Source: an uncultured Lachnospiraceae bacterium (lineage in GTDB: Bacteria > Bacillota > Clostridia > Lachnospirales > Lachnospiraceae). Taken from it: 38,913 nt of DNA. Shown here piece after piece: positions 1 to 38,913 of the stretch. The notes beneath the pieces were generated by a model. It saw nothing but the letters and a program-made list of their open reading frames with translations, made no database searches and was not told the DNA's origin. The stretch covers positions 1-38,913 of the forward strand of contig CAMWLV010000017.1 in assembly GCA_947175175.1 (NCBI GenBank), in the 5' to 3' direction. A program made the position numbers and the translations under genes. Position 1 is the stretch's first letter. Every line of letters starts with the position of its first letter.

Positions 1-191
1 ATATAATACTATATATAGTCCATAAATATAGAATTTTTTACTCGTTAGTAATAGATTATTGTGTGGAATTATGAGATTTTACATAAAATTGCCCTTTTCG
101 TTAAAAGCATCACCTGAATTGCGATTATACATCTATGCACAAGATATAAGGAAGCAAATAGTAAAAAATTTATATTAATCACATGCATTCG
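1..191. other. AT-rich left edge, no gene seen
   Basis: This stretch downstream of the repressor gene is strongly AT-rich. I see no open frame with a ribosome site and no convincing terminator. The only structure is a 12-bp palindrome, ACTATATATAGT, at 8-19. Confidence 0.5.
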
Positions 192-554
192 TTATTCGAA
201 GTCCGAGGAAAAAGATTTTTCTACTTCATTCAATGAATGAATAAATGCGAGAACAGCTTTTACCTGATTGTCATTCAATTTTTCCAGCTGCGAAATAGCT
301 TTTTGATGGAGTTCAGACAGTTCATTGTTTTTACTGACCTGTTTTAGTTTTGGCTCTGCTCCATCAAGTAACCATTCAGCATTATAACCATATTTTTCCT
401 CAATAAGTGTAGCAAGGGATTGGGATAAACCAATATTGGGATTCTTAAGAAGCTTGGATATGTAGCTTTCTGTCACGCCAATTTCAGCAGCCAATTGTTT
501 TTGTTTCAGATTGTTTTCCTGTAATATGAGTTTAATTCTATCACATTGATTCAT
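192..554 (-). CDS. XRE-family helix-turn-helix repressor
   Basis: A 120-residue DNA-binding regulator. A Cro/CI-type helix-turn-helix lies at about residues 17-38 (LKQKQLAAEIGVTESYISKL). The segment around residues 58-69 (YNAEWLLDGAEP) is typical of phage and ICE repressors of this class. Residues 93-110 (LNDNQVKAVLAFIHS...) form a helix that probably mediates oligomerisation. The start is firm: ATG at 552-554 follows AGGAGGT by seven bases. The gene is divergent from a small gene and an AAA ATPase gene, with two similar dyad symmetries between them. One dyad overlaps its own predicted -35, so autorepression and control of the divergent operon are likely. The function is inferred from family and context; the regulated process is not visible. 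Confidence 0.9.
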   Translation of the reverse strand: MNQCDRIKLILQENNLKQKQLAAEIGVTESYISKLLKNPNIGLSQSLATLIEEKYGYNAEWLLDGAEPKLKQVSKNNELSELHQKAISQLEKLNDNQVKAVLAFIHSLNEVEKSFSSDFE

Positions 555-576
555 GGGTGTACCTCCTGTAATTTAT

Positions 577-605
577 ACGATAACAAAAGCACTTGAATAA
601 GTCAA
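577..605 (-). promoter_or_regulatory. Predicted promoter of the XRE repressor gene
   Basis: On the minus strand, TTGACT (600-605) and TATCGT (577-582) are separated by exactly 17 bases, a good sigma-A-type fit. The -35 lies inside dyad CTTGA-N5-TCAAG (592-606), which suggests autoregulation. Confidence 0.6.
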
Positions 606-656
606 GGCAAACATCTTGGCAAATGTAATGAGTTAATTTGTACTTGAATCATTCAA
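592..656. promoter_or_regulatory. Two operator-like dyads between divergent genes
   Basis: The 16-mers at 591-606 (ACTTGAATAAGTCAAG) and 642-657 (ACTTGAATCATTCAAT) align at most positions, and each has dyad symmetry. The second contains the perfect arms TTGAAT and ATTCAA around one base (644-656). A related half site, GTTCAAG, follows at 671-677. They cover the predicted promoter elements of both divergent genes, as expected for sites of the XRE repressor. This is inference from position and symmetry. Confidence 0.6.
616..644 (+). promoter_or_regulatory. Possible promoter of the small gene and AAA ATPase operon
   Basis: TTGGCA (616-621) and TGTACT (639-644) are 17 bases apart on the plus strand. 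The -10 matches consensus at four of six positions. It touches the second operator-like dyad. This is a weak call resting on spacing and context. Confidence 0.35.
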
Positions 657-682
657 TAACAAGAGGAGATGTTCAAGTTAAA

Positions 683-883
683 ATGATAAACAGGGATGCA
701 GTAATTAAGAAAATCATGGATATGCCCCAGGAGCAGGTTGCAAAAGTCTTAATTTTCATGGCAGGCATGGAAGCAGAACAAATCATTGATGAGCAAACTG
801 AAACAGAACAAACCCATGATTCGACAGAACAGCTTATACCAGGAGGAACATATGAAAGCGATAAAGATAGGTACAAAGGTTGA
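683..883 (+). CDS. Small protein sharing a helix motif with the XRE repressor
   Basis: A 66-residue protein of no family I can name. I place the start at ATG 683-685, after GAGGAG at 663-668 (a rather long 14-base spacing); the frame is open further upstream, from TTG 638. Residues 14-26 (MPQEQVAKVLIFM) resemble residues 94-106 of the divergent repressor (LNDNQVKAVLAFI), a motif often found in the C-terminal helix of Bacillota regulators. It has no DNA-binding domain of its own. The last 32 bases overlap the start of the AAA ATPase gene, so the two are translationally coupled. One reading, which is inference only, is an anti-repressor or partner that pairs with the repressor helix. Confidence 0.6.
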   Translation: MINRDAVIKKIMDMPQEQVAKVLIFMAGMEAEQIIDEQTETEQTHDSTEQLIPGGTYESDKDRYKG

Positions 884-1958
884 AATTTACAATGATACTG
901 TGACAACGTATGACAAGCTTCCGGCAAAGACCTATATTATAAAATTTGAAAAGATGTTAGGGTTTTATCTGGACGAATATGCCGACATTGTAGTGAAGGA
1001 GAATAAAATCTATGGGGAGCACCAGAAAAAGGTTGAAAAGGTGCTGAGGTCATATGAACTATTTGACAGAAATCTTGGCGTTATCCTAAGCGGGAGCAAA
1101 GGGATTGGAAAGTCATTGTTTGCAAAGCTTATATCTGTTGAGGCTTTGAAACATGACATACCTGTCATAATAGTGGACAAATATATTTCAGGAATTTCCT
1201 CTTATATTGAAACAATAGACCAGAATGTAATGGTACTTTTTGACGAGTTTGACAAGACTTTTGGAGATGTTAAGGTTTCAGAGGGAGAAGTCGATGCCCA
1301 GGCGGCACTCCTGGGATTATTTGATGGGATTTCATCCGAAAAAAAATTATTTGTCATTACCTGCAATGATATCAGAAAACTTAGTGATTTTATTGTGAAC
1401 CGTCCGGGACGCTTTCACTATCATTTTCGATTTGAATATCCGTCTTCCGAAGAAATAAGGACATATCTTTTCGACAAACTGGATAAATCCCGTTATAACG
1501 AGATTGAGCGGATTATAGCCTTCTCAAGAAAAGTTGATCTGAATTACGACTGTCTCAGGGCTATTGCGTTTGAAATCAATAACGGGGAAAGTTTTCAGAG
1601 TGCGATTGGGGATTTAAACATTATTAATCTGGCAATAGAATGTTATGACATTACCATGCATTTTAAAAATGGTTCCCCAATGTATATTAAAAACAGGCAC
1701 ATCGACTTTTTTCTTGATGAGGAAATCGAGATATGCTTTGAAGCTGATGGTTACAATGAAATCCTTATAATAAAATTCTGGATAAGGGACAGTGTGTATG
1801 ATGAAAAGAGTGGTTGTGCCATAATCAGTGCAGATAAATTAGAAGTGCAGTATGATGAGGAATATGATGAAGTGCTTGTAGACAGGATAAAAAAACTAAT
1901 TCCTGATTATCTTGCTGTGAAAAAAGTCAAAGAAAAGAATCTGCATTATGCAGTGTAG
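852..1958 (+). CDS. AAA+ family ATPase
   Basis: A 368-residue ATPase. The start is ATG 852 because AGGAGG (841-846) precedes it by five bases; the frame extends upstream but without a ribosome site. Walker A is GSKGIGKS at residues 81-88 and Walker B ends in VMVLFDE at 126-132. A sensor-like FVITCND follows at 167-173, and NRPGRF at 183-188 carries a candidate arginine finger. The C-terminal third, acidic and rich in aromatic and aliphatic residues, matches nothing I recognise. No nuclease, protease or DNA-binding domain is fused to it. It is coupled to the small gene upstream and faces a divergent repressor. Phage-like or defence-like remodelling roles are possible, but nothing in the sequence decides this. 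Base composition is more AT-rich than the transfer region. Confidence 0.85.
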   Translation: MKAIKIGTKVEIYNDTVTTYDKLPAKTYIIKFEKMLGFYLDEYADIVVKENKIYGEHQKKVEKVLRSYELFDRNLGVILSGSKGIGKSLFAKLISVEALKHDIPVIIVDKYISGISSYIETIDQNVMVLFDEFDKTFGDVKVSEGEVDAQAALLGLFDGISSEKKLFVITCNDIRKLSDFIVNRPGRFHYHFRFEYPSSEEIRTYLFDKLDKSRYNEIERIIAFSRKVDLNYDCLRAIAFEINNGESFQSAIGDLNIINLAIECYDITMHFKNGSPMYIKNRHIDFFLDEEIEICFEADGYNEILIIKFWIRDSVYDEKSGCAIISADKLEVQYDEEYDEVLVDRIKKLIPDYLAVKKVKEKNLHYAV

Positions 1959-1981
1959 GCGTAGAAGCTTACACTGCATAA
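1946..1981. terminator. Hairpin terminator between convergent genes
   Basis: A perfect 12-bp inverted repeat (TTATGCAGTGTA at 1946-1957, its complement at 1970-1981) encloses a 12-base loop and includes the stop codon of the ATPase gene. It lies between the ends of two convergent genes. The T-run is short on the plus strand, so it may serve both directions imperfectly. Confidence 0.65.
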
Positions 1982-1989
1982 ATGTAGTT

Positions 1990-2886
1990 TTACCTTCCCT
2001 TTATAGTAGTAGGCTTTTTTATATTTTGCGTTATAGGTGTTTTTGTCTCATGGCATTTTTGGTGCTTTTCAAACAACTCTGCACCATACTGACACTCCGG
2101 CTCTGCTATCATTGCCATTGATGGATTGCTCTTTTGTCCTGAATATTGCCTATTTTCAGATTTGCTTTCAGCAGCTTTCTCCCTGTTCATTTCAACATCA
2201 ATGGCAAGTTTGTCAAGCTTTTCTATCAGTCTGTCATATCTTCCTTCAACAGCTTCAAGCCGGTCACGTATCACCTTCCACGGCTTTACAAAGAACTCTG
2301 TTTTCGAAAACTTCTTTTTCTTCTGGGAATAGTCCACTTCTGGCCTGTCTGCAATGACTCTGAAAGCATTGGCGATCTTCTGCCCTGCCTCCCTCATTCC
2401 TGCCCCAAAGGATTCAATCTTATCTATGGTATGTGATACGTCCCTGTGCATGTTCTTGACCCGCTCATTCATCTGGATAAGGATATCCTTTACACAGAGA
2501 AATTCTGCTATCCTGTTCAGTGCAGCTTTTCCTTTGATCCTGACATCCTTTATGATATCCGCTGCCTTTGTTTTGATACCAGCCTTAACCTCAGAAAGCT
2601 GATGCTTTACTGACTGGCATTTCTGCTCCAGTTTTTCTGCCGCATCTGATACCATCTCCCTCAATGGCTTCTTCTCCTGCCTGCGCTCCATCTCCACAAG
2701 CACATTCTTTATATTTACGAGTTCCCCTGTCACTGCGTCCAGTTTCTTTTCCATGCTGTCAATATATGCTGCCATCTCAAAAATATCGTTTGACTCTTCT
2801 TTCTGCTGGTTCTGTTTCAGCATTCCCATTAATTCATGTATAATCTGATCCTTTGTCATTTTAACGTTTTCTTTTACCTGCTCCAT
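1990..2886 (-). CDS. Coiled-coil ICE protein, DUF6674-like
   Basis: A 298-residue cytoplasmic protein. I chose ATG 2884-2886 because GGAGG sits six bases upstream; the longer frame to 2955 has no ribosome site. Its N-terminus (MTKDQIIHELMGMLKQN, then AAYIDSMEKKLDAV) resembles the DUF6674 family found in Lachnospiraceae conjugative elements; this is recalled, not searched. The middle is predicted mostly helical with heptad-like patterns. A basic stretch (QKKKKFSKTEF) lies near residue 200. There are no membrane segments or catalytic motifs. It is the last minus-strand gene of the cargo block, ending against the AT-rich repressor/ATPase module. Function unknown; a structural or DNA-handling helper is possible. 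Confidence 0.75.
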   Translation of the reverse strand: MEQVKENVKMTKDQIIHELMGMLKQNQQKEESNDIFEMAAYIDSMEKKLDAVTGELVNIKNVLVEMERRQEKKPLREMVSDAAEKLEQKCQSVKHQLSEVKAGIKTKAADIIKDVRIKGKAALNRIAEFLCVKDILIQMNERVKNMHRDVSHTIDKIESFGAGMREAGQKIANAFRVIADRPEVDYSQKKKKFSKTEFFVKPWKVIRDRLEAVEGRYDRLIEKLDKLAIDVEMNREKAAESKSENRQYSGQKSNPSMAMIAEPECQYGAELFEKHQKCHETKTPITQNIKKPTTIKGR

Positions 2887-2909
2887 ATGAATCCTCCATT
2901 CTGCTGGTG

Positions 2910-2946
2910 CCTGGGCTGGTAAGCAAATCTGTCTGCCAACCCCAGG
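2910..2946 (-). other. Stem-loop upstream of the DUF6674-like gene
   Basis: CCTGGG (2910-2915) pairs with CCCAGG (2941-2946), and TGG with CCA extends the stem after a small bulge. It lies just upstream of the ribosome site at 2893-2897, so it could affect translation. The rest of the gap 2887-3137 holds no gene I can support. Confidence 0.35.
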
Positions 2947-3109
2947 CATCAGCACAAATTTGATGTATATAAACCTTTATATGCCTGCACACCTGTGTTT
3001 CTTTCAATTCACAGCTTTTATGGGCATGATCATCATCCCTGTTTATACAATCCTGTTACAAAATATATACCATATGCTGCCGCACCCATCCTTAATGAAA
3101 GGCTCTTTT

Positions 3110-3133
3110 GTCCTGCCACATATATAGCAGGAC
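3110..3133 (-). other. Stem-loop after the SpoVG-like gene
   Basis: A perfect 7-bp stem (GTCCTGC and GCAGGAC) with a 10-base AT loop follows the SpoVG-like gene on the minus strand. No T-run follows it directly, so it is a processing or weak termination signal at best. Confidence 0.35.
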
Positions 3134-3137
3134 CTCC

Positions 3138-3818
3138 TTAATGAGGGGCTGCACATCTGTCTGTACCCCTGTTTTCCGTCTTTGTCTGTACCGCCGCCTG
3201 TGTTTTGTCCTTACCCGCTGAAAGCCGTTTTTCCTGCCTGTATGCCGCAAGGATACTACCATGGAGTTTTTCACGGAACTCCTTTGTAACCGGGAAACAC
3301 ACATCCTGATACTGCGGCTTTTCATCCTTTCCAGTCTGGTTCGTCCTGTAGGACGGCATCGCAACAAACTCCTTTTCCCTGCCCTTCAAGATACTGACAT
3401 TTCCAACTACAAAGCTGTCCTCAAAATAAATACGGGCAAGACCTAAAATGCTGCTCCCTACCCTCTCAAACGGTGTCACCCTGACTGTGAACCTCGGTTC
3501 CTTCTTTATCCCCGCCTCCTTATGGATCTCCGGCTTTCCAGACTGTTTCATCTGATCATATAAACCAAGAATGTCTCCATACAGCCTTTCCCGGAAATCC
3601 TTTGTGATGGGATTGCATATGTCCTTATAAATTACCTGGTTGTGCCCGTCCCGCTCCTTACTCTTAAAAGACGGCATTGAAACAAAAAGCTGTTTCTCCT
3701 TTCCCTCCACAACTGCTATATTGGTGATCTTGAATGAATCACCAAACGTAACTGACGCAAATGCCCTGACGTTTGAATCAGGGCTGGTAACTGCGTTTAA
3801 TTTTACTGCATATTCCAT
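3138..3818 (-). CDS. Double SpoVG-domain protein
   Basis: A 226-residue protein built from two tandem SpoVG-type domains. The first spans about residues 1-90, the second about 108-193. Each has the family layout: VRAFASVTFGDSFKITNIAV and LARIYFEDSFVVGNVSIL strands, then a VSMPSF or VAMPSY turn, then an ICNPITKDFRERL or VCFPVTKEFREKL helix. Ordinary SpoVG is a single-domain protein of roughly 95 residues that binds nucleic acid and regulates sporulation and other genes, so this is a duplication or fusion. The C-terminal tail is basic and polar. The start at 3818 follows GGAGG by six bases. It lies 71 bp downstream of the giant methylase-helicase gene. A role as an element-encoded DNA/RNA-binding regulator is inferred. 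Confidence 0.85.
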   Translation of the reverse strand: MEYAVKLNAVTSPDSNVRAFASVTFGDSFKITNIAVVEGKEKQLFVSMPSFKSKERDGHNQVIYKDICNPITKDFRERLYGDILGLYDQMKQSGKPEIHKEAGIKKEPRFTVRVTPFERVGSSILGLARIYFEDSFVVGNVSILKGREKEFVAMPSYRTNQTGKDEKPQYQDVCFPVTKEFREKLHGSILAAYRQEKRLSAGKDKTQAAVQTKTENRGTDRCAAPH

Positions 3819-3889
3819 AATCAGCCTCCATTTGTTATCTGTATTTTTGTCCTGTACTAGAAAAATAAGTATGACAATAAGCTGGTTCC

Positions 3890-6800
3890 TTATCGCCCAT
3901 CCCTGCTGTTTTTCCTTGTCCCATACTGCATCCCGGACTCCGCCACCCTGCCGTTTTCAGGCTCTTTCGTCCCTGCAATATCCTGCACCCTGCTGTTCTC
4001 AAGGTCGAGCTCGGCATTAAGTGCATTTAAGCGGGCTGTCTTTTCAGCAAGCTCTTTTTCCTGAATAAATGGTTTTTCATACTCCTGTTTTGACTGTTCC
4101 ATGTCACGGCGCAGCTGCCCGATCTGGTCTTCAAGGTTCCTGGCCCTCTGTTCCATACCTGCCACGATGTTTTCCAGCTTTACCATGTTCCCGACAGGGC
4201 TTGACGAGAGATCCGTGCTGTGGTCTGTCTTTCCGCGGAGGATCATATACCTGTATCCGAGGACATCCTTCCGCAGAAGGAACTCAAAGCATTTATACTG
4301 CCCGGCAGATATTGTTTCTTTCTCATCACAGTCAGCCATTGCCTCTATCACGGCATTTCCCGCTTCCGTCCGTTCCGTGTACCTTTTATTTTTTACCGTG
4401 ATGGCAAAATCCGGCTCCGCTGCATTTGCCGCCCCTGCTGCAGCTATATCGCCGCGCACGCAGGCAAGCCGCTCCTCTGCCGCTGCCATCTGTTTCGGGT
4501 AATGGATCATGATATTGTCCTCAAGGGCATAGTGCTGTCTGTCATAGCTCGATTTTAAGACCTTTAACCGTTGCACGTCATTCTCAAGCTGCATCTTTTC
4601 CTTTATTTTAGGATTCCCGGTCGCCACGGCCTTGATCTCCGCATACGAGAGCGTTGCTTCGTCTATATCCTCACAAGTCCTTGATACGGCCCTGCTCGTC
4701 ATGACCTGCGAGATAAAACGCTGCTTATTTTCCACCAGCGCCCATGAGTACGCATCAAAGGTCCCTTTTGTCACATAGCGGTAGACTGCGATCTCCCCAT
4801 TCTCGTTTCCCTGCCTGATACCCCTTCCGTCCCTCTGCTCAATGCAGGAGGGCTTCCAGGGACAGTCTACATGATGCATTGCCGTAAGGTGCGTCTGTAC
4901 GTTTACACCGGTCCCGCACTTGTCAGTGGAACCGATCAGTATTTTTTTCTTACCCGTCCGCATCTCCTTAAAAAGAGTGTCCCTCTGCGCATCCGTCGAG
5001 GCATCATGTATAAAGGCGATCTCCTCCGCGGGAATGCCGGACTTTACAAGCTCTGTCTTTAAATAATTATAAACATCAAACTCCCTCTCACCACCCGCAA
5101 ATTTTTCCTCCCAGTCTGCACTCCACGAAGCCTTTGGCGTCCCGATGTCGGAAAAAACGAGCTGGCAGCCTATTTTACCGTCCCTGTTTCCGGCAAAATA
5201 TTCGGCTGCCACATTCTGTGCCACCTTATTTAATTTGCTGTCCGGATCATCTGGCGCATCACGCTCTAAAAGCCTTGCATCCGTCCCGAGGAGCCTTGCC
5301 TCATGGGTGATCTTCAAAAAATTGTCCTCGCTTGGATCGACGTTCCCGTTCCTGATCCTTTCTGCCCGCACCACAAAATCTTCCATGACATTCTTTACAA
5401 ACCACCCTGGTTCGCTGTTGACAATGACTGGTTTCCCACCGCGCAGTTCTGGCACGGGAAGGCTTATCATGTCAGCGGTTATGACATCCGCCGCCTCCTT
5501 GAAGGTGTTCATCAGCTCCGGCAGGTTTGTGAACCTGTTAAACCTGCTCTTAAGCCGGAAGCCCGTCCCCTCCACGGTAAGCTCCAGCGCCGTCGTCACC
5601 TCCCCGAAGTTTGCCGCCCATGTGTCAAAGTGGCGGATACCCATGTTTTCTAACGCCGTTTTCTGGAGATAAAGCTGCATGACATACATCTCGCAGATCG
5701 TATTGGATACTGGCGTACCTGTGGCAAAAACAATGCCACGGTTCCCGTAAGTCTCTGTTATATACTGGCACTTAAAGAGCATGTCCGAGGCTTTCTGTGA
5801 ACCGGAACTGGAAATCCCTGCAACATTGTACATCTTTGAAAATATGGCAAGGTTTTTGAACATATGCGCCTCATCCACCATGATGGAATCAATGCCCAGC
5901 TCCTCAAAGTTTATGAGGTCGTCCTTCCTGCCCTCATCCAGCAGCGCCTTAAGCTGGGATTCCAGTTTTTTCTTCTGGGACTCCATCTGTTTGACGGTCC
6001 AGCGCTGTCCGTTCTGTGCTTTTGTCTCCGCGATTGCAAGGCTTAACTCATCAATCTGGTCATTTAACATGCGCTCCCTGCGTTCCTTTGATACCGGGAT
6101 CTTCTCAAACTGCGAGTGCGACATGATGATGCAGTCATAATCCCCTGTCGCAATGCGTGAGATGAACTGCCTGCGCCTGTTCTTCTCAAAGTCCCGCTCC
6201 GTTGCGACAAGGATATTTGCAGACGGGTAAAGGCGCATGAACTCCCCTGCAGTCTGTCCGACAAGCGCCTTTGGCACGATGATGGCGTTCTTGTTTGCAA
6301 GCCCTAACCGCTTCTGTTCCATGCAGGCTGCCATCATCGTGAAGGTCTTGCCGGCCCCGACACAGTGCGCAAGCAGCGTGTTCCCGCCATAGAGTATCCT
6401 TGCGACTGCATTTTTCTGGTGGTCACGCAGCTTAATCTCTGGGTTCATGCCCGGAAAGCTGAGGTTTGAACCGTCATAGGAACGGAGCCTGATATTGTTG
6501 AAGGTCTCATTGTAATACTTTACATATTTCTGTCTCCTTTCTGCATCACGGAAGATCCAGTCCCTGAATGCCTCCTTCATCTGCTCCTGTTTTTCCCTTG
6601 CAAGCATGGTCTCCGCCTTGTTAAGGACATAAGTTACCCGGCCGTCTTCATCCTCCACCCGGTCCCGCACTGTCACAGTCCGCAGGTTTAATGTCTCCTC
6701 AAAAATGGAATAGGCATCAATCCTTTCTGTACCGTATGTTTCTTTTGCTGCTATGGACTTTTTGTCAAGTGACTTGTTTTCAATGAACCAGTCCATGCTG

Positions 6801-9800
6801 TATGGATTGAGGTGTACCTGTATGCCTGAATCTTTGTACCCGCTCCTGAACGCCTGCGCCCTTCTTGGTGTTTTTAACAGTTCATAAATGAACGCCTCGT
6901 AATCCTGCGGCTCGATCCATGTAGTCCCGATGCGGACTGCGATCTCCGATGCATCAAGGTCCTTTGGCTGCACCTTTTCCAGCGCCTCCACATTTGCTGC
7001 AAACAGCCCTGCATCCTCCCGTGCATAAGCCTGTGCTGTCCGCAGCTTTTTCCTCACATTCCCGGACAGGTATTCATCCGCTGTTTTCCACCCTTTACAG
7101 GGATTGTTTCTGTCGTATTCTTCCGGGTCTAAGAAGATCAGCCCTGCCAGTTCCCTGACTAAAACAGTGCGTTTTAATTCATCTGCATGGACAGATGGTA
7201 AATCTTCCCCTTCAGAAATCTCCGCAGATACGGACGCCGTATCTGGTTCATAAATGCTTAACATGAACGGGATATTTACACTGCCATACTCACCAATGGA
7301 CACATTCAGTGCCGCGGCTGCCGTGTCTACCCTGTCGGGTATGATATTTGGACGGATCGTCTGCTTATGGAACATGTCTGCCTTTTCCACCTTCCCGTCA
7401 CTGTCCACGGTCTCAAGTGAACACAGCAGCGGATAGTCTGCATCGTCACGAAAAGCACGTATACTGCCCTGTCCCGTCAGCGGCCCGTATTTTTCCACAT
7501 AGGCGTCATATTTCTGGTTCAATATCCCCTGGTGGTATTTTAAGTCCTCCCCGCTGCATCCGTTTGTCTGTATGAAGATAAGCTGTCTTGTGATATTCCT
7601 GATCTCATCCATCAGGCGGATCCTCTCCTCCGTGGCAGCCGGGACCTCCTTCCGGTACATGATTGAATTTTCCCTGTAATAGAGCTTTCCGTCCACAAAA
7701 GTATGGGTGTAATTCTTTACATCCGGGTCTGCGTCAATGGTGTCAGCAGGTTTTTCTCCTTCCCCCACAAGTTCGATTACATCAGTGATCCTTCCGGAAA
7801 GGTTTGCAACTGCTGCATCCAGTGCGGTTTTTAGGTCAAAGTTTTCATCATGATTGACGCAGCTTGTGTACTTACTGTCATTTCCAAACATACTGCTGTC
7901 ATATTCCATCTTTCCAAGCATCATTTCAGGGTGCTGTGCAAAATAGGAATTGACCGGGATGCCATCCTCCGTGTGCCCGAGATGCACCCAGTCCGGTTCG
8001 GCCACGGTCTTTTTCTCACGCTTCTGTAAAAACACGATATCGCTCGTCACGTCCGTTCCCGCACTGTCCCTGAATGCTGTGTTCGGAAGTCTTATTGCAC
8101 CGATAAGCTCAGCGCGCTCTGCAAGGTATTTCCGTACTGTGGGATTTGCCTTGTCCAGTGTGCCCTTGCTCGTGATGAAAGCCACGATCCCGCCCGGTCT
8201 TACTTTGTCAAGCGATTTTGCCATGAAATAGTCATGGATACGGAATCTGTATTTCGCATATCTTTTGTCATAAAGGCTGTAATCGCCAAAGGGCACATTT
8301 CCCACCGCAACATCAAAAAAATTATCAGGGTACTGTTTTTCCTCAAATCCCCTGATGCTGATCTCTGCTTTCGGATAGAGCAGTTTTGCAATCCTGCCCG
8401 AAATGTCGTCCTTCTCCACGCCGTAGAGCCTGCTTCCTGCAAAACTGTCCGGGAGGCTGCCGAAAAAGTGTCCCACACCCATTGCCGGCTCTAAGATGCT
8501 GCCGCCGTGAAAACCAAATCTTTCAAGTGCGGCATGGATTGCGCCCGTGATAACAGGATCGGTGTAAAAGGCTGTGTTTACAGATTCCCTCGCGTCTGTG
8601 TATTCCCTGTCGGATAAGAGGTCTTTTAATTCCGCGTATTCTTTCTGCCAGCTTTCATTTTTGTCGTCAAATGCCTGCGGGATGCCGCCCCATCCAACAT
8701 ACCGCGCAAGGATCTTCTGCTCCCCCGGCGCCGCGGGACGCTGTTCATGCTCTATCCGTTTTAACAGTCTGATGGCTTCCACGTTCCAATGGTATCTGGT
8801 TTTCTGTCCAGCCTTCTTGTCCTTTAGAAGGCTTGATTTCCTGTCCTTTGGAAAACTTGCCTTCCTGTTGTCAGTCTGATCTGAATCAAAGAATGAATTA
8901 TCAAAGCGGAAGTTTTCACCTGACTGTATACTTTGGTCTGATAATAATTCTGGACGTTGGGCATTCAAATCATTAACAGGATTTATATCTGGTTCTATAG
9001 CCTGCACTGGTTTAGATTCCTCTGTCTGCCCCGGTTCCGGCTGTATTTCAGGCACATCCGGCATCCCTGGCAGTTCCAGTGCTTCAAGGACTGGTTCCTG
9101 CTCCATTTTCTTACGGTATTCATGATAAATGTCCATAAACCAGTCCGCTGCCATGAAGGACTGCGGTGTCTCCTTGAAACGTTCATAAATACCTTCGCCA
9201 ATGTATTCATCTTCCTCGATCATGCGCATGACAAGCGCAGCACAGTATCCGTAATCTGCCCTGTGCTCTCCTGTTGTACCGTCTGGTTTTATATAGGATA
9301 TGGTGATACCGGTCTTATCCCTTGTGATGCAGTCACCGGTGCCGTCCTTTTTCTCCAGCTTCACAAATCCCTCATGCGGCCTGCCATATACGGCAGCAAG
9401 AAAATCAGACTTTGACTTCATGTCAAGGTTTGTGGTGAAAATGTCATAGATAAGTGTCTGGACCGCAATATACCCTGGCTCTTCCTTAAAATAACGCATC
9501 AGCCGCCCGGTCCAGAGACGTTCTTCATTTTCATCTGTCCTTTCCAAGTCTTTTCCTGCTCCTGCAAGGTTTTTCCTGTACAGGAATCTCTCCTTGTTTA
9601 CATTGAGGCTTGCAGCGAAATCGTGCATGAACTGTTCCATTTCTTCCTCGCTGATGCGCGTCCTCAGTCCGGGACAATTCTTCAGGATATATTCATAGGC
9701 ACGCCTGCCATGCCACTCTCCGTCTGCATTCCATATGGCTGCCTTGTCAAAAGTCTCATTCCATGCGGCTTCAGTGTCTCCAAGCCCGGCCGCTTCCAGT

Positions 9801-11854
9801 GCGCGCCGTAGCAGTTCCACACGGCAGCCCTGTCTCTCCCCCGGCGTCCCTGATAAAAATTCCTGTGTGTATCTTTTCAGGCTGTCCGCCTTTTTCCCAT
9901 CTTTCGTGCAGGCTTCACTCCCATCATACTGAGCATAATCACATCCTGCATTGTATACGCCATATGCGACCATATCGCTGATGTATGAGGTGCAGTCCTG
10001 CCAGTCAAGCAGCACCCGCCATCTTTTTCCATTATCATCATTAAAATCTATGGTGATCCCATCCTCACCGCGCTCCACCTCACATCTTCCATACTGGTTC
10101 ATAAAGATATTCCTGGACACAAGGCTTTCATCCGTAAATACCGTTTCCACAAACTGCACCTTGTCGCTGAAAGGGATACCCTGCTGTATAACTTCCCTTA
10201 ACGCAATATTGGGAAACGAAAGCCAGAATCCGCCGTTAAAGAACTGGTCCGCCGGCTCCTGCCAGAGTGCCACGGACACCTTATCCGGATCAAAGTCGGC
10301 GGGAGGAGTATAATATTCCCCGGATCTGACAAGTGCCTGCAGTTCACGCACAATGGTTCTCCAGTCCACATATCCGTCTTTTTTTATTCCGTTTTCATAC
10401 CATGTAAAATGCATCCCGCCGGTATGGTAAGTGTCATAGCCCAGCGCTGTCCCGTTCCACTCAATGGAGCGCCCTGCCTGCCCGTACAGCTTTTTCACTG
10501 CCGTGATGCGTTCTGCCGGATCCGGTAACTTATGAAAGAGTTCATAAATACGTCTTTTCCCGTATGCGAAACCGCTGTCACTCATGAGTGCATGTCTCAC
10601 ACACTCCCGCGGCACTGTGAGCACCGTCTCCGTTTTTTCTGGCATCTCCACGCTGCCGTCCGGCGCAATCAAAAAGGAAGCCTGTTTAAAGCTTCCCTTT
10701 TCTTCCTTTAATGGAATATTGTCTGGTAAATTTTCTTTTAGTGGAACTTCATCACGATCTGTGACATTACGGTCTCCTCTGCCTGCATTCTCGCCTGATT
10801 TCGCAGCTGCCACATCTCCATCGTGGACTGCGGATCCCTGGGCGGATTCTTCTTTAAATAATCCGTCTCCAGCAGCTCCATCATGCTGTATGCTTCCGCC
10901 TCCACCTCCTGCATTGTCACGCCCAGCATCCCGAGGCGCACCAGCGTTTTGTAACGGTCCTTGTGGTTCTCCCTCAGATATTCTGCCGCCCTCAGCGCGA
11001 ACCTCCCGAGCTCCGCCATTGATACCTCTTCCACTGGCAGCTCCAGGTCGGGGTAGAGCATCCCGTCCGCCCCCTCGTGGTATGTCAGCATTGTTTCTTC
11101 CATAAGCAGCACTCCTTTCCTCAGCCTGTTTTAGATCGTTTGCAATACCCCTCAGCACTTCACAGGATATGTCGCTTATGAGGGCTCCCATATGGCTTAT
11201 TTCCTTCTCCTCTGTAAATTCAGTGATGAGGGAGAGGTCCTGCACCCTGGGCGGGATGTCAAAGCCGCATCTTGTAAACACTGCATACATGACGCTGCAC
11301 TCCAGCAGTTCTGCGGCCAGTCTTTCCCTTTTTCCCATGGAATCCATAAACCTATTAATCCTGTCTGCAAACTCTGATTTCATTATGACTCTGATCTGGT
11401 CTTCTGTAAAGGCTTTTAGGAAATTTAGATCAGATTCTTTTTCAGCGGGATCTGCCACCGCTCCCATTTTTTCTTCCCATGCGCCTTTGTTTTTCAGGTA
11501 TTCCATATAAGCCGCGGCATGTTCACCATCAAGCTCCCATGTAAGTTTCTGTTCCCTTCCCGCCGTGTCGCTGATATCGAATACATAACGCATTTCTGGT
11601 TTCAGTGCCCTTGACGGGAAGATGGCAATTCCTTTGCTTCCGCGCTTTACGTATCTGCCGACCTTTTTCCATGTATCAAAATCAGCGGCGATCGTCGTAT
11701 CAGGACGCTGTATGTACATCAGCAGGATGTTGTCAAACTCATAACGGTACAGCTGTCCCGTGAGCCTGCACACCTCCTTCCACTGTGCCTGTCCGCTGGC
11801 AGCTTTCCTCACTGCATCGCTGTAAAGCCTGTTTATTTTATAATCAGCGCCCAT
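3890..11854 (-). CDS. Giant DNA methylase-helicase fusion (DarB-like architecture)
   Basis: A 2654-residue protein. The N-terminal ~85 residues look like the ArdC-type single-strand DNA-binding domain found in anti-restriction proteins. A low-complexity Gly/Ala/Arg linker spans about 250-372. An adenine methylase core follows: an AdoMet-binding motif ([14 protein letters not shown], ~1125) and a catalytic motif (NVPFGDYS, ~1188). An SF2/SNF2 helicase comes next: Walker A (GAGKT, ~1833), DEAH box (VDEAHMF, ~1993), motif III (ATGTPVSNT, ~2047) and motif VI ([10 protein letters not shown], ~2340). A helical, probably coiled-coil tail ends it. Phage P1 DarB joins the same two activities and protects incoming DNA from restriction, so a similar role on transfer is likely but inferred. 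The start is ATG 11854 with GGAGGT six bases upstream. The linker overlaps another gene in a second frame. Confidence 0.85.
10738..11103 (-). CDS. TnpV-like protein nested in the methylase-helicase gene
   Basis: A 121-residue frame on the same strand as, and wholly inside, the giant gene, but shifted by one base. ATG 11101-11103 follows AAGGAG with eight bases between, an ideal ribosome site inside the host gene. The protein reads like TnpV (PF14198, named from Tn1549): a short start ([18 protein letters not shown]), an acidic VEEVSM, then [19 protein letters not shown], then helices ending in ...EETVMSQIV. The host frame over the same bases encodes a Gly/Ala/Arg-rich linker, which is what an overprinted non-conserved frame looks like. 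The TnpV likeness is from memory and not searched. Its function is unknown even for family members. The alternative is a chance open frame, which the ribosome site and ordered protein sequence argue against. Confidence 0.65.
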
Positions 11855-11856
11855 AT

Positions 11857-12420
11857 TTACACCTCCAGTATTGCTTCCCTGATATCTTTTCCATCAATCC
11901 CATCTCCAAGACAATCCCAGCCTTCATGTCTTTGCCTTGCAAACAGCTCAATCCGCGGCACGTCCCCGCACAGCTCCACGATCCTGTCCCTGATCTCGTC
12001 CGGCTTCCTGCTGTGCTCCATGATTCTCGCATCACATACCTGTGCCACTGCCTTTGATATTCTTTTTGGCCTGCCTTTTGTCCCAAGGAGACAGATCTCC
12101 GAGTTGGAACGCGTCCAGAAACCAAGTCCCATAAAGAACGTGTCTGCTTTTTTATTTCTCTTAACCCAGTTAAAAGCGCAGGTCTTGTAGGTAAATCCCC
12201 AGCTTTCCATGACAGAAAGTCCTTCCTTAAGGCACGGGAATGTCACCCACAAAAAAAGAACACAGTCATCATCGGCAATCGACTCCACCGGTAATGACCG
12301 TATTTCTTCAATGTCCATGGTATGGTAATGGTTCTCCGCGCTCCTGCCCTGCCCTTTTTTGGAATAAACCCTGTATGCCCATGGTGGATCTGCATAGATT
12401 GTTTTATACTTTTTTCCCAA
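11857..12420 (-). CDS. MT-A70 family adenine methyltransferase
   Basis: A 187-residue protein with the MT-A70 catalytic motif DPPW at residues 11-14 ([10 protein letters not shown]) and the expected length for phage and ICE members. The family transfers a methyl group from AdoMet to N6 of adenine; bacterial mobile-element members probably act on DNA. The start is TTG 12418-12420, with AGGAGG ten bases upstream; no ATG fits the conserved N-terminus. It begins 5 bp after the preceding gene and ends 2 bp before the giant methylase-helicase gene, so the three are one operon. With the methyltransferase at 15116-15892 and the methylase part of the giant protein, the element carries three methylation modules, consistent with hiding its DNA from host restriction. 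Confidence 0.85.
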
Positions 12421-12425
12421 TCCTG

Positions 12426-12815
12426 TTATCCCTCCTGTGCCCGCATGATCTCTGCAAAAAGCCTGTGCTCCTCCCTGTCAAGCTCAATGCATATGTCTTT
12501 GTCAGCACCGTTTTTCTCTGTATGTTTCTGGGCTCTTCTTATCTTTTTTGCAAGCCGCAGGAGTATGTAATTTTCCCTCGAAAGCTCCATGGCGTGCTTA
12601 AAGGTCATTTCTGCAGTTTCAATCTTTACCTGCTTTTCCATGATAACGTCTGCTGTCATTTTTGTGACTGCCGGCAGGTCGCTGATCTTTACCAGTGCCT
12701 CTGCCGTTGTTTTTCCGCTGCGCTCCCACTCACTGTGAAGCAGCTTTATGAGATATTCCATGCTCTTTGTAATCTCATTGTTGGCCGTACTCTTTTTTCT
12801 GTTTTCTTTTCCCAT
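12426..12815 (-). CDS. Small helical protein of unknown function
   Basis: A 129-residue charged, mostly helical protein that I do not recognise. It has no cysteine pairs, membrane segment or enzyme motif. The central part (residues ~45-75) looks amphipathic and may form a coiled coil; basic runs lie at the N-terminus and around residues 85-100. ATG 12813-12815 is preceded by AGGAGG about ten bases away. It sits between the NlpC/P60 gene and the MT-A70 gene with gaps of 24 and 5 bp, so it belongs to that operon. Confidence 0.7.
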   Translation of the reverse strand: MGKENRKKSTANNEITKSMEYLIKLLHSEWERSGKTTAEALVKISDLPAVTKMTADVIMEKQVKIETAEMTFKHAMELSRENYILLRLAKKIRRAQKHTEKNGADKDICIELDREEHRLFAEIMRAQEG

Positions 12816-12839
12816 TCTTACAATGCCTCCTATCAGTTT

Positions 12840-15089
12840 TTATCTCGGTCTCCCGATCATAACAATACTGCTCCTGCTGTGCATGGGCCGGTAAACAACA
12901 CCAACCCGCTTGTTTGCCGCTTCCACGATCATGCCGTCCCCCACATAGATTGCAACATGCGTGATATCCATAAACCTTCCGTTGCTCTCATAGCTGAAAA
13001 AGATCAGGTCTCCCGGCTGCATGTCTTCATAATGCACCAGCCAGTCATTGTCATAACAGAGCTTTCCCTCATATGCCGCCGACGTTGAACCCTGATATGA
13101 GATACTGACACCTGCATGCCGCCATGCATAATAGGCAAGCGAGCTACAGTCAAAGTGTGCCCCGTCGTCCCTGAGCTCCTGGCTGTATGGATATCCGACC
13201 TTTGACAGCGCAAATTCCAGTACCCTTTTCCCATTGGCATCAGAAACAGAATCAACAATAGCATGATATCTGTCCGGATCGGGCTCCTGCCTGTTTCCGG
13301 GATTCTGATAGCCCGGTGAATCAAGGTATTCCGGCTTCATCAGCTCTGCGAGGAGCTCCTGTTCCTCTGTGTCAAAGCTGTACTCTGATATCATGTCGCT
13401 GTATGTTTTCAGGGTGATGTTGACATATTTCACCCTGTAATCCACGTCATTCCCGTATTCATCTGTTTCTGTCTCTGTTCCACTCGAAGTACTGTAGATG
13501 CACATATCCTTAAATATTTTTTTGAGGTTCTGCTTTGCCTTGTCTGTCATGTCCGTTGCCGTATCTCCGTTCCCATGTTTTATCATGTAAACCGCAAGGA
13601 TATCACAGAAATTGTCTGGCACGCCGCCACCGTCATAACCCACATATACCTTTTTTACCCTGTCATACCCGTTGGCCTTTCCCATCTCATCCTCTATGTC
13701 TTCATTAAATTCCGATACATAAGCAGAAAGCACCTCCTGCGTTGTTTCAGCGGAGGAGATGGAAGGAAACAGGATTGCGAATGGCGAATTATAAATGACC
13801 GCAAGCATGGATATGACAGGAACCGCCATAAACGCTACCATCATAAATACGCCTGCAAGGAACAGCGCCGTATACTTAGTAACATACTTTGCTGCGACAG
13901 AAAAACGCATCAGGATGATATCCTTAAGCGCCTTTACAATGCTGTCCTGGTTCTCTTCCTGTTTGAGCTTTGCCACATAAAGCTGTATCATGCGTTTTTT
14001 TGTGGAAACTTTCATATCATGCCTGTCAAGCTTTATTCCAGCAGCTTCTCCGGCTGCAATCCCCGTAAGCACGCCTCCCACGCCGGTTGTGGCTGTGCCC
14101 GCTGCTGTTCCTGCCACAGATGCCGTGGCCTTAACGGACTGCTTTACGGTTTCCTTCGTCACTTTTTTGGCGGTCTCCTCCGATGCCTTTTTTGCGGTCT
14201 TTTTTACAGTTTCCCCAGCTGCTTTCCGGACAGGCTTCCGCACTGCATTTTTGGTATTTTTCTTTACAGCCCTTTTTGATTCTGACACAACAACTTTTTC
14301 CATAACCGCATTTTCGGTATTTGTGACAGGACTTTCCACAGTATTTTTAATAACATTATTCTCTGCCACTGCCGGCCTGGTCATCTCATGGGAAAAACTA
14401 TCAGTTTCTTTTTTATGGACCTGCATTGCGGAAGGGCTATGGATATGATGGGAACTGCCTGCTTTCTTTAATTTAAAAGACTGCTGGAAGTCGTTTACAG
14501 TTTTTTGTGGGATTTCCCTCAACTGCTGATATTCTGCTGTTTTCCTGTACACTGGAATATCTGTAGTATGTACTGGTAAGCTTGTCGTATCTTTTTTAGA
14601 AGCTATCCTGTTGTCAGGACTGGACTTTTTAATGCGCCGTTTTGCCTGATGCACCGACCGCGCTGTACTTCTGACTGGTTTTGTGAGCATATCCGCAGTC
14701 ATACAGGCATTGTAAAGCTCACTTCCTACCTCTGTCTGGTCAAGAGCCATTTTTGCACTGACCGCTCCCGCCACTCTGATGCCGGAATGTCCAGCCCTGT
14801 TTTTTCTTATAGGTTTTCGTGTTCCATCAGGATAACTGCTTTTGCCCCGAATACTGCCTGCTCGGTCAGATATCACAACCCTGTTCTTTTTTGCAGATAA
14901 TAAAGTGTCCGTGCGCATCCTGCTATGGACAGCCTGCGCCTTCTCCCTTCCAGCAAGATTAGGAGAGCGTGTGACAGTCAGGACATTCCTCCCCTTTATC
15001 TTTCTCTCCTGTTTTCCTTTTGCATGGATCTGGGTTTTCTGTTTTGTATGGATTACCATCGGTTTTTCCGTTTTTTTGTGGATCTGCAA
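12840..15089 (-). CDS. CD1108-type NlpC/P60 cell wall hydrolase of the transfer system
   Basis: About 749 residues. The first ~370 are Lys/Arg/Thr-rich and low-complexity, ending in a helical run of repeated KKTAKKASEETAKK-like units. A membrane segment follows near residues 400-430 (ALFLAGVFMMVAFMAVPVIS). The extracellular part ends in an NlpC/P60 domain with catalytic Cys in FDCSSL (~648) and His in DITHVAIYVG (~711). Such proteins cut peptidoglycan peptides and act as the VirB1-like wall-opening factor of Gram-positive conjugation; the layout fits the CD1108 family. I prefer TTG 15087-15089, eight bases after AAGGAG; a GTG at 15098 overlaps that ribosome site. It follows the DNA methyltransferase gene closely. 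The large basic cytoplasmic region is unusual for a hydrolase and might contact DNA or the coupling complex. Confidence 0.85.
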   Translation of the reverse strand: MQIHKKTEKPMVIHTKQKTQIHAKGKQERKIKGRNVLTVTRSPNLAGREKAQAVHSRMRTDTLLSAKKNRVVISDRAGSIRGKSSYPDGTRKPIRKNRAGHSGIRVAGAVSAKMALDQTEVGSELYNACMTADMLTKPVRSTARSVHQAKRRIKKSSPDNRIASKKDTTSLPVHTTDIPVYRKTAEYQQLREIPQKTVNDFQQSFKLKKAGSSHHIHSPSAMQVHKKETDSFSHEMTRPAVAENNVIKNTVESPVTNTENAVMEKVVVSESKRAVKKNTKNAVRKPVRKAAGETVKKTAKKASEETAKKVTKETVKQSVKATASVAGTAAGTATTGVGGVLTGIAAGEAAGIKLDRHDMKVSTKKRMIQLYVAKLKQEENQDSIVKALKDIILMRFSVAAKYVTKYTALFLAGVFMMVAFMAVPVISMLAVIYNSPFAILFPSISSAETTQEVLSAYVSEFNEDIEDEMGKANGYDRVKKVYVGYDGGGVPDNFCDILAVYMIKHGNGDTATDMTDKAKQNLKKIFKDMCIYSTSSGTETETDEYGNDVDYRVKYVNITLKTYSDMISEYSFDTEEQELLAELMKPEYLDSPGYQNPGNRQEPDPDRYHAIVDSVSDANGKRVLEFALSKVGYPYSQELRDDGAHFDCSSLAYYAWRHAGVSISYQGSTSAAYEGKLCYDNDWLVHYEDMQPGDLIFFSYESNGRFMDITHVAIYVGDGMIVEAANKRVGVVYRPMHSRSSIVMIGRPR

Positions 15090-15115
15090 TATTTTCACTC
15101 CTTCCTGCTGCTTTT

Positions 15116-15892
15116 TTATTCATGCAGCAATGCTGTTATCCTGTCCTGTGCTGCTGCAAACCATTTTTGTTCTATCTCAACACCGATAAATCTCCGTCCT
15201 GTCCTTATGCATGCTTCCCCTGCCGGGCAGCTTCCCATGAATGGATCAAGGCATAATTCATTTTCAAGCGTTGAACACCTTATCAGGTGTTCTATCATGG
15301 ACACAGGCTTTTCCGTCGGATGGCGTTTTTCCTTTCCCCTTGGCAGCCTGGCCTCCATCACTGTCGATCCCAGAAAGTGTGACTTCCGGCATTTCCCTTT
15401 CCGGTACATCAGTATAAACTCCGCCCTTTTCGGATAATATGTCGAGGGGACTGTCATTTTCTTGTCCATCACCAGCAGCTCACAAAACCTGAATCCACTG
15501 TCAATGCAGGACTTATGGATGGAAAATATATTTCTGTCATTTGACATCACATAAAAGTACCTTTCGTTTTTCATCACCCTGTAAACTTCCGGAATCCATG
15601 TGCCAAAACCGATATTTTTTGTGCAGAACCCGCAGTTCCTGAACACTTCATTCCCTGGGTAGACCAGCTTACCGCTCTTCATCCCGCCGCTTGTCAGTTC
15701 AAACGGCGGATCTGTAAATACCATGTCCACACTTTCACTTTCGACCTCCCTTACAGCATTTAAAAAATCACCCTGGCAGAGTTTTATCCTTCCCGCTCCA
15801 TAAACGGCTGTTGGAACCTTGTCTGCCATATGCTGTTCCATGTCTGTTTTTTCTATCTCCTGAAAAATGCTGTTACGCCTCCTTCCTGTCAT
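15116..15892 (-). CDS. Site-specific DNA methyltransferase (N6-adenine/N4-cytosine type)
   Basis: A 258-residue methyltransferase, counted from ATG 15890-15892. Catalytic motif IV is DPPF at residues 61-64, and the AdoMet-binding motif I is DPFMGS at 216-221. The catalytic motif precedes the AdoMet motif, the beta-class order of the N6_N4_Mtase family (PF01555). Residue 222 is Cys where Gly is usual. No partner restriction gene is visible, so it is an orphan enzyme. The start is uncertain: ATG 15892 lacks a ribosome site and overlaps the upstream gene by 20 bp; AGGAGG at 15878-15883 is well spaced for an in-frame ATT at 15868; ATG 15841 is another option. Overlap with the PP-loop gene implies translational coupling and perhaps a shared job in modifying element DNA. 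Confidence 0.85.
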   Translation of the reverse strand: MTGRRRNSIFQEIEKTDMEQHMADKVPTAVYGAGRIKLCQGDFLNAVREVESESVDMVFTDPPFELTSGGMKSGKLVYPGNEVFRNCGFCTKNIGFGTWIPEVYRVMKNERYFYVMSNDRNIFSIHKSCIDSGFRFCELLVMDKKMTVPSTYYPKRAEFILMYRKGKCRKSHFLGSTVMEARLPRGKEKRHPTEKPVSMIEHLIRCSTLENELCLDPFMGSCPAGEACIRTGRRFIGVEIEQKWFAAAQDRITALLHE

Positions 15893-16703
15893 CACAGCTT
15901 TCTTTGAGCCTTTCCCGCAGCGCTGCCATGAACTCCTTTCCGCGTATGGTTTTTCCCATGTGTAGGCGCTCCTCCTCAAACAAAAAGCGTGCCTCCAGCC
16001 CGCGCACTGTATAATCTGCCCTGAACGTGCGGAAATTCCTGTCGTCCCATTCCTTTAACTGCTCCCACAGGTCAGGAAAATGGATCCTCAGTTTTCTTAA
16101 ATCCTCCAATGGCTGCAGCGGGCAGCACCAGCACGAGACACGGTCAAACAGCTTATACAGCCCGCCCCAGTCATAGCCCCTGCTGTAACAGTATTCGAGA
16201 CAGTCCGCTTCCGTCATTCCCCACTCCACTAACGGGTGGATATGTCCTGGATTCTGGTTCGTCTTACGTTCCAGCCGCTTTTGTTCATCTGCTGCAATTC
16301 CCACGTAATAACGTATCTCATAGTATGGCTTAAATGCTTTCAGGAACCGTTCCCTCGGCGTATCCTTCAATGACTTTGTGCACCACCTCATTTTAGGCCC
16401 CGGCCACCCATGCCCTGTCTGGTCTGCCCCATATTTTATTTTTATTGCGGAACTGTCCTTTCTGTTTATGGGCTTGTCAAACATCAGGTATTCAAAATCC
16501 ATGTCGGGTTTTACCCTTGTGATGGTAAGCCCTGTCTCACGCTCAACCTTGTCAATATGCTCATACATCTGTGGAAATTCAAGCCCGGTGTCGCAGAACA
16601 GGATACAGTCAATCGGTATCCCTTCTTCAATCATTTTTAGCAGCATAGCCGTCGAATCCTTTCCCCCAGAGAATGAGACTACATTAAATATGGTCTTTTC
16701 CAT
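15873..16703 (-). CDS. PAPS-reductase-like PP-loop protein
   Basis: A 276-residue member of the adenine nucleotide alpha-hydrolase superfamily. The PP-loop SGGKDS is at residues 12-17 and LFCDTGLEFP follows at 35-44, as in PAPS reductases and DndC. Cys108 (RWCT) and the cluster CWCCP at 191-195 could bind an iron-sulfur centre or handle sulfur. DndC uses such chemistry for DNA phosphorothioation, but no other dnd gene is in the window, so sulfate reduction is unlikely and the substrate is unknown. ATG 16703 was chosen because AGGAGGT lies seven bases upstream. A strong terminator just upstream separates it from the preceding gene. Its coupling to a DNA methyltransferase gene suggests DNA or nucleotide modification, which is inference. 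Confidence 0.8.
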   Translation of the reverse strand: MEKTIFNVVSFSGGKDSTAMLLKMIEEGIPIDCILFCDTGLEFPQMYEHIDKVERETGLTITRVKPDMDFEYLMFDKPINRKDSSAIKIKYGADQTGHGWPGPKMRWCTKSLKDTPRERFLKAFKPYYEIRYYVGIAADEQKRLERKTNQNPGHIHPLVEWGMTEADCLEYCYSRGYDWGGLYKLFDRVSCWCCPLQPLEDLRKLRIHFPDLWEQLKEWDDRNFRTFRADYTVRGLEARFLFEEERLHMGKTIRGKEFMAALRERLKESCDDRKEA

Positions 16704-16735
16704 TGGGACCACCTCCTGTTAAAATTTAACTGCAT

Positions 16736-16768
16736 AAAAAAAGCACCTAAAACCACTGGCTTAGATGC
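16736..16768 (-). terminator. Rho-independent terminator
   Basis: On the minus strand GCATCTAA pairs with TTAGGTGC (one G-T pair), followed directly by seven T. It lies after the gene ending at 16788 and only 33 bp before the PP-loop gene, so it may act partly as an attenuator if no promoter lies between. Confidence 0.75.
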
Positions 16769-16787
16769 ATAACTGATGTCTATTCTG

Positions 16788-17093
16788 TTATTTTTCTTTT
16801 AATAATTCTTTTTCCAGACGCTTTCGCAGTTTCTGTTTCCTTCTCCTGTAATAGCTGTATATTTCCCCGTCAGGAATCCATATCTGTGCTTCCTCTATTT
16901 TTCCAAATACATGGGACAAAATCTTTTCATCCCCCTGCTGGTCTGGAAGCCTGCCGGATTCCATGTAACAGCTTCTGTATCCCTCGTAAAACCATTCTGC
17001 AATCTTTGTTTTCTGTCTCTCTTTCAGTGCGGAAAATTTTTTATCCGTCTGAAGGAGCCTTCCATCTATCCTGATATGGTTCTTTCCCGACAT
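16788..17093 (-). CDS. Small basic protein of unknown function
   Basis: A 101-residue, strongly basic protein I do not recognise. The middle (KTKIAEWFYEGYRSCYMES) is probably an amphipathic helix. The C-terminus (about residues 82-101) is nearly all Lys, Arg, Glu and Leu, a likely extended helix. ATG 17091-17093 begins one base after the PBECR4-like gene's stop, with GGAGG 11 bases upstream inside that gene, so the two are coupled. A terminator follows. Given the coupling, an antidote or accessory factor for the nuclease-like protein is conceivable, but nothing in the sequence shows it. Confidence 0.7.
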   Translation of the reverse strand: MSGKNHIRIDGRLLQTDKKFSALKERQKTKIAEWFYEGYRSCYMESGRLPDQQGDEKILSHVFGKIEEAQIWIPDGEIYSYYRRRKQKLRKRLEKELLKEK

Positions 17094-17094
17094 T

Positions 17095-17763
17095 TTAAGA
17101 CATTCCTCCCCTGTCCAGTCTTTTTTCTACCGTTTCTGAAAAAAGACATTTTCTTAGGTCAATGCTTTTATCTGCTTTTTCAAGAACGGAATATTTTTCT
17201 GCCATATAGCTTTTAGAAAATACGGCATATATCTTCTGTACCGGGGAAGCTGTAACATCCCGGATATCCTTTTTCAACAGCGTGTTTGGCACATTCAGCC
17301 CGGTATTTTTGTCGTTCACAAAACCGATACAGCCGCACACGCCGCCTGCCACTTTCTCCGTATACAGTTTTGGTCCCCGGTCCGTAAAATCCCCTATCAT
17401 TGCCGCATTATGCTTGATCTGCATCATATTTTCCAGTATGCCAAGCTTCTGTACCGTGGAACCGTCCCCCGCAAAGCTGAAATCATTTTCCGTCAGACGC
17501 TTTGCAAGACATTTTTCATAAAAATGGATGGCAGACTTAATTTCCCTGCTGTTTACCCGTACACCTGTCAGATGCTGGAAATTGTGACGATGAAATGTAA
17601 CCTCATAGCTTTTTATGGAAATCAGCCTGGTTTCCCCTGCCTGAAGATGTTTTCTGACCTCGGAAGCGGTTCCATAAAGGAAAAGGAGCTTCTGGTCCTC
17701 AAGTTCCCGCTGGTACTCTGCGGCTGCTTTCGTGATGATCTGGATTGCCCTTCTTTTGTCCAT
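17095..17763 (-). CDS. PBECR4-like nuclease-domain protein
   Basis: A 222-residue protein that fits the PBECR4 profile (phage barnase-EndoU-colicin E5/D-RelE-like nuclease 4, PF18813) as I remember it. Matches include an N-terminal helix (AIQIITKAAAEYQRELED), FQHLTGV, a FYEKCLAKRLTENDFSF segment, DGSTVQKLGILENMM, and a late VPNTLLKKDIRDV. The BECR fold is shared by many RNA-cutting toxins, but activity here is not proven. ATG 17763 is seven bases after AAAGGA; another ATG two codons earlier is too close to it. It lies about 300 bp downstream of virB4, with a tandem palindromic repeat between, and is coupled to a small basic gene. Roles could be a translocated nuclease, an anti-phage factor or a regulatory RNase. 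Confidence 0.65.
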   Translation of the reverse strand: MDKRRAIQIITKAAAEYQRELEDQKLLFLYGTASEVRKHLQAGETRLISIKSYEVTFHRHNFQHLTGVRVNSREIKSAIHFYEKCLAKRLTENDFSFAGDGSTVQKLGILENMMQIKHNAAMIGDFTDRGPKLYTEKVAGGVCGCIGFVNDKNTGLNVPNTLLKKDIRDVTASPVQKIYAVFSKSYMAEKYSVLEKADKSIDLRKCLFSETVEKRLDRGGMS

Positions 17764-17843
17764 AACCATATCCTTTGTATATGTTGATATTTAGAAAAGG
17801 GAATGTCCATGCCGCGGCACATACATTCCCTCTCCATGGTTGA

Positions 17844-17936
17844 TTTTTCCGCTGTCTGCCAGCCTCCGGCACCTGCGTCCGGAAAATAACAGGTTTTTCC
17901 GCTGCCTGCCAGCCTCCGGCACCTGCGTCCGGAAAA
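17844..17936. repeat. Two 43-bp direct repeats with inverted ends, 50-bp period
   Basis: Copies at 17844-17886 and 17894-17936 differ at one base (T17855, C17905) and are exactly 50 bp apart. Each has 7-bp inverted ends (TTTTCCG and CGGAAAA) and an inner TGCC/GGCA hairpin. They lie in the 296-bp gap between virB4 and the PBECR4-like gene, which holds no gene. An imperfect hairpin also lies at about 17984-18022. Possible roles are an intergenic palindromic repeat, an mRNA end or a protein site. The T-runs are on the wrong side for classic termination. Confidence 0.75.
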
Positions 17937-18059
17937 GGTATCAGATTTTAGGTGTCAACCCACCACTGATTCACAGCTTCTTTAATTACATTCTACACCA
18001 GGTCCGTGCGGAATGCAATTACATTTTCAGCATATGCAGATATGGCTGGTCCTATTCGT

Positions 18060-20432
18060 TTATTGAATGACACTGGCCTGTTCCCTCTGCTTTGCAATCT
18101 CATGGATATTCGTATTATAAAGGTTATAGAGCCTGCTTGTCCTGCTTATTGTGTTGTCAAAAGGTATGACCACATTCCCGCATTTTAAAAGTCCTTTCCC
18201 GCTCTCAGTATTTGTCACATACTGGAACTGTGCCTCCGACACGCCGATAACTTCCGCCATTTTTGAACTGTCGGTGTTTGCCTGCTTTAAGAGCGCCACA
18301 AACTCGGAGTTTGCAAGCATGGTTGTCGCAGTGTAATTCTGCAGGAGATCCAGCACGTTTTGTGTGATTCCTGTACACAGACCGCCCTGCTTCCTCACCT
18401 TTTTCCAGAGCTGCTGTAAATATTTTGCGGAATATTCGGAATTTAAAAGGACGTGGAATTCGTCTATGTAGAGCCATGTTGCCACACCTCGTTTCCCGTT
18501 TGCAATGATGCGGTTCTGGATGCTCTCCATCATCACGAGCATTGTGATTGGTGAGAGCTCCATTCCAAGGTCACGGATACCATAGACTGTAAAACGGTTA
18601 TCCACATCCACGTTGGTATGGTGGTTGAAAATGTTTAAAGAGCCATTTACAAAAAGCTCTAGGGAGAGTGCAATGTCCCCGGCCTCCTCCTCCGGTTGCC
18701 CCATCAGGATGTCATAAAAATCCGACATTACGGGAATACATTTTTCCCTGCTTTTTGCGATATCAATATAGAGCTTCCTCACACACCTGTCAATAATGGA
18801 TTTCTGACGGGAGTTCAGGCTCTCCCCCATGCACTGCTCACAGAGTCCTAACATGAACTCCCCCTTCTCACGTATCATTCCTTTACTGTCGTTTAAGTCA
18901 AGGCCCCATACATCCATGTCCAGCGGATTGACATAATTGTCCGTGTAAGTGCTCATGTTTACCACTGTCCCGCCATAGGTGTGTGCAATGTCAAAATACT
19001 CATTCATTGGATCGATAATGATGATCTCGTCCCTGCTTCCAAGAAACACGCTGCCCATCTCCATCTTGCAGAAAAAGGACTTGCCCGAACCGGGAACACC
19101 GAAAACAAACCCATTTCCATTGATCAGTTTCTTCCTGTCCCCGATGTTGATATTCTTACTGACCTGGTTGATGCCGTAATAACTGCCGCCCCTGTCGTTC
19201 AGCTCCTGCACGTTAAATGGCATGAGCACTGCAAGGCTCTGTGTCAGCATTGTGCGCATTGTCTCCACCTGCCTGATGCCGATCGGAAGTGCTGTGTTTA
19301 GGGACTCCCTCTGTTTGAGATAATGCTCCTCAATGGTAACGGAATGGCGCTTTCCGATGGTCTCCACCGTCTTTGTCATGCTGTCAAGCTCCTCCTTTGT
19401 ATCAGCCATGAGGATAATGTTTACCGCCGCATAGAAAAGACACTGGTCATTTTCCCGCACGTCGTCCATGATGCCCTCGATCTCCTTTTTTTCAATGCGC
19501 TTGTTATAGGAGATTTCAGAGGAAAAATCATTGTTCCTGTTCCTTACCCGCTGCTGTCTGATAATGTCAGACTCGATGCCCAGATATTTTTTCTGTAAGA
19601 TCCTTGTTGTCATGTCCTTTGGTATCGGTACAATGTCAATGCTTGTGACCGAATGTACAGGAAGCGACACGATCTCATTTAAGAACCTGTCTGAAAGGCT
19701 TGACGGGTATTTCTTAATGAAAAGCGCGCGGCAGAACTTGTCCTCGTCCCTGAAATAATCAGGGAAAAACTGTAACATGCCATTGCATAGATCATTCCTG
19801 AAATCTGCCCCGACCTTTTTTGCCTCCCTGATATCAAAATTAAAGGAATTTTCCTTTCCAAGATGGTAATAATCATACAATACCTTGATCCGCTCATTGC
19901 CCGAAAGTGGTACAATCTCCGCACCAAGCTCATTGAACGCCTTATGTACAGATGCCTCAATGGTTGCAAACTGCGCCTTTGCCTCCTCAAAATTCTTGCG
20001 CTCAATGGTGATTGTAAGGTATCTTTCCTGTTCAATTCCCTGTCTGCCCTCGCGGATCTTCTTCTCCATGATGTCATTATAGATACCCCGGTAATCATCA
20101 AACCCGTCCGGCTGCGGCTGCAGGAATACTGTTTCCCTCAGTGCATCCATATCCTTGTTCTTATTGTTAATGGTTATCTTGAAATTTACGTCCAGTGAGT
20201 TTAAAAACTTACAGTACCTCTCAAAGATACCGATCTGCTCCTCCTCGTTGGTTGTCGCATAATTGATATCCTGGAAACGGTAGCACTTTGAATACCTGTT
20301 TTTTGAGACCTCAAAAATGCCGTTCTCTGCAATCTTCATGATCTCTATTGTTTCCTGTATGGACGTAGGAGTCCTGTAAAGCGGCTCATCCGCCTTTTTA
20401 AGCTCCTTAAATCCGTCTGTAAATAATCCCAA
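18060..20432 (-). CDS. VirB4-type conjugation ATPase
   Basis: A 790-residue ATPase that powers the type IV secretion channel at the inner face of the membrane. Walker A (GVPGSGKSFF) lies near residue 446 and Walker B (WLYIDEFHVLL) near 655. Further conserved blocks are PFNVQELNDRGGSYYG before the P-loop and ITQNVLDLL after Walker B. The length is normal for the VirB4/TraC/CagE family. The start is TTG 20430-20432, six bases after a strong AGGAGG; no ATG fits better. It is preceded by prgI and virB6, the usual order in Tn1549/CTn-type elements. A 222-bp spacer before it holds a broken small membrane-protein frame and a 7-bp stem-loop (20484-20508). Confidence 0.95.
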   Translation of the reverse strand: MGLFTDGFKELKKADEPLYRTPTSIQETIEIMKIAENGIFEVSKNRYSKCYRFQDINYATTNEEEQIGIFERYCKFLNSLDVNFKITINNKNKDMDALRETVFLQPQPDGFDDYRGIYNDIMEKKIREGRQGIEQERYLTITIERKNFEEAKAQFATIEASVHKAFNELGAEIVPLSGNERIKVLYDYYHLGKENSFNFDIREAKKVGADFRNDLCNGMLQFFPDYFRDEDKFCRALFIKKYPSSLSDRFLNEIVSLPVHSVTSIDIVPIPKDMTTRILQKKYLGIESDIIRQQRVRNRNNDFSSEISYNKRIEKKEIEGIMDDVRENDQCLFYAAVNIILMADTKEELDSMTKTVETIGKRHSVTIEEHYLKQRESLNTALPIGIRQVETMRTMLTQSLAVLMPFNVQELNDRGGSYYGINQVSKNINIGDRKKLINGNGFVFGVPGSGKSFFCKMEMGSVFLGSRDEIIIIDPMNEYFDIAHTYGGTVVNMSTYTDNYVNPLDMDVWGLDLNDSKGMIREKGEFMLGLCEQCMGESLNSRQKSIIDRCVRKLYIDIAKSREKCIPVMSDFYDILMGQPEEEAGDIALSLELFVNGSLNIFNHHTNVDVDNRFTVYGIRDLGMELSPITMLVMMESIQNRIIANGKRGVATWLYIDEFHVLLNSEYSAKYLQQLWKKVRKQGGLCTGITQNVLDLLQNYTATTMLANSEFVALLKQANTDSSKMAEVIGVSEAQFQYVTNTESGKGLLKCGNVVIPFDNTISRTSRLYNLYNTNIHEIAKQREQASVIQ

Positions 20433-20534
20433 ATCCTGCCTCCTTATCCATGCTCTGCATCATAAAAACATAATCATTACCACTGCAGCCAGATATTCTC
20501 CGGCTGCACAGCCTCTAAAGTAGTAAATTGCAGA

Positions 20535-20658
20535 CTAATATCTTCTTACACTGTACATCTTTGTATGGTGCCCCACCCGGTAAATAAATGCGGTAACTGC
20601 AGCCATCAAAACAGCTAAGAATATAAAAAATCTTTGTCTTTTTTCCTGTTTTTTTCAT
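20535..20658 (-). pseudogene. Frameshifted small membrane protein after prgI
   Basis: ATG 20656-20658 overlaps the prgI stop (ATGA) and has AAGGAG ten bases upstream, so a gene seems meant to start here. That frame soon turns into an unremarkable short peptide. The +1 frame, the same as prgI, instead encodes one clear membrane segment (FFIFLAVLMAAVTAFIYR) and a basic tail ending at TAG 20535. Removing one A from the A-rich start would join the two into a protein of about 41 residues starting MKKTGKK. Possibilities are a real mutation, a sequencing error in a homopolymer, programmed slippage, or a membrane tail of PrgI cut off by its TGA. Confidence 0.5.
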
Positions 20659-21035
20659 TCCGAAACATCTCCTTTTCTTTGTTTTTTCCCATGGATACTT
20701 TCTTTCTCATGCACCCTGATTTCCTTTAGCACCTGCTCTCCCTCCGTTGACACATAGGCAAGCGGACGGTTTGCAAACAGCATCTTTAACTTTCTTCCCA
20801 TGTATTCATAAAAATTCATTCCGTTATAGGAATAAAAGCCTCCCAGTGCCACCGGCGCTACTGCCGGGATTGCGATATAAACACTGGGCGTCAGGCCGAC
20901 CAGGGGATAGAAAAATAATACGATCCCGCCACCCACAGCTACAGACAGCACTGAAAAAATAAGCTGTCGTGCCGTAAGCCCCATGACAACTGTTTCCTTG
21001 TAGCGGTCAATGTCCTTGTTGATCTCAATCACCAT
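20655..21035 (-). CDS. PrgI family membrane protein of the transfer channel
   Basis: A 126-residue protein that matches PrgI in length and layout. It has a short polar start (MVIEINKDIDRYKETVVMGL), then two hydrophobic segments (LIFSVLSVAVGGGIVLFFYP and a second around PSVYIAIPAVAPVALGGFYS), then a basic cytoplasmic tail. PrgI proteins correspond to the VirB3-like inner-membrane component and are nearly always next to virB4. I chose ATG 21035 because AAGGGGGT lies about eight bases upstream; an upstream GTG at 21044 is too close to it. It starts 13 bp after the virB6-like gene ends, so the two are in one operon. Confidence 0.9.
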   Translation of the reverse strand: MVIEINKDIDRYKETVVMGLTARQLIFSVLSVAVGGGIVLFFYPLVGLTPSVYIAIPAVAPVALGGFYSYNGMNFYEYMGRKLKMLFANRPLAYVSTEGEQVLKEIRVHEKESIHGKKQRKGDVSE

Positions 21036-21048
21036 CTTTATCACCCCC

Positions 21049-21891
21049 TTATAGTCCCAATGCCCTGCTGGTCAGCGACTGTGCGCCTTTGACACTCCCC
21101 ACTGTCAATGCAACAGTAAAGGTCATCTCACACAGATAGATCAGGGTTTTCACCCAGTCCGCATAGTTCCCGGTAAATGAAGGCAGCCCTGCACTGATAA
21201 ATGCATTGCACACCATGATTGCAAGTGCCATGGTGACTGCTTCAAACACGACCGACAGAAAATACTTTGCATAGGCACCCGCTGTATTTGCAACATTACG
21301 GTTCCCCGCCAGCGTGGAAAACGCAATGGAACCCACAGGCGCAATGACGATGAGCTTTATGAACCGGAAATATACGGTATAGAGCATGAAAAAGCCACAG
21401 ATTAGGACAATCACGCTGAGAAGCGCCGCCAGTATCAGCATGACCAGGCTCTCGCCAAACCCAAGGTTCTTAATGACATCTGCCTGTACAGCATCAATGG
21501 AAACTGTTGTATAGCTGCCCGCCGAAAGCACGTTTACCAGGTTTCCTATCGTGGCAAAAAAAGCCTTCATGATCGTCACATTGTTTGCAACAAGCCATTC
21601 TGCAAGGATCAGGCGAATCAGCATGCGCAGTATGACCTCAAAGCGCATCTCCTCCCTGATGTCCACGCTCTCCGAACAGAACCCTATCACGAAGAACAGC
21701 ACCACGAGCGAGGCGCCGACTGCCACAAAGACCGGCTGCACGCTCTCCACCATCGCCCACGGGCCGCCTCCCTTGAAGCTTACGGGCGACTGCCCCAGCA
21801 TGGAAAAAACAAGGCTTACCTGGCTGTTCCAGAAACCGAACACCATCTCCAAAAGGGCAAGTATCTTGTCCCCGAGTTTAAAAATATCCAC
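21049..21891 (-). CDS. VirB6/TrbL-like channel protein
   Basis: A 280-residue polytopic membrane protein with about six hydrophobic segments, for example AVGASLVVLFFVIGF, LVMLILAALLSVIVLICGFF, and a last one near the C-terminus (LIYLCEMTFTVALTVGSV). The Trp-containing amphipathic start (LLEMVFGFWNSQVSLVFSML) and the central FRFIKLIVIAPVGSIAFSTLAG are typical of the TrbL/VirB6 proteins of Clostridia conjugative elements. VirB6 lines the DNA path through the cell membrane. The start is GTG 21889-21891, six bases after GGAGGAGGG. It lies between the pilin-like gene and prgI. Confidence 0.9.
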   Translation of the reverse strand: MDIFKLGDKILALLEMVFGFWNSQVSLVFSMLGQSPVSFKGGGPWAMVESVQPVFVAVGASLVVLFFVIGFCSESVDIREEMRFEVILRMLIRLILAEWLVANNVTIMKAFFATIGNLVNVLSAGSYTTVSIDAVQADVIKNLGFGESLVMLILAALLSVIVLICGFFMLYTVYFRFIKLIVIAPVGSIAFSTLAGNRNVANTAGAYAKYFLSVVFEAVTMALAIMVCNAFISAGLPSFTGNYADWVKTLIYLCEMTFTVALTVGSVKGAQSLTSRALGL

Positions 21892-22030
21892 TTATTTCCC
21901 TCCTCCCTGAATGATCCAATCAGGCATAAATGGGCACCTGTCAGCAATGTTTCCATTTTTTTCGGTGCCCATCTGCACTGATAAAATAAAGAGGACAGCT
22001 TTAACGCGCCTATCCCCTGTGCCTCATATC

Positions 22031-22390
22031 CTAGAATCCAAGGAATGTAAGCACTGTTGAAATACCTGCCATCATGATGCCCGCCACGACGCCCTTTAAT
22101 GCCGAGTTCATGGTTGAAGAGTCCTGCTGCTGGTATGCCTGCGCAAACTCCATGACATTCTTTGCAAGGATAATGACGCCCACAGCGCCAATGACGGAAA
22201 TCACAATCGTTTTCAGGTTGTCAAGCGGCTGTGTGATGGAGGCCGGTCCTGCAGCGGCGGCAAGCACTGTCATTGACATGGAAGAAAATGCCATATATCC
22301 TGCACCGCATACGCCAGTGATAAAACCTTTTACCTTTACAAGCTTTCCGTTTTTGTTCTCTTTCTTTGCTGTAATTTCTGTTCTCTGCAT
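22031..22390 (-). CDS. Maff2/VirB2-like small membrane (pilin-like) protein
   Basis: A 119-residue protein with a basic start, a first hydrophobic segment that resembles a signal sequence (FITGVCGAGYMAFSS... ending VLAAAAG), and two later segments (TIVISVIGAVGVIILAKNVM and GVVAGIMMAGISTVLTFLGF). Between them is a polar loop with QAYQQQDSSTMN. This is the arrangement of Maff2/VirB2-type proteins found just upstream of virB6 in Tn1549-like elements. The N-terminal extension makes it longer than many relatives I remember. ATG 22388-22390 is eight bases after AAGGAG. Two hairpins lie just upstream, possibly to raise the stability of this message relative to virD4. Confidence 0.85.
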   Translation of the reverse strand: MQRTEITAKKENKNGKLVKVKGFITGVCGAGYMAFSSMSMTVLAAAAGPASITQPLDNLKTIVISVIGAVGVIILAKNVMEFAQAYQQQDSSTMNSALKGVVAGIMMAGISTVLTFLGF

Positions 22391-22428
22391 AAAATAATCT
22401 CCTTTTTATTGTGTGTTATAGTATTTAA

Positions 22429-22470
22429 GCGGGATCTCCCGCAGTGCCTTCCTGCCGGGCTTTCCCCGGC
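22429..22470 (-). other. Paired GC-rich hairpins upstream of the pilin-like gene
   Basis: GCGGGA/TCCCGC (22429-22442) and GCCGGG/CCCGGC (22454-22470) are perfect stems 11 bp apart, 40-80 bp upstream of the pilin-like start. No T-run follows either on the minus strand. A role as mRNA-processing or stabilising elements between virD4 and the pilin-like gene is inferred. The rest of the 238-bp gap shows no supported gene. Confidence 0.5.
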
Positions 22471-22628
22471 ACGTTATGCTGTGACCGCCCCCTTTCAGGC
22501 TCTTTTTGCCGGATATTGATCACCCTTTCTTATAGCCTGCGCCATACATATGTGGTGCGTACTGGATAACCTTCCTGGTCTGGTATCAATGATGTCCGGC
22601 ACTAAATTCATAATTATTCCAGATATGA

Positions 22629-24833
22629 TTAAATTAACTTCCTGCCCCCCTGCACTGGCTGGAATGCCATTCTGCACTCCCGCATCTTTTCCACATCTGT
22701 TTCAGGATAAAAGACAGCAAGGATATCTTCCTGCGGCATTCCAATATCCATCATTTTATGGAGCTCGTCCTTCTGTTGCTGCGAATACTGCCACTGTGCC
22801 ATGCGGTTCATGATGGTGTCCTCCCCCGACAGCTTCCGCCGTCTGGAAAGTGTTTTTCCCGTGGTCTGCGCCGTCTGCTCTTTTTCTTCCTTATCCGTTA
22901 TATCCTCCTGTAAGTACTGCAGTTCGTTATCCTCCTCCATATGGAACCTGTCCCTCTGTCCTTCTTCCATGTCAAGGAAACGCTTTTTTATCTCTGGTTC
23001 CGTAAGGAGTCCTAGCTCCTCATATTTGAGGGTGTCAATATACACGTTCCCGCCTTTCTTTTTCAGTTCCTCATAATAGGCAAGGGATCTCTTTGTAAGT
23101 ATCTGGTAGGGCTTTGATACATCACCGCCCTGTTTTGGTATATGTACATACGGCACTCCTTTCCCGTCCGCCGTCTGTACAAATGCCGGGTGTGCAAACG
23201 GTACAAACTTGTTGTCAATGACAGGGTCAAAACCACGGATAAAGATGATGCATTTCTTATTGTCCAGCTTCCTTACTTCATCCGGCGTAAACAGCTCCCT
23301 GCCAAGCACGTCATAATTGCGCGACGAGCTTCCCTGCCTGCCCTTTGTCTCACCGCTTGACTTCTTGTCGATCGTGCCCTTTCCAAGCAGCTCCGAGACA
23401 TATTTGTGCGTGCTCTGTTCATTGCCGCCAAGATAAATGAAAGTGTCGCAGTTGCCTGGCACGGTTTCCCATGTATCCTTGAAAAGCGCCTTTAACTGGG
23501 CAAAATTCTGGATTATGATGATGCTTGATATCTCCCTCGACCGCATGGTTGACAGAAGGGAACAGTAATCATCAGGCAGCGCGACGTTTGCAAATTCATC
23601 GAGCATGAAGGTAACATGTACCGGAAGCCTGCCGCCGCAGTTGAAATCCGCCTGGTAGTAAAGCTCCTGGAAGATCTGTGTGTAGAGCATGCCGATTATG
23701 AAGTTATAGGACTTGTCGGAATCGGGTATCACACAGAACAGTGCGCTCTTTGTCTCCCCGTCCCCGTTTACGCCGGTCCCCAGCTCCGCAAGCTTTAAAT
23801 CGTCCCTTGACAGCATGCGGAGCACCTGCTTGTTTTCCAGGAACGCAAGGCGGGAATTGGCAGATATGATGATGGAACGGACGGTATCGCCCGCACCGCG
23901 CATGCACTTGTTATACTGCTTGACTGCTGGATGCGCCGCACCGAGTTTTCCGTTCTCCTCCAGGTACTTCATGCGCTGGTCAAGCTTCGACGGCGCATCC
24001 TGCTCCGTGACCTCCGCCTCACCCAGAAGCTTTAAGACTGTCTCAAAATTCCTCCTTGCAGGAGGCTCCTCCATCCACACATAATAGAAAATGGACTGTA
24101 AAAAGAGCCCCTCTGCCTTCTCCCAGAATGGGTCGGACGGCGTAGCTCCCTTTGGTGTGGTATTGGATATTAAGTTTGTGATCAGCTTTACGATGTCTGT
24201 CTCCTCACGTATGTAGGAAAAGGGATTGTAGCAATCCGACTTTTCCATCTCGAGCAGGTTTATGACCTTCACGCTGTAACCGTTATCCTTTAACATCTGC
24301 CCGCAGCTCCTTAAGATCTCTCCTTTGGGATCGGTACAGATAAAGGAACAGTGGTGCGGCATCTGCATCAGGTTCGGCTTTACCTCGTAAAAGGTCTTTC
24401 CCGCACCGGAACCGCCGCAGATCAGGATATTCCCATTCAGTTTCAGCCGCCGGAAGTCCAGCGACATCTTCACATTCTGGCTCAGTATCCGGTTAAAGCC
24501 ATTGTCCCTGTCGGCAAGCACCTTATTCACGTTCTGCGGGCTTTCAAACCTTGCCGTGCCAAACTCTTTCCCCGGCATGAAATTCTTCTGGCCGGTCAGG
24601 TACATCAAAAGTGCCGTTGCATAAACCGTCAGGGCCGCAGCCACGGCTTTCATGGTTGTGTCATTAAAATAGTTGGCAAAGGGAGCTGCACATACACTGT
24701 TAAAAGATACAAGGAAAGTATTCAGGTCCATGCCCTGTTCGTAAGAACCGTTTATCAGGTATCCTGCATAAGCGCTCAGGGCAGCCCCGGCAAGTATGAT
24801 CCATAAGGACACCTTTTTCTTTTTTGGCATCAT
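22629..24833 (-). CDS. VirD4-type coupling protein
   Basis: A 734-residue membrane ATPase that brings the relaxase-DNA complex to the secretion channel. Two membrane segments lie at about residues 9-27 and 62-80. Walker A is GGSGAGKT at 140-147, with Walker B in FMLDEFANVALPDD near 411. ICTDPKGEILRS (~165) and SSIIIIQNFAQLKALF (~450) are further hallmarks of the TraG/VirD4 family. The C-terminal ~130 residues are charged and helical and may recognise cargo. The start is ATG 24833, eight bases after GGAGG; a second ATG follows directly. It overlaps the PcfB-like gene by 4 bp (ATGA), the same coupling seen for pcfB-pcfC in pCF10-type systems. Confidence 0.95.
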   Translation of the reverse strand: MMPKKKKVSLWIILAGAALSAYAGYLINGSYEQGMDLNTFLVSFNSVCAAPFANYFNDTTMKAVAAALTVYATALLMYLTGQKNFMPGKEFGTARFESPQNVNKVLADRDNGFNRILSQNVKMSLDFRRLKLNGNILICGGSGAGKTFYEVKPNLMQMPHHCSFICTDPKGEILRSCGQMLKDNGYSVKVINLLEMEKSDCYNPFSYIREETDIVKLITNLISNTTPKGATPSDPFWEKAEGLFLQSIFYYVWMEEPPARRNFETVLKLLGEAEVTEQDAPSKLDQRMKYLEENGKLGAAHPAVKQYNKCMRGAGDTVRSIIISANSRLAFLENKQVLRMLSRDDLKLAELGTGVNGDGETKSALFCVIPDSDKSYNFIIGMLYTQIFQELYYQADFNCGGRLPVHVTFMLDEFANVALPDDYCSLLSTMRSREISSIIIIQNFAQLKALFKDTWETVPGNCDTFIYLGGNEQSTHKYVSELLGKGTIDKKSSGETKGRQGSSSRNYDVLGRELFTPDEVRKLDNKKCIIFIRGFDPVIDNKFVPFAHPAFVQTADGKGVPYVHIPKQGGDVSKPYQILTKRSLAYYEELKKKGGNVYIDTLKYEELGLLTEPEIKKRFLDMEEGQRDRFHMEEDNELQYLQEDITDKEEKEQTAQTTGKTLSRRRKLSGEDTIMNRMAQWQYSQQQKDELHKMMDIGMPQEDILAVFYPETDVEKMRECRMAFQPVQGGRKLI

Positions 24834-26011
24834 TTCGGCTTCCTCCCCAGGGACGCGGCCGCCTTCCTTGCCACTTCGGCCGCCCCGCGTTCTGCATCAG
24901 AGTAATGTTTTTTGGCCTGCGCATGGCGTTTCCTGGACTCCGCTTCCGCCTGCCTTTTCCTGACTTCTGCCTCAACATGGTCATAATGGTCTTCATAAAG
25001 CTTTCCGCCGTTCACCGTACCAACAGTCCTGTTGTCAGCAGAATACAGCTTATAATCCTTATCCTTGTCAAGATATGTGAGCATGGTCTTTCCAGAGTAG
25101 ATCTCCACGATATCCTTTTTGTCGATCCAGAGATACCTTGCGTTTTCTCCCCATGTGCCGGGTATCCTTGTCTTTACTGCATGGTCATTCTCCTCGGTAA
25201 CGAGCTGCTTTGTCACTGTAATGTCCAAAAGGTTCCTGTCCTGTGCCTGCGACACGGTATGTATCCGGCCGGAAAGCTCTTTGTACCTGCTGATACGGTC
25301 AGAAAACTCCTCCCTGCCGATCACGGGCTGGTACTGGCCATTTCCCGTCTTTTTTAATACCTCCGTTTTTTCGAGCTTTTCCAGCACATCTTCTGCCTGT
25401 GCATCATTTATGCCAAATCTTTCCCTGATATCCTCCACACTGGTATCTCCTTTTTCTACCGCATACAGCCCGGCCTCCTCAAACAGTTTATCTGTCTGTC
25501 CATCCGGTCGGTCCGGCATTTCAGGTATTTCAGTGTGGGGATCTGCGTTTCCCCTTTTTTGATCCTTTAAGACTGAGAAGAACTTATCCAGCTCTTTTTC
25601 CTCCCCGTTTTTGAGGTAATCATCAATCGTGGCGATCCTGCCCGTCTTTAATTTCTGGAGCAGCATGTTCACCCTCGGGACAGCTTCCGTGTGGAACAGG
25701 ATCTCACTCATGCCATCCTTCTTATTGATATCAGGCAGCTCACAGTATAATATCCCGTATTTTTTTGCAAGTTTCTCCACCTGCTTAATGTCCTCCGACG
25801 CAAACTGCAGGACCTGGAGGTCGCCGCCCTTTTGTAAAAGCTTCCTCATGTTTGTTTTTCCTGCAAGCTTTTCACGGTCAAGGACCGCCACCATAAGATC
25901 CATTGCCTTTTTTATCTGTCCGACAGTTCCGCTCCCAATCTTCATTGCAATATCAATACCATCATAAGCCACGCGTATGATCTGCACTGCTTCCTGTATC
26001 TCTTCTGCCAT
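24830..26011 (-). CDS. PcfB/DUF3801-like relaxosome adaptor
   Basis: A 393-residue protein. Residues ~1-130 match the DUF3801/PcfB layout: a helical start (VQIIRVAYDGIDIAMKIGSG), KLAGKTNMRKLLQKGGDLQV, then FASEDIKQVEKLAKKYGILY and a beta-rich end. PcfB of pCF10 is an accessory factor that docks the relaxosome to the coupling protein. Family members are usually shorter, so the rest is an extension. It includes a winged-helix-like part around residues 185-240 (DTSVEDIRERFGINDAQAEDVLEKL) and a basic coiled tail. ATG 26011 follows AAGGAG by six bases. It overlaps virD4 by 4 bp and its upstream neighbour by 50 bp. Confidence 0.8.
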   Translation of the reverse strand: MAEEIQEAVQIIRVAYDGIDIAMKIGSGTVGQIKKAMDLMVAVLDREKLAGKTNMRKLLQKGGDLQVLQFASEDIKQVEKLAKKYGILYCELPDINKKDGMSEILFHTEAVPRVNMLLQKLKTGRIATIDDYLKNGEEKELDKFFSVLKDQKRGNADPHTEIPEMPDRPDGQTDKLFEEAGLYAVEKGDTSVEDIRERFGINDAQAEDVLEKLEKTEVLKKTGNGQYQPVIGREEFSDRISRYKELSGRIHTVSQAQDRNLLDITVTKQLVTEENDHAVKTRIPGTWGENARYLWIDKKDIVEIYSGKTMLTYLDKDKDYKLYSADNRTVGTVNGGKLYEDHYDHVEAEVRKRQAEAESRKRHAQAKKHYSDAERGAAEVARKAAASLGRKPK

Positions 26012-26420
26012 GGTTTTCTCCTTCCCCCATGTTTTCCAAAATATCTGCATGGTCCTTAAACTGTTCCGGTGTGAGTGCCTTTACTTCCTGTTCCGACAGT
26101 CCCATTCCAAACACAGACAAAATCTCCGTCAGTGTCCGTACCGCCTTTTCCTCCTGCATCCGGTACATTTCAATGGATACTAAGAGATTCTCGATACTCC
26201 TGATCCAGTCAGGCTTAAAATCCGTCAGTGCATTAAAACGCCTGTATACGGCCTCCCTGTCCACGCCTGGCTGCGACAGCTCGTCAAGAAGCTTACTGGT
26301 CAGTTCCGTATCTCCCGTCTGGAAGGCAAACTGCACCACATATTCCCTGTCAGCACCGGATAAGGCATTGCCCATCTGTGAGGCTGCATCCACCGCCTGC
26401 TGTAACGCATTCAGTCCCAT
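25962..26420 (-). CDS. Helical protein of the transfer operon, unknown function
   Basis: A 152-residue, mostly helical acidic protein I do not recognise. The centre (DFKPDWIRSIENLLVSIEMY) and the late LSEQEVKALTPEQFKDHADIL read like short helical repeats; the latter phrase also recalls the next gene upstream, which has LTPKETEEYTAKKL and LTGEQMAVALEF. ATG 26418-26420 follows AGGGGG by seven bases. It overlaps the upstream gene by 1 bp and the PcfB-like gene by 50 bp. The unusually long overlap suggests tight translational coupling. A place in the relaxosome or coupling complex is inferred from position only. Confidence 0.75.
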   Translation of the reverse strand: MGLNALQQAVDAASQMGNALSGADREYVVQFAFQTGDTELTSKLLDELSQPGVDREAVYRRFNALTDFKPDWIRSIENLLVSIEMYRMQEEKAVRTLTEILSVFGMGLSEQEVKALTPEQFKDHADILENMGEGENHGRRDTGSSADHTRGL

Positions 26421-27571
26421 CATTCCACCCCCTTTGTCCTGTTTTCGTAAACCGCTATTTCTATGATCTCCTCCATCTGTTCTGCCGGGAGCTGGTAATC
26501 TATCAGCACCATGAGCTGGCTGTCGGTAAGTCCTTTTTCAAGGGCGCTCCTGACCTGGACAAGCTGCTTTGCTTCAAGCCCCCTCTCCGCAACCAGCTTT
26601 ACGATATCTGTCTTTCTTTTCAAGAACAGACGTGAGAACAACGTGCTTATAATGCCATTTTCTTTTTTCTTTTCCATACGTTCAACGGGAACCATCTGGA
26701 CAATCCGTCCGTATTCATCAACCAGCGCTGTCCGGTATTCCGTATGGACCACAAGTGTCTTATCCACCGCGGATGCGGCATCCATAACAGGACCGCTTTC
26801 TTTTTTAACTGCCATTCCTGTCTGTCTCACCACTGGATCATTATCATATAGACTGCCTGTATTATCAGACTGCGCCTTTCTTTCCATGATACGCCTTTCC
26901 CTTGCGGACTCTTCCATCTCGCCTTTTAACCTTGCGATCTCCGCCCTTGCAGCGTTGATCTGGTCCTGCTGGTTCTCAAGCAGTTTGTCCCTGTCGGCAA
27001 GCTGTGACTGGAGGCTGTCCAGATCCTGTGTTGCCTGCTTTGCCGCCTGCAGCTCTTTTAACTTTTCATTCAGTGCATCATAGCGTTTCTCCTGGAAATC
27101 AATCTTTTCCACAGCCTCGCTGATCCTGTTTAAAAGTTCCTCCGCATATGCTTCATCTGTACCCGTCTTTTTCTGTGCCGTATCAAGGTTTTTCATGATA
27201 TTCTGGAACAGCTTTTTCATTGTAAAGGCTGTCTGTCCCGTATTCTGTGTGATCTCTTTTATGGCCTCAAGATTCACTCCTTTCTCGTAAAATTCAAGAG
27301 CGACCGCCATCTGTTCCCCAGTAAGCCCTTCCTTTGTAACAGCGTCCATGACTTCGCGACCGTATCCATTCCTCAAACACACTGAATAAACCTTCATCTG
27401 CGTATAATCAAGCTTTTTGGCAGTATACTCCTCGGTCTCTTTTGGTGTAAGCCCGTACTTTAGATCCTCCTCCACAAGCCTGAGCATTGCCTCAGTAAAA
27501 CGCGGATTATTTTTCAGGCTCTCCATATAGACCTTTAGATCCATGTTTGTCATCGCGCTTCTTTCCTGCAT
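26420..27571 (-). CDS. Coiled-coil protein downstream of the relaxase, unknown function
   Basis: A 383-residue cytoplasmic protein I cannot name. The first ~110 residues carry helical phrases spaced about 36 apart (LTPKETEEYTAKKLDYTQMK, LTGEQMAVALEFYEKGVNLE), and LTDSQLMVLIDYQLPAEQ near residue 350 matches them, so a short repeat occurs at both ends. Residues ~150-230 form a long coiled coil (LKELQAAKQATQDLDSLQSQ). An amphipathic, partly hydrophobic stretch (IISTLFSRLFLKRK) lies near 300. The start is ATG 27571, just after AAGGGAG; ATG 27553 is an alternative. It overlaps the relaxase gene by 22 bp, so it is likely made in step with the relaxase. Confidence 0.75.
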   Translation of the reverse strand: MQERSAMTNMDLKVYMESLKNNPRFTEAMLRLVEEDLKYGLTPKETEEYTAKKLDYTQMKVYSVCLRNGYGREVMDAVTKEGLTGEQMAVALEFYEKGVNLEAIKEITQNTGQTAFTMKKLFQNIMKNLDTAQKKTGTDEAYAEELLNRISEAVEKIDFQEKRYDALNEKLKELQAAKQATQDLDSLQSQLADRDKLLENQQDQINAARAEIARLKGEMEESARERRIMERKAQSDNTGSLYDNDPVVRQTGMAVKKESGPVMDAASAVDKTLVVHTEYRTALVDEYGRIVQMVPVERMEKKKENGIISTLFSRLFLKRKTDIVKLVAERGLEAKQLVQVRSALEKGLTDSQLMVLIDYQLPAEQMEEIIEIAVYENRTKGVE

Positions 27572-29076
27572 TTAGCTCCCTCCTTCCTTTTGCTGCATGA
27601 TATATCACTACTTGCTGCTTCATAACGTGATGTATTTTCCCTGTCATTCCATATATTGTCGCTCATATTCTTTTCTGCTTTGCTCAAAACGCTGTCCGCC
27701 ATACACTCCTTTAAAATGCGGCCTGCAATGCGCTCCTCATTTGCCACCTTTCTCTCTTTTTCACCCGCAAGCAGGAGCTCACCCTGAAAGTGCTGTTTCA
27801 AAGCTTCCAGCCGTTCCGGCGTATATCCTTCCTTTAGAAGCACTGCATTTAACTCCTGCCATCGTTCATGTTCTTCCTCAAATAAAGCTTCGCCGCGGCT
27901 GTAACAGTCCTCACACTCCTGCAGCTCCCTCATTTCGTCCGCCACATCAAACAGCGGCTTAAAACGGGCTCGTTCCTTATAGATCCTTCTTTTTTCCTTT
28001 GAAGCCTCCTCCCGCCGCTCCTGTAAGGCATTCACAACGGCGGCAATATCAGAAACACTGTCAGCCCCGTGTCTGTTTAAAAAGAGGTAATCCTCCTGAA
28101 GCCTGTGCATCATGCGGATATCATCACGGTATTTCCATGCCTGGCTGTAAGGCCTCTTCTTCAGTTTTCCTGTCTGGTATAACTTTGCAAAATAACGTTT
28201 CTGGATGCCTGACATTTTTGTCCGCCGGTATCTTTTTACCCTGCACCGCACAAGCTTCGGCGCCCGCTTTTGTTCCGGCTGGTACTGTGACAGGTTTTCC
28301 GTAAGGATTCTCTCACGGATGCGATCCCTCGTATAATCAGGTCCAAGACCTTGGCAGCGTTTAAAACGTGCCATTCCCATTGGTCTGACAGCAAGATATT
28401 TTCCGTCGCTTTCATATGCATTTTTAACTGCATATCCCATCCCCAACAGCATGGATAAAAAAGATTCATACGTCGGCGACTGGAGAACACAGGCATCAAT
28501 ATCACGCCGGATCATGTCCTTCCAAATGGATCTCCCGTTTTTTGTATCATTCCATTCCTTATATTTTTCAGGTGCTTTTGTGCTGTCCGGTGATATTTCG
28601 ATCGTGGACAGTCCGTACTCCTTACAGAGACGGTTTACCATGGGCTGTATACTCTCCGCCCAGTCCCCCTTCTCATAACGGTATTTTTTTCCATCACGGA
28701 AACTGACACTGTTAAATATCACATGACCGTGAATATGGTCCGTATTGTCGTGGACCGCGTACAGTGCTTCATAATCTTTTCCAAGATATTCCCCTGCAAA
28801 CCTTCCAATGATCTCAAATGCTGTCGCCGCATCCACTTCACCTTCCACAAAGGATATGATCATGTGGTAGCCCTGCCGTTTGTCCGTCTTTCCAAATGCC
28901 GCCTTTGTCTGACGCATCTGGCTGTAGACATCTTCCTTCTGGCAGTTTAAGGCGCCCACCCATTTTCCGTCCCCGGTCTTTTTGGGGACAGTGATATAAT
29001 CGAGCGCCTGCCTTAAATGCTTTCCTGAATACCCTTCCCCGCAGTCACCGATGGTGAGTATCTTACTAATCGCCAA
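27550..29076 (-). CDS. Relaxase (MobA/VirD2 type)
   Basis: A 508-residue DNA-nicking enzyme of the MobA/VirD2 family (PF03432), probably MOBP. The three-histidine metal site is in HDNTDHIHGHVIFN (His109, His114, His116, with His118 next). The candidate nucleophile is Tyr28 in ALDYITV, just inside the N-terminus as usual. The enzyme cuts one strand at oriT and stays attached to the 5' end. The C-terminal half is basic and helical, as expected for DNA handling. The start is probably TTG 29074-29076, as AISKILTIG matches the family start; GGGAGG is 11 bases upstream, and the upstream frame has no better site. mobC lies upstream across a 151-bp gap that holds a 7-bp hairpin. Confidence 0.9.
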   Translation of the reverse strand: MAISKILTIGDCGEGYSGKHLRQALDYITVPKKTGDGKWVGALNCQKEDVYSQMRQTKAAFGKTDKRQGYHMIISFVEGEVDAATAFEIIGRFAGEYLGKDYEALYAVHDNTDHIHGHVIFNSVSFRDGKKYRYEKGDWAESIQPMVNRLCKEYGLSTIEISPDSTKAPEKYKEWNDTKNGRSIWKDMIRRDIDACVLQSPTYESFLSMLLGMGYAVKNAYESDGKYLAVRPMGMARFKRCQGLGPDYTRDRIRERILTENLSQYQPEQKRAPKLVRCRVKRYRRTKMSGIQKRYFAKLYQTGKLKKRPYSQAWKYRDDIRMMHRLQEDYLFLNRHGADSVSDIAAVVNALQERREEASKEKRRIYKERARFKPLFDVADEMRELQECEDCYSRGEALFEEEHERWQELNAVLLKEGYTPERLEALKQHFQGELLLAGEKERKVANEERIAGRILKECMADSVLSKAEKNMSDNIWNDRENTSRYEAASSDISCSKRKEGAKCRKEAR

Positions 29077-29202
29077 ACTTTTAACCACCTCCCTAACCTG
29101 GATAAACCGAAACCAAAATTTTGCCATTTTGTGCAAAAATCGTTGTTAAGTGCCTGAAAGCAAATGCTGTTTATTTAAAGAAACATTAATTATGTATTGC
29201 CT

Positions 29203-29224
29203 GCTTCTGTACGATACCAGAAGC
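29203..29224. other. Stem-loop between mobC and relaxase
   Basis: GCTTCTG (29203-29209) and CAGAAGC (29218-29224) form a perfect 7-bp stem with an 8-base loop, three bases after the mobC stop. No T-run follows on the minus strand. It might limit readthrough to the relaxase or be a relaxosome site. Confidence 0.45.
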
Positions 29225-29227
29225 CTC

Positions 29228-29563
29228 TTATGGTAAGTCGTTTATTTGTGAAACTGCTTCCTTTACCAGTAGGTTCAACTTTTTCATGTATGCTGTTAAA
29301 AGCTCTCTGTCCTCAATCCTGTACAGCTTTGAGTTGTAATTTCTTGTGATCTGGTTGATATTATTCCCGATGGCGTTAACCTCATTGATAAGCTCTTTTA
29401 ATAGGATACGTATCTCCGGGTAGTCATGAGGCTTCTGTGTGATCAGAAGCCTCATATAATCTGCCTCACACAGCCCTGCCTCTTTTGCTTTTTTCGATAA
29501 TTCCTCTGCCTCCATTGGCATGAGCCGGAGTGTCTTTTTCACACAATGGATGCTGTCGGCCAT
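29228..29563 (-). CDS. mobC: MobC-like relaxosome accessory protein
   Basis: A 111-residue protein with the MobC (PF05713) pattern. A ribbon-helix-helix-type N-terminus (KTLRLMPMEAEELSKKAKEA, then YMRLLIT) is followed by the family hallmark GNNINQITRNYN near residue 66. MobC proteins bind near oriT and help the relaxase melt and nick DNA. The start, ATG 29561-29563, directly abuts the upstream stop (TAA-ATG), with GGGAGG nine bases away. The relaxase gene follows after a hairpin-bearing gap. Confidence 0.9.
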   Translation of the reverse strand: MADSIHCVKKTLRLMPMEAEELSKKAKEAGLCEADYMRLLITQKPHDYPEIRILLKELINEVNAIGNNINQITRNYNSKLYRIEDRELLTAYMKKLNLLVKEAVSQINDLP

Positions 29564-30112
29564 TTACCTGCACCTCCCTTTTCTGGTTCCTGCCTCTTTT
29601 TTTACAGTATCTTCCCGCATTCCTGCAAGCCCCTCCTTCAACTGTCCGACCGCGCTGTCAATATCTTTCCCCTCACCAAGACTGCTGATAATCGCGCCTG
29701 CAATCCTCACTGCCATCTCTTCGAGCTCTTTCCCATATCTCGTGCGGTCAAACAGGCCGTCCAGTATCTTTTCATCAGAACAAAGCTCCTTATAACTTTC
29801 GGAGGCCACCTGGTAATCTTCAGGAGACTCCAGCTTCTCCATCAGCCTTTCTGAATCCTGCATCATTGCAAAATTCCATTCATAGGCATCATCAATAGCA
29901 TCCTCTATGTCGTATTCCTCCCAGCTGATATCCTCCGGCTGTCCGCATACATCACCACGGTAGAGACTGCCATCTTTCGCTGCAAGCGCATACCCATGTC
30001 CCTCCACATATCCAAGGACAATCCCTGCCTCCTCATCTGTCATCGCAAATGCATCTGCCACAAGTGCTGCAAGTCCGCTGCCGTCCTGTACTGCTCTCAT
30101 TCCTGTTTCCAT
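29564..30112 (-). CDS. Acidic protein at the head of the mob operon, unknown function
   Basis: About 182 residues, acidic, with a short beta-like start (GIVLGYVEGHGYALAAKDGS) and helical remainder. I do not recognise it. The start is open: ATG 30112 and ATG 30100 lack good ribosome spacing, while a strong AGGAGG near 30138-30143 would suit a rare ATA near 30130. The GTG at 30139 overlaps that ribosome site and is too close. It is the first gene after the hairpin/iteron core and abuts mobC (TAA-ATG), so it belongs to the mobilisation operon. A relaxosome or regulatory part is a guess from place. Confidence 0.7.
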   Translation of the reverse strand: METGMRAVQDGSGLAALVADAFAMTDEEAGIVLGYVEGHGYALAAKDGSLYRGDVCGQPEDISWEEYDIEDAIDDAYEWNFAMMQDSERLMEKLESPEDYQVASESYKELCSDEKILDGLFDRTRYGKELEEMAVRIAGAIISSLGEGKDIDSAVGQLKEGLAGMREDTVKKEAGTRKGRCR

Positions 30113-30184
30113 CTCCCTGTCTTTTCCTATTCGTAACACCTCCTTTAACCGTCACTTTTTCATTCAGTAAGTATGCTGTCAGCT

Positions 30185-30256
30185 CAAATTCCGGGGAATT
30201 TGCCAGATACGCATGAGCGACGGCTCATGCCCCTGGTTAGGGGAAAAATCCCCTAA
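30185..30256. other. Candidate oriT: three consecutive perfect hairpins
   Basis: Three perfect palindromes stand in a row: CAAATTCC/GGAATTTG with a 2-base loop (30185-30202), GCATGAGC/GCTCATGC with loop GACG (30211-30230), and TTAGGGGA/TCCCCTAA with loop AAAA (30237-30256). They lie in non-coding DNA just upstream of the mob operon, where oriT is expected. On the minus strand TATCTGGC between the first two stems recalls the TATCCTGC nick region of RP4-like MOBP oriTs at six of eight positions. The assignment as oriT is inference; a single-strand replication origin is the main alternative. Confidence 0.6.
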
Positions 30257-30276
30257 AACCCCTTTGTTATCCATAT

Positions 30277-30500
30277 GCCGCCACTTTCTGACTGCACTTT
30301 TGGAAAAGACTGTCATTTTCTGACTGCATCCTTGAAAAATGCCGTTACTTTCTGCCGCCTCTTTTTGCCTGAAAAAACCACCTGCAGAAAAAATTTCCCC
30401 ACGTGCCGCCACTTTCTGACTGCATTTTTGGAAAAAGCCAACTCTTTCTGACAGCACTTCTGAAAAATGCCGTTACTTTTTAACGGCATCTTCCCGCGGA
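30277..30500. repeat. Tandem iteron array, 32-bp period, seven units
   Basis: Seven contiguous units start at 30277, 30309, 30341, 30373, 30405, 30437 and 30469, exactly 32 bp apart. The unit begins GCCGCCACTTTCTGACTGCA and ends in GGAAAAA-like bases. Units 1 and 5 agree at 30 of 32 positions; units 2, 3 and 6 are clear; unit 4 is degenerate; unit 7 matches only in its first part and runs into the TOPRIM gene's end. With no spacers it is not a CRISPR array. It resembles iterons bound by a replication, partition or relaxosome protein. The 32-bp pitch is close to three helical turns, so proteins would sit on one DNA face. Confidence 0.85.
30463..30489 (-). terminator. Terminator overlapping the stop codon of the TOPRIM gene
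   Basis: On the minus strand ATGCCGTTA and TAACGGCAT form a perfect 9-bp stem with a 5-base loop, followed by five T. The TAA stop of the TOPRIM gene is inside the first arm. It is built from the junction of iteron units 6 and 7. Confidence 0.75.
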
Positions 30501-31517
30501 TTGTGTTTTCCCTGTTTTTATTTCACAATCCATGGGTATCGTTTTCCTATCCGCTTTCACATCACAATTCAAGGGTGCCGATTTTCTCACTGCCTGCAGC
30601 CATTCGTTGTAATCCTTGTACTGCTTTGGCGGCAGCTTTTCTCCTACATCAAATCCCAGTCCGTAATATTTCTCCATGAGGGAATCCGATGCTTTCCTCC
30701 CTGGACTGTCATTGTCAAGGCAGAATGTGATGCACTGTATCTGCGGGTGCTCCGACAGGAATGTTGCAAGCGGCGCGTCCCACAGCATTCCCAGTGCGAC
30801 AAGGCTGCTTTCATAGTCCCTGGAAATGTCCATATAGCTCATTGCATCAATCGCTGCCTCAAAAACGACGACTTCGCTGCTCCCCTCACGGAAAACATTA
30901 AAACCGTAATTCTTGTCCCCGCCTGCCACATCACACTTGAAGGCTTTCCCATTCCTGTCATATATCCCCCTCATGCCTGCCGACCTGGTAATGCCGTTTC
31001 TGTCATTTCCTTTGAAAACTATGTTATGGAAGCCTGCAGCCTCATAGATCAATCCTGCATTTAAGAAGAAATCAATGACCTCCCTGCTGATCCCCCGCTC
31101 ATGCTTTAGGTAATCATACAGATGGCTGTTGTCACCTGCCGGCATGGGAAGTACAAATTCTTTTTTTCCGGCATCATGCGGCTTCTGCACCTGATGCCTT
31201 AATTCTGGTCTCCTCACATCCGGCGCATCCCTGCTGTACCCTGCAAAATCGAGCAGCCAGAATACAGCCTCCCTTGTGCCCATTCCTGCAAATACCTTTA
31301 AAAAATCAATCTGTGATCCGCCACGCCCGCTGCTGTCATGCTCCCTTGACCACCGAAACCAGCTCCTGCGGTTATAGATGCGCAGTGAATCCATCTCTTT
31401 CAGTGTATGGAAATGTCCGATGCGTTTTACGGTATATCCAAGCTTTTCCGCAACATCGCACAGGTCTGTATCCTTTGCAGTCTGAAGTTCCTCCATGGTA
31501 AACCTACCTTGCTCCAT
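30480..31517 (-). CDS. TOPRIM-domain primase-like protein (DUF3991/Toprim_2)
   Basis: A 345-residue protein. Residues ~25-105 fit DUF3991, an N-terminal partner of TOPRIM domains (NRRSWFRWSREHDSSGRGGS, then AVFWLLDFAGY). The TOPRIM core has its glutamate in VVVFEAAIDAMSYM (~219) and the paired aspartates in FCLDNDSPGRKASD (~269). Such proteins are found in conjugative elements and are thought to act as primases or DNA-processing enzymes; there is no helicase part. ATG 31517 overlaps the RadC gene by 14 bp; ATG 31496 is an alternative. It ends in a terminator formed by the iteron array, so a role in starting replication or in second-strand synthesis after transfer at that locus is plausible. 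Confidence 0.8.
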   Translation of the reverse strand: MEQGRFTMEELQTAKDTDLCDVAEKLGYTVKRIGHFHTLKEMDSLRIYNRRSWFRWSREHDSSGRGGSQIDFLKVFAGMGTREAVFWLLDFAGYSRDAPDVRRPELRHQVQKPHDAGKKEFVLPMPAGDNSHLYDYLKHERGISREVIDFFLNAGLIYEAAGFHNIVFKGNDRNGITRSAGMRGIYDRNGKAFKCDVAGGDKNYGFNVFREGSSEVVVFEAAIDAMSYMDISRDYESSLVALGMLWDAPLATFLSEHPQIQCITFCLDNDSPGRKASDSLMEKYYGLGFDVGEKLPPKQYKDYNEWLQAVRKSAPLNCDVKADRKTIPMDCEIKTGKTQSAGRCR

Positions 31518-32109
31518 GTCTCCCGCCCCTTTCCGCAATCATTGGCATTCCTGCTTTTTTACTACCGTAATCCGTATCCGAACCAATGGGATTTTTACCA
31601 TCCGGCCCTGCTGTAAACTGTAAGCTGTTGTAATCCGTATATATCTCATAGTGCGGATTCCTCATCAGTCCTTTCTGGAGGAAACTGAAATACTGGCTGT
31701 TGTCACCTCCGACGATCACATGATCCGCTAACGGGATCCCCATCAGGTCGCACAGGTCTATCATGTGCCCTGTCATGTTGATGTCCGCCTTTGACGGGAT
31801 AAGGGAACTGCTGGGGTGGTTATGGACCATGACCATATACGCCGCATTGGAAAGGATGCTGCTCTTAAAAAGCTCCCTCGGACATAAAAGGCTCTGGTTC
31901 ACGGCTCCCATGCCTGCAAAATTGCAGTTGATCGGCGTCCCGTCTGATTTGAGGTTGATGACACAGACAACCTCCCTGTCAAGATCCTTAAGAACATCAC
32001 CCACCAGTGCAACGGCGTCATCAGGACATCCGAGCTTATAGTCCGACATGATCGGCGCATCCCTCACCAGACGTATGGATACCACTTCAAGGCTGTCCTT
32101 TTCTTCCAT
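31504..32109 (-). CDS. RadC-like JAB/MPN domain protein
   Basis: A 201-residue protein with a complete JAMM metal motif: HNHP at residues 96-99, Ser106 and Asp109 (pattern HxHP-x6-S-x2-D). The preceding DREVVCVINLKSDGTPI and the SSILSNAAYMVMV strand are typical of RadC-like proteins on plasmids and ICEs. The N-terminal helix-hairpin-helix part of chromosomal RadC is missing, as in most mobile-element copies. Its substrate is unknown, and the name RadC does not prove DNA repair. I chose ATG 32109 after GAGAGGGGG; the longer frame from GTG 32154 has a ribosome site too close. It overlaps the genes on both sides. Confidence 0.85.
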   Translation of the reverse strand: MEEKDSLEVVSIRLVRDAPIMSDYKLGCPDDAVALVGDVLKDLDREVVCVINLKSDGTPINCNFAGMGAVNQSLLCPRELFKSSILSNAAYMVMVHNHPSSSLIPSKADINMTGHMIDLCDLMGIPLADHVIVGGDNSQYFSFLQKGLMRNPHYEIYTDYNSLQFTAGPDGKNPIGSDTDYGSKKAGMPMIAERGGRHGAR

Positions 32110-32224
32110 CACCGCCGTCCCCCTCTCCAAATTCAACGCGGATGATAAATTCACCCTCCTGTGACTGTATCAGCTTTCTGATATCTTCCAGCGTATCCAC
32201 TGTTATCTCTGTTTCTTTTCCCAT
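32087..32224 (-). CDS. 45-residue acidic protein
   Basis: A very short gene between the DUF5688-like and RadC genes: ATG 32222-32224, TAGGAG six bases upstream, stop at 32087. The protein starts MGKETEITVDTLEDIRKL, continues with an EFIIRVEF strand, and ends Gly/Asp-rich. The compact helix-then-strand pattern and the good ribosome site argue for a real gene. Its end overlaps the RadC start by 23 bp, which would couple the two. No family is recognised. Confidence 0.65.
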   Translation of the reverse strand: MGKETEITVDTLEDIRKLIQSQEGEFIIRVEFGEGDGGDGRKGQP

Positions 32225-32233
32225 GCCACGCTC

Positions 32234-33223
32234 CTATCTTGAGTGTGCCGCCCCACATTTTACCTGCGGTTTTACAGGCTGCCTGTCCAATGCAGCTGAT
32301 GCGGGCGTTATCTGCCGCAGTTCCCTGTCATAATGGTAGACCTGGTCAGAAAGACGCTCTTTTGGACTGACATGTTCCGTGTTGACTTCACAGACCATGC
32401 GCGCCATCTCTTCTGCACTGCCCATTGAAGTAGAAACCGCGATTACTTCGTGGATTGATGAGGGAAGTATATACAGATCCGTACCGATGCTTTCCGCCAG
32501 TTCATGGAGTCTGTCCTCATACAGCATGGACGATGCACCGAAAGTCCTCCTTTCATTTGTGATGACGTACAATGTCTCTTCGGGCGCCGGATCACCGATC
32601 ATCAGGTTTGCAAGCTGTTCCGGCTTTCCTTCTGACCTGAACACTTCACGCATGACCTCTGTCATGGTTTTTACTTCCGTAGGGAACATTTCCTTTGTAT
32701 TTACAAATGCCGCCTCATACAGCTGCTGTTCGTTCATTCCCATCATGTCTGCAAGTCCGCTGCTGACCACCGCCGAAAATACTGACGTGCTGTCGCTCCC
32801 TGAAACAAGGCGGTATATAATGGAAAGGGCGTGGAACTCCCTGTGCGGCACCCCTGCGAGCATCTCCCGGTTCTGCTCCGTGTTGACAAGCTCCATCATG
32901 ATCCTGCCACTGGCATCAGAAAGACTTAATTGCCTGCATTCCTCTGGCACGTTCCTATATGCCTCCATCCAGATTTCCGCCGCAGTCTCTACTGCCTGCT
33001 GAAAACTTCCCCCCAGGACATAATCATCATACATATGATCCACATAAACTGTGGGAAATACCTCCCCTGCCCTGTCCGCAGGCGGAACCACATCCAGTCC
33101 GTCAAGTGTCTCGTTCGTTTTACGGACGGTATCCAGTCTTATGCCAAAATCCCTGAACTCTTCAGGAAGGTAATCTAAAAACTGTTCCGCCACAAGCTCC
33201 TTAAACATCTCATAATCCATCAT
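32234..33223 (-). CDS. DUF5688-like protein
   Basis: A 329-residue cytoplasmic protein that matches my memory of DUF5688: a start of the YEMFKELVAEQFLDYLPEEF type, a PTVYVDHMYDDYVLGGSFQQ segment, a MTEVMREVFRSEGKP helix, and the late LYVITNERRTFGASSMLYED followed by LYILPSSIHEVI. These proteins are common in Clostridia conjugative elements; no function is established that I know of. The C-terminal 40 residues are variable and polar. The start is the paired ATG at 33218-33223; the ribosome site AAGGA is about 12 bases away, so expression may be modest. A perfect 7-bp stem-loop (33253-33275) lies just upstream. Confidence 0.8.
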   Translation of the reverse strand: MMDYEMFKELVAEQFLDYLPEEFRDFGIRLDTVRKTNETLDGLDVVPPADRAGEVFPTVYVDHMYDDYVLGGSFQQAVETAAEIWMEAYRNVPEECRQLSLSDASGRIMMELVNTEQNREMLAGVPHREFHALSIIYRLVSGSDSTSVFSAVVSSGLADMMGMNEQQLYEAAFVNTKEMFPTEVKTMTEVMREVFRSEGKPEQLANLMIGDPAPEETLYVITNERRTFGASSMLYEDRLHELAESIGTDLYILPSSIHEVIAVSTSMGSAEEMARMVCEVNTEHVSPKERLSDQVYHYDRELRQITPASAALDRQPVKPQVKCGAAHSR

Positions 33224-33252
33224 TGTTCATTTAATTCCTTTCTGGAAACAGT

Positions 33253-33275
33253 GCGGCAGCTATATATCCTGCCGC
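33253..33275. other. Stem-loop between coiled-coil and DUF5688-like genes
   Basis: GCGGCAG (33253-33259) and CTGCCGC (33269-33275) form a perfect stem with a 9-base AT loop. No T-run follows. It lies in the 115-bp gap upstream of the DUF5688-like start and may be an RNA-processing or regulatory element. Confidence 0.4.
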
Positions 33276-33338
33276 TGCTGCCTGCCATTTTAATCATTTA
33301 AATATTTATTGCTTCTGCCCAAAGTCTTGCGGGGCATC

Positions 33339-35201
33339 TTATTCCTGGCTGGAACCGTCTGTCTCTGTACTCTCCTGCCCAGACTCTTCTATCATTATCT
33401 CAGTACACTCTTCTGTACCGCCCTCTATTGTCTCGGTACACTCTTCCATAACTTCTGGTTCAGGATCAGGATATGATACCTTTTCTGTATCTTTTTGCGG
33501 TTCAGAATTTTTAGTTTCCGTTACTGTACCTTCTTCCTCCCCGCTGTCCCCCTTCTCCTGCCTGATATTTAATATCGCACGGTAAATCTCGTCGAAGGCT
33601 GCATCCTTACTGATGGAAACTCCCTTTGTGAGCAATGCGGATGCCAGTTTACTCTTGCCATCACTCACACTCTGAAAAACCTGCTCAAGCTCCTGTTGTA
33701 AAATATCCAGCTTTTTCTCTATGTCATGACTGCCTGCCATGTCTGTGATTGTCCTGTTGTACTCATCAACACTCTCAATAAGACGTTCAAACATCCCTTC
33801 CAGCCTGTTTTCCAACTCGAGGAAATCCTGTGCCGTCTCCTCCCTCATGCTGTTTGTCAGCGCTGCACTGTCCTGTCCATTAGTCAAAAGCTGGTTCTCC
33901 AGGAAGTAAAAACGCTCCATCATATAATTGTTATATTCCGAGAAAAGCCGTGACATCTCACTGTTGATACCCGAAAAGCCCTGTGACATCTCACCCTGCA
34001 TGCCGCTCATTGAAACAGAAAGATCATCTGCCATGCCCTGCATGGAGGCCGTGATATTTTCCAGGTTCTTCAGGGAGCTTTCTGTCATGCTGTCCTCCAT
34101 TGCCGAAAGCACTGCAAGCGTTTCTGCGTGGTCTGCACTCTGCGCCGCACCAAGCTCTTTGATGAGGTCACTGATCTCCTGGCGCGCATCTGCGTAATCC
34201 GCCCGGATCTGCTCGATCGAAACCATGACATTTACAAAAGACTTCCTTATCTCGTCCTGTCTTTCCACATTAGACGTTTCAATAAATTTCAAAAGCTCCA
34301 GGATATCCTTCCTTGTCCCTGTGATCTGGTCATGGAGGGTTCCCAGCTTCTCCATTAAACTGCCATATTCCTGTTCCATCTGTGACAGTATCCCTGAAAA
34401 TCCTTTTTCAAGCGTATCTGCAGCATTTCTGCGTACAGTGTCAAGGGCCTGTACCAGCTCCTTATGTTCCTCCCCATTTTCCTGCTGCAGGAGGTTTATT
34501 GCTTTCGTAAGGCTGTCATGGTATTCCTTTGTATTTTTTTCTGCCCGTAACAGTGCGTCCTGCAGTACTGACAGTCTTTCCGATGCGGATGCAAAGTTCT
34601 CTGCCCCTGATGTCTTTAGGTCAGACAGTAAGGACAATACCGAAGAACTGAGGGATCTGATTTGTGAAATGGTCTCCTGTCCGTCCTTGGAAAGCTCCGA
34701 AATGGCTCCTGCAATCTCGCCGTTCTGGCCTGCAAGGTTTTCAGCATGTCTGTCAACAAGATTCTCTACGCATAACATGCTGTCCTCCAATACTGAAAGT
34801 CTTTCTGAAAGATCAGATAGTGTCTGCTGTGTCTCTGCCTGCATGAGTCCCGCCCTTGCAAGGCTTTCCTGGTTCTCCACGATCGTCTGGTCTGCCCTGT
34901 CAAGATATTCATCCATATCTTCAAGCTGCTCTTTCTCTGCTTCAAGCTGTTCTGTATCTGATGCCGGTTCTGACTGCTCCTGCCCTGAAACAGCCTGTTC
35001 AGCAGCAGCTGTCTGTTCTGACTGCTCCTGCTCTAAAACATCTGTCTCCTGCTCCGCTATGGCTGCCTGCTGCCCATTCTGTTTTACCTTATTGGACCGC
35101 GCCACGATCAGTACTGTAAACAATACAACAATTAAAACAGAAACGGCGATAACGGCCATCTTATGCTTTTTTAGATATCCTGTATTAAATTGATTTCCCA
35201 T
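33339..35201 (-). CDS. Membrane-anchored long coiled-coil protein
   Basis: A 620-residue protein. One membrane segment lies at about residues 15-34 (MAVIAVSVLIVVLFTVLIVA); with the basic residues on the N-terminal side, the bulk should be outside the cell. A Gln/Glu-rich linker (to ~100) is followed by ~400 residues of helical, coiled-coil sequence full of leucine heptads. Near residues 515-550 is the phrase SDGKSKLASALLTKGVSISK, which resembles a short motif (GKxxIAxAITxKGVxTS) of Bacillota phage tail and surface proteins. The tail is acidic. ATG 35199-35201 is six bases after AAGGAG. No cell wall anchor is seen. It may be a surface fibre helping mating contact, or a cytoplasmic scaffold if oriented the other way; neither is proven. 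Confidence 0.75.
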   Translation of the reverse strand: MGNQFNTGYLKKHKMAVIAVSVLIVVLFTVLIVARSNKVKQNGQQAAIAEQETDVLEQEQSEQTAAAEQAVSGQEQSEPASDTEQLEAEKEQLEDMDEYLDRADQTIVENQESLARAGLMQAETQQTLSDLSERLSVLEDSMLCVENLVDRHAENLAGQNGEIAGAISELSKDGQETISQIRSLSSSVLSLLSDLKTSGAENFASASERLSVLQDALLRAEKNTKEYHDSLTKAINLLQQENGEEHKELVQALDTVRRNAADTLEKGFSGILSQMEQEYGSLMEKLGTLHDQITGTRKDILELLKFIETSNVERQDEIRKSFVNVMVSIEQIRADYADARQEISDLIKELGAAQSADHAETLAVLSAMEDSMTESSLKNLENITASMQGMADDLSVSMSGMQGEMSQGFSGINSEMSRLFSEYNNYMMERFYFLENQLLTNGQDSAALTNSMREETAQDFLELENRLEGMFERLIESVDEYNRTITDMAGSHDIEKKLDILQQELEQVFQSVSDGKSKLASALLTKGVSISKDAAFDEIYRAILNIRQEKGDSGEEEGTVTETKNSEPQKDTEKVSYPDPEPEVMEECTETIEGGTEECTEIMIEESGQESTETDGSSQE

Positions 35202-35306
35202 GTTTGTCTCCTTCTTATTTCTTGTTTTTATTCAGCCTTCATAGCTGCCTGGCTGATATTCTCATTTCTCTGGATACACAGCCTGTATCCGGTGGTGGGC
35301 GGGCGT

Positions 35307-35368
35307 AAAAAAAGAGGCTTCCTTTTGTATGGCTGCCTCCCCTGGATCTGTTATTATTTTTCAATCAT
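35307..35368 (-). terminator. Leader mini-ORF and attenuator-like terminator
   Basis: On the minus strand GAGGC (335-339 of this block, i.e. 35335-35339) pairs with GCCTC (35314-35318), with two more pairs inside, followed by seven T (35307-35313). Fifteen bases upstream is a four-codon frame, MIEK (35354-35368), with a strong GGGAGGAG site. It lies between the partition operon and the coiled-coil gene, so it may end the par transcript or attenuate expression of the coiled-coil gene. The remaining gap 35202-35484 shows no other gene. Confidence 0.55.
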
Positions 35369-35484
35369 CTGCTCCTCCCTGACTGGTTATACACTGAATG
35401 TATCTGACAGGATATTTTATTGTGGCATAAAAATAACAGACTTTTTACCAGCCTGCTATCTTTATCTCTTTGTCCCAGTGTTTT

Positions 35485-35664
35485 CTATTCCCTGGTGGAT
35501 ACCCCCATCATTACCAGAAATATCCTTAACACAAGTGTAAACAGTACCAGCGCTGCCTTAGCTGCTGTCATTATCAATTTAAACAGGAACAAAATAACCT
35601 GTAAAAATATCTTTAATATGGTGAGCAGCACCACACCTGCTTTTCTTAAAATACTGCCTGCCAT
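35485..35664 (-). CDS. 59-residue hydrophobic protein in the partition operon
   Basis: ATG 35662-35664, stop TAG at 35485, with AAGGAG 11 bases upstream. The protein starts MAGSILRKAGVVLLTILK and is a nearly continuous run of Leu, Ile, Val and Phe broken by single Lys or Arg at intervals. It may form two short membrane helices or one amphipathic pair. It begins 15 bp after the ParR-like gene, so it probably shares the par transcript. No family is recognised. Small toxic membrane peptides have this look, but no antidote gene or antisense RNA is visible, so I do not call it a toxin. Confidence 0.65.
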   Translation of the reverse strand: MAGSILRKAGVVLLTILKIFLQVILFLFKLIMTAAKAALVLFTLVLRIFLVMMGVSTRE

Positions 35665-35679
35665 TGCCGCATATTCTCC

Positions 35680-36084
35680 TTATCCCCATCGGTTTGCTGC
35701 CTCCGCTGCATACGGATTGTTTTCCTCTGTCTCTTCCTGTATGCGTTTATTACTGCTGTCAGCTGCCCTGACTGTGAGCCCACCCGTAATGGCCGTTCCC
35801 AGCAGTCTTATCAGCTCGTCCTTCATGCTGCTTTCCAGCTCTTTTCGGATACCTTCAATAGCTTCCACCGTGACATATTCCGGCTTTCTGTTCCGATGCT
35901 GTTTTTCCGCTATATCGTCCTCTTCAAAGCTCCTTATATAAAAATCAATTGCCTTGATAATGAACTGGTTCTCGGATTTATGGATATCCTTGTTCAGTCC
36001 TTCGAGTACCTTCTGTATCCTCTTGTGCTGTTCATTCTGCATGTTCAGGCGCAGGCAGTGTTTGATGACATTCTGTTTTACCAT
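35680..36084 (-). CDS. ParR-like DNA-binding partition adaptor
   Basis: A 134-residue protein directly after the actin-like gene (stop and start share a base, TAATG). Residues ~8-53 have a ribbon-helix-helix pattern: a short strand (KHCLRLNM), a helix (NEQHKRIQKVLEGL), a turn, and a second helix (SENQFIIKAIDFYIRSFE). This is the design and gene order of ParR in type II partition systems, where ParR binds a centromere and caps ParM filaments. The C-terminal half is helical then disordered and acidic, as expected for the filament-contact region. Its target is likely the repeat region upstream of the operon. The ParR call rests on order and fold pattern, not on close identity. Confidence 0.7.
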   Translation of the reverse strand: MVKQNVIKHCLRLNMQNEQHKRIQKVLEGLNKDIHKSENQFIIKAIDFYIRSFEEDDIAEKQHRNRKPEYVTVEAIEGIRKELESSMKDELIRLLGTAITGGLTVRAADSSNKRIQEETEENNPYAAEAANRWG

Positions 36085-37019
36085 TATCCTACCGCTGCCT
36101 CCAGTGCCTTCCTGTTTGCCGAAAGATAAGCCCTCCCAAGGTATTCATACCCTTTGGCATTTGCCTTCACGTCTTCGAGATACTGTATGTTTGCACCGCT
36201 GACATTCCCGAAAAGCTTCATCACCGTTGCACCACCCCCGACAAAGATGATCGGTGTAACGTCGAGATTGTAGCCGTGTTCTTTTAGCATGTTAAAAACC
36301 TTCTCCGCAAATCTCCCAAGGCATCCTTCTATGATCTCCATGTACTGCTGCGGAAGTTTTCCCTTTCCGCCTGCCATGACCTCCTGTATGATATCCTCGT
36401 CAAGCTCCTGCCCGATCTGCCTCACACACTCCTCATTGATCTCCCTCATGCAGCGGATCAGTCCCTGCGGGATCGTGGTGCACTCCGGTTCATCAGGATA
36501 ACACTGGTAAACAGGCATGATGTCTATGGTCCAGCTCCCGATATCAACAATGACCGCTCGCTCCGGCAGTGTCCTGATTCGGTCTGCCACTGCTGCATAA
36601 CATTGGGGGAATACGGACACCCTCGCTATCCTGATACGGTATTTCTCCCGCTCAAACCGAAAGGAAACCTCTTTTTCCCTTGCAAGGTATTTAATGAAAT
36701 CCTGTTTTTCCGCACCAAACCTTGTGAGCGGAAGTCCGACCGATAAAAGGACGTTGCAGTTCCTCATTCCGCGCCTGCCAAGCTCCTTTGCCACTGACGC
36801 AAGCGTGAGGATATAAAAGTTGTCATTCTCCACCTTTGTATCCCTTACTTCAAGACGTTTTCCACCAACCTTGTGGTAAATTCCGCCCCATTCCACAACA
36901 TTGTCGTAAAATGCCGGCTCCGTTGTGATCTCCTTCACTCCTGTCGTAAATACCCTGCTCACTGTTTTCATGTTAGACCAGCCATGGTCAATGCCAATCA
37001 CTTCAATATGCTTATCCAT
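36084..37019 (-). CDS. ParM-like actin-type plasmid segregation ATPase
   Basis: A 311-residue actin-fold protein. The phosphate-1 loop is GIDHGWSNMKT (residues 9-19), the phosphate-2 loop is VDIGSWTIDI (158-167), and the adenosine motif is FVGGGATVMK (259-268). Length and motif spacing match ParM/Alp7A/AlfA-type segregation proteins, which polymerise with ATP to push plasmid copies apart. ATG 37019 is seven bases after GGAGGAG. It overlaps the Cys-rich gene upstream by 8 bp and the ParR-like gene by 1 bp, giving a compact operon. Its presence favours an element that exists as low-copy extrachromosomal DNA, at least for a time. Confidence 0.85.
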   Translation of the reverse strand: MDKHIEVIGIDHGWSNMKTVSRVFTTGVKEITTEPAFYDNVVEWGGIYHKVGGKRLEVRDTKVENDNFYILTLASVAKELGRRGMRNCNVLLSVGLPLTRFGAEKQDFIKYLAREKEVSFRFEREKYRIRIARVSVFPQCYAAVADRIRTLPERAVIVDIGSWTIDIMPVYQCYPDEPECTTIPQGLIRCMREINEECVRQIGQELDEDIIQEVMAGGKGKLPQQYMEIIEGCLGRFAEKVFNMLKEHGYNLDVTPIIFVGGGATVMKLFGNVSGANIQYLEDVKANAKGYEYLGRAYLSANRKALEAAVG

Positions 37020-37320
37020 TCTTTTTCTCCTCCTTAAATCCTCCGAGTATCTTTTTCATGCAGGGGAAGCAGTAGCTTTCAGACTGCCTGTACGGGCAGC
37101 GCGAACATTGGCTGTCCCTTTCCGGCTTTGTCTGCTGTATCTTCTTTACACATTCCTCTGCAAGACACTGTCTGCTGCTACCATAAAAATACCTGCACCG
37201 CATACATTCCTGTATATCTTTTTGCAGCTTTACTTCAAAAGTGTCCAGGTTTTCATGATTCTTTGGTTTCTGTATCGTAATGTTAATTCTGGCTGCTGCG
37301 GCCTGCGTAACTGTTCTCAT
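37012..37320 (-). CDS. Cys-rich, probably zinc-binding small protein
   Basis: A 102-residue protein with two cysteine clusters: CMRCRYFYGSSRQC followed by EEC (residues ~39-57), and CSRCPYRQSESYCFPC (~72-87). The CxxC pairs suggest two zinc or metal knuckles. The N-terminal third is Ala/Thr-rich, then Asn/Lys-rich; the C-terminus is basic. ATG 37318-37320 overlaps the stop of the 40-residue gene upstream (ATGA). The ribosome site GGGAG is close and weak, so coupling is likely. A DNA-binding regulator of the par operon is possible; the family is not recognised. Confidence 0.75.
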   Translation of the reverse strand: MRTVTQAAAARINITIQKPKNHENLDTFEVKLQKDIQECMRCRYFYGSSRQCLAEECVKKIQQTKPERDSQCSRCPYRQSESYCFPCMKKILGGFKEEKKNG

Positions 37321-37439
37321 CTTCTCCCACCCCGGTTCCTTTCCTGTATCTGAAATTCTGCCTCCTTTCTGTTTTCTTCGCTGGCTAATTCTGTCAGACT
37401 GTCAAAGAACTCAATCAGCTCCCTCTTTGTAAAATCCAT
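37317..37439 (-). CDS. 40-residue helical protein, first gene of the par operon
   Basis: ATG 37437-37439 with AGGAGG eight bases upstream, an ideal site; the stop overlaps the next start as ATGA. The protein starts MDFTKRELIEFFDSLTEL and continues as one charged helix ending in Arg/Gly. Its place as first cistron, good ribosome site and coupling to the Cys-rich gene make it a convincing small gene. Function unknown. Confidence 0.7.
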   Translation of the reverse strand: MDFTKRELIEFFDSLTELASEENRKEAEFQIQERNRGGRR

Positions 37440-37487
37440 CTGTAATCCCTCCTAAAATAAAGAACAGGACCAGATCAGCAATACATC

Positions 37488-37733
37488 GACGGATACATCC
37501 GTCATAAGAGCTAATTTAGTCCTGCCTAAATGTAAATTTTCTGTTTCACCTCGCTTTTCATAAAATTCATGGAATGGCCATATCAGTAATTGACCGTTAT
37601 CTGACTTCTTTGATGTAGGTTTTCGATTTTGATCAGCGCTGTCCGAATCTTGACCTAAATGGGCTTATAAAAAATAGGACTAAATCAGTGCAAACCCTTG
37701 ATTTTGCTGGGCTTCTCTTAATTTAGTCCTATT
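37488..37733. promoter_or_regulatory. Repeat-bearing control region, possible parC centromere
   Basis: The 330-bp gap upstream of the par operon carries repeats. AATTTAGTCCT occurs at 37513-37523 and 37720-37730, and its inverse AGGACTAAAT at 37676-37685. A perfect 13-bp inverted pair (AATAGGACTAAAT 37673-37685; ATTTAGTCCTATT 37721-37733) flanks 35 bp. ATTTAG/CTAAAT (37514-37531) and the palindrome GACGGAT/ATCCGTC (37488-37503) add further dyads. In ParMR systems the centromere is just such a repeat region around the promoter. ParR binding here is inferred. Confidence 0.6.
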
Positions 37734-37739
37734 ATAGCA
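37731..37739 (-). promoter_or_regulatory. Extended -10 promoter of the par operon
   Basis: On the minus strand TGCTATAAT gives a perfect TATAAT with the TGn extension, which can work without a good -35 (none is seen). It overlaps one arm of the 13-bp inverted repeat, so a protein bound there would repress. It would give a leader of nearly 290 bases before the first par gene. Confidence 0.6.
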
Positions 37740-37768
37740 GGTTCATGTCCAAAAGTTTTTTCTTCCTG

Positions 37769-38913
37769 TTATGCGTCGGAAACTTCCTCCACAGCATTTT
37801 CTTCCCTCTGCTGTTCGGGTTCGTCATAACGTGCCGCATAACTTTGTGCTTCTTTCAGCAGACGATCCATTTCTACTGCTTTTTCCGTATTCCCACTGAT
37901 TGACTGCATGAGGACATAATCGGCAGCTTCCAAAAATAAAGCGTCATAAACTGCCTTCCCCTCTAACCGCCTTTCATCGGTCTGAATGGCAACCTCCCCG
38001 GTGTCCTCATTCCAGCCGACCACATCCTGCATGGACAGCGCACCGCAGATTTTTACCACGACGGACATTTCCGCAAGCCTTTCCATAAGCGCCCTGTCAC
38101 TGTCGCTTATGTTATTTTCCGGCTCAGACTTTTGGACATTTTGTCCAGAAGTTTCTTTTTCCGGTTCCGGTATATCCGCCTTATCCGGTTCTCTGTCACG
38201 CTCTATGTAACGCCTTGCCTGATTGGTAAACCCGTCCAGCACAGCCGGGTGGGAAGTGACGATATAATCCCTTGTCTGCCAGTCCGCATCGGGTACAAGT
38301 GTTTTTGCCCATTCTTTGTTATTTGGAGAAAAGCGCCCGTCATGGGATAAATGCATGATTGTGTTGGCAAGGACATTCTCAACACGTTCCTTTCCAAACT
38401 GCTTTATGACACCCTCTACGGTATCTCTTGGAAGCGTATAACCGTCAAACTTCTCCGCAATCGCCTTCTCTATCGCTTCTTTGCACTCAATCCTGACACC
38501 ATGCTCCAGTTTTTCCTGTTCCCTGCGCATGGCTTCCTCTGCCTGCTCTTTTTTATACTGTGCATAGGCTTCCTTGCCCTCCGGTGTAAGGTATTTATCC
38601 TCTTTTACAAGCTCCCTGATACGCTTTTCCACCACATTCCATTTTAAAAGTACCTTTGCATAAGGATCGCCTATTCTGCCTTTCTCTAACTTGATTCCTT
38701 TTGCATCATGCCAGTCATCGCTCCGGTCTGAACCTATTAAAGCTGGAGAACTTCCGCCTGTACCATATTCATTTTTAAGGAAGGCAATATTTTCTTTCTT
38801 ATCATGCCCTTCCATGAAATACTCATAGATACGAAACTGCCCATGATGAAAATTGCTGCCGCCTGTCAGACGGGTATCTATCTCGTCCTGTGTAATAAAA
38901 TCTTCATGCAAGA
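37769..38913 (-). CDS. C-terminal part of a large ICE protein, cut by the window edge
   Basis: The frame is open to the right edge, so only the last ~380 residues are seen; a TTG at 38911 need not be the start. The segment FRIYEYFMEGHDKKENIAFL, then KNEYGTGGSSPAL, DAKGIKLEKG and VLLKWNVVEKRIRELV, is familiar from the very large methylase/helicase or DUF3849-type proteins of Lachnospiraceae ICEs. Further on, DGRFSPNNKEWA and SHPAVLDGFTNQARRYI also recall these proteins. The last ~130 residues are acidic and variable. No catalytic motif lies in the visible part. It would be a second giant protein beside the one at 3890-11854. Confidence 0.6.
   Translation of the reverse strand, partial: LHEDFITQDEIDTRLTGGSNFHHGQFRIYEYFMEGHDKKENIAFLKNEYGTGGSSPALIGSDRSDDWHDAKGIKLEKGRIGDPYAKVLLKWNVVEKRIRELVKEDKYLTPEGKEAYAQYKKEQAEEAMRREQEKLEHGVRIECKEAIEKAIAEKFDGYTLPRDTVEGVIKQFGKERVENVLANTIMHLSHDGRFSPNNKEWAKTLVPDADWQTRDYIVTSHPAVLDGFTNQARRYIERDREPDKADIPEPEKETSGQNVQKSEPENNISDSDRALMERLAEMSVVVKICGALSMQDVVGWNEDTGEVAIQTDERRLEGKAVYDALFLEAADYVLMQSISGNTEKAVEMDRLLKEAQSYAARYDEPEQQREENAVEEVSDA

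Follow-up and report, generated by a model that had tools for sequence, protein, structure and literature searches.

The 366-bp frame described here is very probably a separate, functional tnpV gene lying wholly inside the giant methylase-helicase gene of a conjugative element, and this is the best overall explanation of the sequence evidence. Homology of the product to TnpV, a Shine-Dalgarno (SD) sequence and ATG common to the relatives, purifying selection in the clade tested, openness of the host frame and co-divergence of the two genes have been demonstrated at the sequence level. The window, i.e., the whole stretch of DNA analysed, is one entire contig of 38,913 bases and contains the following features.

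3890..11854, minus strand: host gene, 2654-amino-acid methylase-helicase (Pfam matches to Eco57I MTase, ResIII/SNF2 and Helicase_C)
10738..11103, minus strand: nested tnpV gene from ATG to stop, 121 amino acids, in the host +1 frame, with a PF14198 match
10742..11104, minus strand: Gly/Ala/Arg-rich linker of the host, i.e., the overlap in the host frame (ORF reading and host alignments)
11112..11117, minus strand: SD sequence AAGGAG of the nested tnpV, with an 8-nt spacer to the ATG, conserved in relatives
11120..11854, minus strand: conserved N-terminal domain of the host, upstream of the overlap (alignment of hosts)
11857..12420, minus strand: MT-A70 methyltransferase gene directly upstream of the host gene (context)
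22629..24833, minus strand: T4SS coupling protein (conjugative context)
27550..29136, minus strand: relaxase (conjugative context)

The sequence-only reading had proposed a 121-codon frame contained entirely in a 2654-codon gene, on the same strand and in a shifted frame. This observation was confirmed by the ORF coordinates, with the ATG at 11103, the stop codon at 10738-10740 and the first base of each TnpV codon falling on host codon position 2. The AAGGAG said to lie eight bases ahead of the ATG was located, and the host-frame translation over the overlap is rich in Gly, Ala and Arg, as had been stated. The ORF list also holds a longer form of the nested frame (10738..11112, 124 amino acids) with a GTG start. 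The third frame contains eight stops across the part matched by the TnpV profile. The window looks like a conjugative element, judging from the relaxase and coupling protein together with genes for a TraG-type ATPase and NlpC/P60. A DUF6674 gene (1990-2955) and a 620-amino-acid frame devoid of any Pfam match (33339-35201) are present on the same element.

The search of the 121-amino-acid product against PF14198 (TnpV) gave 74.7 bits (E 7.3e-21, Pfam gathering cut-off 27) over positions 5-111 of the 111-position model, which bears out the earlier suspicion of a TnpV-like product; a search of NCBIfam gave no match. Carriage by a mobile or conjugative element, as expected for the TnpV family, was found in the TraG-type ATPase, coupling protein and relaxase of the window. 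Eighteen hosts with weak N-terminal scores encode Met/Glu/Lys-rich nested products, and all 18 of these diverged copies have an SD match of at least 6 nt ahead of a Met codon (best of the candidates). Comparison of four diverged groups with TnpV by hhalign profiles gave probabilities of 96.9, 88.9, 99.0, and 99.4. Among four diverged samples submitted to Pfam, two were accepted (63.9 and 56.3 bits), one scored 25.6 bits, under the cut-off of 27, and the fourth had no TnpV hit. The weakest group (L280-type) is a putative TnpV, assigned by its position and a weak profile similarity only.

The nesting is a feature of the giant protein family and extends beyond the single locus of the sequence-only reading, in which the finding was underestimated. 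A search of 391 genomes of the class with the nested product gave matches in 71, and 109 of the TnpV places listed (L002-L031, L149-L227) were examined, a copy being called nested when it lies inside a same-strand open frame extending at least 150 codons beyond both sides. By this definition 48 loci were nested (52 rows, four of which are second matches in the same loci), 59 were standalone and two had a short outer frame; the frame relation of TnpV and host was identical in 48 of 48 nested loci. When the host N-terminus was used as the query, 76 of 80 genome loci, the best 80 among the matches listed and all from one clade, proved to be nested. In the remaining four, the host frame closes right at the TnpV start (L073), TnpV is shifted downstream (L098) or absent (L096), or the locus ends near the match (L108). 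Among viral-contig loci, 13 of 37 were nested; the sequence stops just past the match in L113 and L126, L119 has no TnpV, and the 21 weak relatives L128-L148 show none either.

A profile of the host N-terminus had hits in 97 of 391 genomes, many over short stretches only. From this list 39 host places were chosen for having no nested TnpV seen earlier, and 35 of them nonetheless had a TnpV-like frame at the same position, some very diverged and two (L263, L270) cut short. Altogether 96 of 101 distinct host N-termini carry the nested frame in the same place and frame, the label being a TnpV profile score of at least 15 bits in the host +1 frame, with an open host frame not required; six of the 96 rows score below 30 bits. 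Of the 101 hosts, 28 came in via TnpV searches or a plasmid TnpV hit; among the 73 obtained via host searches, 69 show a TnpV-like ORF at this position and in this frame. The sequence-only reading had named frequent stops in the nested frame of relatives with an open host frame as evidence against its claim; both counts came out the opposite way. In a sample of the phylum, TnpV was matched in 26 of 398 genomes, and 11 of 26 loci with a usable match were nested, nine of those from other classes; three further loci had no usable match. Plasmid records from Enterococcus faecalis and Virgibacillus also carry a nested tnpV.

An ATG with an SD match of at least 4 nt precedes 122 of 123 nested copies, and the match reaches 6 or 7 nt in 96 of them. 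A match of at least 5 nt was found at 116 of 123 nested TnpV starts vs. 30 of 792 same-frame ATGs in the N-terminal DNA of the hosts, where 178 of 792 reach at least 4 nt; each nested start was picked as the best among several candidates, a choice in favour of this set, and the 123 include many close kin. The sole failure is L010, and its kin L007, L008, and L022, as well as L125, have weak, distant candidates only. Among standalone tnpV copies the ATG is present in 61 of 66. As expected for a same-strand nested pair, both frames are open, the inner one has its own start codon and SD sequence, and the arrangement is kept in relatives.

Because even the nearest relative of the window copy in the set is distant (45% identity), the codon tests were run on another clade, in 651 pairs drawn from 64 distinct sequences, the two N-termini of a pair differing by 2-20%. 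Within the overlap, the differences per site were 0.084, 0.054, and 0.178 at TnpV positions 1, 2, and 3, and those in the single-coding host N-terminus were 0.064, 0.056, and 0.210 at the corresponding host positions. Along 61 sequences analysed by parsimony, on a tree built without the overlap, the host pattern with position 3 fastest turns to the TnpV pattern at about host codons 275-394 and then reverts. Over the whole host (46 sequences of one clade, 2705 codons) position 3 was not the fastest in six of 134 segments, all within codons 260-400 and coincident with the position of TnpV. The substitution pattern that the sequence-only reading wished to see compared in both frames is therefore that of TnpV inside the overlap and that of the host outside. 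Changes per codon amounted to 2.08 for TnpV, 2.58 for the host N-terminus, 5.46 for the host reading of the overlap, and 4.95 for the third frame, so that the host reading is kept no better than an unused frame. From these values it follows that TnpV sets the sequence and the host linker is the by-product, and in the clade tested the counts agree with the asymmetry that had been guessed. Selection on the inner protein was thus found in one clade of relatives. For the window itself, comparison with its nearest kin L127 gave 52 of 115 shared residues in TnpV, 34 of 115 in the host reading, and 40 of 115 in the third frame; nucleotide identity at TnpV positions 1, 2, and 3 was 0.58, 0.70, and 0.52, i.e., position 3 is only mildly the fastest.

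The overlap also bears the mark of the outer frame. Some TnpV codons would introduce a stop into the host frame if they ended in T; at these codons, T was found in 0 of 685 cases in nested vs. 448 of 912 in standalone copies, the zero being partly due to definition, as the nested set was defined by an open host frame. Nested copies contained no host-frame stops, against 2.58 per copy predicted by synonymous shuffling; for standalone copies 8.15 were predicted and 6.79 observed on average, a mild deficit there too, and seven of the 66 had two or fewer stops. The GC content is 0.507 in nested and 0.418 in standalone copies, and the contrast in stops persists within GC bands. Taken alone, the window sequence is unsurprising in having no host-frame stop (P about 0.3 under synonymous shuffling), and the strength of the result hence comes from the relatives. 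At conserved 4-fold sites, third positions of TnpV showed 3.46 changes vs. 7.29 in the host N-terminus (p 0.00014), and no difference was seen at 2- and 3-fold sites (p 0.43). The fall was smaller at 4-fold sites free of stop risk, with 4.44 changes (16 sites) vs. 7.52 (44 N-terminal sites; p 0.025 against all 59 N-terminal sites), which points to openness as the main constraint from the host, plus a weak extra one. Selection on the outer frame was accordingly found for openness, partly by definition, and is weak at the amino-acid level. In the set labelled by the TnpV frame alone, two of the hosts that end inside the locus lose their frame at this point: L028 (L243 is the same place) within the overlap, and L270, where TnpV itself is cut short, in or near it. 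Some hosts look decayed: L028 has its stop within the overlap, L016 a short way past it, and L073 where the overlap begins.

Other explanations of the nested frame have to be weighed against these observations. The second frame might be open and TnpV-like merely through conservation of the host protein, as a shadow ORF. A composition common to same-strand frames would speak for this, as would a host linker that looks poor in codons giving +1-frame stops. However, the host reading is the least conserved of all, host position 3 is the slowest or nearly so in the overlap when a fast position 3 would have favoured this idea, free tnpV genes exist with stops in the host frame, and the SD sequence and ATG are conserved, so that we consider a shadow ORF extremely improbable. 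Just as hard to credit is a recent insertion or decay, in which a tnpV happened to enter the host gene and the host has died or soon will. It is true that tnpV is a mobile-element gene and that integrated elements inside snf2 genes are reported in the available part of one study (PMC9815147). However, the same place and frame recur throughout the distinct hosts, and the distances of host and nested TnpV are correlated (Mantel r 0.874 over 90 loci; none of 999 permutations reached this value). Moreover, the host frame reaches at least 2100 codons in 63 of the 76 nested genome loci, several of the others being cut by contig ends, and the host phase is normal on either side of the overlap.

It is also conceivable, but very unlikely, that a +1 ribosomal frameshift yields TnpV as a fusion to the N-terminal domain of the host instead of by internal initiation. 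The TnpV frame is indeed +1 to the host, and in some loci it is open for 20-60 codons upstream of the ATG; in others (L005, L293, L294) a stop stands directly before the ATG, and the SD sequence and ATG of the nested copies, along with the ATG of the standalone ones, speak against a fusion. With a separate nested tnpV gene as the preferred reading, one mRNA would give two proteins: translation from the host start codon would yield the giant protein, and ribosomes initiating internally, about 750 nt further on, would yield TnpV. The approximately 120 host residues might then serve as a flexible bridge with a sequence dictated by TnpV, and the nesting would tie the supply and survival of TnpV to the giant protein.

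Un-nested hosts make up five of 101 rows, which correspond to four places. Four of these rows, from three places (L274, identical to L017, L275, and L276), have a free tnpV upstream on the same strand, and L278 is an un-nested host with no TnpV at all. The host linker is absent in all three un-nested hosts aligned (L275, L276, L278; the alignment left out L274). In L014 and L017, which are the places L275 and L274, respectively, tnpV is preceded by a ParB-type gene. In a quick host tree with several long branches, L274 and L275 fall in a supported clade with nested hosts, and un-nesting therefore looks derived in these two. Nested copies stand on both sides of the midpoint root in the host tree as well as in the TnpV tree; in the latter, a single group comprises 44 of the 66 standalone copies, and the label nested or alone needs nine changes vs. 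45 by shuffling (135 rows). This TnpV tree has few columns, many open forks and a midpoint root. Standalone copies carry 6.8 host-frame stops on average and none has zero, which suggests that tnpV can readily leave a host gene but can enter one only with difficulty. It is possible, if on balance doubtful, that TnpV originated by overprinting within the giant protein's linker and became independent afterwards, as the free-standing tnpV of transposons and mobilisable elements; neither tree has an outgroup root, and insertion of a free tnpV is the alternative direction.

The predicted structure of TnpV, a hairpin and four helices of good confidence, had no clear structural match in a search of the PDB. 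A mobilisation protein, relaxase, serine recombinase or ParB lies in the stretch around 25 of 59 standalone loci (six probe proteins, no background control; seven of the stretches reach at most 1.5 kb on each side), and runs of tnpV, NikA and relaxase occur at L188 (names from Pfam), L199, L216, and L227. A role as an excisionase-like factor has been postulated for Tn4451 from homology to lambda Xis, according to the part of PMC3158075 available, and a serine recombinase near seven of 59 standalone loci would fit it. Against this role stands the title of Lyras 2004, as cited in PMC5704250, which names TnpX as the sole protein encoded by Tn4451/3 that transposition requires. Given these neighbours, a merely postulated Xis role and a TnpX that suffices alone by that title, we favour TnpV as a probable accessory of DNA transfer or mobilisation of the element and regard the excisionase-like role as unlikely.

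A second, standalone TnpV is present about 6-9 kb downstream of the nested one in L053, L057, L059, L061, L063, L065, L069, L071, L076, L093, L103, and L109; in three of these loci (L065, L103, L109) the end of the host frame comes ahead of this second TnpV, an effect that an integrated mobilisable element could have. In five host genes (L220, L223, L266, L268, L279; from five genomes with two family codes) the open frame breaks off at methylase motif I and continues immediately in the +1 frame, with a CGG codon at the break in every case. A pattern built from these five spots was found in five of 391 genomes, at those spots alone, and the break may be a programmed frameshift or shared decay.

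The TnpV family, the host family and nested genes in bacteria are already known. In Bacillus subtilis, the small gene comS lies in another frame of the giant gene srfA on the same strand. The tnpV/host pair resembles it in this arrangement, but comS/srfA is known as one regulatory locus of one lineage and tnpV/host is a widespread mobile-element pair. The genes-within-genes of the Rpn family, as presented in the text available (PMC10327210), likewise give two proteins per gene by separate internal translation; there the outer protein contains the inner one as its C-terminal portion, whereas the nested TnpV is a different protein in a different frame. In the accessible accounts of Tn4451/Tn4453 and of integrated mobilisable elements (PMC3158075; PMC6435816), TnpV of the same family (PF14198) and a similar mobile-element setting is described as a gene of its own, unlike the present one, which is fully enclosed by another gene and read in a second frame. 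The host is comparable to the polyvalent proteins of Tn1549-like elements (PMC5512222, main text), both being giant multidomain proteins beside T4SS genes, and several domains per chain were found here as methylase and helicase matches in Pfam. The word "overlap" is absent from that main text, the paper is not among the text matches for TnpV, and neither it nor the portions of the TnpV literature at hand mention a conserved tnpV nesting. One reason for its having been missed may be the NCBI rule, as worded in the section available, that bars embedded genes unless individually justified (PMC8665328). The gene tables of the two plasmids, from Enterococcus faecalis and Virgibacillus, show only an SNF2-related protein at this place, in a table known to be incomplete.

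To our knowledge, long bacterial gene-in-gene pairs on one strand are poorly known, and the evidence for them usually comes from a single species. The tnpV/host pair has an inner gene from a curated family, is widely conserved and comes with free homologues that serve as controls and with naturally un-nested versions; for these reasons selection on two frames can be measured cleanly. With this finding, many conjugative elements gain one conserved predicted protein, TnpV.
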